64,000 nt of DNA from an uncultured Bryobacterales bacterium. Its GTDB lineage: Bacteria; Acidobacteriota; Terriglobia; Bryobacterales; UBA6623. The translations under genes were made by a program, and so were the position numbers. The stretch spans positions 3,486,435-3,550,434 of the forward strand of contig OY282420.1 in NCBI GenBank assembly GCA_958295955.1. Reading direction: 5' to 3'. This document shows, one piece after another, positions 1 through 64,000 of this stretch (its first letter is position 1; each line of letters opens with the position of its first letter). The notes beneath the pieces were generated by a model, which saw only the letters and a program-made list of their open reading frames with translations, searched no databases and was not told the origin of the DNA.

Positions 1-48
1 ACATCCCGTGTCGCCCTCGGCGCGGTCATCCCCTACGGTGTTCGCCAT
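1..48 (-). CDS. Possible 5' end of a gene running off the left edge
   Basis: An ATG on the minus strand at 46-48 opens a frame that stays open to the window edge (about 16 codons, beginning MANTVGDDRAEG). A purine-rich GAAGG lies about 10 nt upstream. It is too short to identify. It is listed only because the downstream part is cut off; it may be a chance open frame. Confidence 0.2.
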   Translation of the reverse strand, partial: MANTVGDDRAEGDTGC

Positions 49-107
49 GAAGCTATCGCCTTCCACGCGCGCCGCAGATCGTTCAGCGCGCAGCCTTGCA
101 GCGGCCG

Positions 108-1499
108 TTACCGTTCAAGACGGAACTCCGCTTCCCAGAGGTGGTGGAAACCGCCTCCCACGGGTACGTACTGGCCAGTGTAGATGCGGATAATATCATA
201 CTTAGGGAGAGCCGCCTTCGCCATACACTTCCCGTCGAATATCACGTCGCCGTCGCGCTTGTCGAAATTGAAATCCAGGTTGTCAAAGCCGTTCTGCTTG
301 CGATCGTCGGGAAGGTCGTTCACGTCAACCGGGTGCAGGTGGAGGAAGAACGTCGCCTCCGTGTCGGCGGGGACGCACGGCTCCTTGACGTAGATCAACT
401 CGTTCTCGCTGAGATATACGTCAAAGTCGGCACGGACGACCGGTTCGCCGGCCGTGATTGACCGGTATGCCTCTTCGTATGTCTCTTCGCGGGCGGCAGT
501 TTCGGACATGGCGTTGAAATACACAAAAAACATCAACCCGATACTGCCTGCAATGACCGGATAGCAGGTCATCGGCTGGAATGAAATCCGTCCGCCCGCC
601 GGTTTCAGGGCGCTGAATGACGTCCGTGAGATTGCCGCTAACCGTCCCTGAGCCGTCAAGAACTCCAAACAATAGAAAAGACAGCCCATGCCGAACAGAT
701 ACTCGCGCACCTCCCACAGATCCCCGGCATTAGCCTCACCAATGTCGCTCGCATGATTATAGTTCAGGTAGGTGAGAGCCAAAACGAGCGCCACAGTTGC
801 AGTGGAAGCAATGACCAAATTTGATTTGCCTGAAAGTAATGCGAAGATGAGCAAGAGCAACAGCAGCAGCCCCACCTGCTCGATCACGATATATCCGAAG
901 TATTGTGTGATGCCGATTACATATCCTTCGGGGTGCGCCAAGTATTCTTTGAGGTTCTCTCCTGAGTCATAGGAAAGTATTAGCAGAAAGCCCAGCATCA
1001 GCGGGATTGACGGCAATGGAATCCCCCAAAGCCTGTCTTTTCGGCAAAAGAAAGCCGCACTGGTTACCATGCACAGGATCAGCGCGCCGTTCAACCAGAG
1101 AACGTCAAACATTCTCTGGTTGATATTGTGGACATTGAATTCTTGCTGCGCATTCAAGGGCATCAAGAAATCGGGCGTCGTAAACTCGAAGATGCGCTGC
1201 CCCCAACTGATTTCTTCGCCGGCGGCAAAGACCATCGCCATGCCGCCGAGAATATAGACGCAGCGCCGCAAGAAGCTCCGCTCTGCCCAGGTCGTGACGA
1301 ACAACAAGATACCCGCCAGGAGAAACCAGACCGCGGTAAGATTCTCCACCCAGGAGTCTTCCCTGCTCAGCGCCCCGAATGTCTGCGGGTCGACAGCGAG
1401 GATAAAGCTGAAGAAAAATACGTTCAGACACAGGCAGAGGTAACCAAAGACGCCAACCGTGCTGTCGAGACCCTTTGCGGGGGAGGGATTGGCGTTCAT
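108..1499 (-). CDS. Multi-spanning membrane protein, tandem paralogue B
   Basis: 463-residue integral membrane protein of unknown function. Residues 20-300 hold about eight hydrophobic segments; after the third is the conserved-looking motif AGEEISWGQRIF (about residue 93). A further segment near residues 305-330 precedes a soluble C-terminal domain with NDLPDDRKQNGFDNLDFNF. That C-terminal motif resembles one I recall at the ends of other uncharacterised bacterial membrane proteins. It is closely related along its whole length to the gene at 1920-3320, so it is a tandem duplicate. Its ribosome-binding site is weakened: GAGCAGA before the ATG, against GAGGAGA in the sister copy. Expression may therefore be lower. 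No enzymatic motif was recognised. Confidence 0.8.
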   Translation of the reverse strand: MNANPSPAKGLDSTVGVFGYLCLCLNVFFFSFILAVDPQTFGALSREDSWVENLTAVWFLLAGILLFVTTWAERSFLRRCVYILGGMAMVFAAGEEISWGQRIFEFTTPDFLMPLNAQQEFNVHNINQRMFDVLWLNGALILCMVTSAAFFCRKDRLWGIPLPSIPLMLGFLLILSYDSGENLKEYLAHPEGYVIGITQYFGYIVIEQVGLLLLLLLIFALLSGKSNLVIASTATVALVLALTYLNYNHASDIGEANAGDLWEVREYLFGMGCLFYCLEFLTAQGRLAAISRTSFSALKPAGGRISFQPMTCYPVIAGSIGLMFFVYFNAMSETAAREETYEEAYRSITAGEPVVRADFDVYLSENELIYVKEPCVPADTEATFFLHLHPVDVNDLPDDRKQNGFDNLDFNFDKRDGDVIFDGKCMAKAALPKYDIIRIYTGQYVPVGGGFHHLWEAEFRLER

Positions 1500-1589
1500 G
1501 AAATCTGCTCAAATGCGCGTGGGCAGAGGCGGCGCCGGTTCGATGCCTCCGCAGCACGGGAACAGCATCGAGATGCGCGCGCCGGCCGA

Positions 1590-1684
1590 GTGGAAACCGT
1601 ACGCGCGCGCATGAACGCTGAAACCTGCCGTCCGCAATGCGTCTCCCGGCCCACGAAGACGACGGCTGTCATTGAAGCAGTCAT
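1590..1684 (-). pseudogene. Remnant of the VWFA-related gene (duplicated fragment)
   Basis: The minus-strand reading here contains VVFVGRETHCGRQVSAFMRA, which matches VVFVGQETHFGRQVSEFMRG in the intact VWFA-related gene at 3367-4503. DNA similarity is visible between roughly 1600-1675 and 3550-3620. The similarity stops abruptly at both ends, so this is a non-functional scrap left by a segmental duplication. It sits immediately upstream of membrane paralogue B, just as the intact gene sits upstream of paralogue A. Confidence 0.7.
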
Positions 1685-1702
1685 TCAGGCTGAATAAGGC
1701 GT

Positions 1703-1930
1703 TCAGTTTATCCGCAACCAGACGATCTCCGACTTCGTATGGAAAACCAGGTTTTCTTCGTCCGCGCCCATCAGTATATCGAAATTTCCTTCTCGATCAG
1801 CCGAAGCGGTATCGACTGAATCCAGGCATGTCTCGACTCCTCCCCTGCCGTGCGTCCAAAAGTTGAAGTCCAGGTTGTCGAAGCCGTACCGCTTGCGCCG
1901 GCCGGGAAGGTCGTTCCCGTTACCGTTCAA
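1703..1930 (-). pseudogene. C-terminal fragment of a third membrane-protein paralogue
   Basis: This 75-codon frame contains NDLPGRRKRYGFDNLDFNF, matching the soluble C-terminal domain of both flanking paralogues (NDLPDDRKQNGFDNLDFNF and NDLPDRRRQYGFDNLDFDF). The rest of the protein, including every membrane segment, is missing. After the shared motif the sequence diverges and ends with a different tail. It overlaps the 3' end of paralogue A by 11 bp. I read it as debris of another copy produced by unequal recombination, not as a working gene. Confidence 0.6.
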
Positions 1931-3320
1931 GGTGTATCTCCTCCTCCCAGAAGCGCTTGAAACCGCCTAACACGCGCCGCACCACGTATTGACCGGTCAC
2001 GATACGAGTAATATCATACTCAGGGAGAGGGACTCTCGTCATACACTTCCCGTCGAATATCACGCCGCGCTCATCGAAATCGAAGTCCAGGTTGTCAAAG
2101 CCGTATTGCCGGCGCCGGTCGGGAAGGTCGTTCGCGTCAATCGGGATGAGGTGCAGGAAGAACGTTGCCTCCGTGTCGGCGCGGGCGCACGGCTCCTTGA
2201 CATAGGTCAGCGTGTTTTCGTGGAGATAGATGTCAAAGTTGGAGCGGACTGCCGGTTCGCCGGCCGGGATTGACCAGTATGCCTCCTCGCCGGCCGGGAT
2301 TGACCGGTATGCCTTCTCGAAGTTGGCAGTGGCGTTGAAATACACAAAAAACATCAACCCGATACTGCCTGCAATTACCAGCCGGCAGGTCATCATCTGG
2401 AATGAAATCCGTCCGCCCGCCGGTTTCAGGGCGCTGAATGACGTCCGTGAGATTGCCGCTAACCGTCCCTGAGCCGTCAAGAGCTGCAAACAATAGAAAA
2501 GACAGCCGATGCCGAACAGATACTCGCGCACCTCCCACAGGTGCGCGAGATTAACGCTACTATGCTCGACCACCTGATCATGGTTCAGGTAGGTGAGAGC
2601 CAAAACGAGCGCCAGAGTCGCAGCGGAAGCAATGACCAAATTTGATTTGCCTGTAAGTAATGCGAAGATGAGCAAGAGCAACAGCAGCAGATCCTCCTCA
2701 ATCACGATCAATCCGAAGTATTGTCTGATGCCGATTACGTATCCTTCGGGGTGCGCCAAGTATTCTTTGAGGTGCGCTCCCGAGTCATAGGAAAGCATTA
2801 TCAGAAAACCCAGCATCAGCGGGATTGACGGCAATGGAATCCCCCAAAGCCTGTCTTTCCGGCAAAAGAAAGCCGCACTGGTTGCCATGCACAGGATCAG
2901 CACGCCGTTCAACCAGAGAATGTCAAACATTCCATTGGCGATATTGTGGACATTGAATTCTTCCTGCATATTCAAGGGCATCAAGAAATCGGGCGTGGCA
3001 AACCCGAAGATGCGCTGCCCCCAACTGATTTCTTCGCCGGCGGCAAAGACCATCGCCATGCCGCCGAGAATATAGACGCAGCGCCGCAAGAAGCTCCGCT
3101 CCGCCCAAGCCGTGACGAACAACAAGATGCCCGCCAGGAGAAACCAGACCGCGGTGAGGTTCTCCACCCAGTAGTCTTCCCTGCACAGCGCACTGAATGT
3201 CTGCGGGTCGGCAGCGAAGATAAAGCTGAAGAAAAATACGTTCAGACACAGACAGAGGTAACCAAATGCGCCAACCGTGCTGTCAAGACCCTTTGCGGGG
3301 GGGAGGGGATTGGCGTTCAT
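1920..3320 (-). CDS. Multi-spanning membrane protein, tandem paralogue A
   Basis: 466-residue membrane protein with the same architecture as its neighbour: about eight transmembrane segments in residues 20-300, AGEEISWGQRIFG near residue 93, one more hydrophobic segment, then a C-terminal soluble domain with NDLPDRRRQYGFDNLDFDF. An internal short duplication (EEAYWSIPAGEPA after YRSIPAGEEA) lengthens the linker around residue 340. The start is well supported: GAGGAGA lies about 8 nt before the ATG and a TATCAT -10-like hexamer is further upstream. It lies 46 bp downstream of the VWFA-related gene on the same strand and may be cotranscribed. Function unknown. Confidence 0.8.
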   Translation of the reverse strand: MNANPLPPAKGLDSTVGAFGYLCLCLNVFFFSFIFAADPQTFSALCREDYWVENLTAVWFLLAGILLFVTAWAERSFLRRCVYILGGMAMVFAAGEEISWGQRIFGFATPDFLMPLNMQEEFNVHNIANGMFDILWLNGVLILCMATSAAFFCRKDRLWGIPLPSIPLMLGFLIMLSYDSGAHLKEYLAHPEGYVIGIRQYFGLIVIEEDLLLLLLLIFALLTGKSNLVIASAATLALVLALTYLNHDQVVEHSSVNLAHLWEVREYLFGIGCLFYCLQLLTAQGRLAAISRTSFSALKPAGGRISFQMMTCRLVIAGSIGLMFFVYFNATANFEKAYRSIPAGEEAYWSIPAGEPAVRSNFDIYLHENTLTYVKEPCARADTEATFFLHLIPIDANDLPDRRRQYGFDNLDFDFDERGVIFDGKCMTRVPLPEYDITRIVTGQYVVRRVLGGFKRFWEEEIHLER

Positions 3321-3366
3321 GGAATCTCCTCAATACCGGTTATGATATCCGGCATCGGCCGGCGCG

Positions 3367-4503
3367 TCATTCGCCGCTCGCGCCCAGGCTGCGCTCGATC
3401 GCGGCCAGCGCCTTCGACAGGTCGGAAGGCTGCCGCAGCCGGTACTCCTTCCCCTTGACCGCGCGCACCACGTTGCCCATGGCGCCTTTCCAGGCCAGGC
3501 GCGAAGTGTCGAGAAAGGCGAACGCCGCCTCCGTCTGCCGCAAGCGCCCGCGCATGAACTCTGAAACCTGACGCCCGAAATGCGTCTCCTGGCCCACGAA
3601 GACGACGGCATCCGGCGGCTCGCCGACCAGCAACTCGACGGAGAGCATGCTCTCGAAGTAGTCCATCTCCCGGCCTCTGCCGAGCTGAGCGATGTCCACC
3701 GTCTGCGGATTCAGCTTTGCGAGCGTAGAGCGCATCGGACGAAAATCGATCGCGGGCGCATAATCCTGGCGGTGTATAACCTGCTGATCCTCGAAACTGA
3801 ACAGAACAACCGAAAACTCGTTGAAAGCCCGGCTCCGCGCGAGTTGCCTTACCGTCGAGAAATGCGGGTGCAGCCGTAACAGACTCGGCCGCATGACCTG
3901 CCCGCGCCGCCGCCGGATATCCATGCTGACGAAAATTTTCAGCTTCTTCGACGTGGTCAGGTGCGGGCGGGCGACAGGCGGCTCGGGACGGAACAGATAA
4001 ACCCCCGATTCGATAATTTCGCCCGGCTGCAGCGCCAGGTTGACGGTCTTTTGGCCGCGCGATAGCGAAGCCTTGAGTTTCCGCGAGCCCGAGCACGACT
4101 GCCCGCGGTTATCCTCAAGCCGCCAATCCACTCGATAGCGCCCCTCACCCATCGAAAACGACGGATTGATGATGATTCGGCCCGAGGCGTCGCCGGGCAT
4201 TTCCTGCGTTGCGCTGAAGCGGTCGAACAACTCGACCGGCCGGCCCGGCGTGCCCTCGACCGGGGTCACCGTGACCAGCATCTCGAACGTCGGCTTTCGC
4301 CCGCGGTAATGCTTGACCGGCAGGCCGAGCTGCAGGCCCGCGAAAAACCGAAATTCGAAGTCCAGGAACGGCCCGAAGGTTTCCGCGCCGCACTTCATCG
4401 CGGGCGCCGGCTCGTACGCCCACGCTACGCCGACCACCGCGAAGAGCAGCGCCGCATTCCTTGCGCTTGCCCGCAGCCGCGTCACGGGGCAGGTTCCTCC
4501 GCG
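3367..4503 (-). CDS. VWFA-related exported protein
   Basis: Using the ATG at 4503, the product is 378 residues with an N-terminal signal peptide (hydrophobic core AALLFAVVGVAWA). The middle is a beta-rich domain without a recognised motif. The C-terminal part resembles acidobacterial VWFA-related domains: VVLFSFEDQQVIHRQDY followed by DAVVFVGQETHFG in the positions of the Rossmann-like strands. The metal-binding DxSxS motif is not obvious, so adhesion function is doubtful. An in-frame earlier start at 4614 would overlap the divergent hydrolase and hide the signal peptide. A fragment of this gene is duplicated near 1600. Confidence 0.65.
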   Translation of the reverse strand, partial: RGGTCPVTRLRASARNAALLFAVVGVAWAYEPAPAMKCGAETFGPFLDFEFRFFAGLQLGLPVKHYRGRKPTFEMLVTVTPVEGTPGRPVELFDRFSATQEMPGDASGRIIINPSFSMGEGRYRVDWRLEDNRGQSCSGSRKLKASLSRGQKTVNLALQPGEIIESGVYLFRPEPPVARPHLTTSKKLKIFVSMDIRRRRGQVMRPSLLRLHPHFSTVRQLARSRAFNEFSVVLFSFEDQQVIHRQDYAPAIDFRPMRSTLAKLNPQTVDIAQLGRGREMDYFESMLSVELLVGEPPDAVVFVGQETHFGRQVSEFMRGRLRQTEAAFAFLDTSRLAWKGAMGNVVRAVKGKEYRLRQPSDLSKALAAIERSLGASGE

Positions 4504-4595
4504 CATTGCAGGGACATTGCTTTCAGGATAGGCCACAACCGCGTTGCTACAATCGAGGCTTCCCCGGCGCGATTCCACGCTGCCCCCCGAAACCC

Positions 4596-5600
4596 TTGCC
4601 GTCTGCGCATCCAACTCCCCAAGTGTGGCCTGCCGGGGAAGGCGCTTGGCAAATCCGGCTGCCCCTGCCGTGGGCGTTGAACAGCGTCAACGTCTTTCTT
4701 TTCCGGCAATCCGGAGGCTATCTTTTGCTGGATACCGGGCTGAAAACCGACGAATCCCTGCTGGCGCTGGAAGCCGCTCTCGCCGGCCTCAACCTCGACT
4801 GGCGCGTCATCACACGGATTCTGATCAGTCACATGCACCCCGACCACGTCGGCGCGGCCGCCGAAATCCGCCGGCGCTCGGGGGCGCCGATCCGCATGCA
4901 CCCGCGCGAGGCCGAAATGGTCAAGCCGCGCGGTCCCGACCATAAATTTTTCGAGCGGGCCGAACCCTACATGCATGCTCACGGCGTGCCCCAAGCGGAC
5001 ATCGACGCCATGCGCGAGGAAGCGAGCGGCGTGTCCGAGCGGATGGAGCGCTTCGTGGCCGACGAATCCATAGCAGGCGGCGACACGATCGAGTTCGCCG
5101 GAGGCGCGCTGCGCGCCGTCATGGCGCCGGGGCATTCGCCCGCGATGCTGTGCTTCCATTGCCCCGAGCAGCGCTTGCTGTTCTCCACGGACGCGATCCT
5201 CGAGCGGACGACTCCTAATATCGGCGTTCACTGGTTTTATCAAGGCAACCCTTTGGGCGAGTATCTGAACTCCCTGCGGACGCTCGAACTGCTGGACGTC
5301 GACAAGGTTCTGCCCTCCCACGGCCGTCCGTTCCAGGGTCATCGCGAGTGGATCGCCGGCGTCCGCGGCCACCATCGCAAGCGCTGCGCGCAGATACTGG
5401 CCGCGGTGGGGGGCCGTCCGCTGTCCGCCTACGAGATCGCCGGCGCCGTCTGGGGCGAAGACCGGCCGGCCGCCGCGCGGCGCTTCGCCATGGCCGAGGC
5501 GCTCGCTCATCTCGAATACGTGTTCCGCGAAGGCCGCGTCGAGCAGCGGCTGCAAAACGGCGTAACGCTCTGGAAGGCGGCCGGCCACGCCGCCGGCTGA
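4596..5600 (+). CDS. Metallo-beta-lactamase superfamily hydrolase
   Basis: 334-residue hydrolase, probably of glyoxalase II/lactonase type. The metal-binding motif SHMHPDHVGAA gives H79, H81, D83 and H84. Later ligands are likely H in APGHSPA, D in FSTDAI and H in LPSHGRPF. The family fold usually opens with a phrase like VWQIRLPLP, so I chose the TTG at 4596; an in-frame ATG at 4461 adds 45 unlikely residues antisense to the neighbour. The last 60 residues (AYEIAGAVWG, LAHLEYVFREGRVEQR) look like the winged-helix C-terminal domain of lactamase-B proteins. Substrate unknown. The dehydrogenase gene starts 7 nt downstream, so the two form an operon. Confidence 0.85.
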   Translation: MPSAHPTPQVWPAGEGAWQIRLPLPWALNSVNVFLFRQSGGYLLLDTGLKTDESLLALEAALAGLNLDWRVITRILISHMHPDHVGAAAEIRRRSGAPIRMHPREAEMVKPRGPDHKFFERAEPYMHAHGVPQADIDAMREEASGVSERMERFVADESIAGGDTIEFAGGALRAVMAPGHSPAMLCFHCPEQRLLFSTDAILERTTPNIGVHWFYQGNPLGEYLNSLRTLELLDVDKVLPSHGRPFQGHREWIAGVRGHHRKRCAQILAAVGGRPLSAYEIAGAVWGEDRPAAARRFAMAEALAHLEYVFREGRVEQRLQNGVTLWKAAGHAAG

Positions 5601-5607
5601 GACGCCC

Positions 5608-6558
5608 ATGCCCCTTGCCCAGGTCATCGCCGACGGTCCGCTCGACGAAGTCATCCTCCGACTGGGCGCCGGCAAGGTCGCCTGGCTCCCCTGGGAAGTC
5701 GCCCTCGCGGGCCGCGAGGAACCCGTTGACGGCATTTACACCTACGGGCACGTCCCCGTTGACGGCGCCATGCTCGACCGCCTGCGCGGCGTGCGCATCG
5801 TCAGCAACTACGGCGTCGGAGTCGATCATATCGACGTTGCCGCCGCCGCCGCGCGGGGCATCCCCGTAGGCAATACGCCCGGCATCCTCGACGGCGCAAC
5901 GGCCGACATGGCCTTTACCCTCCTGCTCGCCGCGGCGCGGCGGACGGCCGAGGGCGACCGCTACGCGCGCTCGCCGGAGTTCCTGCGCTACGACCCCGGG
6001 TTCATGCACGGCCGCGAGGTCCATTCAAGCACGCTGGGCATCGTCGGCTTGGGCGCCATCGGCTGCGAAATCGCCAAGCGCGCCCGCGGCTTCGGCATGC
6101 GCATCCTCTATCACAACCGCCGGCGCCGGGCGGACGAGGCCGCCTTCGGGGCCGCCTACGTTTCCCTCGACGACTTGCTCCGCCGCTCGGACTACGTGGT
6201 TCTGGCCTGTCCGCTGACCGCGGAGACCCGCAACCTGATCGATGCGCAAGCGCTGGCGAAGATGAAGCCGTCCGCGTCTCTGGTGAACATCGCCCGCGGA
6301 GCAATCGTGGACACGCAGGCGCTCTACGAAGCGCTGCGGGAGAAACGCATCTACGGCGCCGCCCTGGACGTTACGGAACCCGAGCCGCTGCCGCGCGGTC
6401 ACCCGCTGCTGGCGCTCGACAACGTTACGATCACGCCCCACTTGGGCAGCGCCACGGTCGAAACGCGGATGAAAATGGCGGAGCATTCCGTCGAAAACCT
6501 GCTGCGGGGACTGCGCGGCGAGCTTCTGCTGCACGAGGTCAAGCCCGCCCGGCGCTGA
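5608..6558 (+). CDS. D-isomer-specific 2-hydroxyacid dehydrogenase
   Basis: 316-residue NAD(P)-dependent dehydrogenase that would interconvert a 2-keto acid and a D-2-hydroxy acid, for example glyoxylate or hydroxypyruvate reductase. The cofactor motif is GLGAIGCEIAKR near residue 150. The catalytic triad is visible as Arg in NIARGAIVD, Glu in DVTEPEPL and His in TPHLGSAT. The N-terminal substrate domain carries NYGVGVDHIDVAAA. Length is normal for the family and there is no ACT domain, which argues against a classical SerA. It follows the metallo-beta-lactamase gene by 7 nt; a lactone or glyoxal-type detoxification pair is plausible but inferred. Confidence 0.9.
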   Translation: MPLAQVIADGPLDEVILRLGAGKVAWLPWEVALAGREEPVDGIYTYGHVPVDGAMLDRLRGVRIVSNYGVGVDHIDVAAAAARGIPVGNTPGILDGATADMAFTLLLAAARRTAEGDRYARSPEFLRYDPGFMHGREVHSSTLGIVGLGAIGCEIAKRARGFGMRILYHNRRRRADEAAFGAAYVSLDDLLRRSDYVVLACPLTAETRNLIDAQALAKMKPSASLVNIARGAIVDTQALYEALREKRIYGAALDVTEPEPLPRGHPLLALDNVTITPHLGSATVETRMKMAEHSVENLLRGLRGELLLHEVKPARR

Positions 6559-6566
6559 GGGCGGAC

Positions 6567-6597
6567 CGGGCGGCACGCCGCGCGCGTTCCGCCCGCC
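6567..6597. terminator. Possible hairpin between convergent genes
   Basis: CGGGCGG and CCGCCCG can pair across a loop of about 15 nt in the gap between the converging dehydrogenase and thioredoxin-like genes. There is no strong T run, so intrinsic termination is uncertain. Confidence 0.3.
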
Positions 6598-6611
6598 GCC
6601 TGCGCATGTTT

Positions 6612-7547
6612 TCAGAGCAGCGCTTCGATCTCGCGCGACAACTCCGCCTCGCTCATGCGCCCCGGGTGGTAGAGCCGCACGATTCCCGAGCGGTCCGCCA
6701 GCACCAGCGTAGGCGTCGAGCTGACGCCGAAGCGCACGAAATTCTCTTCGCTAATGGGAACCGGCATCCAGGCGGGCAGCGGATAGCGCCGGCTGTACGG
6801 CCCCTCGATATAAGCCAGTTCCTCGGCGGGGGTTGCGTCGTCGCCGTTGACGACATAGCCGTAGAGGCGCGTGGGGCCGACGATGCGCAACCCGCGCTCG
6901 GCGTAGCGCTCATGGAGCCGTTCCAGAATCGGCTTCTGCATTTTGCAGTCGCTGCACCAGTGCGCCCAGAAGAAGAACAGAGCGGCATGGCCGCGCAACC
7001 GCTCCATCGTCGGCGGTTTCGCGCCTAAATACTGCGCCGCGTCCAATGCGGGCATCGGCTTGCCGGCCAGGTCGAGCAGGTTCAGGTTTTTATTGATGCG
7101 GGTTTCGATCGAAGTTCCCGCGTATTTGCGGCTCTGTTTCCGCAGATAGCCGACCGCGCGACCGCGGCCGCCCGCGGCGTCGTAGAACTTGCCCAGAGTC
7201 TCGATCGCCGCCCCGAGCGCGATCGGCAGCGGCGCCTCGCCGTCGGCGTCCAACTCGCGGCTTCCGAGCAGCCTCTCGCAGCCTTCGACGGTTGCCTTCG
7301 CGTAGGTCTCGGCGATCTGCCAATCGCCGCCGATTGCGCCGGCCCGCCCGACCCACGACATCGCCGCCAGCCATTCCGGCGTGAGGACTTTTTGCTGCGT
7401 CCGCCGAGATTCGAACAGGTCTCGCGCGGCAATCGGCTGCTTGGCGAAAGCCAATTCGCGCAGCCGCGCGGTCGGCGGCTCTTGGCCCCATAAACAAACG
7501 CCCGTCAACGCCGGAGCGAGTCCCAAGACGCAGATTCCCAAGCGCAT
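6612..7547 (-). CDS. Exported thioredoxin-like protein (TlpA/ResA type)
   Basis: 311 residues from the ATG at 7547, which has AGGAG 8 nt upstream; a longer open frame from 7904 is antisense to iscS and rejected. A signal peptide (core [19 protein letters not shown]) targets the periplasm. Residues 20-140 are helical and without a recognised domain. The C-terminal thioredoxin fold has [16 protein letters not shown], giving the redox pair CxxC, and the cis-proline loop [10 protein letters not shown]. It probably reduces or isomerises disulfides outside the cytoplasm, possibly during cytochrome c maturation. The presence of several periplasmic cytochromes in the window fits, but no ccm genes are adjacent. 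Confidence 0.8.
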
Positions 7548-7582
7548 TCCATTACTCCTTGCACGTCCCCGAGCGCATAAAA

Positions 7583-8746
7583 TCACGCCTCCGCGTATGC
7601 CGGCGAGAGCGCGCGCAGGCGCTGCGTCACTTCGGTCAAGGCTGCTATAAGCGCGTCGATTTGCCCGTCGTCGGTTTGTCTGCCCAGGGAAAACCGCAGC
7701 GTGGATTTCGCCTGGTTGCGGTCGAGGCCGGCGGCGATGAGCACGTGAGACGGCTCGACGGCGCCGCTCGAACAAGCCGCGCCGCTGGAAACTGCGCAGC
7801 CGCGCAGGTCGAGCGCAATCAGCAGCGCCTCGCCCTCGACATGATCGAATCGAATGCTGGACGTATTGGGCACGCGCGGCGCGCCCCGGCCGTTCACCCG
7901 GCACTGGTCGATGCGCGCCGATACCTCCGCTTCCAGCCGGTCGCGCAGGGCCGCCAGCCGCGCGCCCTCGGCCTCAAGATTGCTTGCGGCCAAGGCGGCC
8001 GCCGCGCCCAGCCCGACGATGCCCGGCACGTTTTCGGTTCCCGGCCGGCGGCCGCGCTCGTGGCGCCCCCCGTACTGCACGTTCTCCAGTTGCAGCCCCC
8101 TGCGGACGTAAAGCGCGCCGACGCCCTTGGGGCCGTAAAACTTGTGGGCGCTCAAACTGAAAAAATCGACGCCGAGCTCGCGGACGCGGGTCGGAATCTT
8201 GCCGCAACTCTGCACGCCGTCCGTGTGGAAGAGGACTCCGGCTTCATGGGCAATCCTGCCGATCTCGGCCAGCGGCTGAATCGTCCCCAATTCGTTGTTG
8301 GCGTGCATCACCGAAATCAGGATCGTGTCGGGCCGCAGCGCCGCCCTCACGTCGCCGGGCGCAACCAGGCCGTCCGCGTCCACCGGCAGATAAGTGACCG
8401 CCGCGCCTTCGCGCTCCAATTGCTCGCAGGCATTGAGCACCGCCGGATGCTCGATGCGGGTCGTGATCACGTGGCGCCCGCGGCCGCGAACCGCGCGCGC
8501 CGTGCCGAAAATCGCCAGGTTGTCGGCTTCGGTGCCGCCGCTGGTAAAAACGATATCTTTCGCCGCGCAATCCAGCAGCGCGGCCGTCTGTCGCCGCGCG
8601 CGGTCGACGCCCAGCCGCGCCTCCTGCCCGAAGCCGTGAATGCTGGACGCGTTGCCGTGTACGTCCCGCAAATAGGGCAGCATCGCCTCCAGCACTTGCG
8701 GCGCAACGGGAGTCGTGGCGTTGTGATCGAAATAGTGCCGCTGCAT
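7583..8746 (-). CDS. iscS: Cysteine desulfurase (NifS/IscS family)
   Basis: 387-residue PLP enzyme that takes sulfur from cysteine as a persulfide for Fe-S clusters and tRNA thiolation. Visible landmarks are YFDHNATTP at the start, [10 protein letters not shown] near residue 70, the PLP lysine in [16 protein letters not shown] near residue 200 and the persulfide cysteine in SSGAACSSG near residue 325. Length and order match the NifS/IscS class I group. A TATACT hexamer lies about 21 nt before the start. An A-type carrier gene is 11 kb away at 19549; no iscU or iscR is adjacent, so the assembly genes are dispersed. Confidence 0.92.
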
Positions 8747-8829
8747 CGAAAAGCGCTGCCGTTTTCAAGTATATCCCGGCGCCGGATCGCTCCCGCCCCG
8801 GCGCCGCGCGATCGGCAGGCCGGCCGTGC

Positions 8830-8835
8830 TATGCT
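8830..8835 (+). promoter_or_regulatory. -10 element of rpmB
   Basis: TATGCT ends 7 nt before the rpmB ATG and no Shine-Dalgarno sequence is present, so transcription should start at or next to the start codon. Confidence 0.5.
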
Positions 8836-8842
8836 GAATCGA

Positions 8843-9079
8843 ATGGCACAGGTTTGCATCGTTACCGGCAAGGGCCCGATGTCGGGCAACAACGTCTCGC
8901 ATGCGCACAACAAGACGCGCAGGGTGTTCCATCCGAACATTCACGACAAGCGTTTCTGGTCGCCGAACCGCAAGCGCTGGGTCAAGCTGCGCGTCAGCGC
9001 CAAGGGCATCAAGATCATCAACCGGCGCGGCGTCGACCGCGTGCTCGCCGACCTGACCAAGCGCGGCGTCAAGTTTTAA
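8843..9079 (+). CDS. rpmB: 50S ribosomal protein L28
   Basis: 78-residue basic ribosomal protein. It opens [20 protein letters not shown], the standard L28 start, and continues with [14 protein letters not shown] and a C-terminal [18 protein letters not shown]. An in-frame ATG four codons upstream (8831) lies within the -10 hexamer and is rejected. It is monocistronic, transcribed away from iscS. Its stop codon shares the palindromic TTAA with the stop of the converging tag gene. Confidence 0.97.
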
Positions 9080-9642
9080 CCGCAGGCGCCGTAGCGGAAG
9101 CAGCCCGTCTCGTGGTCGTTGACCATGCCGACCGCCTGCATGAACGCGTAGCAGATCGTCGAGCCCACGAAACGGAACCCGCGCCGCTTGAGGTCTTTGC
9201 TCATGCGCTCCGATTCCTTCGTCGCAGCCGGAATCTCCGCCGGGCTCCGCCATGAATTGCGCATCGGCTTGCCGCCGACGAACCGCCACAGGCAAGCGTC
9301 CAGGCTGCCGAATTCCTGCTGCGCCGCCAACGCGGCCCTGGCGTTGTCCACCGCCGCGGCGACCTTGAGGCGGTTGCGGATAATCCCCGGGTTTGCGAGC
9401 AGCTTCGCCTGCTCGGCCGCGGAAAAACGCGCCACCTGCGCGGGATCGAACCCGGCGAAAGCCTGGCGGTACGACTCGCGCTTCTGCAGCACCGTCAGCC
9501 AGTTCAGCCCGGCTTGCGCCCCTTCCAGAATCAGGAATTCGAAGAGCGTCCGGTCGTCGTGAACGGGGACGCCCCATTCGCGGTCGTGATATTCGGCGAG
9601 CAGCGGGCGGGCGGCCCACGCGCAGCGGATTCGTTGCGGCAT
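9076..9642 (-). CDS. tag: DNA-3-methyladenine glycosylase I
   Basis: 188-residue base-excision repair enzyme that removes 3-methyladenine from alkylated DNA. The family signature is complete: RCAWA near the start, YHDREWGVP (residues 18-26), [15 protein letters not shown], and the C-terminal zinc-binding [10 protein letters not shown]. Catalysis relies on a conserved acidic residue and on aromatic stacking, as in E. coli Tag. Length is typical. It converges on rpmB with a 4-bp overlap (TTAA at 9076-9079 supplies both stops). Confidence 0.95.
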
Positions 9643-9668
9643 GTTCGCGTAATCTGCGCCGCGGGCCG

Positions 9669-12473
9669 CTACCGCGTCGTGACCCAGATCGGCGACGACC
9701 AGGCGACGTTATTGTCGTCTTGCACCACGCGCACGTAGTAGAAATCCTCGCCCGGCTGCTTGTCGTTGTCGACGAAGGTGAAGCTCGTCTTTTGGGGAAG
9801 ATTCTGGCGGTTGTGCAGAAACTCCTGGTTTTTAACGATGTCGATTTGCCGCAGGTGCGTCGTTCCGATCACGTTGACGACCAGCTCGAACCCGCCTGCG
9901 GCGGTTACGATATCGCCCTGCAAATACTCTTTCCCGTCGGCGGCGCGCAAGCGGTAGTCGAGGATGATGTTGTCCGTCGCGCCGTAGTTGTGGCGGCGCT
10001 TCATGGCGTCGATCATGCCTTCGCGGGTGAACTCCTCCGCTATGGTGCAGGCGTAGGAATAATGCGTCGAAAGGTGATCGGAAGCCGCCTGGACGCCGAG
10101 CTTGTACCCTTTCGCCCAAGCATTCCACACATAACCCTCCGGCTGGAAGCCGCCGACCTGCGACGCCGGGTTCTCGCTGTTGGCGGCCAGCGGCGCGCCT
10201 TCGTATTCGGCGGAAACGCGGTCTCCCTGGAAAATTTCCACCAGCGGTTCGACGTCCGGGTCGTTGTCCCGCCAGTCCGTGCCCATGCGCGTCGCCGGCG
10301 TGTGCGAAATGGCGATGCCCTTGTGCTTCTTGAGGTAGTCGTAAAGCCGACCCGCGCCTTTTTCGTGATTCCGCTCTTCCGGCAGCATGGGCAGCGTCGG
10401 GTTGCCGCGCTTGGCGAACAGGATATTGCGGTGGCCGTCGGGGAAGCTGATCGAGCGCTCGTAGCCGTAGTACGGCTGGAACGCCCCGGAGACCGAGAAC
10501 ACATCGACCGTTTGCTGCAAGAGCCAGTTGATGTATTCGTTGTCGGGTCCGCCGAGGTGGTTGTGCTCGCTGGCCAGCAGGTAGTCGAGCGAGGCCGCGT
10601 CGATTGCGTAGCGGTAGGTCTGCAGCAGCGAGCCGTCGTTGTTGCCGTCCATCGAAAACTCGGTGTGGCGGTGAGTATCGCCGCGGTAGATATTGTAGGT
10701 CTTTCCGCCGGAGTTGATCTCGTACGCGCGCAGCCGCTCGAGGTCGGCGGTTTCGGTGGGCGCCAGGTTGTGGTAGTACAGCGTCGGCGCCGCGCGCGCC
10801 GTCAGCGCCGGAGCCGCGGTTTTCCGCTCCAGATTGGGCAGCTTCGCGGCGTACACGTCCTCGTGTTGGTAGAGAAAGTCCGCGAAATCGCGGTTGTCCA
10901 TCGCCCAGGCGGCGAACAGGTTGCCTTTGCCGTCGGGCGCGACGCTCCAGCGCACGTCCTGGCGGCTCTGGCTGAAGGGCAGCTCCAGGGGAACGGTCCA
11001 GCGGTCGCCGTCGAGCGCCGCGCCCCAAATCTCCCAGCAGGCGCGGTGCAGCGGCGTCTCGTCGGGCATGTCGCGCTGGCGGATCGTGCGGTGGCGGCCG
11101 AAAAGCCAGATCCTGCCCTGCCCGTCGAGCGCGAGTTGCGGAAAATCGTTGTGGCGGTCGTCCATATGCGCCGGCAACGAGTCGTTGATGTCGGCGACCG
11201 GAACCCGCCAGTCGCGGCCGTCCCGCGCGGCGACGCGCATGCGCCGGTAATGGTAAAGCCGCGTGCCCTCGACGCTGAGCAGCGCCCCGGTGTCTTTCCC
11301 CCAGTTCATGCCGCTCTCGTTCCAGGCGGCCCACAACCTGTTTTCCCTATCGACTTGCAGCGAAACGTGCGCTTCGTAAAGCCGCGTGTCGGCGATCGGC
11401 TCGACCTCGCCCCACTTCGCGCCGTCCCAGGTGCGCAGCAGCACGTCGTAATCGCCCTTGTCGTAGCTGTCCCAAGCGACATGAATTTCGCCCTTGCGCC
11501 CGGCGGCGACGACGGGTTCCCAATCGTTCGCCGGCGAAGTTGAAATTTTCTGCTCGTCTCCCCAGCGGCTGCCGTCGTAGCGCCGCGCGAAGATGTCGGC
11601 CTTGCCGTTGCGGAACCCCTGCCAGACGAGCCACATGCCGCCGTTCGAGTCCGTCGCCAGGTTGTGATAGGCGTCGGGCTGGGGGCTGTCGCTGAGGCGC
11701 ATCACGGGCGTCAGAGAGCCGCCCTTGAGCGCGCGCCCATAGAGGTCGAAGTTGCCGTCAACCTGATGCGACCAGACGAACCACGGGTCGCCGGCCTTGT
11801 CCCGCCCCATCTTGACCAGGTAGGCGTCGCTCGGCCCCTCGGTAATTTCCTGCGTCTCGCCCCAGGAGTTCCCGTCGAACCGCCGCGTCAGCACGTGGTT
11901 CGCTCCCGCCTTGTAGGCGATCCAGGCAACCCGGATCTCGCCGTCCTCGCCGCCGAGAATCGCGGCGAAATCGTCTTCGTACTCGTCTCCCGTGAGCTTT
12001 TCCGCCGGCGCCACGCGCTCCACGACGGCGGCGCCGTCCAGAAACGTTTTCGGCGCGGCCAAGGGAACGTCCCTTGCGTTGAACGCAAACCGCCCCTGCG
12101 CGGTGCGGACGTTGACGCGCGTCCCGGCCTTCGCCGCGATATCGAGGACGATGCCGGGAGTCCGGTAGTATTCCACGACGCCCGTGTTGGGAATGATGTA
12201 GTAGGCTGGATACCTGTAGTTCGCGCCCTTGTGCGTGGACAGCTTCCACTTGTTCGGCGCCTCGATTGCGTTTTCGGGCCGGGGATGCCAATCGCGCAAT
12301 TGGAGCAGTTCGCCGTTCGCGACGGCAACCGTCCCGTCCCATTTTGTTGGCGCGATATCGTTGAGCCCGAAGCGCACGCGGAACGAAACGACGCCGTCCG
12401 CGGTCAAGGGCGTCTGCGCCCAAGCCGCCGCAGTCAAGCCGAGTACGAGAAAAATCCGAGTCGTGAGTCTCAT
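9669..12473 (-). CDS. Exported beta-propeller/PHP-type (DUF3604-like) protein
   Basis: 934 residues from the ATG at 12473, chosen because it begins a clean signal peptide (MRLTTRIFLVLGLTAAAWAQ). Residues 130-500 contain repeated strands ending in D-G-x-x-W-G or similar (RFDGNSWGETQEI, RYDGSRWGDEQKI, TWDGAKWGEVEPI), as in six- or seven-bladed propellers. Residues 610-930 look like a PHP-type metal-dependent hydrolase: GDTHRHTEFSMDG, LASEHNHLGG, ISHTPATRMG and AASDHLSTHY supply His/Asp/Glu ligands. It most resembles the DUF3604 group. Substrate unknown; a periplasmic phosphoesterase or amidohydrolase role is a guess. Confidence 0.7.
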   Translation of the reverse strand: MRLTTRIFLVLGLTAAAWAQTPLTADGVVSFRVRFGLNDIAPTKWDGTVAVANGELLQLRDWHPRPENAIEAPNKWKLSTHKGANYRYPAYYIIPNTGVVEYYRTPGIVLDIAAKAGTRVNVRTAQGRFAFNARDVPLAAPKTFLDGAAVVERVAPAEKLTGDEYEDDFAAILGGEDGEIRVAWIAYKAGANHVLTRRFDGNSWGETQEITEGPSDAYLVKMGRDKAGDPWFVWSHQVDGNFDLYGRALKGGSLTPVMRLSDSPQPDAYHNLATDSNGGMWLVWQGFRNGKADIFARRYDGSRWGDEQKISTSPANDWEPVVAAGRKGEIHVAWDSYDKGDYDVLLRTWDGAKWGEVEPIADTRLYEAHVSLQVDRENRLWAAWNESGMNWGKDTGALLSVEGTRLYHYRRMRVAARDGRDWRVPVADINDSLPAHMDDRHNDFPQLALDGQGRIWLFGRHRTIRQRDMPDETPLHRACWEIWGAALDGDRWTVPLELPFSQSRQDVRWSVAPDGKGNLFAAWAMDNRDFADFLYQHEDVYAAKLPNLERKTAAPALTARAAPTLYYHNLAPTETADLERLRAYEINSGGKTYNIYRGDTHRHTEFSMDGNNDGSLLQTYRYAIDAASLDYLLASEHNHLGGPDNEYINWLLQQTVDVFSVSGAFQPYYGYERSISFPDGHRNILFAKRGNPTLPMLPEERNHEKGAGRLYDYLKKHKGIAISHTPATRMGTDWRDNDPDVEPLVEIFQGDRVSAEYEGAPLAANSENPASQVGGFQPEGYVWNAWAKGYKLGVQAASDHLSTHYSYACTIAEEFTREGMIDAMKRRHNYGATDNIILDYRLRAADGKEYLQGDIVTAAGGFELVVNVIGTTHLRQIDIVKNQEFLHNRQNLPQKTSFTFVDNDKQPGEDFYYVRVVQDDNNVAWSSPIWVTTR

Positions 12474-12567
12474 GACTCGGCAATTGTAGCAACTCGGCGG
12501 CGCCGCCGGATACCGTTTCTTGCCGGCCCGCCCACCTTTCGAACCGGGACCGGGCGGCAAGTTTCCC

Positions 12568-12573
12568 TATCCT
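12568..12573 (+). promoter_or_regulatory. -10 element of the dnd-related methyltransferase
   Basis: TATCCT ends 8 nt before the GTG start at 12582; no Shine-Dalgarno sequence intervenes. It lies in a roughly 100-bp divergent intergenic region. Confidence 0.4.
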
Positions 12574-12581
12574 GTTTGTCT

Positions 12582-14036
12582 GTGGCTGCGACGACGATTC
12601 CGCGGTTTCGGACGGCGATGCGCAGATTCCGGCTCTCCCGGCCCGTTGCTCTCGCTTGGGAACACGGCTTGATTCGCTCCGGCGCGAGCGTGTTCGATTA
12701 CGGCTGCGGCCGCGGCGACGACATCCGCTATCTGCGCGAGCACGACGTTGCGGCGTCCGGCTGGGACCCGCACTACCGGCCCGCAAACCCGGTCGAAGCG
12801 GCGGATGTCGTGAACTTGGGCTACGTCCTGAACGTCATCGAAAACCCGGCGGAACGCGCCGATGTCCTGCGCAAGGCGCTGGCGCCGGCTCGCCGCGTTC
12901 TCGTGGTCGCGGTCCGCGTGGACCGCGGGCCTTTGTCCGGGGAGGCGTTCGAGGACGGCCTGGTTACCTCCAGGGGCGGTTTCCAGAAAGTCTATACGCA
13001 AGCCGAGTTTCTGGATTACGTCGAATCCGTGTGCGGCTGCAAGCCGGCGCCGGCGGGGCTTGGGGTCGCCTACGTTTTCAAGGACCCGGCTCTGGAGCGG
13101 GAGTATCTCGCGCGGGCTGCGCTCGGCCGCTCCGCTTTTGGCCGACGCTTCACGATCGCGGAATTCGAGTCGTCCGAATTGGGCGCCGCGTACCTGAGCT
13201 TCGCGCGCAAGCTGGCCCGCTTGCCCCGCCCGAGCGAATTTCCGCAATTCGCGGCGCTTGCCGAGCGCTTCGGCTCGCCGCGGCGCATCCGCAAGCTCGC
13301 GGACGCCGCCCTCGACCCCGCCGAGATTGAAAGCCTGCGCCTGCAGAAACGCGAGGATTTTCTGGTGTGCTACGGCGCCATGCGCCTGCAGGGAATGCGC
13401 GTGACTCGCGCGGCGCTGCTGCCGGCGGAGACCCAAGCGGATATCCGCTCGCTCTGGCCGTCGTACCGCGCGGCGCGCGCCGAGGGGGAGCGGTTCCTGT
13501 TTTCGCTGGGAGACCCGCGGCAAGCGGCTGCGGCGGCGCAGGCCGCCTCCGTGGGCAAGCGCGTCGCCGGCTCGCTCTATGCGCACCGCTCCGCCGAGGA
13601 ACAGCTTCCGGCCCTGAACAGGCTGCAACTCTTCGCCGCCCGCCAGATCGTCGGCGATACGGAATACGACGTGCTCAAACTTGCGGCGGACGGGCAAAAA
13701 GTCAGCTTCCTGCGCTACCCCGGTTTCGACAACGACGCCCACCCCTGCTTGCAGTCGTCTCTTGCGGTCTATTTGCCGCGCGCCGATTACGGCTTCAGGG
13801 ATTTCTCGCATTCCGAAAACCCGCCGATTCTGCATCGCAAAGACGCCCTGGTCGACGAAACGTACCCGCTGTATCAGAAGTTCGCCTTTCTGACGCGCCA
13901 GGAAGAGAAGCGCGCGCTGCTCTCGCGGCCCGATATCGGACGCAAAAGAGACTGGGAGAAGGTTCTGCGTCAAGCCGGCCTGGAAGTCCGCGGCCACCGC
14001 CTGTTTCGGCGGAAATCTTGGCCGGCCGGCCCCTGA
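12582..14036 (+). CDS. DNA phosphorothioation-associated putative methyltransferase
   Basis: 484 residues from a GTG start. Residues 14-60 are typical of the family: MRRFRLSRPVALAW then FDYGCGRGDDIRYL, a SAM-binding motif I, then GWDPHYRP. The family (often named dnd-related methyltransferase) occurs beside dnd DNA-sulfur modification genes but is frequently found alone. No dndB-E or restriction genes are nearby here, so it is an orphan. The C-terminal half contains HRSAEEQLPALNRLQ and ends with a KRDWEKVLR-type tail seen in the family. The actual substrate is unknown. The much longer open frame upstream is antisense to the propeller/PHP gene and is not real. Confidence 0.8.
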   Translation: MAATTIPRFRTAMRRFRLSRPVALAWEHGLIRSGASVFDYGCGRGDDIRYLREHDVAASGWDPHYRPANPVEAADVVNLGYVLNVIENPAERADVLRKALAPARRVLVVAVRVDRGPLSGEAFEDGLVTSRGGFQKVYTQAEFLDYVESVCGCKPAPAGLGVAYVFKDPALEREYLARAALGRSAFGRRFTIAEFESSELGAAYLSFARKLARLPRPSEFPQFAALAERFGSPRRIRKLADAALDPAEIESLRLQKREDFLVCYGAMRLQGMRVTRAALLPAETQADIRSLWPSYRAARAEGERFLFSLGDPRQAAAAAQAASVGKRVAGSLYAHRSAEEQLPALNRLQLFAARQIVGDTEYDVLKLAADGQKVSFLRYPGFDNDAHPCLQSSLAVYLPRADYGFRDFSHSENPPILHRKDALVDETYPLYQKFAFLTRQEEKRALLSRPDIGRKRDWEKVLRQAGLEVRGHRLFRRKSWPAGP

Positions 14037-14042
14037 TACGAT
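14037..14042 (+). promoter_or_regulatory. -10 element of the M16 peptidase gene
   Basis: TACGAT directly follows the TGA of the upstream gene and ends 8 nt before the ATG at 14051. Confidence 0.4.
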
Positions 14043-14050
14043 GGCTTGTA

Positions 14051-15337
14051 ATGCCCGCAGCCGCCCGCGACGTTCGAAAAACCGTTTTGCCCAACGGGCT
14101 GCGGGTGGTGACCGAATACATGCCGACCGTACGCTCGGTTGCGGTAGGCGCGTGGCTGAACGCGGGGTCGCGTCACGAGTCCGAATCCGAAACCGGCATC
14201 ACCCACTTCACCGAACACATGGTGTTCAAGGGCACCGAAAACTTCTCCGCGCAAGAGATCGCCGTCTCGATCGATTCCCTGGGCGGCCACCTCGACGCCT
14301 TCACCTCGAAAGAAACCACCGCCTTCACGGCCAAGGTTCTGGACGAGCATCTGCCGCGGGCTCTCGACATCCTGTCCGACATGGTGCAGCGTCCGAAGTT
14401 TGCCGACAACGACATCGAACGCGAAAAAGGCGTCGTCCTCGAAGAGCTCAAGATGGACGAGGACAACCCCGACTATCTGATCGGAGACCTCTTCGCCGGC
14501 AGTTTCTGGAAGGGCCACGGCATGGCTCGTCCGATCATCGGCAATCGGCGGTCGATCGAAGCCTTTTCCAGCCCCCAACTCCGCGGGTTTTTCGAGCGCG
14601 CCTTTCGTCCGGCCAATCTTCTGCTGACGGCGGCGGGAAACATCGGACACGATGCGTTGATCGCAGAGGCGCGCAAACGTTTCGACGCCGCGGCCGAAGC
14701 GCCCGCCGCGCAAGAAAGCAGTAGTCAGGAACCGCCCGCGCCCAACCCGCAAATCGTCCTGCGCGACAAGCCGTCTCTCGAACAGATTCACGTGACCCTG
14801 GGAGTCGAGACGTTCTCCATTCGAGACGCGAAGCGCTATGCCGGCTTCGTGCTGAGCGCCATGCTGGGCGGGGGCTTCAGTTCCCGGCTGTTCCAGAAAA
14901 TCCGCGAGGAAGCCGGCTTGGCCTACGCCGTCTATGCCGATCTCAGCCTCTATTCCGACACCGGCTGCCTGTCGGTCCACGCCGGCACATCGCTCGACTC
15001 GCTCGCCCGCGTCATCGCATACACCCTGCGCGAGTTCCGCGACCTGAAAGACAATCTCGTTCCCGAAACGGAGATCCGCCGCGCCAAAGACCAACTCAAG
15101 GGCAGCATGATGCTCGGTCTGGAATCGACCGGCAGCCGCATGGCCAACCTGGCCCGTCAGGAAGCCTACCACGGCCGCCACTTCTCGTTCGACGAAATCA
15201 ACGACGCGATCGAGAGCGTCACCCGGCAGCAAATCCGCGACTTGGCCAACGAATGGTTCCGGCAGGAACGCTTGGCCGCGGCGGTGCTCGGCAATTTGCA
15301 AGGTCTGGCCATCGACCGCGCGGACCTGGCCTGTTGA
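14051..15337 (+). CDS. M16 family zinc peptidase
   Basis: 428-residue insulinase/processing-peptidase homologue. The inverted zinc motif HxxEH is visible as THFTEHMVFKGT (about residue 57), and the third ligand Glu lies in VVLEELKMDEDNP about 75 residues later. The second half is the structurally related M16C domain, with GGGFSSRLFQKIREEAGLAY containing the usual R/Y substrate-binding positions. No signal peptide is apparent, so it is probably cytoplasmic like many bacterial PqqL/YmxG-type M16 proteins. The start at 14051 fits the family (a dozen residues before LPNGLRVV); the longer open frame overlaps the methyltransferase. Confidence 0.92.
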   Translation: MPAAARDVRKTVLPNGLRVVTEYMPTVRSVAVGAWLNAGSRHESESETGITHFTEHMVFKGTENFSAQEIAVSIDSLGGHLDAFTSKETTAFTAKVLDEHLPRALDILSDMVQRPKFADNDIEREKGVVLEELKMDEDNPDYLIGDLFAGSFWKGHGMARPIIGNRRSIEAFSSPQLRGFFERAFRPANLLLTAAGNIGHDALIAEARKRFDAAAEAPAAQESSSQEPPAPNPQIVLRDKPSLEQIHVTLGVETFSIRDAKRYAGFVLSAMLGGGFSSRLFQKIREEAGLAYAVYADLSLYSDTGCLSVHAGTSLDSLARVIAYTLREFRDLKDNLVPETEIRRAKDQLKGSMMLGLESTGSRMANLARQEAYHGRHFSFDEINDAIESVTRQQIRDLANEWFRQERLAAAVLGNLQGLAIDRADLAC

Positions 15338-15358
15338 TGCGCCAGGCCGCGCCGCGCT

Positions 15359-16816
15359 TCACCGCGCCGAGAGCTTCCCGTACGGTTCCTCGAAATACTT
15401 GTCGAAGATCCACGCGGGCTGCCAGCGGTCGCGCACGCGCTCGCTGCCGGTCAAGTCGATCTCCTTGGGCGCGGGGTTGGCAACCGTCAGCGGATGGTTG
15501 TCGCCGGCCTGCTGCTGAAGCCGCTGCATCAAGGCCGTCAATTGCGCGATCCTCTGCTTCTGCGACGGGTCGCCGGCAAGATTGTTCCTCTCGTGCGGGT
15601 CGCCGTCGAGATCGAACAACTGCGTATGATCGATCTTGGGGTAGCGGATCAGCTTCCAGCGCTCGTCGCGGACCGCCTTCATCAGGTCGCGGAACGAGGT
15701 AAAGACCGCATCGCGGACCTTCGTCTTCTCGCCCTTCCAGATCGGGGACAAGTCGCGGCCGTCGAGATCGCCCGGCGCGCGGACGCCCAGCAACGCGCAC
15801 AGAGTGGGGAAAACGTCGAGCAGGTAGCTGAAGGCGTAAGTCTCTTGATTTTTGGGGATGCCGGGCCCCGAGAAGATCAGCGGCGCGCCCATGGAGTGCT
15901 CGTACAGGTTCTGCTTGCCGAGCAAGCCGTGGCTGCCGACGGCGAGGCCGTGGTCGGCGGCGTAAACGACGATCGTATTTTCGGCGTGGCCCGTCGATTC
16001 CAGCTTGCGCAGGATGCGTCCGATCTGCCGGTCGAGATGCGTGATCAGGCCGTAGTATTCGGCAAGCTGATCGCTGACGACTTCCGGCGTGCGCGGCCAG
16101 GGACCCAGACTTTCGTCCCGGCCTTTCATGTGGCCGTTGTCGAACGGGTGCTGCGGAGCGAAGTTCGGCGGCAGCGGCGGACGCCGCCGGTAATACATGC
16201 GGCGGTACCTCGGCGGCGGATTGCGCGGGTCGTGCGGCGCGGTAAAGGCAACGTAAGCATAAAACGGCTTTTCGTCCTTGTAGTTGTGCAGAAATTCCAT
16301 CGCCGCATCGGCGAACAGGCGGCTCGAAAAGCGAATGCTCTCGCGCTCGGCGGTCAGCTTGCCGTCCGGGCCGAGGTCGACGGTGGGCGCTTTCGTGTGA
16401 TTGGACATGCCGCCGAACATGATGCGCTTGCCCTGCTGGAAGCTTTTCAGCCACGACGGGCGCTGGTTATGCCACTTGCCGGTGGCGAACGTCGTATAGC
16501 CGTTTTGGCCCAGCAACTGCGGCAGCGTGACGTGTCCCTGCATATCCATCGGGATCTTGAAAAAGCTCTTGCCCGTGTTCAGCATGGCCCGGCTCGGAAC
16601 GCAAACCGCGCCTCCTTGCGACCCGAGGCAGTAATTGCGCCGGAAGCTGTAGCCGCCGGCGACCAGGCGGTCGAGGTTGGGCGTCTGGATATAGCGGTTG
16701 CCGTGGGCGCCGATCGTATCCGGCCGCTGGTCGTCGGCGAACAGGAAGAGGACATTGGGCGGGGCCGCCGCCAACGGCGCGGCAAGCAGGAGGGCAAGGG
16801 TCGCATTGCGCAGCAT
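15359..16816 (-). CDS. Exported sulfatase
   Basis: 485-residue arylsulfatase-family enzyme that hydrolyses sulfate esters, probably of sulfated glycans. It has a signal peptide (ATLALLLAAPLAA), PPNVLFLFADDQRPD supplying the first metal aspartates, and CVPSRAMLNTGK at about residue 72, in which Cys is matured to formylglycine by an anaerobic or FGE-type enzyme not found in this window. VVYAADHGLAVGSHG supplies later metal ligands. It is divergent from a second sulfatase 69 bp away. Substrate class cannot be read from the sequence. Confidence 0.92.
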   Translation of the reverse strand: MLRNATLALLLAAPLAAAPPNVLFLFADDQRPDTIGAHGNRYIQTPNLDRLVAGGYSFRRNYCLGSQGGAVCVPSRAMLNTGKSFFKIPMDMQGHVTLPQLLGQNGYTTFATGKWHNQRPSWLKSFQQGKRIMFGGMSNHTKAPTVDLGPDGKLTAERESIRFSSRLFADAAMEFLHNYKDEKPFYAYVAFTAPHDPRNPPPRYRRMYYRRRPPLPPNFAPQHPFDNGHMKGRDESLGPWPRTPEVVSDQLAEYYGLITHLDRQIGRILRKLESTGHAENTIVVYAADHGLAVGSHGLLGKQNLYEHSMGAPLIFSGPGIPKNQETYAFSYLLDVFPTLCALLGVRAPGDLDGRDLSPIWKGEKTKVRDAVFTSFRDLMKAVRDERWKLIRYPKIDHTQLFDLDGDPHERNNLAGDPSQKQRIAQLTALMQRLQQQAGDNHPLTVANPAPKEIDLTGSERVRDRWQPAWIFDKYFEEPYGKLSAR

Positions 16817-16823
16817 CGTTACG

Positions 16824-16829
16824 ATTCTA
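16824..16829 (-). promoter_or_regulatory. -10 element of sulfatase at 15359-16816
   Basis: Read on the minus strand, TAGAAT ends 7 nt before the ATG at 16816, with no ribosome-binding site between. Confidence 0.45.
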
Positions 16830-16884
16830 TCTTGCCGCGCCGTCGGTAACCGATCGAACCGCTTATGATTGCTATTACGGAACG

Positions 16885-18390
16885 ATGAAACGCATAAGCT
16901 TATTCCTCGCCGCGAGTTGCTGCCTGTACGCCGCCGGCAAGCCGAACATCCTGTTCATCATGTCCGACGACCACGCCGCGCATGCGCTCGGCGCCTACGG
17001 CGGACGCCTGGCCGTCCTCGACCCCACGCCCGCGCTGGACCGCCTCGCCAACGAAGGGATGCTGTTCGAGAACGCCTTCTGCGCCAACTCGATCTGCACG
17101 CCCAGCCGGGCGACGCTGCTGACCGGCCAATACAGCCACGTCAACCGCGTGACGACGCTCAGCGGACATCTCGAACCCGACCGCCAGTACGCGCCCAAGC
17201 TGATCGGCCAGGCCGGTTACCAGACGGCGATGGTCGGCAAGTGGCACCTCAAGAAGGAACCCGCCGCCTTCGATTACTACTGCGTTCTGCCGGGGCAGGG
17301 GTCGTACTTCAACCCGATCATGCGCGAATCGGGCGGGCCGTGGCCGCGCAACGTGCGGCGTTTTTCCGCCTACGATTCGGCGCACTCGTCCGACGTCATC
17401 ACGCAGGTGTCGATCGACTGGCTCAAGCGCCGCGACAAGACGCGGCCGTTCTTCCTGATGCATCATTTCAAGGCGCCGCACGACAATTTCGAGAACGCCG
17501 AGCGCTACGACTTTCTGTACGCGGACGCCGACGTCCCCGAGCCGCCCAGCCTGTGGAAGGTTCCCAACCACGGCTCCGAGGCTACGCAGGGCATGGGCAC
17601 GTCGATCGGCAAGCGCAACGCCCGCCGCAACATGGGTCAGCACATGTTCGTCGACCCCGCGCTCGGCGACCGCGCCTACAAGCGCGCGGCCTATCAGCGC
17701 TATTTGAAGAAATATCTGCGCACCGTACGCGGCGTCGACGACGCTGTCGCGCGGTTGCTGCAATACCTCGAAGACGAGGGCGAGCTCGACAATACCGTCG
17801 TCGTCTATACCTCGGATCAGGGCTTCATGCTCGGCGAGCACGACTATATCGACAAGCGCTGGATGTATGAGGAATCCCTGCGCATCCCCCTGCTCGTGCG
17901 GCATCCCCCGACGGTCGCCGCCGGCTCGCGCTCGCGGGCGATCGTCAACAACACCGACCTTGCGCCGACGCTGCTGGCCTTCGCCGGAGTCGCGGCGCCC
18001 GACTTCATGCAGGGCCGCAGCCTGTCGCCGCTGCTGCGCGGCGAGACGCCTGCCGATTGGAGAAAGGCGACCTACTACCGCTATTGGATGCACATGGCGC
18101 ACCACGACAACCCCGCGCATTACGGCATCCGCACCGAAGATTTCAAGCTGATCTTTTTCTACGGGCTGCCGCTCGACGCGCCCGGCGCGGCGGCCGCCGC
18201 AACCCAACCCGGATGGGAACTTTACGATCTGCGCGCGGACCCTCACGAGTTGACGAACGTTTACGGCCGCCCCGCATACGCAAGCGTGACGCAGGAACTC
18301 AAGGCCGAGTTGCTGCGCCTCAAGGCAGAGGTCGGCGACAACGACGAGAAGTACCCCGAGCTGATGGCGGTCCGCGCGCGTTACTGGTAG
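16885..18390 (+). CDS. Exported sulfatase
   Basis: 501-residue sulfatase with a signal peptide (RISLFLAASCCLYAAG), KPNILFIMSDDHAAHA, and the maturation motif CTPSRATLLTGQ near residue 73. TSDQGFMLGEHD supplies the distal metal site and KRWMYEESLRIPLLVR is a common sulfatase-family phrase. It resembles choline-sulfatase/heparan-type members with a long C-terminal region (YRYWMHMAHHDNPAHYGIRT), but I cannot assign a substrate. It begins divergently from the neighbouring sulfatase, sharing a 69-bp promoter region with TATGAT at 16864-16869. Expression of the two is probably linked. Confidence 0.92.
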   Translation: MKRISLFLAASCCLYAAGKPNILFIMSDDHAAHALGAYGGRLAVLDPTPALDRLANEGMLFENAFCANSICTPSRATLLTGQYSHVNRVTTLSGHLEPDRQYAPKLIGQAGYQTAMVGKWHLKKEPAAFDYYCVLPGQGSYFNPIMRESGGPWPRNVRRFSAYDSAHSSDVITQVSIDWLKRRDKTRPFFLMHHFKAPHDNFENAERYDFLYADADVPEPPSLWKVPNHGSEATQGMGTSIGKRNARRNMGQHMFVDPALGDRAYKRAAYQRYLKKYLRTVRGVDDAVARLLQYLEDEGELDNTVVVYTSDQGFMLGEHDYIDKRWMYEESLRIPLLVRHPPTVAAGSRSRAIVNNTDLAPTLLAFAGVAAPDFMQGRSLSPLLRGETPADWRKATYYRYWMHMAHHDNPAHYGIRTEDFKLIFFYGLPLDAPGAAAAATQPGWELYDLRADPHELTNVYGRPAYASVTQELKAELLRLKAEVGDNDEKYPELMAVRARYW

Positions 18391-18396
18391 CGCGGC

Positions 18397-19470
18397 CTAC
18401 TTCAGGGGCAGCCGGACGGCGCGGCCCTCTCGAATCGATTGCTTGGCCGCTTCGAGTATCTCCACCGCTTGGACGTTGATGTCGATGGCGACGATGTGGC
18501 CGAGCGGCTTGTCGTTGGCCACGCGGTCGATCATGTAGCGGATCGGATCGTCGGTTTCGGGCGTGAGCGGCGCCGCTTCGATTTGCTCCGGCGGCTTGCG
18601 TCCGCTGCGGCGCTCGACGCCGTTGCGGTTCATGGAGAGGCTGCCCAGCCGGCCGAACACTTCGAGGTCCTGGAAACCGCGCGGCAAGTCCCAACTGCCT
18701 TCGAAAATGCCCACGCCGTCGGGATAGGCGAGCACCATGACCGAGTTGTCCTCAACCTTGGGGAAGCGTTCGCGCTGCAGGCGGTTGACCGTCGCGTACA
18801 CCGTATCGGGCAGGCCCTTGAACCACAGCGCCCAGATCGCGTTGTAGCAGCCGAAATCCACCAGCGCGCCCGCGCCGTTCTGGAGCGGGTCCGTCAGCCA
18901 GTCGAAGAAGTATTTTCCGCGCACGCCCCTGCCGCCCGGGCCGCCGTGGCCCACGATGCCGTGCAAGCGCCAGACATCGCCGACCTTGCCCGCGGCAGCC
19001 TGGCGCCTGATTTCGTGATTGGTCGGCCACCAGGCCATCTGATAGTTGGTCATGACCTTGACTTTGTGCTCCCGCGCGAGCGCCTGCATCGCCGCGGCGT
19101 CGTCGTAGGTTGCGGCCAGGGGCTTTTCGAAAATCACGTGGATGCCGAGCGGCGCCATGTATTCGAGAATCTCGCGATGCCGGTTGTTCTCGACGAACGC
19201 CCAGACGATCTCGGGCTTCCGCCGGCTGACCAGCTCGCGGTAGTCGTCGGCGTAGTACGCGTCGGGCTGGTATTTTTTGGCTTCCTGCACGAGTTCCGGC
19301 TCGGATTCGGCAACGCCGACGAACTCGGCTTCGGCGACGTTCGAGACGTTTTGCAACTGCCGCCAGCAATGCGAATGTCTGAGGCCGACGAAGCCGATCC
19401 TGACGCCGGCGGCCAACGGCGCCGCCGCAATGACCAATATCAGCAATCCTGCATAGAATGAACGTTTCAC
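18397..19470 (-). CDS. Exported Gfo/Idh/MocA family oxidoreductase
   Basis: 357 residues from a GTG start at 19470, preferred because it gives a signal peptide (FYAGLLILVIAAAPLAAG) directly followed by the Rossmann opening VRIGFVGLRHSH. The family signature EKPLAA (residues about 110-115) is present. The C-terminal domain has KYFFDWLTDPLQNGAGALVDFGCY, a variant of the usual G-x-x-x-D-x-G-x-H. It would oxidise or reduce a sugar-type substrate with NAD(P), although an exported location is unusual for this cofactor; glucose-fructose oxidoreductase retains its NADP in the periplasm. An upstream in-frame ATG (19506) is possible. It converges on a sulfatase with only 6 bp between stops. Confidence 0.8.
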   Translation of the reverse strand: MKRSFYAGLLILVIAAAPLAAGVRIGFVGLRHSHCWRQLQNVSNVAEAEFVGVAESEPELVQEAKKYQPDAYYADDYRELVSRRKPEIVWAFVENNRHREILEYMAPLGIHVIFEKPLAATYDDAAAMQALAREHKVKVMTNYQMAWWPTNHEIRRQAAAGKVGDVWRLHGIVGHGGPGGRGVRGKYFFDWLTDPLQNGAGALVDFGCYNAIWALWFKGLPDTVYATVNRLQRERFPKVEDNSVMVLAYPDGVGIFEGSWDLPRGFQDLEVFGRLGSLSMNRNGVERRSGRKPPEQIEAAPLTPETDDPIRYMIDRVANDKPLGHIVAIDINVQAVEILEAAKQSIREGRAVRLPLK

Positions 19471-19548
19471 TGCCGCCCCCCCCGAAACAATAAAATCGTT
19501 TCCCATTGTGGCAGACGCGCTATGATGAAGTTTGGAGGATGGCGTCCG

Positions 19549-19872
19549 ATGATTCAATTGACTGAGACCGCCGTATCGAAAGTACACGAGATTCTGACTC
19601 AACAGAATCCGCAGCCGGAAGGTCTGCGCCTGTCGGTGGTGGGCGGCGGCTGTTCGGGTTTCCAATACTCGATGGCCTTTGAGAACAACCGCTTGCCGCT
19701 GGACAAGGTGTACGACTACGCGGGGCTGAAAGTCTTTGTCGATCAGGCCAGCCTGCTCTATCTGGACAATTGCCGCGTGGACTACGTGGAGACGATGGAG
19801 GGCGCGGGCTTCAAGTTCGAAAACCCGAACGTGACCTCCACCTGCGGCTGCGGCAGTTCGTTCAGCGCGTAG
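19549..19872 (+). CDS. A-type Fe-S cluster carrier (IscA/ErpA family)
   Basis: 107-residue HesB/IscA fold protein that carries Fe-S clusters to apo-proteins. The three cluster cysteines are present: GGGCSGFQY near residue 36 and CGCGSSF at the end. A start at 19549 is favoured by GGAGG ten nt upstream; a more upstream ATG (19522) coincides with the TATGAT -10-like hexamer at 19521-19526. Sequence VVGGGCSGFQYSMAFEN fits ErpA-like carriers, but IscA versus ErpA cannot be separated by eye. It is monocistronic and divergent from the oxidoreductase. Confidence 0.93.
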   Translation: MIQLTETAVSKVHEILTQQNPQPEGLRLSVVGGGCSGFQYSMAFENNRLPLDKVYDYAGLKVFVDQASLLYLDNCRVDYVETMEGAGFKFENPNVTSTCGCGSSFSA

Positions 19873-19986
19873 CTTTGCGGAATTTTCCCGGCCTGCCCGG
19901 CGGGGCCGTCCCGCAGGGCGCTTCGCCTTCCTCTGCGGCGCCCGTCTCGTCGCGGATGAGGGAACCGGTACAATGAAAGCAGTTCT

Positions 19987-20063
19987 GCCGGGGTAGCTCA
20001 GTTGGTCAGAGCGACGGACTCATAACCCGTAGGTCGGCGGTTCAAATCCGCCCCCCGGTACCA
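19987..20063 (+). tRNA. tRNA-Met (anticodon CAT)
   Basis: The 77-nt cloverleaf is complete with encoded CCA. The acceptor arm GCCGGGG pairs with CCCCGGT (first pair G-U). The D stem is GCTC/GAGC, the anticodon loop CTCATAA and the T arm GGCGG-TTCAAAT-CCGCC. The anticodon stem ACGGA/CCCGT has an A-C mismatch next to the loop. Initiator hallmarks (unpaired 1-72 and three G-C pairs below the loop) are absent, so it is an elongator; a lysidine-modified tRNA-Ile(CAT) is less likely but not excluded. Its 3' end overlaps the antisense DUF523 gene by 22 nt. Confidence 0.95.
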
Positions 20064-20584
20064 GAAGATCCGGCGCTCAAGCGGCTGCGTTCCTTGCGGC
20101 GCGCGTAATCCCTGACTTGGCGCTCGAATGCCCCCAGAGCCGCGGCGCTGTCGAGATCGTCGTCTTGAACGACCGGCAGGGAGGCAAAACGGGCGGCGAG
20201 CGCCGCGGCGAACATGCCGCTCGCCGGCTCGGCGCGGTTGCGCACCGGCACGCCGCGAAGCCCGCAACTCGGGGAGCGCGCCTTGAGTACGAAGCCGCTG
20301 ATTCCGTCGAGTTCTTCCAGTCGTTTCGCGGCCCATTCCCGCATTGCCGCGGTATGGTCTTTGCGCGATTCCATTCCGAGCAGCCGCAGCCCGTCCGGCG
20401 CCGCGGCCAACTCGATTGTCTCGCGCGGCACGCCCATGCCGGCCTCCACTTCGGGGCATACCGGCACCCATTCGACCCGACCCGCGAAGTACTCGAGAAT
20501 CCGGCCGCAGCGCCGCCCGGCGCCGTCGTAGCGGACCGGCTCGCCGATCAAGCATGCCGAAATGCCGATTCGCGGCCGTGACAC
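20042..20584 (-). CDS. DUF523 family protein (TudS-like)
   Basis: 180-residue protein starting at GTG with GGGAG upstream. It has the DUF523 features IGISACLIGEPVRYDG, VCPEVEAGMGVPRETIEL and LKARSPSCGL. Three cysteines in those motifs match the ligands of a [4Fe-4S] cluster in the thiouracil desulfurase TudS, a member of this family. A desulfidase role is therefore plausible. The C-terminal ten codons read through the 3' arm of the opposite-strand tRNA-Met, so the last residues may be non-essential. Confidence 0.88.
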   Translation of the reverse strand: MSRPRIGISACLIGEPVRYDGAGRRCGRILEYFAGRVEWVPVCPEVEAGMGVPRETIELAAAPDGLRLLGMESRKDHTAAMREWAAKRLEELDGISGFVLKARSPSCGLRGVPVRNRAEPASGMFAAALAARFASLPVVQDDDLDSAAALGAFERQVRDYARRKERSRLSAGSSGTGGRI

Positions 20585-20638
20585 TGCGCTCTCCCAGGCT
20601 CCATTACGGTAGCAGACGGCCCGACGGCGGAAACGCAG

Positions 20639-20644
20639 TAAACT
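20639..20644 (+). promoter_or_regulatory. -10 element of the cyclophilin gene
   Basis: TAAACT ends 11 nt before the ATG at 20656. Confidence 0.35.
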
Positions 20645-20655
20645 GAGGGGCGTCG

Positions 20656-21225
20656 ATGCGCCGGCTGTTGACTGGAATGCTTCTCGTCGTTGCGGCGTTC
20701 GCGGCCGCCGGCCCGAGCGCAGCGGCGGGGCCGATCGTGGTCCTGAAAACGTCGAAGGGCGTAGTCCGCATCGAGTTGTTTCCGTCCGGGGCGCCCCGCA
20801 CCGTCGAGAACTTCCTGGCCTACGTGAACGCCGGCTTTTACGACGATACGGTTTTTCATCGGGTGATCGAAAATTTCGTCGTGCAGGGCGGAGGGTTTAC
20901 GCCGGAGTTGGAGCTCAAGCCGACTTTCAAGGAAGTCAAGATCGAGACCGGGAACGAACTGCGCAACCTGCGCGGGATGGTGGCGATGGCCCGCCAGTGG
21001 CAAAAAAATTCCGCGACATCGCAATTTTTCATCAATCTCAAAGACAACGCCGATCTCAACCGCGGCGCGCGGCGCTTTGGCTATACCGTTTTCGGCCGCG
21101 TCATCGAGGGGATGGACGTGGTCGAGCGCATCTCGCGGGTGCAAACCAGCCGCCGGGGGCCGATGGAAGACGTCCCGATCCTTCCGGTTTTCCTCGAGAC
21201 GGCCCGCGTCGAATCGAGCGAATGA
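20656..21225 (+). CDS. Exported peptidyl-prolyl cis-trans isomerase (cyclophilin)
   Basis: 189-residue cyclophilin that catalyses proline isomerisation in exported proteins. A signal peptide (LLTGMLLVVAAFAAAGPSA) precedes the domain. The active-site arginine and neighbours are in FHRVIENFVVQGGGF; the prokaryotic pattern continues in MARQWQKNSATSQFFINLKD and FGYTVFGRVIEGMDVV. It is similar in size to PpiA. The usual GHGDGGPG loop is replaced here by ELKPTFKEVKIETGNEL, typical of the divergent bacterial group. It is divergent from DUF523 and converges on lolA. Confidence 0.93.
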   Translation: MRRLLTGMLLVVAAFAAAGPSAAAGPIVVLKTSKGVVRIELFPSGAPRTVENFLAYVNAGFYDDTVFHRVIENFVVQGGGFTPELELKPTFKEVKIETGNELRNLRGMVAMARQWQKNSATSQFFINLKDNADLNRGARRFGYTVFGRVIEGMDVVERISRVQTSRRGPMEDVPILPVFLETARVESSE

Positions 21226-21261
21226 CCGCTTGCGCGGACCGGTCCGCCGGCGCGGCGCAAG

Positions 21262-21945
21262 TCAGTTCGCGGGAGCGCTCCCGCCGTCGGTCCGCCGGCC
21301 TCCGCCGTAGCTGCCGGCGGGCAGGATTTCCGCGCCTTGCGGCGGGCGGAACTCGAACAACTCGAGTGCGAGGTCGGGGTTCAGGGTTTCGTTGCGGAAA
21401 CGGAATGCGTTGAGCGAATCGTCCCGCCCGTACACCGCGATCCGCCGCAGGCGAAAATCGTGCGGGTCATAGGCGAATTCTACGCGGGAAAAGTATTCTC
21501 GGCCGGTGCGCCCCTCGGCGACGAGCACGCTTTCGCCTGCGATCGTTTCGATGCGCAGGTTGCGGAATTGGCGCTTGAGCCGCATGCGTCCAAGCAGGAA
21601 TGCCAGCGGCGCGCGCAGGTCGGCGGTCTCGTCAAGCCTCAATTGGCGCACCTGGTTCGTGTGGGGGTTGTAAATGCGGAACATATCGCCGTCGCCGACG
21701 GCGATCTTTCCTTCCGGCTGCGTGTAGTCCCAGCGCATTTTGCCCGGGCGCCGCAGGTAAAGGATTCCGGCCTCGACCATGCGCCGCCTGCCGGCGTACT
21801 CCAGCGACTGCTCGAACTCCGAGCGCATCGTCGCCAAGCGGTTGTAGCGCAACTCGATAGCCGCAACGACACGGTCCGCCGATTGGGCTTGCAACGGAGC
21901 GCCCGCCCAGACCAAGGCGGTCGCCAGCGCGGCCCTGCGCATCAT
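21262..21945 (-). CDS. lolA: Outer-membrane lipoprotein carrier LolA
   Basis: About 227 residues. It has a signal peptide (MRRAALATALVWAGAPLQAQ), then the LolA-fold pattern YNRLATMRSEFEQSLEYAGRR, GILYLRRPGKMRWDYTQP and DGDMFRIYNPHTNQVRQ. It shuttles lipoproteins across the periplasm from LolCDE to the outer membrane, consistent with the diderm content of the window. Its ATG overlaps the TGA of the upstream aminotransferase as ATGA (21942-21945), so translation is coupled; an ATG two codons earlier (21951) is an alternative. Confidence 0.88.
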   Translation of the reverse strand: MMRRAALATALVWAGAPLQAQSADRVVAAIELRYNRLATMRSEFEQSLEYAGRRRMVEAGILYLRRPGKMRWDYTQPEGKIAVGDGDMFRIYNPHTNQVRQLRLDETADLRAPLAFLLGRMRLKRQFRNLRIETIAGESVLVAEGRTGREYFSRVEFAYDPHDFRLRRIAVYGRDDSLNAFRFRNETLNPDLALELFEFRPPQGAEILPAGSYGGGRRTDGGSAPAN

Positions 21946-23144
21946 GGGCAAGTCCGTTCATCCCGCAGCATCTTGCGGATGCCGCGCGTCGCCTGCCGGA
22001 TGCGCTGCTCGTTCTCCACCAGGGCGAAGCGAACGTGGCCTTCGCCCGTCGGCCCGAAGCCGATTCCGGGCGAAACCGCGACGAGACCGCGTTCGAGCAC
22101 GAGCTTCGCAAACTCCAGCGAACCGGCCTGCGAAAAGCGCTCCGGGATTTTCGCCCAGACGAACATCGTTCCCTGCGGCGGCGGCACGTCCCAGCCTGCT
22201 TTCGCCAGCCCGTCGATCAGCACGTCGCGGCGTTTTCGATGGAAATCGGCGTTTTCGCGCGTGAACTTCTCGCATGCGCGCAAGCCGATAATCGCGGCGA
22301 TCTGGATCGGCTGGAACATGCCGTAGTCGAGGTAGCTCTTGATGCGTCCGAGCGCGCCGATCATTTTCCGATTCCCCAGGCAGAACCCGACTCTCCAGCC
22401 GGCCATGTTGTAGCTCTTCGACATCGAGAAGATTTCGACGCCGATCTCTTTCGCGCCGGGTATCTCCAGCAGCGACGGCGCGCGGTAGCCGTCGAAGGTA
22501 AGGTCGGCGTAGGCGAAATCGTGGACGATCATCGTGCCGTGCTTGTGCGCCAGCGCGACGAGCGTCTCGAAAAAATCCCGCTGCACGCAATGCGTCGTCG
22601 GGTTGTGCGGAAACGAGACCAGGATCATGGCCGGCTTCTTGCGGCCCGTCTTGTACAGGTCTTCCAGGCGGTTGAGAAACTCCTCCGGCGAGGGCATCGG
22701 CAGCGCGATCTGCTCGCCTTCGGCCATGACGACGCCCCACTGATGGATGGGGTAGGAAGGGTCGGGCATCGCCACCGGATCGCCGGGGCCGATCACGGCG
22801 AACGTTAGGTGCGCCAAGGCGTCTTTGGCGCCCATGGTGACGATCGCTTCCGTCTCCGTGTCGAGGCTGACGCCGTAATTCGTCCGGTAACGCTTGCAGA
22901 TTTCTTCGCGCAGCCGCGGTATGCCCCGCGAAAGCGAGTAGCGGTGGTTGCGCTTGTCGCGCGCGGCTTCGGCCAGCTTGCGGACGACAACCTCCGGGGT
23001 CGCGCCGTCCGGGTTGCCCATGCCCAGGTCGATTACATCGAGCCCGGCGCCGCGCGCCTTCGCGCGCATCTCGTTGATCACGGCGAAGACGTAATCGGGG
23101 AGCTTGCCGATGCGGTAAAAAGGTTGCTCGTCGAACAGCCCCAT
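21942..23144 (-). CDS. Class I/II aminotransferase (AlaC/DapL-like)
   Basis: 400-residue PLP-dependent aminotransferase. Residues near 235 contain the Schiff-base lysine in SMSKSYNMAGWRVGF. GMGNPDGATP, SFPHNPTTHC and VRFALVENEQRIRQA are typical of the alanine aminotransferase AlaC and the related LL-diaminopimelate aminotransferase branch. It likely makes alanine from pyruvate and glutamate, but the exact amino acid cannot be fixed. The promoter TATGAT ends 7 nt before the start. The gene is cotranscribed and translationally coupled with lolA, an odd functional pairing. Confidence 0.88.
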   Translation of the reverse strand: MGLFDEQPFYRIGKLPDYVFAVINEMRAKARGAGLDVIDLGMGNPDGATPEVVVRKLAEAARDKRNHRYSLSRGIPRLREEICKRYRTNYGVSLDTETEAIVTMGAKDALAHLTFAVIGPGDPVAMPDPSYPIHQWGVVMAEGEQIALPMPSPEEFLNRLEDLYKTGRKKPAMILVSFPHNPTTHCVQRDFFETLVALAHKHGTMIVHDFAYADLTFDGYRAPSLLEIPGAKEIGVEIFSMSKSYNMAGWRVGFCLGNRKMIGALGRIKSYLDYGMFQPIQIAAIIGLRACEKFTRENADFHRKRRDVLIDGLAKAGWDVPPPQGTMFVWAKIPERFSQAGSLEFAKLVLERGLVAVSPGIGFGPTGEGHVRFALVENEQRIRQATRGIRKMLRDERTCP

Positions 23145-23151
23145 TCATCCC

Positions 23152-23157
23152 ATCATA
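23152..23157 (-). promoter_or_regulatory. -10 element of the aminotransferase-lolA operon
   Basis: On the minus strand, TATGAT ends 7 nt before the ATG at 23144 with no Shine-Dalgarno sequence between. Confidence 0.5.
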
Positions 23158-23200
23158 GACAGACGATGCGCCGCGCCCGCCGGAACGCCGGCCGAGCGCT

Positions 23201-24457
23201 TTATTCGCCGGATTGCAGATTGTCTTCGACGGTTGCTCGGATGCGCTCGCCCTTGCGCTTGACGGCCGCCAGGTTGTCCGCAATCAGTCCCGAGCGCAAA
23301 CCCCCTTTCGCGCTTGCGTTGTCGATCACGATGCCGGCGCCGCGCACGTCTTCGGCCAGCACGTTGCGGATGCGTAGCCCGGAAAACATGCGGTCGGCGG
23401 TCATGCTGTAGCGCAAGCCCGTCTGCGGCTGGGTTTCTCCGGAAATGACCAGATCGTCCACCAGGACGCGGTCGACATTTTCGAGCAGCACGGCTTCGCC
23501 GTTGCGCCCGCAATCGTGGATCGTCACGCCGCGCAGGGTGACGTCGCTGCTCTGCCGCACGGACACCGGGGGCAGGGCCGGGCAGCCGTCGATTTTCACG
23601 TTCTCGATCAGCACGCCGCGCGTATTGCGGATGTCGAGCGGCGAGCGGGCGCCGTCGGGCCAGTCGCTGCCCGCCACGTTGCGGATGGTCAGCCCGTGAT
23701 GGCCGAAGTCGCGGTTCGCGGTGCGGATCGCCGCCGTCGTATTTTTGACGTGTACGCCTTCGATCACGACGTTGCGGTTGATCTGCCCCGGCCTGCTGTG
23801 GTCTTGCACGTCGGCTCCGTAGGCGCACGATTCGGCGTAGATGTCCCGCACCGTAATGTATTCCGAGCCGTCCGATACCTCCACCGGGCCGCGCAGCTTC
23901 GAGCCGTACGAGCGGATGTTCTCCACGACCAGGTGGCGGACATACAGCCCTTCGTCGCCTGCGCCGCCGATCGAAACGACGTCGCGGACGGTATTGCGCG
24001 CCGTCAGGTTGCGCACGACGCCGTGCTCGATGTTGCCGAACTCCGGTACCGGCGTAATCATCACGCCGTCTTTCGCGCTGTTGTTGGTTTCCCCGTTCTC
24101 GATGACGAAGCGCCCGCGGCGAACCAGGATCAGCGGCGCCCGCCGCTCTTGCGGGACGGTGTCGGTATTTCCTTCGAGCAGAAAATCGCGGATGCGGACG
24201 CCCTCGGCGAGAACTTCGAGGATCGGCGTCTTGCCGAGGCCGGGCTTGAGTCGGGCGTTGAGGCCGGTAAGCGTAAGCGGCTTGTCGATCTTGACCGTTG
24301 CGTCGATCTCGAGTTGCGTCGTGCGGTCGGCAACGACCGTGCCGTAGGCCGGAGTTTCGTCCACGGCTCGCTGGAGATTGCCGTTGCGGACTTCGACAAT
24401 CGACGACGCCCAAGCCGTGGACGCCAGTAAAAGAAGAATGGATGGTTTCACGAGCAT
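23201..24457 (-). CDS. Exported right-handed beta-helix protein
   Basis: 418 residues with a signal peptide (ILLLLASTAWA). The rest is a ladder of short strands with repeating I/V-x-N or V-x-I/V-x-D steps (VRNLTARNT, LVVENIRSYG, VVIEGVHVKNT, VLIENVKIDG, VTLRGVTIHD), as in pectate-lyase/glycosyl-hydrolase-28 type parallel beta-helices. N-terminal residues 40-90 (VVADRTTQLEIDATVKIDKP) match the usual first coils. No catalytic residues are recognisable, so it could be a polysaccharide lyase, an epimerase or a structural binding protein. It lies downstream of ddl on the same strand, 43 bp away. Confidence 0.75.
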   Translation of the reverse strand: MLVKPSILLLLASTAWASSIVEVRNGNLQRAVDETPAYGTVVADRTTQLEIDATVKIDKPLTLTGLNARLKPGLGKTPILEVLAEGVRIRDFLLEGNTDTVPQERRAPLILVRRGRFVIENGETNNSAKDGVMITPVPEFGNIEHGVVRNLTARNTVRDVVSIGGAGDEGLYVRHLVVENIRSYGSKLRGPVEVSDGSEYITVRDIYAESCAYGADVQDHSRPGQINRNVVIEGVHVKNTTAAIRTANRDFGHHGLTIRNVAGSDWPDGARSPLDIRNTRGVLIENVKIDGCPALPPVSVRQSSDVTLRGVTIHDCGRNGEAVLLENVDRVLVDDLVISGETQPQTGLRYSMTADRMFSGLRIRNVLAEDVRGAGIVIDNASAKGGLRSGLIADNLAAVKRKGERIRATVEDNLQSGE

Positions 24458-24500
24458 CAGTTTATCGGGTTGGCGCCAAGAAAACGATTCGCGGCGGCGT

Positions 24501-25556
24501 TTATTTCAGGAAGCGCGTTTGCCGCCGCTGCTCGCTGCGCTCCAGCGCCAGTTCGATCAGGCGGTTCAGCAGCGCCGGGTAGGGAAGTCCCGATGCTGCC
24601 CAGAGCTTGGGGTACATGCTGATCGAGGTGAAGCCGGGCATGGTGTTGACCTCGTTGAGCAAGATTCGTCCGGTCGCTTTCTCCAGGAAAAAATCGACGC
24701 GCGCGAGCCCGGCGCATTCGACGGCCTGAAACGCCTCGACGGCCAGGCGCTGGATTGCAGCGGTCTGCTCCGCGTCGAGCGCGGCGGGTATCGCCAACTC
24801 GGCATCGTCGGTGACGTACTTGGTTTCGTAGTCGTAGAAACCGCCCCGGGTGACGATTTCGCCGGGAAGCGACGCTTGGGGCGAGTCGTTGCCCAACACG
24901 GAGCACTCGATTTCGCGGCCGGCGACTTCGGGCTCGACGACGATCTTGCGGTCGAAGGCCGCCGCCGAATCGAGCGCCGCCGTCAACTCGCCGCGGTCGG
25001 TTGCCCGCGAGATGCCGACCGACGAGCCGAGATTCGCCGGTTTCACGAACAGCGGGTACGGGAACCGCCGCTCGACCGCCTCGATGCCGGTGCGGCGATA
25101 ATCGCGGAGCAGGCAGACGTGTTCGACCGCCGGCAGGCCGCGTTCGCGGAAAAGGCGTTTCATCACGTCCTTGTCCATGCCGCAGGCCGAACCCAGAATC
25201 CCCGAGCCCACGTAAGGGATATCGCCCAATTCCAGGAAGCCCTGCACGGCGCCGTCTTCGCCGAATGTGCCGTGCAGCGCCGGGAAGACGACGTCGAAGC
25301 CGGTCGATGCGCCCGGCCGGCGCGAAAAGCGCAGTCTTGCGCCCGTTGCCGGCGGCCCGCATTCCGCGCCCGGCAGCAGCGCCGCCGAGGCCGCCGGATC
25401 GAGCCATTTCCCGCTCTTGGCGATCCCCACCGGGATGACCTCGTAGCGCGAGCGGTCGAGAGCGGCGATGACCGACGCGGCCGAGCGGATGGATACCTCG
25501 TGTTCGCCGGAGCGCCCGCCGAACAACACCGCAACGCGAAGTTTAGACGTGCTCAT
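24501..25556 (-). CDS. ddl: D-alanine--D-alanine ligase
   Basis: 351-residue ATP-grasp enzyme that joins two D-alanines for peptidoglycan. It starts with the family phrase [20 protein letters not shown], has [19 protein letters not shown] for substrate binding, and ends with the catalytic/metal motif [20 protein letters not shown]. The central ATP-grasp domain carries [14 protein letters not shown] with the nucleotide lysine. Length matches typical Ddl of the longer group. It is divergent from asnS, 39 bp away, sharing a short promoter region. Confidence 0.96.
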
Positions 25557-25595
25557 CGGCGCGCCATTGGTTTGAGATTGTCAAACTAATAGAGT

Positions 25596-26996
25596 ATGGC
25601 GAAATACACGATCGGCGCATTGCTCGCGGGCCGCGCCGGCGCGGGAACGGAAGTCGTCGTGCAGGGCTGGGTGCGCACGCGGCGCGATTCGAGGGCCGGT
25701 TTTTCGTTCATCCAGGTCCACGACGGTTCCTGCTTCGACGCGATGCAGGTCGTCGCGAGGAACGATCTGCCGAATTATGCAAGCGAAATCCTGCACGTCG
25801 GCGCCGGCTGCGCGGTCAAGGTCAGCGGCAAGCTCGTCGAATCGCAGGGCCGGGGCCAGCGTTTCGAGATTCAAGCGGCCGCCATCGAAGTTACGGGCTG
25901 GGTGGAAGACCCGGACACGTACCCGATTTCGCCGAAACGCCACAGCTTCGAGTTTTTGCGCACCGTGGCCCATCTGCGGCCGCGCGCCAATACCTTCGGA
26001 GCGGTCGCGCGGGTCCGCGATTGCCTGGCGCAGGCGATACACCGCTTCTTCCGCGAAAACGGCTACTACTGGATTCACACGCCGATCGTGACCACAGCCG
26101 ACACCGAGGGCGCGGGGGAATTGTTCCGCGTCAGCTCGCTCGACTTTGCGAATTTGCCGCGCGACGCATCCGGCGCGGTGGACTTCAGCCAAGACTTCTT
26201 CGGACGCGAAAGCTTCCTGACCGTTTCCGGGCAACTCAACGTCGAGGCTTACTGCTTGGCGCTGACCAGGGTCTATACGTTCGGGCCGACTTTCCGCGCC
26301 GAGAACTCCAACACCAGCCGTCATCTGGCGGAGTTCTGGATGATCGAGCCCGAAACCGCCTTTGCCGACCTGGACGACAACGCCGCGCTGGCCGAAGCGC
26401 TGCTGAAGTTCATCTTCCGCGTCCTGCTCGAAGAGCGTCCCGACGACATGGCGTTTTTCGAGAAACGGATCGACGGCGGCTGCATCCGCCGGCTGGAGCA
26501 GGTCATCGCCTCCCCCTTCGAGCGCATGACCTATGGCGAAGCCGTGCGCGCGCTCGGGCGGGCGCCGAAGAAATTCGGGTTCCCGGTTCGCTGGGGCGTC
26601 GATTTGCAGTCGGAGCACGAGCGCTATCTGACCGAAGAGCACGTGGGCCGTCCGGTCATTGTGACCAACTATCCGAAGGAGCTCAAGGCGTTCTACATGC
26701 GGCTTGACGACGACGAAAGAACCGTCGCCGCGATGGACGTGCTGGCGCCGGGAATCGGCGAGATCGCCGGCGGCAGCCAACGCGAGGAGCGGCTGGACGT
26801 TCTGGACCGCCGCCTCGAGGAATGCGGCATGAACAAGCAAGACTACGACTGGTACCGCGACCTGCGCCGCTACGGCTCCGTGCCGCACGCGGGGTTCGGC
26901 CTCGGTTTCGAGCGCACGATCGGCTATGCAACCGGCATGGCGAACATCCGCGACACGATTCCGTTTCCGCGCACTCCGGGCAACGCGGAGTTCTGA
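25596..26996 (+). CDS. asnS: Asparaginyl-tRNA synthetase
   Basis: 466-residue class IIb synthetase charging tRNA-Asn. The N-terminal OB fold holds [20 protein letters not shown]. Class II motif 2 is [20 protein letters not shown] and motif 3 is [16 protein letters not shown]. The AsnRS-type sequence [11 protein letters not shown] at the C-terminus is present. Length is normal. The start is directly preceded by AATAGAGT with no clear ribosome-binding site, suggesting a very short leader. Confidence 0.97.
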
Positions 26997-27119
26997 TTGC
27001 CGTGCGCGCCGGTATGCGCCGGCGATGCGCGGCTTATCGGCCATTGCCTTTATGGCGCACTCGTTCCGGCGGCTTCGACGGATGTGAGGCTGCCGCCCCG
27101 CCAGCCGCTGCCGATTGCG

Positions 27120-27125
27120 TATAAT
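27120..27125 (+). promoter_or_regulatory. Consensus -10 element of the enolase-superfamily gene
   Basis: A perfect TATAAT ends 10 nt before the ATG at 27136. No clear -35 sequence lies 17 bp upstream. Confidence 0.55.
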
Positions 27126-27135
27126 CCCGTAAGCC

Positions 27136-28347
27136 ATGCGCCGCCGGAACTTCCTCCGAGTGCTTCCCGCCGCGCCCGCTGCATGGGGCTCGATGGCTGC
27201 CTCCGCCCTGCCGGAGGCCAAGATCACGCGCGTCCGCTTCTTTCGGGTACGGGATTCGCGGCCGATCTTCAACCAGAGCAGCCACATCGTTACCGTCGAA
27301 ACGGACGCCGGCCTCACCGGAATCGGCGAGGGCGGCTCGCCCGACACGGTCCGGCAACTGGCCGCGATGATCGTCGGCGAGAACCCGTTCCGTACCGAAC
27401 ACCTCTGGCAGGTGATGTACCGAGGCTACTTTTACCCGCCCGGCCGAGAGAAGATCCACGCGCTGGGCGCTATTGACCTTGCCCTGTGGGACATCAAGGG
27501 CAAGGCGCTGGAGGTTCCCGTTTGGCAGTTGCTGGGGGGCAAGACCCGGGATTACGTCGAGTGCTATTCGACGGGATTCCCGAACCGGGGCACTCTGCGG
27601 GAAACCGCGGCCGCCTGCATCCAGGCCGGATTCCGGGCGTTTCGCACGGGCAGCGCAGGGTCTGGAAGCGAAGGCGCCTACCGACACCGGCAAGCGGTCG
27701 ACGAGACTGTCCGCAGATGTGAGCAGATCCGCGCCGGCGTCGGCGACGAAGGGGACTGGGCCATCGATTACCACACCCGCTTCGACCTGCCGGACGCCGT
27801 ACGGCTCTCGTCCCTGCTCGAACCCTTGCGTCCGATCTTTTGCGAAGACCTGGTGCGCTCGGAGAATCCCGAGGTCTATCGCACGCTACGGCCGCTGGTG
27901 AGGGTTCCCATCGCGGTAGGAGAACACTTCGGCGACCGTTGGGACGCGAACGTGCTGATCGAGAACCGCCTGATCGACTACTCGCGAGTCTCGATCCCGA
28001 ACTGCGGCGGCATCACCGAGTTTCTGAAGTTGGCGGCCCTTTGCGAAACCCACTACGTCGGGTTGATCCCGCATTTCACCGGTCCTGTGTCCGAGGCCGC
28101 TCTGGTGCATTGCTGTGCGGCGCTGTCCGGCCCGGCGATCATGGAGATGACCGGCGCCGGAGCAAAGTCGCACCCTCACTTGCCGGTCCACTACGATTTC
28201 AGAAACGGAAAGATGTGGCCGAACAGCCGCGCCGGGTTGGGCGTGGAATTCGATTCCAGCCAAGCGGACCTCGTCTTCGAGGAGACGGAACGCTCCCGGC
28301 CGATCCCGTTGCTCGAGCGGCCGGACGGGTCGGTCACCAACTGGTAG
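27136..28347 (+). CDS. Mandelate racemase/muconate lactonizing enzyme family protein
   Basis: 403-residue enolase-superfamily enzyme, likely a sugar-acid dehydratase. The N-terminus MRRRNFLRVLPAAPAAWG is a Tat-type signal. The (beta/alpha) barrel supplies metal ligands Asp in WAIDYHTRFD, Glu in FCEDLVRSENPE and Glu in VGEHFGDRWD; IPHFTGPVS carries the barrel histidine used as general acid/base in many dehydratases. The capping domain near GGSPDTVRQLAAMI and the loop ALWDIKGKALEVPVWQLLGG are typical of galactonate-dehydratase-like members. Exact substrate unknown. An exported enolase-superfamily enzyme is unusual but typical of the Tat-rich gene sets here. Confidence 0.85.
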   Translation: MRRRNFLRVLPAAPAAWGSMAASALPEAKITRVRFFRVRDSRPIFNQSSHIVTVETDAGLTGIGEGGSPDTVRQLAAMIVGENPFRTEHLWQVMYRGYFYPPGREKIHALGAIDLALWDIKGKALEVPVWQLLGGKTRDYVECYSTGFPNRGTLRETAAACIQAGFRAFRTGSAGSGSEGAYRHRQAVDETVRRCEQIRAGVGDEGDWAIDYHTRFDLPDAVRLSSLLEPLRPIFCEDLVRSENPEVYRTLRPLVRVPIAVGEHFGDRWDANVLIENRLIDYSRVSIPNCGGITEFLKLAALCETHYVGLIPHFTGPVSEAALVHCCAALSGPAIMEMTGAGAKSHPHLPVHYDFRNGKMWPNSRAGLGVEFDSSQADLVFEETERSRPIPLLERPDGSVTNW

Positions 28348-28376
28348 CAGCGGGGTCGGCTCCGCAAACCTTGCGC

Positions 28377-31300
28377 CTAGCGGATGAAGATGAACTCGGA
28401 AGTGTTCAGCAGGGCGTGGGCGAGATCGGTCCAGACTCGCGGGTCGTCGCCGGAGACGCCGCGGGCGCGGCGCTGCTTGGCGAGAAACCTGCGGATGCGC
28501 GTCACTTCCTCTTCGAGCGGTTCGCGTCCGAACGCCCTGACGTACATATCGCCGATGCGGGCTTTCGCTCGGCCGTGGGTCTCGATCTCCCTTTGCGCCC
28601 AACGGGCGGCCTGCATATTGACGAACTCGTTATTGAGCAGCATCAGGGCTTGCGAGGGTACGGCGGAAACGCCGCGCCGGCCGATGGTCGAAATCGGCAG
28701 CGGGTAGTCGAAGGCGAGCAGGAGCGGCGTCAGGAAATTGCGCCTGACCTGGATGTACACGCTGCGGCGGCCCATGCCGTCGAGCGGACCGCCCGGTTCG
28801 GGTTTGCCGCGTCCATCCTGGAATTCGCTGATGTGGGGCAGGACGCTCGGACCGCCGATTTTGCGGTTCAGCGCGCCCGCCACGGCCAGCACCGCATCGC
28901 GGATCGCCTCGGCCTCCAGCCGGCGCACGGGCATGTAAGAGAGCCATTGGTTCGCAGGGTCGCGTTCCCGCGCCTCGGCGGAAGCCGCGCTGCTCCGGCG
29001 GTACGCGCTCGAGAGGACGATTGTCCGCTGCAAGTCCTTGATCGACCAGCCGTTGCTCATGAAACGGGTCGCGAGGCGGTCGAGAAGATCGGGGTGCGTG
29101 GGCCGCGCGCCCGTCTTGCCGAAATTGTCGGGCGTGGCGACGATGCCCTTGCCGAAGTGGTGTTTCCAGATGCGGTTGACCATGACCCGCGCCGTGAGCG
29201 GATTTTTGTCGCTTGCGATCCGCTCGGCAAGCTCTAGTCGGCCCGAGCCGTTGACGAACGGCTTGCGATCGCCGTCGGCGACTATCTGCAGGAACCGGCG
29301 CGGGGCGATTGCGCCCGGATTCTTGTGGTTGCCGCGAATGTGTATCGGCGAGTCGGCGGGTTCGTAATCCATGCTGGTCATGGCGAAGGCCGACGGCGGG
29401 ATATCTTTCGCGGCGCGGTCGCGGTAAGAGAAGAGCTCTTCGAGCCGGCGGGTCTCCGGATCGTCAAGGGCGGCCGCCGCATCTTCGAGGCGCCTCAAGC
29501 CGAGCAGCGCGGCGAGCAGCGCTTCGTCGGCGGGCGCGCGGTTCTTCTCCGCAGCCAAGTTCTCGGCGAGACGCTGGTAGGCCCGCGCGAGGTCTTCCAG
29601 CGACTGGACGCCGCCGCGTTCCAGGAAGGCCGAGATGCGTTCGTCCGGCTTGCCGGCGATAGGCGGCGGCGCGCAGCTTTTCGAGAAAACGATGCGGTCG
29701 ACGGCCAGCGAGCCCCGGCGGTCACGGTCGATGATTTCGAGGTAGCAGATGCGGCCGCGCTCCTTCGTCATGGCGATGCTTTTCCATTTCAGGCGGCCGC
29801 TGCCGTCGGCTATCATGTGGCCGGACTTGTGCTCGTCGGCGACGACGGTGAAACGGATTTTGGCGTTTTCCTTGTCTTTCGGGGGATACTGGGCCCCGGC
29901 CATGCGCACGTGAACGAAGCGCGCGGGCATGCGGAAATTTCCGGTGGTCAACGTTCCGACGAGGGAATCCGCGCCGTTTCCGAACGAGCTCGCCAGCGCG
30001 TGGCCGGCATGTCCGGCGAGATTCAGGTTGGGCGGAACGATGCGCGCCGGTTCCGCGCCGAAGGCCGCGCCCGAGACTTGCCACTTGGCGTAGCCGGATT
30101 CGAAGTCCTCATAGATCACGTCGCCGCGCTCGGCCCACAGCGGGTGATTGCGGTCGGCTTTGGCCGTCCAATCGCGCATTTCGCGCCGCATGCGGTCGAG
30201 GCGGCCGGCGAAGTCGTCCGCGCCGGGTGCGGCCATCCGGGCAAAAGGGAAGAGCGGATTGCTCGGTTCGGTCAGCGCGTAATGGAGCTCGGCGGCTATT
30301 CCTACCGGGTCTTCGGAAGCGTCTTTGGGCTCCTTGGCAGGCTGCCGGGAGCGCGCAACGACCGGCGCCCGCGGTTCTTCGTCCTTGACTTCGGGTTCCG
30401 CGGCGGGCGGGACGGGGCACGCGCCGACCCGCGCGCGCGATTCCGCGTCTCTGGGGGCGATGCGGGGCGCCGCGGCCATATAACGCGCGGCGACGGTTGC
30501 GGCAAGGCGCTTGAGCGCGGGCTGCAGATGACTGCGCACGTCCTTCTGGATATCGCCGATCGTCCGGTCGGCGTCTCGGATGCGGGCGGCGCGCCGCGGC
30601 GAATCGATGCATCGTTCGCTCATGTGCGTGGATTGGAAAATGCCGAACAGGGAGTAGTAATCCGCCGTCGGGATCGGGTCGAACTTGTGGTCGTGGCAGC
30701 GGGCGCAGGCGACGGTCAGTCCCTGGGTCGTCTTGGAGATCACGTCGATCTGATTGTCGATTCGATCGGCTCTCGCCTTGACCGAGTCGGTCGGAGAATT
30801 CAGTACCTCCCAAAGCCAGAAGATTCCGCTCGCGATCGGGTTGACGGCGTGGGTTCCGTCGGCCGCCAGGCGTTGGGGCAGCAGGTCTCCGGCGATTTGC
30901 TCCTTGAGAAATTGGTTGTACGGCAGGTCGGAATTGAACGCGTCGATCACATAGTCGCGATAGCGCCAGGCATCGAGCTTGTTGTTGTCGAACTCGTGTC
31001 CGTTCGTTTCCGCCCAGCGGACCAGATCGAGCCAATGGCGCCCCCAACGCTCGCCGTAGTGCGGCGAGGCAAGGAGACGCTCGACGACTTTTTCGTACGC
31101 TCGGGGAGACGTGTCCGCCAAAAATGCGTCGATTTCATCGGGAGTCGGCGGCAGGCCGATCAGGTCGAAGGTCACGCGGCGCAGCAAGGTGCGGCGGTCG
31201 GCCTCGGCGGCGGGGCGCAGGCGCTCGGCTTCGAGCTTCGCCAGGATGAAGCGGTCGATATCGGAGGGCGCCCGGGCCGCGGCGGGCGCCGCCGGCGCCG

Positions 31301-31757
31301 CGGGGTCGCGGACCGGTTGGAAAGACCAGAACCCGCGTCCGCTCTCCACGTCGATTTTCTCTTGCGGGGCTTGCGGCGGCCGCTCGCCGGTGCGCGGGTC
31401 GGGCGCGCCCATGCGTACCCAGGCTTCGAGATCAGCGATCTCGTCGTCGGCCAATTTTCCGGTGGGGGGCATGCGCAGATCGAGGGAACGGTAGCGGACC
31501 GCCCGGATCAAAAGACTGCCGTCGGGATCGGAGGGGACAAGAGCGGCGCCGCGGCTGCCGCCCTTGCGCGCCGCCGCCTTGGAGTCGAGCCGCAGGCCGC
31601 CCATCGCCATCGTGCCGGCGCTATGGCAGGCGTAGCACTTTTCGGCCAGAACCGGGCGAATGTTCTTTTCGAAGAATTCGATCTGCTGCGGCGATTGCGC
31701 GTATGCTGCGCATAAGCACAGGAGCGGCGCGGCGGCGAAAACAACCGAACGCAACAT
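28377..31757 (-). CDS. PSCyt1/DUF1549/DUF1553 (PSD1) exported cytochrome protein
   Basis: 1126 residues. A signal peptide (VVFAAAPLLCLCAAYAQ) is followed by a c-type heme motif CYACHSAGTMAMGG at about residue 42 (planctomycete cytochrome C domain). DUF1549 occupies roughly 165-380 (DRFILAKLEAERLRP, LIGLPPTPDEIDAFL, ERWGRHWLDLVRWAE) with an additional CARCH motif near 352. A middle region (about 530-680) is beta-rich like a carbohydrate-binding or laminin-type insert. DUF1553 fills about 840-1110 (ARVMVNRIWKHHFGKG, RTIVLSSAYRRSS). The family often pairs with a DUF1501 partner, which is not next door. Function unknown; an electron-transfer role in polysaccharide metabolism has been suggested for such proteins but is unproven. 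Confidence 0.9.
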   Translation of the reverse strand: MLRSVVFAAAPLLCLCAAYAQSPQQIEFFEKNIRPVLAEKCYACHSAGTMAMGGLRLDSKAAARKGGSRGAALVPSDPDGSLLIRAVRYRSLDLRMPPTGKLADDEIADLEAWVRMGAPDPRTGERPPQAPQEKIDVESGRGFWSFQPVRDPAAPAAPAAARAPSDIDRFILAKLEAERLRPAAEADRRTLLRRVTFDLIGLPPTPDEIDAFLADTSPRAYEKVVERLLASPHYGERWGRHWLDLVRWAETNGHEFDNNKLDAWRYRDYVIDAFNSDLPYNQFLKEQIAGDLLPQRLAADGTHAVNPIASGIFWLWEVLNSPTDSVKARADRIDNQIDVISKTTQGLTVACARCHDHKFDPIPTADYYSLFGIFQSTHMSERCIDSPRRAARIRDADRTIGDIQKDVRSHLQPALKRLAATVAARYMAAAPRIAPRDAESRARVGACPVPPAAEPEVKDEEPRAPVVARSRQPAKEPKDASEDPVGIAAELHYALTEPSNPLFPFARMAAPGADDFAGRLDRMRREMRDWTAKADRNHPLWAERGDVIYEDFESGYAKWQVSGAAFGAEPARIVPPNLNLAGHAGHALASSFGNGADSLVGTLTTGNFRMPARFVHVRMAGAQYPPKDKENAKIRFTVVADEHKSGHMIADGSGRLKWKSIAMTKERGRICYLEIIDRDRRGSLAVDRIVFSKSCAPPPIAGKPDERISAFLERGGVQSLEDLARAYQRLAENLAAEKNRAPADEALLAALLGLRRLEDAAAALDDPETRRLEELFSYRDRAAKDIPPSAFAMTSMDYEPADSPIHIRGNHKNPGAIAPRRFLQIVADGDRKPFVNGSGRLELAERIASDKNPLTARVMVNRIWKHHFGKGIVATPDNFGKTGARPTHPDLLDRLATRFMSNGWSIKDLQRTIVLSSAYRRSSAASAEARERDPANQWLSYMPVRRLEAEAIRDAVLAVAGALNRKIGGPSVLPHISEFQDGRGKPEPGGPLDGMGRRSVYIQVRRNFLTPLLLAFDYPLPISTIGRRGVSAVPSQALMLLNNEFVNMQAARWAQREIETHGRAKARIGDMYVRAFGREPLEEEVTRIRRFLAKQRRARGVSGDDPRVWTDLAHALLNTSEFIFIR

Positions 31758-31766
31758 GGCTTTTCC

Positions 31767-31772
31767 ATGATA
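31767..31772 (-). promoter_or_regulatory. -10 element of the PSD1 cytochrome gene
   Basis: On the minus strand, TATCAT ends 9 nt before the ATG at 31757. Confidence 0.4.
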
Positions 31773-31839
31773 AACCCGCGGCCGGCCGGTCTCGCCGTCG
31801 AATCTCAGGTACGATGAATTGCGAAATGGGAATTGCAGG

Positions 31840-32391
31840 ATGACGATTCAGTCCAGGGCGCTGCTCGCGGCCGCAACGGCGTTTTTTTTCATGAGCATCG
31901 GCGCGGCTCAGGAAGAGGGCATGATTCCCCACTGGGAGATCCGCGAAATGACCGGGGATATCGTCAAGAACGTCGCCACCGGTCAGAAAGTGCTCGCGGA
32001 GTTGCGGCCCGAGGAATGGTCCCGGGACGGCGCTCCCGAAGCGTACGTCGAGCAACTCGAAACGCTGCGGGCGGACCTGGAAAGCACGGTGCTTGCGGCC
32101 CAGGCGCTGGGCCGCGACCCGCAACGGCTTTCCTATGCGGTCGATACGTTCTTGTGGCTCGAACGCTCGGATTCGCTGCTCGACTCGATGGCTGCCGGGG
32201 TACGCAAGTACTACAACGGCGCCGTCGCGGATCTGCTGGATTCCGCCCGCGGCCGCAACGCCGGCAGCATTACGGCGCTCAAGGGCTATATGCGCCAACT
32301 GGCCGTCGATTTGGAAACGTCGATGCGCATCGCGCACAACGAGGCGCAGCGCTGCCGCGCAGCCATCGCCGCCCAACCCCGGCAGCATTGA
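31840..32391 (+). CDS. Exported hypothetical protein
   Basis: 183 residues from the ATG at 31840; a TTG seven codons earlier (31819) is possible. A signal peptide (SRALLAAATAFFFMSIGAAQ) is followed by an all-helical region with heptad-like spacing (EAYVEQLETLRADLESTVLAAQ, RSDSLLDSMAAGVRKYYNGAV) and no cysteine pair until a single Cys near the end. I do not recognise the family. TACGAT at 31810-31815 is a possible -10. It converges on an epimerase gene with 18 bp between. Confidence 0.7.
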   Translation: MTIQSRALLAAATAFFFMSIGAAQEEGMIPHWEIREMTGDIVKNVATGQKVLAELRPEEWSRDGAPEAYVEQLETLRADLESTVLAAQALGRDPQRLSYAVDTFLWLERSDSLLDSMAAGVRKYYNGAVADLLDSARGRNAGSITALKGYMRQLAVDLETSMRIAHNEAQRCRAAIAAQPRQH

Positions 32392-32409
32392 GCCGCCGCC
32401 GGCTGCCGC

Positions 32410-33441
32410 TTAAAAATTACCCCCGCGTTCCTCGAAGTGCGTGGGCTTGCCGAGGGTCGCTCCGCCCAGGCGAATCCAGTCGGCGACCCGATCGATCGTT
32501 TCGTCGATTGCGGTTTCGGGCGGGCCGAGGATTGCCGCATACTTCGCCGCGTTGCTGAGCAGCGCAGTGCGGCTTTCCGTCCCCGTGAATTGCGCCGCGG
32601 TGCCGAAGCGCGCGGCGAAGCGCTGCGCAATGCTGCGGACGGCAAGCGTTTCCGTGCCGGTAACGTTCAGCACGAAGGGCGGCGATGCGCAGTATTCGAG
32701 CAGGCGCAAGGCGGCCGAGTTCGCGTCCCGTTGCCAGATCGCGTTGACGTAGCCCATCGCCAGGTCGACCGGCCGGCCGTGAAACACTTTGTCGCCGATA
32801 TCGCGCAGCACGCCGTAGCGCAACTCGACGGCGTAGTTGAGGCGGACCACGGCGACCGGAGCGCGGTTTCGCCTCGAAAAATACTCGAACGTCCGCTCGC
32901 GTCCAAGCGCCGATTGCGCGTACTCGCCGACCGGGCCGAGGGGGGATTCCTCGTCGGGTCCGCCGTCTTCAACCGCGGTCAAGGGATAAACGTTGCCGGT
33001 CGAAAAAACGACGATTCGAGATGCGCGGAATTTCTCGGCAACGATTGCCGGGGCGTGGGTGTTGACGGCCCAGGTAAGCGCTTGGTTGCCGACGGTTCCG
33101 AACTTCTGTCCGGCCATGAAAATTACGTTCGGGACAGTGGGAAGAGCATTCACGGCTTGGCGGTCGAGCAGATCGGCGCGGATGGTTTCGATGCCCCACG
33201 ATGCGAGTTTGCGGCGGACGGAAGGAGCGGAGAAGCGGGCCGCGCCGATGATTTTCCGGGGGGCGGCGGCGGCGTCCGACGCCCGCTTGGCCAACAGAGC
33301 GAGAGTAGTCCCCATTTTGCCGCCGGCGCCGAGGATGAGAATATCGCCTTGCAGCCGCCCCATCGAAGCAATGTCGGCAGGGCTTGGAGCCGCAAGAACG
33401 CTGTCAAGCTGTTCTTCGGTCGTAATGGCAGGCAGCGTCAC
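32410..33441 (-). CDS. NAD(P)-dependent epimerase/dehydratase
   Basis: 343 residues from a GTG that overlaps the upstream stop as GTGA (33438-33441), so translation is coupled. The Rossmann motif is ILILGAGGKMGTTLALLAKR near residue 35. FSTGNVYPL aligns with the extended-SDR S-T-x-x-V-Y pattern, but the usual catalytic YxxxK is not obvious: GEYAQSALGRERTFEYF has Y-A-Q-S-A in its place. So the lysine seems replaced and activity may be lost or altered. The C-terminal part (LNVTGTETLAVRSIAQRF) is like UDP-sugar epimerases. The partner gene upstream is a conserved-looking unknown. Confidence 0.75.
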   Translation of the reverse strand: MTLPAITTEEQLDSVLAAPSPADIASMGRLQGDILILGAGGKMGTTLALLAKRASDAAAAPRKIIGAARFSAPSVRRKLASWGIETIRADLLDRQAVNALPTVPNVIFMAGQKFGTVGNQALTWAVNTHAPAIVAEKFRASRIVVFSTGNVYPLTAVEDGGPDEESPLGPVGEYAQSALGRERTFEYFSRRNRAPVAVVRLNYAVELRYGVLRDIGDKVFHGRPVDLAMGYVNAIWQRDANSAALRLLEYCASPPFVLNVTGTETLAVRSIAQRFAARFGTAAQFTGTESRTALLSNAAKYAAILGPPETAIDETIDRVADWIRLGGATLGKPTHFEERGGNF

Positions 33442-34214
33442 TGCACGGCGGCGGGGGGCAGATCTTCCGGAAACAGGGCCACGTCGCTGGGCGGCGGCAG
33501 AAAATCTTTCAGCAACAACAGCCGCTTGCGAATGTGGCTGCCAGCCATATATCTGGGGCCGCCGGCGACATCGATATCGCAGCACAAGCCGTGCAGGTAG
33601 AGCACCAGCGTATCTTTCAGCGCCTGCCGGCGATAAGCCGCCAGCAGCTTGGTCTCGCGGCGCGCATCTTTCTGCTTGCGCAACAATTCGGTTTTCAGCC
33701 GCCAAGCACCTTCGTCGAGTTCGCCGTGGATATTCCCGCGGATTTCGGCGCGCACCAGATCGTGGAAGGGTTCGATGTCGGCTTTGCCGGCGCGGGCGAT
33801 GATCAAATCGGCGAGCTTCTGGTAGAAGATGTGGTGCGCATCGACGATGTCTTCGTCGTGGACCGACAGAAAGATAAACGTCTCGCCGTCGATCTCGAAA
33901 TGCCCCGAGAGCAACCGCGCGATTCTGTTGGGGGCCTGAAACGAAACGATCGGGCCCGCGGGGCCGGCGCCGTTGCCGCCGGCCGGTTTTTCCAGGAACG
34001 GCACGAAGACGAGGCGCAGCCGGGGGGTGATCTCCGCGAGCTTCGCAGGCATGGCCGACGCAGGATCGTAAACGAGCCTTTGCAGGTCGCTGTCATCCAG
34101 CGAGACGACTGAAAAATAAGACAGCCACTTGTTCAGCGGAATCATTTGGCCGCGGCATTGCGCGGCAAATTCCGCGGAAGAAATTTTCGAGTTGACGGGG
34201 ATCGCAGACGACAT
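33438..34214 (-). CDS. Hypothetical protein coupled to an epimerase
   Basis: 258 residues from the ATG at 34214; a TTG-started longer frame (34244) overlaps the likely -10 TAGAAT at 34235-34240 and is rejected. No signal peptide, no membrane segment. Sequence features are RLVFVPFLEKPAGGN, HDEDIVDAHHIFYQKLADLI and a basic stretch RLKTELLRKQKDARRETKLL. I do not recognise it. It shares a transcript with the epimerase gene, its stop overlapping that gene's GTG start. Confidence 0.65.
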   Translation of the reverse strand: MSSAIPVNSKISSAEFAAQCRGQMIPLNKWLSYFSVVSLDDSDLQRLVYDPASAMPAKLAEITPRLRLVFVPFLEKPAGGNGAGPAGPIVSFQAPNRIARLLSGHFEIDGETFIFLSVHDEDIVDAHHIFYQKLADLIIARAGKADIEPFHDLVRAEIRGNIHGELDEGAWRLKTELLRKQKDARRETKLLAAYRRQALKDTLVLYLHGLCCDIDVAGGPRYMAGSHIRKRLLLLKDFLPPPSDVALFPEDLPPAAVQ

Positions 34215-34316
34215 CGTCGACAGCCTGAAGTTCGATTCTAGCAAAGGGTTTTTACGCCGCGCCGCTGCTGCGATGAGCTACACTGCGGGCGGAATCTTTC
34301 CCTTGGAGGCTGCGCC

Positions 34317-35141
34317 ATGCCGTTTCGGTTGCTGTTCCTTTGCCTGATTGCCGCGGGGTTGTGGGGGCAGGCCAAGCTTGATCTGGAGTTGCCCCAACGG
34401 GCGGTACACCCTTACGTTCGAGAGCGGCTGAGTTCCGCGGACAAAACGCTGTTCGACAAGCTGGCGCGGGCGCCGTTGGAAGCGGTATGGTCGCAACTCG
34501 CGGCAAAAGGCTACGCGCACTGCTTCATCAACGAGCTTGACGCGCTGCATCCCGACCGGCGTCTGATCGGACGGGCGCGGACGATGCGCTATTTGCCCAC
34601 GAGACCCGATCTGCGCGAGGAAATTCACGCCGCCCGGAAACAACTCAATTACGTTTCCGCCGAGGAAGCGCAGCCGGGGGACGTGCTGGTGTTCGCTGCC
34701 GGCGGAGACACGCGTTCGGCGGTGTCCGGCGATGTGACGACCACTCGATTTCTCGTTCGCGGCGGGTCGGGGTTGATCGTCGACGGCGGCCTGCGCGATA
34801 TGCCGGAGCTGGCGGGCATGCACTTGCAGGCGTATGTGCGCCGAGGGCAGGCGGCGGCGGTCCGGCCCCATCTGATGAGCGTCGATTACCAGGTTCCGGT
34901 GCGCATCGGCAACGTGACGGTAAGGCCCGGCGATCTGCTGCTCGGAGAGCGCCACGGCATTCTGGTGATCCCCGCGGCGCTGGCCGACGAAGTGCTCGAC
35001 AAGGCCATCGCGAAGGAATCATTCGAAAACTTTCAGCGCAAGCTGTTGCTCGAGGGGCGCTCGATATACGGCGTTTACCCTCCGAACGAAGAAACGCAAA
35101 AGGCTTACGAGGAACAGCAGAGAGGCGCCGCGCGGAACTGA
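34317..35141 (+). CDS. Exported RraA/dimethylmenaquinone-methyltransferase-like protein
   Basis: 274 residues. TTGGAGG lies 10 nt upstream of the ATG and TACACT at 34279-34284 is a likely -10. A signal peptide (FRLLFLCLIAAGLWGQA) precedes an RraA fold: AQPGDVLVFAAGGD, ALVDGGLRD-like LIVDGGLRDMPEL and VRPGDLLLGERHGILVIP. In HMG/CHA aldolases of this fold the R-D pair binds substrate and metal; GLRD is retained here. Some family members are aldolases and others inhibit RNase E; the exported location argues against RNA regulation. Confidence 0.8.
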   Translation: MPFRLLFLCLIAAGLWGQAKLDLELPQRAVHPYVRERLSSADKTLFDKLARAPLEAVWSQLAAKGYAHCFINELDALHPDRRLIGRARTMRYLPTRPDLREEIHAARKQLNYVSAEEAQPGDVLVFAAGGDTRSAVSGDVTTTRFLVRGGSGLIVDGGLRDMPELAGMHLQAYVRRGQAAAVRPHLMSVDYQVPVRIGNVTVRPGDLLLGERHGILVIPAALADEVLDKAIAKESFENFQRKLLLEGRSIYGVYPPNEETQKAYEEQQRGAARN

Positions 35142-35246
35142 CCGCCTGCGCCGCCTGTATGCCGCAAGATTCTTCGCGCGCGGCGGCGCGATGCGCGTAA
35201 CCCGACGCCGCGCGGCAGCGTCTGAGATTACCGGAGGAACCCCGTT

Positions 35247-35795
35247 ATGAAACAACTCGCTCGACTGTTTTGCCCTGTAATTCTCGTGGGCGCCGTCCCT
35301 GCCTTCGGCCAAACGGGACCGTTGGCAACGGAAACGAAGCAGTCCTACCAGCGGATCAAGCGATTCTTCATCGCCGCCGCCGAGCAGATGCCCGACGAAC
35401 ACTACGGCTTCAAGGCCACCGACGAGGTGCGCAGTTTCGGCGGCCACGTGGCGCACATCGCGGCCGCCCAGATACGCACGTGCTCGAACTATAACGGCGC
35501 GGCGAAGCAGGCCCGGACCGGCTCGCTGACCGCGAAGGCCGATCTCGTTGCCGCGCTCAAAGCGTCTTTCGCGGAATGCGATACGGCTTACAACTCGCTG
35601 ACGGACGCCAACGGCACGGAGATGGTCGAAGGCAGGCGGGGCGCGCGCAGCCGCTTCGGGATACTCAACGGCAATGTCGCCCATGGCAACGAAGTCTATG
35701 GATCGATGGCTGTTTACATGCGCCTCAAGGGTCTGGTCCCGCCTTCGACCGCGTCGCGCGCGGGGGGAGCGCGGAAAAAGGCCGGCCCCGGCTGA
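35247..35795 (+). CDS. Exported DinB-like protein
   Basis: 182 residues with GGAGG about 7 nt before the ATG. A signal peptide (LARLFCPVILVGAVPAFGQ) is followed by a four-helix DinB/YfiT-like domain: histidines in FGGHVAHIAAAQ and NVAHGNEVYGSMAVYMR match the usual metal-binding positions. Family members bind divalent metal and several are thiol transferases, but no activity can be inferred. The C-terminus is a short basic tail (SRAGGARKKAG). It appears monocistronic. Confidence 0.8.
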   Translation: MKQLARLFCPVILVGAVPAFGQTGPLATETKQSYQRIKRFFIAAAEQMPDEHYGFKATDEVRSFGGHVAHIAAAQIRTCSNYNGAAKQARTGSLTAKADLVAALKASFAECDTAYNSLTDANGTEMVEGRRGARSRFGILNGNVAHGNEVYGSMAVYMRLKGLVPPSTASRAGGARKKAGPG

Positions 35796-36052
35796 CGGTT
35801 CGCCTTCGCCCGCGGCCTGAAAACCGCGCAAGGACTCGCTCCCGGCGAATGCCTGTTGTAAAATTGAAATCCGATCTTCGCAACCCCAAAGGTTGAACCT
35901 CAATCCATCGCTTGCCGGCGCCGCGCGCCTGACGGGCGCCGGGGACGCCGCCGCATCGGGGGAACTCGGTTCGCCGGTCCGTCTCCCGAGCGCATAACCG
36001 GGAACGAGTCGGCGCCGTTTGCCCTGAACGACTTCAGGCCTGGAACCGTAGC

Positions 36053-38344
36053 TTGCAGAATATCCGCTCACCCAAAAGTTGCCGGGCCGTCTTCTTGCTT
36101 GCCGCGATCTACGCCTGCCAACTCATCGTTGCGCCGGTCCGGTGCGCCGCCGCTCCGCAGCAGACCGGAACGACGGAGCCGACCCGCTCGGCCGTCGTGA
36201 CGGCGGTCGACGTGGAGATCGTCATCGACGGCGCGCTCGACGAGGCGCCGTGGCGCCGCTCGCCGAAGATCGGCGAGTTGGTGCAAAGGATTCCGCGGGC
36301 CGGCGCAAAGCCCACCGAACGGACCGAGGTTACGCTGCTGCACGACAAAGACAACCTCTATATCGGCGTGATGTGCTACGATTCCGAGCCGAGTCGCGTG
36401 CTCGCGTCGCAAATGGCGCGTGACGCTCAACTGAACCCGGATGACCGTCTGACCGTCATTCTCGACACCTTCCGCGACCAGAGCAACGCTTTCTACTTTT
36501 CCACCAATCCGAACGGCGCCCTTGTCGACGGCCTGGTCTTCGCCAACGGCGAGACGAACGAAGATTGGGACGCGATCTGGATCGTGAAGACAAAGCGCTC
36601 GGACGAGGGCTGGAGCGCCGAGTTCTCCATTCCGTTCAAAAGCCTGAGCTTTCCTTCCGGGCAGACGGTTTGGGGATTCAATATCAGCCGCATCGTGCAA
36701 CGAACGCTGGAAGAGGTCCGCTGGACCGGGGCGCGCTTTCAGACGCAGATCTTTCAGGTTTCCGAGGCGGGCGAGATTACCAATCTCGAAGGCATCGAGC
36801 AGGGAGTCGGCCTCGACGTCCGGCCGTTTATTGCGCAGCGCTGGCTCCATGAGGGCGCCACCGGCAACGATGTCGTCCGCGGCAAGCCCGGTCTGGATAT
36901 GTTTTACAATCTGACCCCAAGCCTCCGGCTGTCCACGACGATCAACACCGATTTCGGCGAAACGGAAGTCGATGCGCGCCAGATCAACCTGACGCGGTTC
37001 TCCATCTTTTTTCCCGAGAAACGGTCTTTCTTCCTACAGGACGCCGGCGTCTTCAACTTCGCCACGACCGGCGTCGATCAGCCGGGAGGCATTCCCGGCA
37101 CGGGGGCCGAGATATTCCCCTTCTTCAGCCGCCGCATCGGTTTGCTCCGCGGACAAGAGGTGCCCATCGACTACGGGGTCAAGCTGACCGGCAAGGCCGG
37201 CCGCACCGAGATCGGCGTGCTCAACGTGCGCACCCGCGACATACCGGGCGTCGCCGCCAACAACCTGTTTGTCGGGCGCGTCCGGCAGAACTTCCTGGAG
37301 CAATCTTACGTCGGCGCGGTCTTCACCGGCGGCGACCCCGCGCGGGCGCCGTCGAGCGGCGTCGTTGGCGATCCGGCGCGGTCTTCAGCGAGCAGCACAG
37401 CGGGCATGGACATACGCTTGGCCACTTCCAATTTTTTGGGCGCCAACCGCAACATGGTCTTCAACGCCTGGGGGCTCAAGACCAACAAAAGAGGGGTCGA
37501 TAGCAAGAACGCCTCGTACGGGTTTGCGGCGCACTACCCGAACGACAGGTTCCAAGGGCAGATCATGTGGCGCGAGATCCAGGAGAATTTCGACCCGGAA
37601 CTCGGTTTCGTGCAGCGCGCGAATGTGCGCATGCTGCGGCTGGGAGGTAGTTTCAACCCGCGCCCGAAACCGTCGTCCGGTATTCAGCAGATGTTCCACG
37701 ACGTTTTCTATACCCGTTTTACGCGGCTCGACAACGGACTCGTAGAGACTTGGAAACTTTACGCCACGATATTCGACTGGCACCTGATGTCGGGCGATTC
37801 CATACATAGCTTGTTCGATCTGAACCCGACTTACGAGCGCTTGTTCCAACCGTTCGAGATCTCTCCGGGCGTCGTGCTGCCGGCGGGAGAGTACCGCTTT
37901 ACGCCCATGCGCATCTTCTTCACCTCGGCGCAGAAGCGCAAGCTTCAGGGGAGCATCGGTCTTACTTTCGGGAATTTTTGGTCGGGGACCGCCAAGACCG
38001 TCCAGACCGGCTTGAGGTATCAGCTTCCTCCCAAGTTTTCGATCGCCGTCAATACCAACCAAACGTTCGCGCAACTGCCGCAGGGCAATTTCATCGCCAG
38101 AATCTTCAGCGCTCAGGTGAACTACGCGGTTTCGCCGTTCCTGTCGTTTTCCAATCTGATCCAGTTCGACAACCGCTCGGGGAACCTCGGGCTGCAGAGC
38201 CGCGTGCGCTGGACGCTGGAACCGGGGAACGACGTATTCTTCATCTTCGGCCAAGGCTGGGTGCAAGAACTCGGGGGCTTTTACGACTTCCGCCAACAGG
38301 ACTCGAGACTGGCGACGAAGCTGCAGTACACGTTTCGGTTTTGA
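36053..38344 (+). CDS. CBM9-like/DUF5916 outer-membrane protein
   Basis: 763 residues, with a TTG start chosen because no ATG or GTG precedes the signal peptide (VFLLAAIYACQLIVAPV). Residues 45-235 resemble a carbohydrate-binding module 9 domain (IDGALDEAPWRRSP, NLYIGVMCYDSEPSR, WSAEFSIPFKSLSFP, WGFNISRIVQR). The remainder is DUF5916, predicted beta-barrel (FGETEVDARQINLTRFSIFF, FPEKRSFFLQDAGVF), ending with an aromatic residue (YTFRF), typical of outer-membrane barrels. It may import or bind oligosaccharides. TAAAAT at 35859-35864 could be its -10 with a leader of roughly 180 nt. A strong hairpin terminates it. Confidence 0.85.
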   Translation: MQNIRSPKSCRAVFLLAAIYACQLIVAPVRCAAAPQQTGTTEPTRSAVVTAVDVEIVIDGALDEAPWRRSPKIGELVQRIPRAGAKPTERTEVTLLHDKDNLYIGVMCYDSEPSRVLASQMARDAQLNPDDRLTVILDTFRDQSNAFYFSTNPNGALVDGLVFANGETNEDWDAIWIVKTKRSDEGWSAEFSIPFKSLSFPSGQTVWGFNISRIVQRTLEEVRWTGARFQTQIFQVSEAGEITNLEGIEQGVGLDVRPFIAQRWLHEGATGNDVVRGKPGLDMFYNLTPSLRLSTTINTDFGETEVDARQINLTRFSIFFPEKRSFFLQDAGVFNFATTGVDQPGGIPGTGAEIFPFFSRRIGLLRGQEVPIDYGVKLTGKAGRTEIGVLNVRTRDIPGVAANNLFVGRVRQNFLEQSYVGAVFTGGDPARAPSSGVVGDPARSSASSTAGMDIRLATSNFLGANRNMVFNAWGLKTNKRGVDSKNASYGFAAHYPNDRFQGQIMWREIQENFDPELGFVQRANVRMLRLGGSFNPRPKPSSGIQQMFHDVFYTRFTRLDNGLVETWKLYATIFDWHLMSGDSIHSLFDLNPTYERLFQPFEISPGVVLPAGEYRFTPMRIFFTSAQKRKLQGSIGLTFGNFWSGTAKTVQTGLRYQLPPKFSIAVNTNQTFAQLPQGNFIARIFSAQVNYAVSPFLSFSNLIQFDNRSGNLGLQSRVRWTLEPGNDVFFIFGQGWVQELGGFYDFRQQDSRLATKLQYTFRF

Positions 38345-38349
38345 GTCGG

Positions 38350-38381
38350 AACGGCCGGCCCGGTTGCGGGCCGGCCGTTTT
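38350..38381. terminator. Strong intrinsic terminator between convergent genes
   Basis: A 13-bp perfect stem (AACGGCCGGCCCG pairing with CGGGCCGGCCGTT) with a GTTG loop lies at 38350-38379 and is followed by more T. It sits between the converging DUF5916 and TonB-receptor genes and could stop both. Confidence 0.85.
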
Positions 38382-38407
38382 GCGCCTCGAATGGATTGGG
38401 TCGAAAG

Positions 38408-41400
38408 CTAGAATTCAAACCTCAGGCTGAATTGCGTTTCGCGGCCCGGTCTGGTGGACGTGATGCGCCCGAAACCGCCGCGGATGGCGTCGGAGCCTCC
38501 GCCGCGCGTGTTCGTATCGACGCCGCCGAAATTGGTGTGGTTCAGAGCGTTGAACAAATCGACCCTGATCTGCACCCGCATGCCTTCTTCGTTGAGCTTC
38601 AGGCTCTTGGAGAGAGACATATTGACCGTCCAGGCGCCCGGGCCGTAGATCGAACGCCGCCCCAACGTGCCCGCTCGAATCGTTCGATTGCCGCGCGCGT
38701 TGCGCGGAACGTTCTGAAACGCACCCGGGTTCAAGTACTGATAGCGGCCGTTCATCGAGGTGCGGTTATCGCTGCGGACCGCCTCCGCGTGGCTGCCGCC
38801 GATGAAGTCGGGACGCGCGCCCGGCCCGCTGGCGCCTTGATAGATGCGCAGCGGATTGCCGGTCGCGGCGGTCAGCAAGCCGCCGATCTGCCAACCTTCG
38901 ACGAGCAGGCGCCGCGCCGCGCTTCCTTGCCCCCGGAACGGCAATTCGTAGATCCAATCCGTCACGAAGCGGTGGCGGATATGGAACGGCGTCGGCGCGT
39001 GATTGAGCGTCAGATTGGTCAGATCCTGGGGCTCCTCGCCTCCGCCGCAGCATGTATAGTCGCCGCGGAAATACGAAGTGTTGCTGCCGTAGGTGTAGTT
39101 GAAGTTCGCCTGCAAGTTGGCTGAGAGCCGCTTCTTCAACGACGTTTGCAGGCTGTGATAGTCGCTGTTGTCGGCGCTTTGGTAGTAGCGGAACTGGCGG
39201 CCGAAGTTGGTTACCGGGAGTTGTCCCGTCTGGCGGTCGTTGCGGTTGAAGCCGGGGCTGTAGATGAGCTTCACGCCGCGGTTGGCGACGTAGGCGATGT
39301 CGAAAACCAGCGTGTCCGTCAACTGCCGTTGAATGCCGTACGACCATTGCAGGCTGTAGGAGTTTTCCCAATTCGGGTCGACGGCCGAGCCGGTAACGAT
39401 ATCGCTGGCCGCGACCAACGGCAGGACCTGTTCGCGCGTCGCCCCGTAATTGACTCCGAACTGCTGCAGTTGCGAGCGGTCGAGACTCGCCTGCGTCGGA
39501 GTGGTCAGGTCGTTGCGCACCAGCTCGACCGGCCCCGAGAACAGGTTGAACGGGATGTAGAACACGCCGAAGCCGCCGCGCATCACGGTCTTGTCGTCAA
39601 GCGAGAAGGCGAAGCCGAAGCGCGGCGAGAACATGTTGAAATGTTCTTTCCACACGTCCTCCGGCGGCAGGAAGGGGCCGAACGGGCCGTCGCGGTTGAA
39701 GAAGCGCCCGTCGCGCTCGACGGGAACGGTTCCGTAGTCCCAGCGCAGACCCATATTGACCGTCAGCCTCTGGGACACGCGGATGTCGTCTTGCACGAAC
39801 ATGCCGAAGAAGTTGCGGCGGATCTCGAACTCGCTCAAGCCGAAATTGAAGAACGCCGACTCCGGGTTGTTGGCCAGTGCGTCCGCCAGCGTGTTGTACG
39901 AAAACCGAGGCGTGTCGGCGAGGATGCGGCGGGCGAAATGAACGCGGAAAAGGCCGCCGAACTTCAGCGAATGCCTGCCTTTGGTCTTGGCGAAGTTCTG
40001 CTCGAAGGTGGTCGTAGAGCCGGTTTTGCTGAACTGCCGCGCCTGCCCGGCATCGGGCAGTCCCGCGCCCAATACCTTGGCCACGTTCAAGGTCAGCAAT
40101 TGATCGACGCGGTGCATGTCCGAGCGGTTGTAGCCGAACCGCGACTCGGTCGTCATGGTCGGGCTGAGTACGCGGCTGAAGGTGGAAGCCACGTTTTCGT
40201 TCAGGCCGTCGTGGGTGCGCGGATTGCCCCTGGCCAGCCTGGGCGTGAGTTGAAAGGGGCGGCCGCGCGTGTAGCGCACCGTCAACAGGGAATTGGCGTT
40301 CATCTGGTAGTCGCCGCGGACAACCAAGTGGTTGTCCTGGTTCTGTTTCGCCCCGGAGCCGCTGAAGAAAGCGCGCGCGTCGTCGGGGTTCGCCGGAGCT
40401 TCGGTCGGCAGATACCAGGCGTCCCAATAGGCTCTCGATTCGGGAATGGCCTGCCCGATTTCATCGCGGAACTTCACCGAGGGCACGAATCCCGTCAAGG
40501 GCCTTTGCTCGTTGAGACGGTAGCCTTCGAAGGCTCCGAACAGGAAGACCTTGTTCTTGACGACCGGGCCGCCGAGCGAGCCTCCGTACTGGTGGTACAC
40601 CCGAGAGGTCTTGCGCGCCAGGATATGGTTGTTCGCATTCAGGCCGCCCGATTGATACTGCTCGAACAGGCTGCCGTGCAGATCGTTCGTTCCGCCTTTG
40701 GTGATGATGTTGAAGTTGCCGGAGACGGTCTGCCCGATTTCGGCTGAGAAGATGTTCTTCGAGATCTCGACTTCCTGCACGGCTTCCAGGCTGACGCCCT
40801 TGATGAAATTGAAATTCTGATAGAGCGAGATCGACGGGAATTCGGAATCGGGAGCGGCGTCCACGCCGTCCACCGAGAATGAGAAGCCGCGCGGCGGAAG
40901 GCCGTTGATCGATACCGTCGTTCCGTCCCCGGCGGACAAGCCCGTGCCGTTCTGCAGGATTCCCGTGATATCGCGGCGCAAAAGCGGGAGCTCGTGGACC
41001 TGATCGCTGTTGAGGTTGACGTCCTGCTCGGCGCTGACCGTGTTGAGCAGCGGCGCTTCAGCGGAAACGTTCACCGTCTCGGTCGTCACGCCGAGCTCGA
41101 GCGTGAAGGTAACGGCCACCTTCTGTCCCGAAGACAACTGCAGTCCCGTTTGCTCGTAGCCTTTGAAGCCTTCCGAAGAGACCAGCGCCGTGTAGCTGCC
41201 GACGGTGACAAACGGTATGGTCACTTCGCCGCGTTCGTTGCTGACGGCCTCTTTGGTAAAGCCGGTATTGTTGTTAATCAGAGTAACCCGGGCGCCGGGG
41301 ATCAACGCGCCGGACGGATCTTGCACGCGGCCGTAGAGCGTGGCGGTCGTGACTTGCGCGAAGCTGGGCGCAACCAGCGCCACCGCCGTCAGCGTACTGA

Positions 41401-41440
41401 ACGCGGCCCGTAAAAGACCGCGAAGGATGGTGTCTCTCAT
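38408..41440 (-). CDS. TonB-dependent receptor with carboxypeptidase-like N-domain
   Basis: 1010-residue outer-membrane receptor. A signal peptide (TLTAVALVAPSFA) is followed by a carboxypeptidase regulatory-like domain (residues about 30-115: TLYGRVQDPSGALIPGARV, NNTGFTKEAVSNERGEVTI), then a plug (about 130-260, SINGLPPRGFSFSVDGVD) and a 22-strand-type barrel ending QFSLRFEF with terminal Phe. A GGAGAG ribosome-binding site precedes the ATG. It is an Oar-like acidobacterial transporter, probably taking up large oligosaccharides or other polymers. It is transcribed away from an IclR regulator gene across a palindrome (41558-41571), so it is likely regulated with the downstream catabolic genes. 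Confidence 0.93.
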   Translation of the reverse strand: MRDTILRGLLRAAFSTLTAVALVAPSFAQVTTATLYGRVQDPSGALIPGARVTLINNNTGFTKEAVSNERGEVTIPFVTVGSYTALVSSEGFKGYEQTGLQLSSGQKVAVTFTLELGVTTETVNVSAEAPLLNTVSAEQDVNLNSDQVHELPLLRRDITGILQNGTGLSAGDGTTVSINGLPPRGFSFSVDGVDAAPDSEFPSISLYQNFNFIKGVSLEAVQEVEISKNIFSAEIGQTVSGNFNIITKGGTNDLHGSLFEQYQSGGLNANNHILARKTSRVYHQYGGSLGGPVVKNKVFLFGAFEGYRLNEQRPLTGFVPSVKFRDEIGQAIPESRAYWDAWYLPTEAPANPDDARAFFSGSGAKQNQDNHLVVRGDYQMNANSLLTVRYTRGRPFQLTPRLARGNPRTHDGLNENVASTFSRVLSPTMTTESRFGYNRSDMHRVDQLLTLNVAKVLGAGLPDAGQARQFSKTGSTTTFEQNFAKTKGRHSLKFGGLFRVHFARRILADTPRFSYNTLADALANNPESAFFNFGLSEFEIRRNFFGMFVQDDIRVSQRLTVNMGLRWDYGTVPVERDGRFFNRDGPFGPFLPPEDVWKEHFNMFSPRFGFAFSLDDKTVMRGGFGVFYIPFNLFSGPVELVRNDLTTPTQASLDRSQLQQFGVNYGATREQVLPLVAASDIVTGSAVDPNWENSYSLQWSYGIQRQLTDTLVFDIAYVANRGVKLIYSPGFNRNDRQTGQLPVTNFGRQFRYYQSADNSDYHSLQTSLKKRLSANLQANFNYTYGSNTSYFRGDYTCCGGGEEPQDLTNLTLNHAPTPFHIRHRFVTDWIYELPFRGQGSAARRLLVEGWQIGGLLTAATGNPLRIYQGASGPGARPDFIGGSHAEAVRSDNRTSMNGRYQYLNPGAFQNVPRNARGNRTIRAGTLGRRSIYGPGAWTVNMSLSKSLKLNEEGMRVQIRVDLFNALNHTNFGGVDTNTRGGGSDAIRGGFGRITSTRPGRETQFSLRFEF

Positions 41441-41557
41441 TCAACTCTCTCCTTTTGGAAATGGGTTCAAGATTTTGCGGCTTTGCTCCGCAACGGGGCT
41501 TCACGACCCCATGTGACCATAAGATAGCCCTTGTCTCGAATGGATGTCAAGAGAATA

Positions 41558-41571
41558 TGAAACCGGTTTCA
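41558..41571. promoter_or_regulatory. Perfect 14-bp palindrome, probable operator
   Basis: TGAAACCGGTTTCA is perfectly symmetrical and lies between the divergent TonB-receptor and IclR-regulator starts (118 and 84 bp from them). Its half-site GAAAC resembles operators of KdgR, an IclR-family regulator, and also those of LacI-family regulators. A further GTTTC half-site follows at 41576-41580. Confidence 0.7.
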
Positions 41572-41654
41572 CATTGTTTCCGGGCCGGCCTTGGCGGCGC
41601 GCGGCATGCGCTGTGCTCTCATGGAGAAAGGGGAATGCCCGGCGAGGCGGTTCG

Positions 41655-42431
41655 ATGAAGAAAAAAGCGCCGATCAAGGAGCCTTATACGTCACAGGCCG
41701 TGCTGCGCGCGCTCAAGATGCTTGAGGCCCTCGGCCAAGTTCAGGAAGCCCAATCGTTGCAGTCGCTTTGCGAGCGGCTCGGCTTGGCCAAGGCGTCGGC
41801 GTTTCGGCTGATGCATACTCTGGAGGAAGCCGGATATGTCGGCAAGGACGCTTCCGGCGGCTATTTCGCCGTCGGCCGCGGGTCGCTGCAGTCCGCCCGG
41901 TACCGCCGCCAACTGCCCGATGCGGCGAGCTCCGCGATGCTTCGCCTGCGCCGGCGATTCCGCGAAACGGTCAGCTTGGCGGCGCTGTTCGACAATCACG
42001 TAGAGGTTGTGGAAGTCTTTGAAAGCCCGGAGTTTATGCGCATGAGCAACACGGTCGGGCGCATCCTGCCGCCGCATGCCAGCTCGCTGGGCAAGGCCAT
42101 CGCCGCGTTTCAGGCCGCGCAGCGGCGCGAGATGCTGGTGCGCAGTTACGGAATCTATCGCTATACCGCGAAGACCATCGTCGACGAAAGCGACTTGCAG
42201 CAGGAATTCGAAGAGATACGGCGCCGGGGCCACGCCGCCGATGCGGAAGAAAACACCCCGGGCGGCCGCTGCCACGGCGTGCCGCTGCTCGACGGGTCGG
42301 GCACGGCCTTCGCGGCGCTGAGCGTCTCCATGCCGACCAGCCGCCACAAGACCGAGAGCGCGCAGCAGCGCATCGTCGAAGCGCTCAAGGAAAGCGCGGA
42401 AAATATCGTTCGAGAGTTCGGCTCGACATAA
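41655..42431 (+). CDS. IclR family transcriptional regulator
   Basis: 258 residues from the ATG at 41655. The N-terminal winged helix-turn-helix occupies about 13-75 (SQAVLRALKMLEAL, LCERLGLAKASAFRLMHTL). The effector domain (about 95-250) has the IclR patterns MLRLRRRFRETVSLAALF and GRILPPHASSLGKAIAAF. It probably controls the TonB receptor and the catabolic genes that follow, binding the palindrome upstream. IclR proteins usually respond to small acids such as sugar acids or aromatics. Longer upstream open frame is not supported. Confidence 0.92.
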   Translation: MKKKAPIKEPYTSQAVLRALKMLEALGQVQEAQSLQSLCERLGLAKASAFRLMHTLEEAGYVGKDASGGYFAVGRGSLQSARYRRQLPDAASSAMLRLRRRFRETVSLAALFDNHVEVVEVFESPEFMRMSNTVGRILPPHASSLGKAIAAFQAAQRREMLVRSYGIYRYTAKTIVDESDLQQEFEEIRRRGHAADAEENTPGGRCHGVPLLDGSGTAFAALSVSMPTSRHKTESAQQRIVEALKESAENIVREFGST

Positions 42432-42516
42432 GCAAGCGCTCGGTTGAAGGGGGGAGCCCGCAGGGCGCTCTCGAAAAATGAAACTTTTGTGCTAAAGTGG
42501 AACTTCCTGGGCTTTC

Positions 42517-43473
42517 ATGGGCGCAGCCTCCGGCTTTCCGGGCCGGGGCGCCCCGCATGGAACGCTGAAATCGCCGGTGCATAACGGACGCGTAACATTC
42601 CTTGCGGCGCTCTTGACTCCGACCGATGCGGGGGGAGAGCTCGACCGGGACGCCTTGAGCCGGAATATCGAGTTCGTGATCGCCGCCGGCGTGGACGGCG
42701 TCTGCGTGAACGGCGCCACCGGCGAGTATCCTTGCTTCACGCCTGCGGCAAGGCGGGCGGTCGCCGAGAACGCGAGCGCGGCGCTGCAGGGCCGCGGCCG
42801 CTTGATTGTCGGTATCGGCGCGCCGACGCTCGACGAGTCGGTCGCCCTCGGCCGGCGCGCTCTCGACTGCGGGGCGGACGCTCTGCTGCTGCCTCCGCCT
42901 CATTTTTTCCGGTATGAGCCGCAGGATGTCGCTTCGTTTTACTGCCAGGCGGCGGCGCGCCTGGACGGCTCGATTCTGATCTACAACATCCCGGCGTTTA
43001 CGAACCCCGTGGCTCCCGAATGCATTGCCCGGCTGGCCGCGGCGGCGCCCAACATTATCGGCGCCAAAGACAGCAGCGGAAGCCTCGCATCTCTGGCCGC
43101 GCTCAAGAAACAGCGGGCGGCGGTTCGCTGGATAGGCTATGACTCGAAAATCTCCGAGGCTTTGTCCTCGGGCGCGGCGAACGGCCTGATTTCCGGCGTT
43201 GCCGGCGTGTTCCCTGAAGTCGTCGGCGCGCTGGTGGGCGCCCATCGAGCCGGCAACGACCCCGCGGCCGCCGACGCGATTCTGCTCGAGATCGTCGAGC
43301 GCATCGAGACTCTGCCGGTTCCCTGGGCTCTGAAGCTGCTGGCGCAGCGCCGCGGCCTCGGCGAAGCGCATTTCGCCTTGCCGGTCTCGAACGGCCGGCG
43401 GCAAGAGTTGGCCGCCTTGGAAGAATGGTTTGAGCGCTGGTCCGCCGGCCGGCGCCTGTTGCCGGTCGCATGA
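42517..43473 (+). CDS. DHDPS/N-acetylneuraminate-lyase family aldolase
   Basis: 318 residues (or 298 from the GTG at 42577, which gives the usual family length and start VTFLAALLTPTD). The TIM barrel has GVNGATGEYP-type NGATGEYPCFTPAARR, the tyrosine in IYNIPAFTNP and the Schiff-base lysine in GAKDSSGSLASL. These are the catalytic positions for pyruvate-type aldol cleavage or condensation. DapA itself is unlikely in this context; a keto-deoxy sugar-acid aldolase or dehydratase fits. TAAAGT at 42493-42498 is a possible -10. It begins 85 bp after the regulator gene and probably starts the catabolic unit. Confidence 0.85.
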   Translation: MGAASGFPGRGAPHGTLKSPVHNGRVTFLAALLTPTDAGGELDRDALSRNIEFVIAAGVDGVCVNGATGEYPCFTPAARRAVAENASAALQGRGRLIVGIGAPTLDESVALGRRALDCGADALLLPPPHFFRYEPQDVASFYCQAAARLDGSILIYNIPAFTNPVAPECIARLAAAAPNIIGAKDSSGSLASLAALKKQRAAVRWIGYDSKISEALSSGAANGLISGVAGVFPEVVGALVGAHRAGNDPAAADAILLEIVERIETLPVPWALKLLAQRRGLGEAHFALPVSNGRRQELAALEEWFERWSAGRRLLPVA

Positions 43474-43483
43474 GGAGGCAACG

Positions 43484-44548
43484 ATGAGTTCGACCACGCG
43501 CCGCCGGTTCTTGCGCAGCGGGGCGGCGCAGTCCGCCGTAGCCGCGGCCGCGGCCTACGGCAAGCCCGTCGGCCCCGTCATCGACTGCCAGAGCCACCTT
43601 TTCGTTCCCGAGCTGATCGAGATGATGGCCAAGCGGAAAACCCCGCCGTATTCCTATAAGCAAGACGGCAACGTTTACGTCGTCACGGGGCCGCCGGGCG
43701 CATGGCGCCGCCGACTGCGGGACAAGCACATGGACGTGGCGGCCAAGCTGGCCGACATGGACGCAGCCGGGATTGAAAGAACGATGATCAGCATCAACGA
43801 TCCGGGGCCGGAGACGTTCGCCGCGGACGGCTCAATCGCCGCGCGCATTTGTAACGACTGGATCGCCGATCTGGGCAAGCGCTACCCCGCTAGATTTTCC
43901 GGTCTCGCCGTGCTGCCGCTGCAGAACATGAATGCGGCGCTCAAGGAACTCGACCGCTGCGTGAGCAAGCTGGGCATGAAAGGCATCCTGCTCTATTCGA
44001 ATCTCGCCGGAAAGTTTCCCGACGAAGAAGAGTTCCGCGAGTTGTTCGCGGAGGCGGAGCGCCTGGACATGCCGATTCTGCTGCATCCCGCGCACCCGGT
44101 GACGTTCGACGCAACCGAGGGTCACGGCATGACGGCGGGGCTGGGCTTGATGTTCGACACCACCATCGCGCTTGCCCGCATCATCCTGGCGGGAATCCTG
44201 GAGCGGCATCCGCGGCTGAAGCTCGTTTGCCCGCACGCGGGCGGCGCCTTGCCGTACCTGATCGGGCGCATCGACCACCAGACCCAGGTTCTCAAGCGCG
44301 GCGCCGAGCACATCGCCAAGCCTCCGAGCGCATACCTGCGGCAGATCTATCTCGATGCGGTCTCGCCCATCCCCTTGGCGATCCAATACGGCATCGACTA
44401 CGTCGGCGTTGAGCGCATGCTCTATTCGAGCGATCATCCTTGGGTGGACCCGCAAACCATCGCCGGGCACATCCGGAGTCTGGGGCTGCCGCCCGAGGAC
44501 GAGGCGAAGATTTTCGGCGGCAACGCGGAGAGATTGTTCAACCTATGA
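43484..44548 (+). CDS. Tat-exported amidohydrolase (ACMSD-like)
   Basis: 354 residues from the ATG at 43484, with GAGGAGG upstream. The N-terminus STTRRRFLRSGAA is a twin-arginine signal. The TIM barrel of the amidohydrolase-2 type shows IDCQSHLFVPELIEMM (a variant of the usual HxH pattern, here QSH), LLHPAHPV, VCPHAGGALPYL and the catalytic Asp in LYSSDHPWVD. A decarboxylase or hydrolase of a cyclic or aromatic acid is possible. The replaced first metal histidine may alter metal binding. It overlaps the next gene by ATGA. Confidence 0.85.
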   Translation: MSSTTRRRFLRSGAAQSAVAAAAAYGKPVGPVIDCQSHLFVPELIEMMAKRKTPPYSYKQDGNVYVVTGPPGAWRRRLRDKHMDVAAKLADMDAAGIERTMISINDPGPETFAADGSIAARICNDWIADLGKRYPARFSGLAVLPLQNMNAALKELDRCVSKLGMKGILLYSNLAGKFPDEEEFRELFAEAERLDMPILLHPAHPVTFDATEGHGMTAGLGLMFDTTIALARIILAGILERHPRLKLVCPHAGGALPYLIGRIDHQTQVLKRGAEHIAKPPSAYLRQIYLDAVSPIPLAIQYGIDYVGVERMLYSSDHPWVDPQTIAGHIRSLGLPPEDEAKIFGGNAERLFNL

Positions 44549-45480
44549 ATCCGGCGGTCTCGAACCCGACGCGCCGCGGCTGGCTGGGCATGGCCGCCGC
44601 GGCGTACGCGTGCGGGCGGTCGGCCCCGCCGGCGGAACAGCGGCCTTTCCGCTTTCGGCTCGCCGTCTGCAACGAGACGTTTCAGCGCGCCGACTTTGCG
44701 GAAGGCTGCCGCCTGGCCCGCGAAACCGGTTATACGGGGCTTGAAATCGCTCCGTGGACGCTCAGCGGCGATCCCGCGTCCATCGCGCGGGCCGCCCGCG
44801 CCGACTGCCGCCGGGCCATGGCCGGCGAAGGCCTGACCTGCGTCGGGCTGCACAGTCTGCTGACGGCGCCGCCGGGAGAGTTGCACGTCACTACCCCCGA
44901 CGACCGGGTGCGCCGCAGAAGTTGGGACTACTTCCGCAGATTGATCGATCTTTGCGCCGACCTGGGCGGCGACAAGCTGATGATCCTGGGCTCGGGCAAG
45001 CAGCGCCGCGCCGTTGGCGGCTCGAGCGTCGAGGATGCGCTGCAACGGCTCGCGGACGGGTTGGCGCGCGTTGCGCCCCACGCGGAATCGCGGGGCGTGA
45101 CGATCTTGCCCGAAACGCTCGCGCCGCACCTCTGCGACGTGATGACGACGATGGACGAAACGATGGAGATCGTCCGCCAAATCGACAGCCCGGCCGTGCA
45201 GACGATGTTCGATACCCACAACGCCGTTGCCGAAGAGTTGCCCCACGACCGCCTCATCAAGAAATACGGCCTGTATATTAAGCATGTCCACGTCAACGAA
45301 ATGGACGGCCGCCGGCCCGGCACGGGCGGCTACGACTTCGCGGCGCCGATGAAAACACTCAAGGATATCTACTATCGGGGCTGGCTCTCGCTCGAGGTTT
45401 TCCGTTTCGAGCCGAGCGGCGAGGTTGTCGCCCGCGAGTCCGCGCGATTCCTGCGCCGGGTCGAGGCCGGACTGGCATAA
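44545..45480 (+). CDS. Tat-exported sugar isomerase/epimerase-like TIM barrel
   Basis: 311 residues, starting within ATGA shared with the amidohydrolase stop. The N-terminus NPTRRGWLGMAAAAYACG carries RR plus a hydrophobic stretch ending in Cys, so it may be exported and possibly lipidated. The xylose-isomerase-like barrel (AP endonuclease-2 family) has TGLEIAPWTL, the metal Glu in ILPETLAPH, His/Asp in MFDTHNAVAEE, KHVHVNEMDG and the final Glu in LSLEVFRFEP. It may isomerise a keto sugar or inositol derivative. Confidence 0.85.
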   Translation: MNPAVSNPTRRGWLGMAAAAYACGRSAPPAEQRPFRFRLAVCNETFQRADFAEGCRLARETGYTGLEIAPWTLSGDPASIARAARADCRRAMAGEGLTCVGLHSLLTAPPGELHVTTPDDRVRRRSWDYFRRLIDLCADLGGDKLMILGSGKQRRAVGGSSVEDALQRLADGLARVAPHAESRGVTILPETLAPHLCDVMTTMDETMEIVRQIDSPAVQTMFDTHNAVAEELPHDRLIKKYGLYIKHVHVNEMDGRRPGTGGYDFAAPMKTLKDIYYRGWLSLEVFRFEPSGEVVARESARFLRRVEAGLA

Positions 45481-45497
45481 ACGACTTGGAGGTTGCA

Positions 45498-46772
45498 GTG
45501 AATCGACGCTATTTTTTCGCCGGCGCGGCGGCTGCGGCGACGGCGGCCGCGCGCCGCGCAACGGCCGCGAGCGACAAGGTTAATCTGGCCTTCATCGGCG
45601 TGGGCGGGCGCGGCCGCGGCCTGGTCAGCAGCTTTGCGAAACTGCCCGATGTCAACGTCGCGCATCTCGTTGACGCCGATCAGGCGTCGCTCGAACGCGC
45701 CTTCGCCCGACTCGAGCAAAACGGAATCGAGCGGCCGCCGACGAGCGGCGACATGCGGCGCGCTCTCGACCGCGCGGACATCGACGCCGTCGTGATCGCC
45801 ACTCCCGATCATTGGCATACGCCGGCCGCGCTGCTCGCCTGCGAAGCCGGCAAGGACGTTTACGTGGAGAAACCCTGCTCCCACAACGTCCGCGAGGGGC
45901 GGCTGCTGGTCAATGCCGCCCGCTACAACGAGCGCATCGTGCAGCACGGCACGCAGGCGCGCAACCGCCCTTCGACCGTTCGCGCGATCGACTACGCGAA
46001 GTCGGGAAAGATCGGCAAAGTGCTGATGGCCAAAGCCTGGAACATCCAGTTGCGCGAGGACATCGGACATAAGCCGGACGGCCCGGTTCCCGAAGGCGTG
46101 GACTACGATACCTGGCTTGGGCCGGCGCCGTGGATTCCGTTCAACGAAAACCGCTTCCATTACAAATGGCATTGGCATTGGCATTTCGGCACCGGGGATG
46201 CGGGCAACGACGGCGCGCATCAACTCGACATTGCCCGCTGGGCGCTGGGCGTTAACTATCCGCAAACGATCTCGGGCATGGGCCGCAAGGTGTTCTTCGA
46301 CGACGATCAGCAGACCCCCGACACGATGAACGTCACCTTCGATTACGGCGACAAGGCGCTGATCTGGGAAATGCGCATCTGGACGCCGTACAAGATGGAA
46401 GGCGTCGATAACGGAGTCGCCGTGTACGGTACGGACGGCATGGTGCGCATCGGCCGCTGGAACCGCCGCTGGGGTTTCAAGGTCTTCGATGCGCAGGGCG
46501 GGGAAGTCATGCACGACGCGGAAACCGAGGACGAGATGGCCGTTCACGGGCGGGACTTCATCGACTCGATCAAGTCGCGCAAGCTGCCCAACGCCGACAT
46601 CGGCATCGCGCACTTGTCGGCGATGCACTGCCACCTGGCCAACATCGTCTCGCGCGTAAACCGTACGCTGCGCTTCGACTCCGAGAGCGAGACCGTCATC
46701 GGCGACGCGGAGGCGAATCTCCATGTCAAGCGGCGGTACCGCAGGCACTGGGGCGCCCCCGGGCACGTATAG
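45498..46772 (+). CDS. Tat-exported Gfo/Idh/MocA oxidoreductase
   Basis: 424 residues from a GTG at 45498; TTGGAGG 6 nt upstream decides it against a TTG at 45486 that lies in the binding site itself. The Tat signal begins NRRYFFAGAAAAATAA. The Rossmann motif VNLAFIGVGGRGRGL and the catalytic EKPCSHNVREG are followed by the family C-domain (GTGDAGNDGAHQLDIARWAL, metal/His region). This GFO group with tandem HWHWHF-type histidines (KWHWHWHFG) is common in exported oxidoreductases of Planctomycetes and Acidobacteria. It probably oxidises a sugar or cyclitol intermediate of this operon. Confidence 0.9.
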   Translation: MNRRYFFAGAAAAATAAARRATAASDKVNLAFIGVGGRGRGLVSSFAKLPDVNVAHLVDADQASLERAFARLEQNGIERPPTSGDMRRALDRADIDAVVIATPDHWHTPAALLACEAGKDVYVEKPCSHNVREGRLLVNAARYNERIVQHGTQARNRPSTVRAIDYAKSGKIGKVLMAKAWNIQLREDIGHKPDGPVPEGVDYDTWLGPAPWIPFNENRFHYKWHWHWHFGTGDAGNDGAHQLDIARWALGVNYPQTISGMGRKVFFDDDQQTPDTMNVTFDYGDKALIWEMRIWTPYKMEGVDNGVAVYGTDGMVRIGRWNRRWGFKVFDAQGGEVMHDAETEDEMAVHGRDFIDSIKSRKLPNADIGIAHLSAMHCHLANIVSRVNRTLRFDSESETVIGDAEANLHVKRRYRRHWGAPGHV

Positions 46773-46872
46773 CCGGCCCGCGGCGCCGCGGTCTTGCTAT
46801 CCGCCATGCGCCGCGCTCACCGGCCGCGTCAGCGTATTCTGAAGGCGGAAGCATTCGTTCGGGGGAGGTCAG

Positions 46873-47664
46873 ATGGAGTTCCGGTCGATTCTCTATGCAG
46901 TCGAAGATCGTGTGGCGAAGATCACGCTGAATCGCCCGCAGGCGTACAACGCGCTCGACATGCGGACTTTCAGGGAGTTCTTCGAGGCGGTCTCCGAGGC
47001 CGACGCCGATGAAGGCGTGCGGGTCATAACGATTACGGGCGCCGGCAAGGCGTTTTGCGCCGGCGGCGATATCGCCGAGTTTGCCGCGGAGCTCGACCGC
47101 TCGAGTCGGCTGTTGAAGCGGATGACGCTGTTGGCGCACGGCGCGATGTCGCGCCTGTCCCGCTCGCGGAAGCCGTCGCTGGCGATCGTCAACGGGGTCG
47201 CCGCCGGCGGCGGAATCGGCATTGCTCTGGGAGCGGACCTGGCCGTCGCGGCCGAGAGCGCCAAGTTCCATTTGGCCTACTCGGGCCTTGGGGTCAGCCC
47301 GGACAACAGCACTTCGTTCTTCCTGCCCCGGTTGGTCGGCCTGCGGCGCGCGATGGAACTGGTTTTGCTCAACCGCGTGTTATCCGCGCAGGAGGCCGTT
47401 GCCTGGGGTCTGATCAACCGCGCCGCGCCGGACGACGATCTGGAAGCGGAAGCCGCCGGAATCGCCGCCCGTCTCGCCGCCGGGCCGACTCTCGCCTACG
47501 GCGCGGCGAAACGGCTGTTGCACCAGAGCTTCAGCAACACCCTCGAAAGCCAGATGGAGTACGAGGCGCAGTCGATCGCCGCCCTCAGCGAGACGCCCGA
47601 TTTCCGCGAGGCCGTGACGGCTTTCGGGGAAAAACGCAAGCCGGCGTTCAAGGGAGTTCGTTAG
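46873..47664 (+). CDS. Enoyl-CoA hydratase/isomerase family protein
   Basis: 263 residues with GGGGGAGG about 6 nt before the ATG and TATTCT at 46835-46840 as a possible -10. It has the crotonase signature: ITLNRPQAYNALD, the oxyanion-hole phrase GKAFCAGGDIAEF, and IVNGVAAGGGIGIALGADL. Around residue 135 the sequence SGLGVSPDNSTSFFLPRLV takes the place of the usual glutamates of hydratases (SxLGLxPExG has D at one position), so isomerase or other crotonase chemistry is possible. Its own promoter suggests independent expression from the preceding operon. Confidence 0.9.
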   Translation: MEFRSILYAVEDRVAKITLNRPQAYNALDMRTFREFFEAVSEADADEGVRVITITGAGKAFCAGGDIAEFAAELDRSSRLLKRMTLLAHGAMSRLSRSRKPSLAIVNGVAAGGGIGIALGADLAVAAESAKFHLAYSGLGVSPDNSTSFFLPRLVGLRRAMELVLLNRVLSAQEAVAWGLINRAAPDDDLEAEAAGIAARLAAGPTLAYGAAKRLLHQSFSNTLESQMEYEAQSIAALSETPDFREAVTAFGEKRKPAFKGVR

Positions 47665-47749
47665 CGGCCCGCGGGGAAAATTTCTCGCTCGGCGCAGCGC
47701 GGCTGCTGTGATACAGTGCTGTTCGAGATATCGTGGCGTAGGCTGGGCA

Positions 47750-48148
47750 ATGGCTCGTTTCATGATTTTTCTGGTCTTGTCGGCGGCCGTCGCCGGCAGT
47801 CGGGAAGCCGCTCTCGCGGCGAGCGCGGAGACGTTGCAAAGCTCTGTCGCATATTCAGAAGAATCCGTCCGCGCGGGCCGCAAGACGTATCTCCGGCTCT
47901 GCCAATACTGCCACGGCCAGGACGGCCGCGCGCAGGCGAATCCCGACTTCGACGCGCCCAACCTGCGCCGGCCGCAAGAGTGGCGGAACGGTACGAGCGA
48001 CGAGCGCCTTTTCCTGTCGATACGGGACGGAGTCGGACACGAGATGCCCCCGTTTCGGGCGCAACTCGAGGACGAGCAGATTTGGCGCATCGTCCATTTT
48101 CTGAGAAGCATCGGTCCGCGGGAGCGCCGCGGCCGAGCGGGCGAATAG
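47750..48148 (+). CDS. Periplasmic cytochrome c
   Basis: 132 residues from the ATG at 47750. A signal peptide ([20 protein letters not shown]) is followed by one heme-binding CQYCH at about residue 56 and a likely axial methionine in GHEMPPF. It is a small monoheme electron carrier, similar to c6/c553-type proteins. It lies 16 bp upstream of the Tat-exported TPP enzyme and is probably its electron-transfer or operon partner; an electron-accepting role is inferred. Confidence 0.88.
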
Positions 48149-48164
48149 CCGGGGAGAAAACACT

Positions 48165-50090
48165 ATGTCGAATGCAAAGCGAGTGTCGCGGCGCAAGGTT
48201 TTGGTCGGCGCGGCGGCGTCGGCCGCCGTTCCGGCTGCGGCCGCGGCAGCCACGGAGCGCGACCGCGGAATTCTGATTCCGCAAGAAGTGCCGGCGACGC
48301 TGAGCGAAGAGCCGCGTCCGGCCGACTTCCCCATGACGGGGGCGCAGGTCTTCGCCAAGGCGTGCAAGGCGGAGGGTCTCGCGGCGCTGTTCTGCGCGCC
48401 CGGAAACTATACCGTCATCAACGCCATCGCCTCCGAGGGCATTCCCAGTTACGGCGGCAGGACCGAAGGCATGATGTGCTCCGCCGCCGACGGGTTCTCG
48501 CGCGTGACCGGCGAGGTCGCCGCCGCATCGGGCACCGAAGGGCCCGGTTTCACCAACATGATCATGAGCGTCGCCGCGGCCAACTCGGCGCGCACGCCGC
48601 TGCTGCTGCTGGCGAGCAATATGACCGTGGGCCTGGACGATACGGAGCAGGCGATCCAGCGCGGGTATCAGCAGCCTACGACCGTCGGGCTGAAAAAATA
48701 CGGCAAGCGGCTCATCGATCCGCCCCGCGTCCACGAGTACGCCGCCTATGCTTTCCGCCAGTTGAAGACGGGGGTGCCGCGGCCGGTCCACCTGGACTTT
48801 CCGGGCGAGGTGGCGCGGGCGGTGTTCGAGTCTCCCCAGGACCTTGCTTATTTCCACGACCGCGCGAAGTACCGCACCGAAGCGAAGCCCCATCCTGCAA
48901 AGAAAGACATCGAGCGCGCCGCCGGCATGATCGCCGCAGCGCAGCGGCCCATTGTCGTTGCCGGCGCCGGCGTTTTCTACGGCAAGGCTTGGGATGCGTT
49001 GCGGGCGGCGGCGGAGAAGGCCGATATCGCCGTTGTCGAATCCGGCCCCAGTCGCGGCCATTTCGGCGACGATCACCCGCTGTCGGCGAATACCGCGCCC
49101 GACGCGCTGCTGAGCGCCGATCTCGTCGTTCTCGTGGGGCAGTACGTGATGCCGACGATCGGGGAATATGCGTTCGACCCCGACGCCCGCTACATCCGCA
49201 TCGACCCCGACCCGGCGGACATCGGCCGCAATCTGCCCATCGACCTGGGCATTGTAAGTTGCGAAAAGGCTGCGCTCGAAGCGTTGGCCGATACGCTCAA
49301 GAAGGCGCAGAGACCCGCTTGGCGGGACGAGTTGGCCGCCGCCCGCAAGAGGTTCGAGGAGCAGAACGAAGAGTACTACAAGCTCGGTCTGCAGCACAGC
49401 CGGGCGGCGCAGGCGGTCCACCCGGCGGTGATCGCGCGCGAGCTTGGAGACTTCCTGTACAACGCCGAGCTCGACCCCAAGCAAACGACGGTCGTATCGG
49501 GCGGCTACGGCATCGCGCGCTACACGCGGCGGTTCCTGAGGGCGCACCGTCCCGGACAAATTTGCAACGGCGCCTATCAGTACGGCGCGATCGGCCCGGA
49601 CGTGGGCTACACGGTCGGCGCCGGCGCCGCGGTCCAGCAGGGAGTCGGGACGCACAAGCCGTACAAGGGAGCGCCGGTCGTCGCCGTTACCGGCGACGCG
49701 GGCTTTGCCTACTCCGGCATGGAGCTCGAAACGCTGTCGAAATACCGCATCCCCGCCGTGGTGATCGTTTACAACAACAATGCCTGGGGCGTCTGGCGCA
49801 ACGGCCAAACCGGCGGCAGAGGCAACACGACGCGGGCGCAGCACATGTATCTCTTCCAGGAGAACCTGCGCTACGAGAAGATCGGCGAAGCGTTGGGCGG
49901 TCGCGGCGAGTACGTCACCGCCGCCGCGGAGTTCCGGCCGGCGCTGGAGAGAAGCTACCGAGCCGCGGCCGCGCAAGGCGTCTCCACCGTGATCAACTGC
50001 CAGGCGATCAAGGAGTTCTGGAGCTCGCGGGACTATCCGCCGGGCTTGCTGCAGAAAGTCGAGCCGGGCTGCATGGCCTACTACCACTGA
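48165..50090 (+). CDS. Tat-exported thiamine-pyrophosphate-dependent enzyme
   Basis: 641 residues. The N-terminus [19 protein letters not shown] is a twin-arginine signal, unusual for a TPP enzyme. The acetolactate synthase/benzoylformate decarboxylase fold is visible: the catalytic Glu in [17 protein letters not shown], the substrate-side [11 protein letters not shown], the central FAD/Rossmann-like domain ([11 protein letters not shown]), and the TPP motif [20 protein letters not shown] ending IVYNNN. The Gly-Asp-Gly is GDA here, still compatible. It may decarboxylate a keto acid in the periplasm and pass electrons to the cytochrome upstream. It overlaps the next gene as TGATG. Confidence 0.88.
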
Positions 50091-50572
50091 TGGTTGGCGC
50101 GCAACGGACGGTCGATGACGTCGAGCGCTCGCTGCGCCGCTATGCCGACCGCGGCGTATTCCGTTCGTTCAGCACGGCCGGCGCGCGCGGGGGCAAGAGG
50201 AAGTTTTCTTTCGCCTACGTGTCCGCGCGGCGCATCGAGTTGGTGTTCGATCCGCGGACGGGTTCGCTGACGTTCCCGCGCCTGCTGCCCAACGCCCCGG
50301 CCGATTCGCGGATTTACCGCGATCTGAAAGCGTTTATCCGTTCGCGGACGTTGCCGGAGGTTCCCGACCACCGCCGGATTCACCCCGCGCGGGCGACGGT
50401 GAAGTGCTCCAACCGCAAGGGATATGTCACGCTCAAGGTCGTGCCGACGGATGGAGACGTCGCCTACGCCTGCCGCTCGGCGGTCAAGTTGATCGGCGAG
50501 GTTTTTCTCGGGTTTTTGAGCGGCCCCTACGCGGAATACATGGTCGCCAATTTCGACCGGCCGGAAGAGTAG
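50090..50572 (+). CDS. Hypothetical protein coupled to the TPP enzyme
   Basis: 160 residues. Its ATG overlaps the upstream TGA by one base (TGATG), so it is translationally coupled to the TPP enzyme. No signal peptide or membrane segment is seen. Features are KRKFSFAYVSARRIELVFDP, SNRKGYVTLKVVPTDG and a C-terminal helix region (AVKLIGEVFLGFLSGPYAEYM). The family is not recognised. Confidence 0.7.
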   Translation: MVGAQRTVDDVERSLRRYADRGVFRSFSTAGARGGKRKFSFAYVSARRIELVFDPRTGSLTFPRLLPNAPADSRIYRDLKAFIRSRTLPEVPDHRRIHPARATVKCSNRKGYVTLKVVPTDGDVAYACRSAVKLIGEVFLGFLSGPYAEYMVANFDRPEE

Positions 50573-50604
50573 GAGGACGGCGGCGGATACTATCGGCCCG
50601 TGAT

Positions 50605-50870
50605 TGTACGCAGCCGGTTGGAATGGGACGGTTGGCCGCTTGGTTTGCGACGGAAGGAATCATGCTTGGCTTGCGCCGGCGCCCGCTCGCTGATCGCTAA
50701 TCCATCGACAAGCGCTTCGATTGCGGCGTCAAGCTCCCTGCCGCCCTCCAGGTAGGGTTTCCATGCCGCCTCGAGGACATCGAGATGATCGTGCCGGGCG
50801 CGCTCCCACAGGCCATGGCTCGAGGCATACGGCGTGTAGCCGGGGATGCGCCGCCGAACGATCTCGCCCG
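50605..50870. repeat. Left copy of the 266-bp direct repeat
   Basis: Nearly identical to 58066-58333: I count three single-base differences plus one short cluster with a 2-base length change. It contains the last 170 or so bases of the HExxH-type gene (read on the minus strand GEIVRRRIPGYTPYASSHGL) and downstream sequence. Its right edge joins truncated ffh, its left edge joins unrelated sequence. Confidence 0.9.
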
Positions 50871-51358
50871 CGGCGCCGTCGTAGATCGGCTGCCCGATCT
50901 GCCCCGCGACGATCTTGAGTTGGTCCCGCGCCGCGGGCCGGTAAACGTCCACCGAAACCAGCAGCGGCTTATGCCCGTGCTGCGACAGCCAGAGCGCCGG
51001 CTTGCCGGCGGACGTCGTCTTGCCGGAACCCTGCAGGCCGACGATCATGTAAACCGTTGGCGGCGTGGAGCAGTAGCGCACCTTCGACTCGGTTGAGCCG
51101 AGGATCGCCGTCAACTCGTCTTTGACGATCTTGACGACCTGCTCCGTGGGCGAAAGCGCGGTCAAAACTTCCGCGCCCAGTGACTTTTCGCGGATGTTGG
51201 CGATGAGCCGCTTGACGACCTTGAAATGGACGTCGGCTTCCAGCAGGGCGAGCCGGATTGCCTTGAGAGCATCGTCCGATGTTCTCTTCAGTCAGTTTGC
51301 CTTGGCCGCGCAGGTTCTTGAACGTGCGCTGAAGCTTCTCGGATAAGTTATCGAACAT
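50871..51358 (-). pseudogene. ffh: Truncated, frameshifted ffh (signal-recognition particle GTPase)
   Basis: The minus strand begins MFDNLSEKLQRTFKNLRGQG, the normal Ffh start. One extra base near 51277 shifts the frame after LTEENI; the sequence then continues correctly through ALLEADVHFKVVKRLIANI to the P-loop IVGLQGSGKTTSAGK and SVDVYRPAARDQL. After GQPIYDG it stops being Ffh and runs in frame into the direct repeat, giving a chimeric tail up to 50590. The rest of the G domain and the M domain are missing. Since Ffh is essential, an intact copy must exist elsewhere. A TAGAAT hexamer at 51478-51483 may be the old promoter. Confidence 0.88.
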
Positions 51359-51680
51359 CGGAATACCGCCGCCCGGTCCGCGCGCAAGTCTTACAGCCCC
51401 TCGGGTCGGATCGCCCCCGCCGCAACACCCCGCCGGACGTCGGAGGCACCCGCCCGCCGTGAGAACATTGTCTTTTTATTCTAGGGGTAGCTGGCCCGTT
51501 GCGCAACTCTCGGACCGGTCGTCTGGATGCACTGTCCAATGAGAAGTGAGCCTGAGGCAATGGTGGGGGCGAGAAAATCACCAGAGAATGATTTTGCGTA
51601 TGGAACCGGACTCGCACAAGACCCTGGAACAGGCCCGATGATTTCTGGAAGGCGGCTACGCAAAACGTATTTGTGACGCT
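51359..51680. other. Intergenic region between ffh remnant and ankyrin gene
   Basis: More than 300 bp without a supportable gene. The left part (to about 51475) is GC-rich like the host; the right part (from about 51475) is markedly lower in GC and runs into the ankyrin gene, so a composition break lies near 51470-51490. I looked for an SRP RNA here and saw no GGAAG-type tetraloop core. Confidence 0.5.
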
Positions 51681-51686
51681 TATATT
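51681..51686 (+). promoter_or_regulatory. -10 element of the large ankyrin gene
   Basis: TATATT ends 7 nt before the GTG at 51694. The surrounding GACGCTTATA sequence resembles the region before the second ankyrin gene. Confidence 0.4.
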
Positions 51687-51693
51687 TAAGGGA

Positions 51694-54600
51694 GTGTCGG
51701 CACCGCGAGCGATAACGACAACCGCCCTAGCCTCCGGTTGCGCGGAGTGGAACTCAAAGAAGTACTTCCAGGAGGCGTCGGGAAAAAATGTAACCGCCTG
51801 TCTGCAGTCGGGCGCGGATCCCAACGCGCGGGATGAGCATAGCTACACACCCTTGCATTATGCGGCCTGGCTCAACGAGCACCCCGCCGTTATCGATGCA
51901 CTCGCAGCCGCTGGCGCGGACATCGAGGCGCAGGACAATATCGGCAGGACGCCTCTGCATGGTGCGGCTGAATCCAACGAGAATCCTGCCATCATTGGTG
52001 CGCTCGTGGCCGCTGGTGCGGACATTGAGGCGCAGGACAAATATTATAACCATACCCCCCTGCATCTTGCGGCTGAATCCAATGAGAATCCAGCCGTTAT
52101 TACGGCGCTCGCGGCCGCCGGCGCAGACCTTGAGGCGCAGGACAAGAATGGCCGAACATCCCTGCATCTTGCGGCTGCATCCAATGAAAATCCAGCCGTT
52201 GTCACGGTGCTTGCGGCCGCCGGCGCGGACCTTGAGGCGCGGGACAAGTATTATAGCCGTACCCCCCTGCATCTTGCGGCTGAGTTCAATAAGAATCCAG
52301 CCGTTATCACGGCGTTCGCTGCCGCTGGAGCGAACCTTGATGTGCGGGACAAACTTGACTGGACCCCACTGCATGCTGCGACCGCATGGAGAAAGCGTTA
52401 CGCCGTCATCGGTGCGCTCGCGGCCGCCGGTGCGGACCTTGAGGCGCGGGACAAGTATCATAGCCGTACCCCCCTGCATCTTGCGGCCGGATTGAACGGG
52501 AACCCTGCCGTCATCACGGCGCTCGCGGTCGTCGGTGCGGACCTTGAGGCGCGGGACAAGTATGGCGTAACCCCCCTGCATGGTGCGGCTGAATCCAACG
52601 AGAATCCTGCCATCATTGGTGCGCTCGTGGATGCTGGCGCGAATCCCAACGCACGGGGTAAGTATGGCTGGACTCCCTTGCACCTTGCAGCTCGATTGAA
52701 CGAGAGTCTTGCTGTCATCGGTGCGCTCCTGGATGCCGGCGCTGATCCCAAGGTGTGGGACGAAGTCTGCAAGACCCCTTGGGACTACGCCAAGGACAGA
52801 GAGCCGCTCAAGGGATCAGATACTTACCGGCGGTTGATGGTGCCGCCGCGAACGATGGCGACGACCACGACCAAGAAAATTAAAATCTGGTGGCGGAACA
52901 TGTTGATGGCCCCGCTGCGAACGATATCGAAGAGCACACTTGCCGCCGATTACGCGGATTGGAACTCGGAGAAGTACTTCCGGGCGGCTACGTTAAAGGA
53001 TGTGGACGCCTGCCTGCAGTCGGGCGCGGACCCCAAGGCTCCGGACGGGAATGGCAAGGCCCCCCTGCATTTTGCGGCCGTATTCAACGAGAACCCCGCT
53101 GTCATCAAAGTGCTCGCGGCCGCTGGCGCAGATCCTAATGCGCGGGACGGGGATGGCAAGACGCCGCTGCATCTTGCGGCTGCATCCAATAAGAACCCCT
53201 CTGTCATCGTTGCACTCGCGACCGCCGGAGCAGACTCCAATGCGCGGGACAAGTATGGTCAAACGTCGCTGCATCATGCGGCTGAATCCAACGATTACCC
53301 CGCCGTTATCATGACTCTCCTGGATGCCGGAGCGGACCTCGAAGCGCGGGACAAGTACGGCTGGACGCCGCTGCATCTTGCGGTTGAATCCAATGATTAC
53401 CCTGCCGTTATCGGCGTGCTCGCTGCCGCTGGAGCGGACCTCAAGGCGGAGAGGTATTATGGCTGGACGCCACTGCACCGTGCGGCCGGGTCGAATGAGA
53501 ACCCCGCTACCATAAGAGTGCTCACGGCCGCTGGCGCGAACCCCAAGGCGCAGACCGCGGGTGGTGTGACCCCTCTGCATCATGCGGCTGAATCCAGCAA
53601 AACCCCCGCCGTCATCGTAGCGCTCCTGGATGCCGGAGGGGACATCGAGGCGCGGGACGAGACCGGCTGCACGCCCCTGCATCGAGCGGCTCAGTACAAT
53701 GAAAACCCCACCGTGGTCGCGGCACTCCTGAAGGCTGGCGCAAACACCGCAGCACGGGATGAGACCGGCGAGACGCCGTTGCATTGTGCGGCTCGGTCCA
53801 ATGAAAACCCCGCGGTGGTCACGGCACTCCTGGGGGCCGGCGCAAACACCGCAGCACGGGATGAGACCGGCGAGACGCCGTTGCATTGTGCGGCTCAGTC
53901 CAATGAAAACCCCGCGGTGGTCACGGCACTCCTGGGGGCGGGAGCGAAAATCGAGGCGCGGGACGAATATGGCAGGACTCCCCTGCATCTTGCGGCTGGA
54001 TCCAACGAGACTTCTGCCGTGGTTGCGGTGCTACTGGGTGCGGGCGTGAACCTTGAGGCGCGGGATATGTTTGGCTGGACTCCTCTACATTATGCGGCTG
54101 CATCCAATAAGAACCCCTCCGTAACTGTCGCTCTCCTGGATGCCGGTGCGAATCCTAAGGCGCGGGATGAGACTGATAAGACGCCCTGGGACGTCGCCAA
54201 ACGCAACGAACTGCTCAAGGGATCGGACGCCTACCAGCGGTTGATGACGCCGTCGCGAACAAAAGAGACGACAGCCCTTGCCGCTGACTGCACGGACTGG
54301 AATTCGAAGGAGTATTTCCAGGCTGCGACGGTCGAGGATGTGGCTAACCGCATTGCGTCTGGGGCGGACATCGAGGCAAGGGGCAAGCATGGCTGGACTC
54401 CCCTGCATTTTACGGCTAGGTTCAACGAGAATCCCGCCGTCACCGCGACGCTTCTGGCTGCTGGCGCAAACACTGAGGCGCGGGACGAATATGGCGAAAC
54501 ACCCCTGTATTGGGCTGCTCAGTCCACAGAGAACCCCGCCGTGATTATGACGCTCCTGGATGCGGGCGCGGACATCGAGACGCGGGACGAGCTTGGCCGA

Positions 54601-55365
54601 ATGCCACTGCATTTTGCGGCTAGGTTCAATGAGAACTCCGATGTGACTGTGGCGCTCCTGGATGCCGGAGCGAACATTGCGGCGCGGGATGAACTTGGCC
54701 GGACGCCCCTGCATTGGGCTGCTCAGTCCAACGAGAGCCCCGCTGTGGTCACGGCGCTTCTGGATACTGGCGCAGACATTGAGGCGCGGGACGAACTTGG
54801 CCGGACGTCCCTGCATTGGGCTGCTCAGTCCAACGAGAACCCCGCTGTGGTCACGGCGCTTCTGGATACTGGCGCAGACATTGAGGCGCGGGACGAACTT
54901 GGCCGAACACCTCTGCATTATGCGGCTAGGTTTAACAATCTTGGCTGGAACCCCCTGCGTCCGATGGGTAGGCACACCGATGATTCCGCTGTGGCCGCGC
55001 TCCTGGATGTGGGCGCGAACATTGCAACACGGGACGACATGGGCAAGACGCCCCTGCATTGGGCTGCTCAGTCCAACGAGAATCCTGTCGTCGTCAAGGC
55101 GCTCCTGGATGCAGGCGCGGACACCGACGCACGGACCAAGATTGGCGGCATGCTCCCCCTACACCTTGCGGCTGGATACAGCACGAACTCCGCCGTGGTT
55201 GCCGCGCTCGTGGATGTCGGAGCGGATCCCAAGGCGCGGGATGGGGCCGGCAAGATACCCTGGGACTACGCCAAGGATAGAGATATCCTCATAGAGACTT
55301 TTCAATATCATGAGTTTAGAGAATACTTAACCGGGGCTACGCCAAAGACAGAGAACTGCCCATGA
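51694..55365 (+). CDS. Giant ankyrin-repeat protein of three fused modules
   Basis: 1223 residues from the GTG at 51694; an in-frame GTG at 51673 is possible. It has roughly 28-30 ankyrin repeats with a 34-residue period (102 bp) of the type GxTPLHxAAxSNENPAVVxALLxAGADIEARD. Three modules are clear: 51694 to about 52840, about 52900-54245 and 54260-55365. Each module opens with a phrase like AADYADWNSEKYFRAATLKD and the first two end with WDYAKDREPLKGSD or a variant, the same capping phrases as the stand-alone gene at 55501. It looks like fused tandem genes. Ankyrin arrays bind proteins, and in host-associated bacteria they can act on eukaryotic targets. No clear signal peptide; a short Cys-containing N-terminus (ALASGC) leaves lipidation possible. 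Confidence 0.92.
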   Translation: MSAPRAITTTALASGCAEWNSKKYFQEASGKNVTACLQSGADPNARDEHSYTPLHYAAWLNEHPAVIDALAAAGADIEAQDNIGRTPLHGAAESNENPAIIGALVAAGADIEAQDKYYNHTPLHLAAESNENPAVITALAAAGADLEAQDKNGRTSLHLAAASNENPAVVTVLAAAGADLEARDKYYSRTPLHLAAEFNKNPAVITAFAAAGANLDVRDKLDWTPLHAATAWRKRYAVIGALAAAGADLEARDKYHSRTPLHLAAGLNGNPAVITALAVVGADLEARDKYGVTPLHGAAESNENPAIIGALVDAGANPNARGKYGWTPLHLAARLNESLAVIGALLDAGADPKVWDEVCKTPWDYAKDREPLKGSDTYRRLMVPPRTMATTTTKKIKIWWRNMLMAPLRTISKSTLAADYADWNSEKYFRAATLKDVDACLQSGADPKAPDGNGKAPLHFAAVFNENPAVIKVLAAAGADPNARDGDGKTPLHLAAASNKNPSVIVALATAGADSNARDKYGQTSLHHAAESNDYPAVIMTLLDAGADLEARDKYGWTPLHLAVESNDYPAVIGVLAAAGADLKAERYYGWTPLHRAAGSNENPATIRVLTAAGANPKAQTAGGVTPLHHAAESSKTPAVIVALLDAGGDIEARDETGCTPLHRAAQYNENPTVVAALLKAGANTAARDETGETPLHCAARSNENPAVVTALLGAGANTAARDETGETPLHCAAQSNENPAVVTALLGAGAKIEARDEYGRTPLHLAAGSNETSAVVAVLLGAGVNLEARDMFGWTPLHYAAASNKNPSVTVALLDAGANPKARDETDKTPWDVAKRNELLKGSDAYQRLMTPSRTKETTALAADCTDWNSKEYFQAATVEDVANRIASGADIEARGKHGWTPLHFTARFNENPAVTATLLAAGANTEARDEYGETPLYWAAQSTENPAVIMTLLDAGADIETRDELGRMPLHFAARFNENSDVTVALLDAGANIAARDELGRTPLHWAAQSNESPAVVTALLDTGADIEARDELGRTSLHWAAQSNENPAVVTALLDTGADIEARDELGRTPLHYAARFNNLGWNPLRPMGRHTDDSAVAALLDVGANIATRDDMGKTPLHWAAQSNENPVVVKALLDAGADTDARTKIGGMLPLHLAAGYSTNSAVVAALVDVGADPKARDGAGKIPWDYAKDRDILIETFQYHEFREYLTGATPKTENCP
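53761..53964 (+). repeat. Two near-identical 102-bp ankyrin units
   Basis: Consecutive units 53761-53862 and 53863-53964, each starting GAGACCGGCGAGACGCC, differ at only a few positions, pointing to recent duplication inside the gene. Confidence 0.85.
54691..54894 (+). repeat. Two near-identical 102-bp ankyrin units
   Basis: Units 54691-54792 and 54793-54894, each starting GAACTTGGCCGGACG, differ at two bases by my count, one of them changing Ser to Asn in the helix-turn. Confidence 0.9.
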
Positions 55366-55486
55366 AACTTAGGGACTATTAGAGGTGTGGACGGGATCTA
55401 ATGTGGTTTTCAGCTTGCGCAGGAGCTTTGGGCTTCATCTAGTAAACGCCGCCCGCGCAAGACGTTTTGTCACGCTTATACTGAAT

Positions 55487-55492
55487 TATACT
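55487..55492 (+). promoter_or_regulatory. -10 element of the second ankyrin gene
   Basis: TATACT ends 8 nt before the ATG at 55501; a second TATACT lies at 55477-55482. AGGGG immediately before the start could also act as a weak ribosome-binding site. Confidence 0.45.
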
Positions 55493-55500
55493 TAGGGGCG

Positions 55501-56607
55501 ATGGTAACACGAACGATAACGACGACCGCCGTTACAATCCTGGCGCTCGGCGGATGCATCGTCCCGGGTTTGACGGATGTCGCTGACTGCACGGACTGGA
55601 ACGCGGAAGAGTACTTCCGAGAGGCGACGGTAAAGGATGTAGCCGACTGCCTCCGGTCGGGCGCAAACCCCAACGCGCGGGATGAGGATGGCTTGGCTCC
55701 TCTGCATTATACGGCTCAATCCGACGAGAATCCCGCCGTCATCATGGCGCTCCTGGACGCCGGGGCGGAACTCGAAGCGCGGGACAGGAATGGCAGGGCT
55801 CCCCTGCATGTTGCGGCTCGATTCAACGAGAATCCCGCAGTCATCACGGCACTCCTGGACGCCGGGGCGGACCTCGAAGCGCGGGACGAGTATGACGACA
55901 CTAAAGCGCGGGACGAGTATGGCGACACTAAAGCGCGATCCGCAGCGATTCTGGAGTATTTTAGAAAAAAGAGAAAAAAGATAGCGGACCTCGAAGCGCG
56001 GGACGAGTATGGCGACACTCCCCTGCATGATGCGGCTCGATTCAACGCGAATCCTGCCGTCATCACGGCGCTCCTGGACGCCGGGGCGGACCTCGAAGCA
56101 CGGGACGAGTATGGCAGGACTCCCCTGCATGGTGCGGCTCTAGCCAACGAGAATCCCGCAGTCATCACGGCACTCTTGGACGCCGGGGCGGACCTTGAAG
56201 CACGGGACAAATATGGCAGGACTCCCCTGCATGTTGCGGCTCAATCCGACGAGAATCCCGCAGTCATCACGGCGCTCTTGGACGCCGGGGCGGACCTCGA
56301 AGCGCGTACCGGGGATGGCGAGACTCCCCTACATGTTGCGGCTCAATACAACAAGAATCCCGCTATCATCGCTGCGCTCCTGGACGCCGGGGCGGACCTC
56401 GAAGCACGGGACAAATATGGCAGGACTCCCCTGCATGTTGCGGCTCAATCCGACGAGAATCCCGCAGTCATCACGGCGCTCCTGGACGCCGGGGCGGAAC
56501 CCAAGGCGCAGGATGGGGACGGCAAGATACCTTGGGACTACGCCAAAGACAGAGAAGCGCTCAAAGGCTCCGATGCCTACTGGCGGTTAAATGACGCGCG
56601 GTTTTGA
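55501..56607 (+). CDS. Ankyrin-repeat protein, probable lipoprotein
   Basis: 368 residues. The N-terminus (RTITTTAVTILALGGCIVPG) is a signal peptide with a lipobox-like LGGC, so it is probably lipidated. Then come TDWNAEEYFREATVKDVADC and eight ankyrin repeats of 34 residues, and finally WDYAKDREALKGSDAYWRL. A 39-residue insertion after the third repeat (ending DLEARDEYGDT) breaks the periodicity. The TGA overlaps the ATG of the nuclease-like gene as TGATG (56605-56609), so the two are translated together. Base composition is lower in GC than the flanking operons. Confidence 0.9.
   Translation: MVTRTITTTAVTILALGGCIVPGLTDVADCTDWNAEEYFREATVKDVADCLRSGANPNARDEDGLAPLHYTAQSDENPAVIMALLDAGAELEARDRNGRAPLHVAARFNENPAVITALLDAGADLEARDEYDDTKARDEYGDTKARSAAILEYFRKKRKKIADLEARDEYGDTPLHDAARFNANPAVITALLDAGADLEARDEYGRTPLHGAALANENPAVITALLDAGADLEARDKYGRTPLHVAAQSDENPAVITALLDAGADLEARTGDGETPLHVAAQYNKNPAIIAALLDAGADLEARDKYGRTPLHVAAQSDENPAVITALLDAGAEPKAQDGDGKIPWDYAKDREALKGSDAYWRLNDARF
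55876..56019 (+). repeat. 27-bp microrepeat with AT-rich insert
   Basis: The 27-bp unit beginning GAAGCGCGGGACGAG occurs at 55876-55902 and again (first base A) at 55903-55929, then once more at 55993-56019 after a purine-rich stretch encoding FRKKRKK. The 117-bp addition keeps the frame and interrupts the 102-bp ankyrin period. Confidence 0.8.
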
Positions 56608-57452
56608 TGTATAGTCAGGTAGTGGCGTCCAACACCTCCGTATCCCCCGTGAGCGTCAGCAGTCTCATGCAAAAACTCGGTCCTCGAGCGCAACAAGGAA
56701 GCAATCCTCGTTGCCATTGGTTGACCCACGGCACGCGCAGGGAGGTCGCCGGCAGACTCACAGGCTTGGCGCAAGGATGGGGCACGGTGTCGGAAGAAGA
56801 CAACTGGATGCCGGACGGGTTCTGTCCACCCGAGGAAGCCAGACTGGATGAGTCACAGAAATTGGTGTCCGCGGTGGCGGACCGTGGCAAGCTGAGCAAG
56901 TGGTGGTTGGCAGTCCCTCAAAGAGCTAATACACCCAATTGGGACATTGCCAGCACCTGTACAGTTCACGGGGTCCAAGGAGGAAAGGGTCTGCTTTTGG
57001 TTGAAGCAAAAGCGCATCATAACGAGTTGAAAAACAGTGCTAAAGGCAAACAATTCCAGCCCAATAATGCTAGCCATGACTCACGCAGTAATCATCATCG
57101 AATCGGCGCGGCTATCCATGAGGCGAATACCGCGCTGACAGCGCAGACAAAACTCTGTTGGGCATTGTCGCGGGACAAGCATTATCAGATGTCCAACCGC
57201 TTTGCCTGGGCATGGAAACTGACGGAACTCGGCTACCCGGTTATTTTGGTTTACCTCGGCTTCCTTAAAGCCAATGAGATGCATGACCGGGGAACGCCTT
57301 TCGATAGCTGTGACGACTGGAAAGAGTGTGTCAAAGAACACAGCCAACCTCTGTTTCCGGTGCAAATCTGGAATCAAAAGTGGACAGTGCATGGCCGCGC
57401 TTTCGTACCGTGCATCCATTCGCTCACAATGAGTTATGATGCTCCAATATGA
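56607..57452 (+). CDS. PD-(D/E)XK nuclease-like protein coupled to ankyrin gene
   Basis: 281 residues. Its ATG overlaps the upstream stop (TGATG). Mid-protein sequence NWDIASTCTVHG followed by GLLLVEAKAHHNELKN matches the core PD-(D/E)XK pattern (Asp, then Glu-x-Lys) of restriction-like nucleases. A conserved-looking C-terminal half follows: HYQMSNRFAWAWKLTELG, VILVYLGFL and WTVHGRAFVPCIHSL. There is no signal peptide or helicase domain. Composition is lower in GC than the neighbours, suggesting transfer. DNA degradation or modification-linked defence is plausible, but activity and target are unknown; a non-nuclease member of the fold is the alternative. Confidence 0.7.
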   Translation: MYSQVVASNTSVSPVSVSSLMQKLGPRAQQGSNPRCHWLTHGTRREVAGRLTGLAQGWGTVSEEDNWMPDGFCPPEEARLDESQKLVSAVADRGKLSKWWLAVPQRANTPNWDIASTCTVHGVQGGKGLLLVEAKAHHNELKNSAKGKQFQPNNASHDSRSNHHRIGAAIHEANTALTAQTKLCWALSRDKHYQMSNRFAWAWKLTELGYPVILVYLGFLKANEMHDRGTPFDSCDDWKECVKEHSQPLFPVQIWNQKWTVHGRAFVPCIHSLTMSYDAPI

Positions 57453-57579
57453 GTGACTGCCGGCCGCTCATTGTCCGCTTTTACGCACTTGCCGTTCAGC
57501 GCGATACGATTTCCCAAGTCGTCTGTCTCGATGCGGTGGCGCCACCGAGGCGGCAAAGACGTTCCCCGTCTCGATAGCG

Positions 57580-57585
57580 TATAGT
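57580..57585 (+). promoter_or_regulatory. -10 element of the small ORF
   Basis: TATAGT ends 11 nt before the ATG at 57597. Confidence 0.4.
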
Positions 57586-57596
57586 GAACGACGTCC

Positions 57597-57809
57597 ATGA
57601 ATGATCGACAAAGGAAAGCCTTTCTCCGCGGCATGGGGAGCGTGATGGACCTCTACCCATCGGCAGAGAGTTACGAGCGGCTTATTCCGCAGGGAACGGT
57701 CGAGGAGCGCTTGAGCCAAATCTGGGGGCGCGTGGGAGACTACCTCCGCTTTGGGATCGGCGTTGTCGGTGAAGAAGCAGAGGCGAAGCGGCAAGCAGAA
57801 CGCGATTAG
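57597..57809 (+). CDS. Small hypothetical protein
   Basis: 70 residues, starting MNDRQRKAFLRGMGSVMDLY and containing GTVEERLSQIWGRVGDYLRF. The pattern (RKAF-x-G-x-GSV) is one I associate with small conserved hypothetical proteins, but I cannot name the family. No signal peptide or membrane segment. It lies 144 bp after the nuclease-like gene, same strand, with its own -10-like hexamer, and may belong to the same island. A toxin-antitoxin or regulatory role is only a possibility. Confidence 0.65.
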   Translation: MNDRQRKAFLRGMGSVMDLYPSAESYERLIPQGTVEERLSQIWGRVGDYLRFGIGVVGEEAEAKRQAERD

Positions 57810-57870
57810 CAGGCCGGCGGCGGAGCATCGGCCGCCCCCTTGTCATCGGACGGGTTACATTCAATGACGG

Positions 57871-58065
57871 TCAAGCGTCTTTGCGCAAAAAGCGGAAGTC
57901 GCAGCCCTCGTGCGCTTGCGTCACCTGCTCGAGGAACAGCTTACCGTAACCGCGGAGGTAGCGGGGCGGCCGGGGCGGCGCGGCTTCGATGCGCCGCTTG
58001 ATCGCGTTCTCTTCGACCCGCAAGTCGATGCGGCGCTCGGGTACGTTCAACTCGATTTCGTCGCC
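57871..58065 (-). pseudogene. C-terminal remnant of an IlvD/Edd family dehydratase
   Basis: Read on the minus strand, TGDEIELNVPERRIDLRVEE is followed by RYLRGYGKLFLEQVTQAHEG and CDFRFL, the characteristic end of dihydroxy-acid dehydratases and relatives. About 62 codons remain and end in a normal TGA at 57871. Similarity starts exactly at the edge of the direct repeat (near 58066), so everything upstream has been lost or replaced. No start codon or other ilvD part is present in the window. Confidence 0.8.
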
Positions 58066-58896
58066 TGTACGCAGCCGGTTGGAATGGGACGGTTGGCCAC
58101 TTGGTTTGCGACGGAAGGAATCATGCTTGGCTTGCGCCGGCGCCCGCGCGCCTCGACCGCTAATCCGTCGACAAGCGCTTCGATTGCGGCGTCAAGCTCC
58201 CTGCCGCCCTCCAGGTAGGGTTTCCATGCCGCCTCGAGGACATCGAGATGATCGGGCCGGGCGCGCTCCCACAGGCCATGGCTCGAGGCATACGGCGTGT
58301 AGCCGGGGATGCGCCGCCGAACGATCTCGCCCGTCGAGTAGAAGAGGACGGCATGCCACAGGGTTTTTCGGGGGAGCAGTCTTCCCGGAGAGCGCGCCCG
58401 CGCGCTGATCGCTCCGCGGATTGTCCCGATGAGGGCGTGGGAAGCCTCGTGAAAAAGCGTTTCCAGACCTTCTGCCGCAGGCTGGTCGGGGGCGCTGCCG
58501 GCGATTGTGATCCGCGTCGGGTACAGCGTTGCGTACGCGCCGGCCCAATTGGCGTGAAAGACGACGTCGGTGCGAATCGCGCGTTCGGGCCATGCGGTTG
58601 CGTAAACGGATGAAAGCCGCTCCCTCAGAAATTCCTCGTGCTCGGTTATGAGCGGGCGCAGTCGGCGTATCCAGGCGCGGTTGCTCGGATCGTGCTCCCG
58701 CCGCCGGCTCAAGCGCTTGCCGGCAGAGGAAGTGGTGCGGATTGACCCGGAACCCGCTTTGAAAGCGAAAGGTCGTTTGCCCTTTCGCTTGACCGCGCAA
58801 GACGGCCGGGAGGAGCAACCACGCCGCAAGAGCCAGCCAACGATGTTTGCTCGCCGTGTGCGGGTTCCGATTATTCTTGCGTTTGTTTTTGGGCAA
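58047..58896 (-). pseudogene. Frameshifted exported HExxH-type protein
   Basis: The minus strand starts at 58896 with a signal-peptide-like N-terminus (LALAAWLLLPAVLRGQ) and FRFQSGFRVNPHHFLCRQAL. Near 58710 the frame is broken by one apparent extra base; the other frame then continues REHDPSNRAWIRRL, LITEHEEFLRERL, the metalloprotease-like LFHEASHALIGTI, LWHAVLFYSTGEIVRRR and GYTPYASSHGLWERA. HEASH fits HExxH and the later WHAVLFYSTGE may bring further ligands. Repaired, it would be about 280 residues. It lies 14 bp downstream of a sulfatase, same strand. The last residues run into repeat-derived sequence, so the original C-terminus is uncertain. A sequencing error cannot be excluded. Confidence 0.75.
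58066..58333. repeat. Right copy of the 266-bp direct repeat
   Basis: Near-identical to 50605-50870. On its right it continues naturally into the HExxH-type gene, so this is probably the parental copy; on its left it abuts the dehydratase remnant. Confidence 0.9.
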
Positions 58897-58910
58897 TGCC
58901 GCTCACGTAT

Positions 58911-60407
58911 CTAAACTTCGACGAAGAGTTTCGCCAGGCGCTCGACTTCGCCGGGCTTGGCGTCCGCGATGTTTTCGTCCTCCAGCGGGTCGTTTTCGCG
59001 GTCGTAAAGCTCGCGGCCGCGCCCGTCGAAATTCTCGACCAGCTTGTAGCGCCGGTCCTGGACGAAACGCCAGACGCCGGAGCGTATCTTCAGCGATGAA
59101 CGCGAGAACTCGCGGCGGTCATCGCTCGCGTTTTCCAGGATCGGCCGCAGCGATTGGCCGTCCTGGTATTCGAGCGCGCCCGCCTCGCCGATGTCCATGA
59201 AGGTGGCGGTCAGATCGATCAGGCTGACCATGGCATTGCTCTCGTAACCCCGGCGAATTGCCGGGCCGGCGAGCAGCAGCGGGACTCCGGCCGACGCTTG
59301 GTAAGGGACTGATTTACTCCAACGGCCGTGATCGCCCAACATCTCGCCGTGGTCGCTGGAATAGGCGATCACCGTATTTTCGAGTTCTCCCCGCTCCCGG
59401 AGCTTGGCGACGAATACGCCCAGCCAGCGGTCGATGTTTTCGATCATCGCGGCGTAGTTTTGCCGGATCGCGACGTGCTGTTCGGGCGGAAACGGCCCGT
59501 TGTAGTCGTGGGGCTGCGCGAAGTTGTCGATGACCCTGTCGGGGCCGCGGTATCTCGCGGCCATGCTCGCGGTGATGTCCATCGGCGGATGCGGACCGAC
59601 GAAGTTGAGCGCCAGGTGCCACGGCTTGCCGTCGGGCGCCCTCTCCAGGAGCTTCAGCCCGTTGCGGGCGATCCAGTTGTCGCAGTAGGCATCGTCCGGC
59701 AGCGGAACCGGCTTGGTTTCTCCCCACCAGGTCTCTTCCTTCAGCAGACGGTCGTAGTCCGGGAGGTCCGGATTGTTGACGATCTGGTTCCACTTCTTGA
59801 GTCCCAGCCGCTTGATTTCATCCGCCCAGAGTTTGCCGAGCGGGGGTTCGCGTGAATCGAGGTAAGCGTAGTAGGGGTCTTTGGGGCCGACGGGGTCGCG
59901 GTTGTACGCGGCTGCGCCGCCGCCCTTGCCGCCGTTGTCGATCATGTCGGAGAAGCCCCATGCTTCCATGCTGCCGCGGCCGTCGAGCCCCCATTCGTAG
60001 TTGCCTTTGTGCAGGTCGAGCTTGCCGCAGCCCATGACGTGATAGCCGCTGTTGCGCAGGGCCTTGTAGTAGCTGACCCGCTCGACGGGGTAGTTGTCGC
60101 TGTTGTTGCGCACGCCGCAGCGTTCGTAAACGCTGCCCGAGGCGAGGCATGCGCGGGACGGTCCGCAGACGGGCGAATCGACCACTGCATTGGCGAAAGA
60201 AACGCCGCTGTCGCGCAGGGCGGTCAGGTTCGGCGTCGGCGCCGGCGTTGCCGGATTCCAGCCGACCCAGTCCGCGCGGTGCTGGTCGGGGAAGAAAAAC
60301 AGGAAGTTCGGCCGCGCGGCCTGCCGCGGTCCCGGAATGGATTGACATGCTGCGGCTCCGGCGGCGGCTCCGGCGGCAGCCAGGAATTCTCGTCTTGTAG
60401 ATGGCAT
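58911..60407 (-). CDS. Tat-exported sulfatase
   Basis: 498-residue sulfatase. The N-terminus MPSTRREFLAAAGAAAGAAA is a twin-arginine signal with a Cys just after (AACQSIPG), so lipidation is possible. RPNFLFFFPDQHRADWVG binds metal and CGPSRACLASG near residue 81 holds the formylglycine cysteine. AYSSDHGEMLGDHGRWSK supplies distal ligands. It cleaves an organic sulfate, type unknown. The HExxH-type gene follows 14 bp downstream in the same direction, so the two were an operon. Confidence 0.93.
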   Translation of the reverse strand: MPSTRREFLAAAGAAAGAAACQSIPGPRQAARPNFLFFFPDQHRADWVGWNPATPAPTPNLTALRDSGVSFANAVVDSPVCGPSRACLASGSVYERCGVRNNSDNYPVERVSYYKALRNSGYHVMGCGKLDLHKGNYEWGLDGRGSMEAWGFSDMIDNGGKGGGAAAYNRDPVGPKDPYYAYLDSREPPLGKLWADEIKRLGLKKWNQIVNNPDLPDYDRLLKEETWWGETKPVPLPDDAYCDNWIARNGLKLLERAPDGKPWHLALNFVGPHPPMDITASMAARYRGPDRVIDNFAQPHDYNGPFPPEQHVAIRQNYAAMIENIDRWLGVFVAKLRERGELENTVIAYSSDHGEMLGDHGRWSKSVPYQASAGVPLLLAGPAIRRGYESNAMVSLIDLTATFMDIGEAGALEYQDGQSLRPILENASDDRREFSRSSLKIRSGVWRFVQDRRYKLVENFDGRGRELYDRENDPLEDENIADAKPGEVERLAKLFVEV

Positions 60408-60416
60408 CGTGCCGTC

Positions 60417-60422
60417 AGTTTA
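60417..60422 (-). promoter_or_regulatory. -10 element of sulfatase at 58911-60407
   Basis: On the minus strand, TAAACT ends 9 nt before the ATG at 60407. Confidence 0.4.
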
Positions 60423-60571
60423 GCGCCGCGCGGGAGGCGATTGCAGCACCGATTTTCGAAGCAGGGGCGGAACCGCGGGTAACCGCGCTTCGTTCGGATT
60501 CGCCCAATTAGTGGTTCGGTATGTCTTTGCCCCGGTCCGGTCTCGCTGTCGATGCGAGCGAAGGAGGATGC

Positions 60572-61906
60572 ATGAGATCCAACGCAGCGCGCGCGGTGAG
60601 CGACGGTTCGGCGCCCTGGCGCTACCGGCCGAGGAGTGGACGGAGCAGTGACGCGAAGATGAATCGACGCCTTGCCTTGAAAGGGATCGGGGGCATACTG
60701 ACTCTTCCCCTCCTGGAATCCGGAGCCGTCGCAGCTCAGTCTCCACCTACGCGGTTCTTGGTCGTGGGCAACCCGTTGGGGATGCATCCCGATCATTTTT
60801 TCCCAACAGAATTCGGCAAGTCTTTCACGCTCCCCGAGACCCTTCGATCTCTCGAATGGCTTCGCGGTCGACTAACGATCCTGTCGCACACGGACCATGG
60901 GATGAACAACGGTCATGGCCGCGAGATATCGTTCCTTAACGGAGTCCTTCCCGAGAACAGTTCGGCCTACCCCGAGAGAAACATCTCGGTAGATCAAGTG
61001 ATGGCCCGCCGCACTTACGGGCGCGTACGCTTTCCGTCGGTCCACGCGGCTCTGGAAAACGGGATTCGGATGAGCTGGAATGCCAACGGCGTCGAGTTGA
61101 AGCCGGTTACGGACCCGCATAGACTGTTCGACCACCTGTTTCTCAACCTGACCGCCGAGCAACGAAAGGTCCGTAAGCAGTTGATCGCGCGCAACGGCAG
61201 CATTCTGGACACGGTAGGCGAGCAACTGGCCGGCTTGCAGCGGCGAGCCGGCAGACGGGATCGGGAGCGGCTGGATCAGTACGCGACTTCGATTCGCGAG
61301 TTGGAAGCGAGCTTGGCGGGCCGCAGCGAGTGGATCGACCGCGACAAGCCGAAGTTCGACATCTCGCGGCGCTTCGCCGGCGCCGAGACGACCATCGAAA
61401 ACCGATACGACGCGATCTTCGACATGATCGCGCATGCATTCGAGACCGATCTCACGCGCGTCGCCACGGTGGCCTTCCCCAACGAACTCGGATACACCGA
61501 CATCGACGGCGTGACGCGCGGCTACCACGCCTGCACCCACAACGGCAAGAAGGAAGAGGTGATTGCCGAGTTGGTGGCGCTCGAGTCGTTCCAGATCGCG
61601 CAGTTGTCGCGTTGCCTGCGGAAGCTGGACGCGGTTCGGGAACCCCATGCGGACGGCACGCTGCTCGATCGCACGATCGTCTTGTTCGGCAGCGGAATGG
61701 GATACGGCGGCACCCACTCGAACCGTAACCTTCCGATCTTGGTCGCCGGCGGAGGCTTCCGGCATTTGGGACATGTCGATACCCGCAGCGGGAGCGGCTT
61801 CAACATGCCGTTGTGCAATCTCTACGTCACGCTGCTGCAGCGCTTCGGCGTGGAGCGGGACCGGTTCAACACGAGTACGGGCGCCTTCGAGTTGCGTTAT
61901 GGGTAG
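60572..61906 (+). CDS. DUF1552 family exported protein
   Basis: 444 residues from the ATG at 60572, which has AAGGAGG 4 nt upstream; an alternative ATG at 60659 directly precedes the Tat-like NRRLALKGIGGILTLPLLES and would give 415 residues. DUF1552 features are FLVVGNPLGMHPDHFFP, SHTDHGMNNGHGREISFLNG, DQYATSIRELE and GSGMGYGGTHSNRNLPILVA. These proteins are usually encoded beside DUF1587/1592/1588/1585 cytochromes, exactly as here. Function unknown; secretion via Tat is likely. It overlaps the next gene by 8 nt. Confidence 0.9.
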   Translation: MRSNAARAVSDGSAPWRYRPRSGRSSDAKMNRRLALKGIGGILTLPLLESGAVAAQSPPTRFLVVGNPLGMHPDHFFPTEFGKSFTLPETLRSLEWLRGRLTILSHTDHGMNNGHGREISFLNGVLPENSSAYPERNISVDQVMARRTYGRVRFPSVHAALENGIRMSWNANGVELKPVTDPHRLFDHLFLNLTAEQRKVRKQLIARNGSILDTVGEQLAGLQRRAGRRDRERLDQYATSIRELEASLAGRSEWIDRDKPKFDISRRFAGAETTIENRYDAIFDMIAHAFETDLTRVATVAFPNELGYTDIDGVTRGYHACTHNGKKEEVIAELVALESFQIAQLSRCLRKLDAVREPHADGTLLDRTIVLFGSGMGYGGTHSNRNLPILVAGGGFRHLGHVDTRSGSGFNMPLCNLYVTLLQRFGVERDRFNTSTGAFELRYG

Positions 61907-64000
61907 CTTGCGCCGCGCGGCGACGGCGCTGGCGGCGCTCGGCGCCATGCAATCGGTTTTGGGCGACGACCGCATCGCCGCGCCCGGCTTGGAATTGCTG
62001 AAGACGCACTGTTCGTTCTGTCACGGCGGCGCGGAGCCGAAGGGCGGGTTCCGGATCGGTTCTCTGTCTGCAGCCCCGGACCGACGCAACGCCGATCTGT
62101 GGCGGAAGAGTTTGGAATACGTCCGAGCCGAGTTCATGCCCCCGGCGGAAGCGGGCCGGCTTCCGGCAACGGATCGACATCGCATCGTCGCTTTTCTCGA
62201 AGGTCGGATTCGCGGCGGGGAAGAGCAAACCGGCAAGGCAATCGCAGGCGCGCCGCGGCGGCTCAACAATCGCGAGCTCGCCAACAGTGTCCGCGACGTG
62301 CTGCTGATCGAAGACGTCGGAACGCATCGGCCGCTGGCCGATCTTCTTGGCGACACGCTGCAGGACGGCTTCGACACCAATGCCGACGCGCTGGGGATGA
62401 GTCAGTTTCACTTGGAGCAGTACATCGAGGCGTTTCGCAAAGTCGTCGACGCTACGATCCTTTCCGGCGAACTGCCGGAGACGCGCCGCTACAAAGTCAC
62501 AGCCGGCGACATGCGCATGACGAGCCGGTCGCAGAGGCGCAGGCAGGAGCGGGCGAACCGGACAGATGAGAGCATAGACTTTCTCGATCCGAGGTTGCGC
62601 GTGTACTTCGCGAACTTCGAAAGCGCGCCGGCGACGGGGAGATATCGCATCAAGATCCGGGCCGCGGCCAAGGATCGCGGGCTGTACGACTCCGCCGAGA
62701 CAGGCATCTACGACGGCGATCCGGTTCGCTTGAGCGTTCACTTGGGCGACCGTGTCCGGGTTTTCCCCCTCCCTGACGAGACGCCGGTCGAGATTGAGCT
62801 GGACGAATGGATCGCGGCGGGAACGCGGCTCGAGCTGTCGTATCCGACGGATGGTTTGCGGCTGCGTGGCAACGGGAACTTCAAGTTCCAGTTCTCGATC
62901 GCTCACGATCACATTCAGAAGACGGACCCGAAGCTGCATGCGGCGATCCTGAAGGAAAATATACCCAAGGCTCCGGCGCGAACGGCAAAAAATCCGAGAC
63001 ATTGGAGCCACTGGACCGAGCATTGGCAGGGGCCGCGGCCGCGCTTGTTTAGCGCCGAGATCGAAGGCCCGCTGTACGCAAGCCGGCCGCCGAAGCGGCA
63101 GATCGCTTTGCTGGGGGAGTCTCCAAAGGCGCAGAACGCCGCCGCGATCCTGCGCCCGATCGCGGAAAGAGCATGGCGCCGCGAGCTGCGCGACGGCGAG
63201 TTGGACCCGATCGTCCGTTTGGTCGCGGCCGGCGCCGCGCAGGGAATCTCGGCTGAAGAGGACATCGAAGCGCTGAAGGAGGGCATTGTTGCGCTTCTCG
63301 CTTCGCCTTCTTTCCTGGTGGTGAACTCGGGTGACGGCGCCTCCTCTGACCGATTCGCGTCGAAGCTTAGTTATTTCCTTCGCAGCACGATCCCGGATCT
63401 GCGCATCCGCGAAGCTGTGCGCAATGGCGAACTGGCGACGTTCGAGGCGGTGCGCGCCGAAGTCCTCCGCTGGTTCGAGAGCTCCGCAGCGGACGAGTTC
63501 GTGCGGAAGTTTCCACATGCGTGGCTGGAGTTGGATCGCATTAACTTCATGGCGCCGGATCCGGATCGTTTTCCCATGTACGCCCGCAAGCGATTAAGCG
63601 AGGACATGGTTGACGAGGCGCTGCGGTTCTTTCGGCATGTGGTTGAGAACAACCTTCCCGTCCCCGAGCTGTTGTCGGCCGACTACACATTTCTGAACGC
63701 GGACCTGGCCAAGGTCTATGGGGTCCGCGACGCGCCGCAGGACTCGCAGCTACGCAAGTACACGTTTGCCGACGGACGGCGGGGCGGATTGCTCGGCATG
63801 GGAGCTTTCCTGACTCTGACGGCGGACAGCCTTGCGACGTCGCCTATTCACAGGGCGGTTTACGTGATGGAGAAGTTCCTAGGGATTCGACCGCCGCCTC
63901 CTCCGGCCGACGTCGAAATCGCCGAGCCCGATGTCCGTCAAGCCAAGACGATCAAGGAAATCCTCGCTGCCCACACAACCGACCCGACCTGCGCATCCTG
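61899..64000 (+). CDS. DUF1587/DUF1592/DUF1588-type cytochrome c protein (partial)
   Basis: Runs off the right edge; at least 700 codons. It starts at an ATG overlapping the DUF1552 stop (ATGGGTAG), with a short hydrophobic N-terminus (RRAATALAALGAMQSVLG). The single c-type heme site is CSFCH near residue 47, followed by EFMPPAEAGRL (probable axial Met), DUF1587 (RRLNNRELANSVRDVL), DUF1592 in the middle (RPIAERAWRRELRDGELDP), and DUF1588 (GLLGMGAFLTLTADSLATSP, RPPPPPADVE). DUF1585 is expected beyond the edge. Together with the DUF1552 protein it forms the usual pair of this poorly understood system. Confidence 0.9.
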   Translation, partial: MGSLRRAATALAALGAMQSVLGDDRIAAPGLELLKTHCSFCHGGAEPKGGFRIGSLSAAPDRRNADLWRKSLEYVRAEFMPPAEAGRLPATDRHRIVAFLEGRIRGGEEQTGKAIAGAPRRLNNRELANSVRDVLLIEDVGTHRPLADLLGDTLQDGFDTNADALGMSQFHLEQYIEAFRKVVDATILSGELPETRRYKVTAGDMRMTSRSQRRRQERANRTDESIDFLDPRLRVYFANFESAPATGRYRIKIRAAAKDRGLYDSAETGIYDGDPVRLSVHLGDRVRVFPLPDETPVEIELDEWIAAGTRLELSYPTDGLRLRGNGNFKFQFSIAHDHIQKTDPKLHAAILKENIPKAPARTAKNPRHWSHWTEHWQGPRPRLFSAEIEGPLYASRPPKRQIALLGESPKAQNAAAILRPIAERAWRRELRDGELDPIVRLVAAGAAQGISAEEDIEALKEGIVALLASPSFLVVNSGDGASSDRFASKLSYFLRSTIPDLRIREAVRNGELATFEAVRAEVLRWFESSAADEFVRKFPHAWLELDRINFMAPDPDRFPMYARKRLSEDMVDEALRFFRHVVENNLPVPELLSADYTFLNADLAKVYGVRDAPQDSQLRKYTFADGRRGGLLGMGAFLTLTADSLATSPIHRAVYVMEKFLGIRPPPPPADVEIAEPDVRQAKTIKEILAAHTTDPTCAS

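Follow-up and report, generated by a model that had tools for sequence, protein, structure and literature searches.

A predicted PD-(D/E)XK-like protein encoded beside an ankyrin gene, and the likely link of its family to type I restriction operons

In the stretch of DNA analyzed here (64,000 nucleotides, hereafter the window), a gene for an ankyrin-repeat putative lipoprotein is followed directly on the same strand by a gene for a nuclease-like protein, called gene X herein (Table 1). The initial annotation read the two as a candidate two-gene system of the kind seen among defense or effector loci. This arrangement raises the question of whether the ankyrin protein and X are true partners, or whether the relatives of X in other genomes point to a different biological setting.

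Table 1. Features of the island and its surroundings (window coordinates)
Feature	Coordinates	Strand	Evidence or remark
Left copy of ~266-bp direct repeat	50605..50870		Bounds island; includes the 3′ portion of the gene at 58047-58829
Large ankyrin-repeat protein, 1230 aa, paralogue of the 368-aa protein	51673..55365	+	Pfam Ank, 28 stretches; DNA repeats D1-D4
Ankyrin-repeat putative lipoprotein, 368 aa, last of tandem ankyrin cluster	55501..56607	+	Pfam Ank 1.8e-48
Gene X, PD-(D/E)XK-like protein (predicted), undescribed defense-associated family	56607..57452	+	Homologues, conserved motifs, AlphaFold model
Small ORF, 70 aa, phage/mobile-element type accessory domain	57597..57809	+	PHROGs 22381 and 26284
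Right copy of ~266-bp direct repeat	58066..58333		Inside intact 58047-58829 (-) gene

Gene X and its likely start site

Because homologues with 42-58% identity are present in other genomes, X is a real gene rather than a chance open reading frame. Both open reading frames are present as annotated, and the sequence TGATG is indeed common to the stop codon of the ankyrin gene (TGA, 56605-56607) and an ATG of gene X (56607-56609), from which the X reading frame spans 281 amino acids. It had been concluded from this overlap that the two proteins are made together. The overlap exists, but the X start at this position is not conserved. No aligned homologue has residues that correspond to positions 1-14, the first 14-20 residues are not conserved, and conservation begins at about KLG (residues 23-25). 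For this reason the TGATG start is doubtful, and the overlapping ATG is probably not the real start of X. Judged from the alignment, likelier starts are the GTG at 56649, which aligns with the start of the closest homologue, or the ATG at 56667, which is a further candidate. A clear Shine-Dalgarno sequence is found at none of these three starts. Translational coupling between the ankyrin gene and X is therefore possible but unsupported.

The ankyrin neighbor and the surrounding island

The 368-amino-acid ankyrin protein carries seven Ank stretches (Pfam) and has a lipobox-like N-terminus (MVTRTITTTAVTILALGGC). Because of this lipobox, the protein should be exported, which would place it away from a cytoplasmic nuclease. 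The ankyrin family comprises multiple genes and is also found in the absence of X, both at a tRNA-Leu gene in another part of this genome and in a second genome (G006). Furthermore, none of the 25 loci bearing relatives of X has an ankyrin gene near X in the visible sequence. The only match was weak (E 0.012) and far from X, more than 800 bp was visible upstream of X in 21 of these loci, and ankyrins were readily detected by the same search in two positive controls (L060 and L063). Taken together, the lack of ankyrin genes at the 25 X loci, the occurrence of the ankyrin family without X, and the lipobox suggest that the pairing in the window is best regarded as a chance adjacency within the island.

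The proposal that the ankyrin lipoprotein and X form a co-translated two-gene system, in which the ankyrin protein binds a target or controls the nuclease, is thus highly improbable. The shared TGATG and the common strand favor such a system, and ankyrins do occur in candidate defense systems (PADLOC PDC-M72A, 1.1e-38, although such models match ankyrin repeats generically). However, this start lies within the non-conserved extension of X, and the conserved adjacency that was to be expected of partners, and whose absence was to count against them, is missing from the sequence seen at all 25 X loci. The ankyrin neighbor of X looks accidental, and we judge that it is not a partner. Matches of the ankyrin proteins to PADLOC and T4SS-effector models were set aside as generic repeat matches that, where curated cut-offs exist, fall well short of them. 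A search of the literature on ankyrins and antiphage activity found nothing relevant.

It had also been suggested that a third small open reading frame might belong to the system. This 70-amino-acid ORF does have relatives (PHROGs, 1.1e-5; G006, 7.4e-15), which lie in L063 beside genes for DUF2335 and ankyrin proteins and in L064 beside a GTA-type holin gene, but nothing observed ties it to X in function. In G006, the relative sits by the ankyrin gene without X. The three genes of that locus, for an ankyrin protein, a DUF2335 protein, and the small ORF relative, lie together at L063 319-2049.

The island spans 50605-58333 between two copies of the direct repeat that are 95-98% identical. It looks rearranged, and part of it may be an assembly fault. 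The first ~75 bp of the repeat (50605-50683) recur at about five other chromosomal sites (G000) with 75-89% identity, in the manner of a small interspersed repeat. Just inside the left edge is an N-terminal fragment of ffh (SRP54) with a one-base frameshift (50871-51358, minus strand). This is the only ffh sequence found in the assembly, and the SRP M domain (PF02978) was not found in the genome. The lone fragment stems from faulty assembly, from a gap in the genome sequence, or from the loss of a normally essential gene. At the other edge, an ORF that ends at the right repeat (57871-58050, minus strand) resembles the C terminus of dihydroxy-acid dehydratase (ILV_EDD_C; the match, at E 1.1e-4, misses the cut-off) and appears as an ilvD-like tail.

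Conserved motifs and predicted fold of the X family

Alignment of the X family reveals three motif blocks, PNWD, VEAKAH, and YQxxNR. The conserved residues are D113, E133-x-K135, and Y193-Q194-x-x-N197-R198 (numbered from ATG 56607), with those of catalytic type lying in the contexts PNWD113 and VE133AK135. The E, K, Q, N, and R residues are kept in all 22 aligned members and the D in 21, the sole exception being an N-terminally truncated copy (L022). The genome that carries L053 also encodes a second, divergent X-like protein (7636-8328; LVEAKSHIGEM, YANRLAH) of a wider family.

A first structural model, made from five sequences, was fair (pLDDT 70.5), and a second AlphaFold model, made from nine sequences and covering 261 amino acids from ATG 56667, is confident (pLDDT 89.3, pTM 0.90). 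With residues numbered from ATG 56667, D93 adjoins strand 94-100 in the model, and strand 107-115 ends with E113/K115. The Asp thus precedes one core strand and the Glu-x-Lys ends the next, after which come a long helix and a further strand. In the model, this order of strands and helix is that of the PD-(D/E)XK fold, with the conserved Asp and (D/E)xK that define this class predicted to lie on adjacent core strands.

The best structural matches by VIA-align are BstEII (Z 6.0, rmsd 3.9, 131 aligned residues) and McrC (Z 5.3, rmsd 4.4, 128 aligned), and other top matches include EndoMS (Z 5.1), PaqCI (4.9), and HamA (3.9-4.2), with SfsA, BsmI, FokI, and BamHI likewise at or near the top. For both models the top matches are mostly PD-(D/E)XK enzymes, and every Z value is at most 6, within the range (Z <8) in which VIA-align cautions that a match can reflect a common arrangement. 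The nuclease reading therefore draws on the predominance of PD-(D/E)XK enzymes among the top matches and on the fixed motif, not on single Z values. With Foldseek, neither the PDB nor the viral structures yielded a match with E <=0.001 (E above 0.1), and sequence-profile searches of the PDB gave nothing useful. The fold prediction that had been called for as a check has thus returned a PD-(D/E)XK topology and matches dominated by nucleases, but with low Z values and no Foldseek match at this threshold. Conservation of D and ExK, the topology of the confident model, and the nuclease-dominated structural matches together support the assignment of X as a PD-(D/E)XK-like protein, as the initial annotation had surmised from its WD...E-A-K arrangement. 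X would cut foreign nucleic acid in a metal-dependent manner through Asp113 and Glu133-x-Lys135.

No family model in Pfam, NCBIfam, PADLOC, or PHROGs covers X, and searches with ten family members against Pfam and PADLOC gave nothing beyond noise. We consider the family undescribed, in that it is unmodelled in the versions of Pfam, NCBIfam, and PADLOC-DB used. McrC, HamA, Shedu, and Cap4, which are among the structural matches, resemble X in having a similar predicted core with a conserved D and ExK. However, they have no detectable sequence similarity to X, their Z values do not exceed 6, and they have defined partners or sensor domains.

Restriction loci that carry X and the orphan copy in the window

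Several relatives of X lie within type I restriction-modification (R-M) operons. Two loci are ordered GmrSD-hsdS-X-hsdR (L087) and hsdM-GmrSD-hsdS-X-hsdR (L024), and in each of them X shares an ATGA with both flanking genes, its start codon overlapping the stop of hsdS and its own stop overlapping the start of hsdR. A third locus has the order hsdM-hsdS-X-mcrB-mcrC-hsdR (L021), and a fourth (L022) has hsdM-X-hsdR, where X is truncated and hsdS was not recognized as a separate gene. X is thus inside an hsd operon in these four loci, and in a fifth (L048) it leads into the beginning of an hsdR-like gene that breaks off, leaving an hsdR remnant. Five of ~18 core relatives therefore adjoin hsd genes which, by a rough estimate that assumes one or two hsdR genes per ~5000 genes, is far beyond chance.

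Other relatives sit beside SIR2_2 and KAP NTPase genes (L016), beside EVE-like, HNH, and NucS_C genes (L083), by a DUF433/DUF5615 pair (L009), or a few kilobases from a Fic gene (L085). About half of the core loci have no obvious defense gene adjoining X, and no clear defense neighbor was seen in L049, L081, L082, and L023. Most relatives come from one phylum and from viral and species collections, with L009 representing another phylum. The phage collection gave no match to X, and the plasmid collection gave only one distant relative, from Azospirillum, near DUF3320 and another PD-(D/E)XK gene. One short contig with a phage integrase carries two closely similar X copies ~3.5 kb apart (L050, 5414-9782).

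The copy in the window is not inside an hsd operon. No restriction genes lie beside it, adjacent hsdM, hsdS, and hsdR genes are not found there, and the genome's single HSDR_N match lies ~226 kb away (C1:3769462). No hsdR remnant was seen 3′ of X when 57401-58060 was translated in six frames, and no DNA methylase was recognized by eye among the ORFs at 50-64 kb of the window. In a phylogenetic tree, this copy groups with L009, L020, and L010, near a clade that holds L024, L022, and L048; support for these groupings is moderate (92/92 and 92/95), and the joining fork is left open. It is plausible that X in the window has lost a former R-M setting. The restriction-linked relatives make a defense role for X likely, as the initial annotation had supposed, but through a type I R-M context and not through the ankyrin pairing.

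The explanation that we favor, and consider probable, is that X is a nuclease-like protein with a PD-(D/E)XK fold whose family serves as a mobile DNA-restriction accessory in or beside type I R-M operons, and that the window holds an orphan copy in a rearranged island where the adjoining ankyrin lipoprotein gene is unrelated. Family members lie repeatedly at such operons, there typically in the slot after hsdS, and some travel alone. X would supplement or back up restriction as a second nuclease, and it may take its targeting from the type I enzyme, be held in check in the manner of PrrC, or act alone.

A stronger version, which we regard as unlikely, is that X forms an effector family of its own within type I R-M systems. 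It would act as a second nuclease, translated together with HsdS and HsdR from a position between them and repeatedly combined with GmrSD or McrBC, and would either be guided by HsdM/HsdS or fire upon inhibition of restriction. If true, this would mean layered type I, type IV, and X defense within one operon.

A different possibility is that X belongs, as the restriction enzyme, to a minimal type II-like system in which it is paired with a methylase, the latter having been lost from the window copy. No fold is commoner among restriction endonucleases than PD-(D/E)XK, and in one locus (L084) X is preceded at a distance of 243 bp, in the same orientation, by an N6_N4 DNA methylase gene. However, methylase pairing is seen in that locus only, and most members either lack their own methylase or reside in operons that already have the HsdR nuclease, making this reading very unlikely.

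Genes embedded in type I loci have precedents that bear on how X might act. The prrC gene is embedded in a type IC operon (PMC3874165), darTG2 lies between hsdS and hsdR in the RptR island (PMC12255303), and the hsdS-hsdR slot is a recognized site of embedded defense genes (PMC12255303). Likewise, the rlo genes (restriction-linked orfs) are accessory genes in Campylobacter hsd loci (PMC2610378). The X family resembles PrrC of the EcoprrI operon in that a nuclease gene is embedded in a type I operon. However, PrrC is a nuclease that cleaves tRNA, carries an ABC ATPase, and has an R-E-H triad, whereas X is a PD-(D/E)XK-like protein of 240-280 amino acids with no ATPase. DarTG2 shares the insertion slot of X, but it consists of a toxin that ADP-ribosylates DNA and the matching antitoxin, whereas X is a single nuclease-like gene. 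Similarly, the described rlo products (RloC type) are ABC-ATPase tRNases, whereas X has no Pfam or PADLOC model.

These precedents raise the possibility that X acts as a guard in the manner of PrrC, as a toxic nuclease that is silenced by the type I enzyme and freed to hit host nucleic acid when a phage blocks restriction. The resemblance of its operon position to those of prrC and darTG2 is consistent with such a role, and the ATGA overlaps on both sides of X suggest co-expression with hsdS and hsdR. However, X lacks the ATPase of PrrC and RloC and does not show their combination of ABC ATPase and ACNase domains (no Pfam match), and solo copies such as that in the window have no adjoining restriction enzyme to silence them. 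We therefore consider a guard of this type quite unlikely.

A solo copy of X can mislead, as its ankyrin neighbor hinted at a system for which comparison among loci gives no support. The more interesting outcome is an unmodelled family of PD-(D/E)XK-like proteins, as predicted from the models, that is embedded in type I restriction operons. The type I R-M slot is known for back-up defense genes such as prrC and darTG2, and the X family, which recurs in it, is a testable candidate for a new embedded defense protein.
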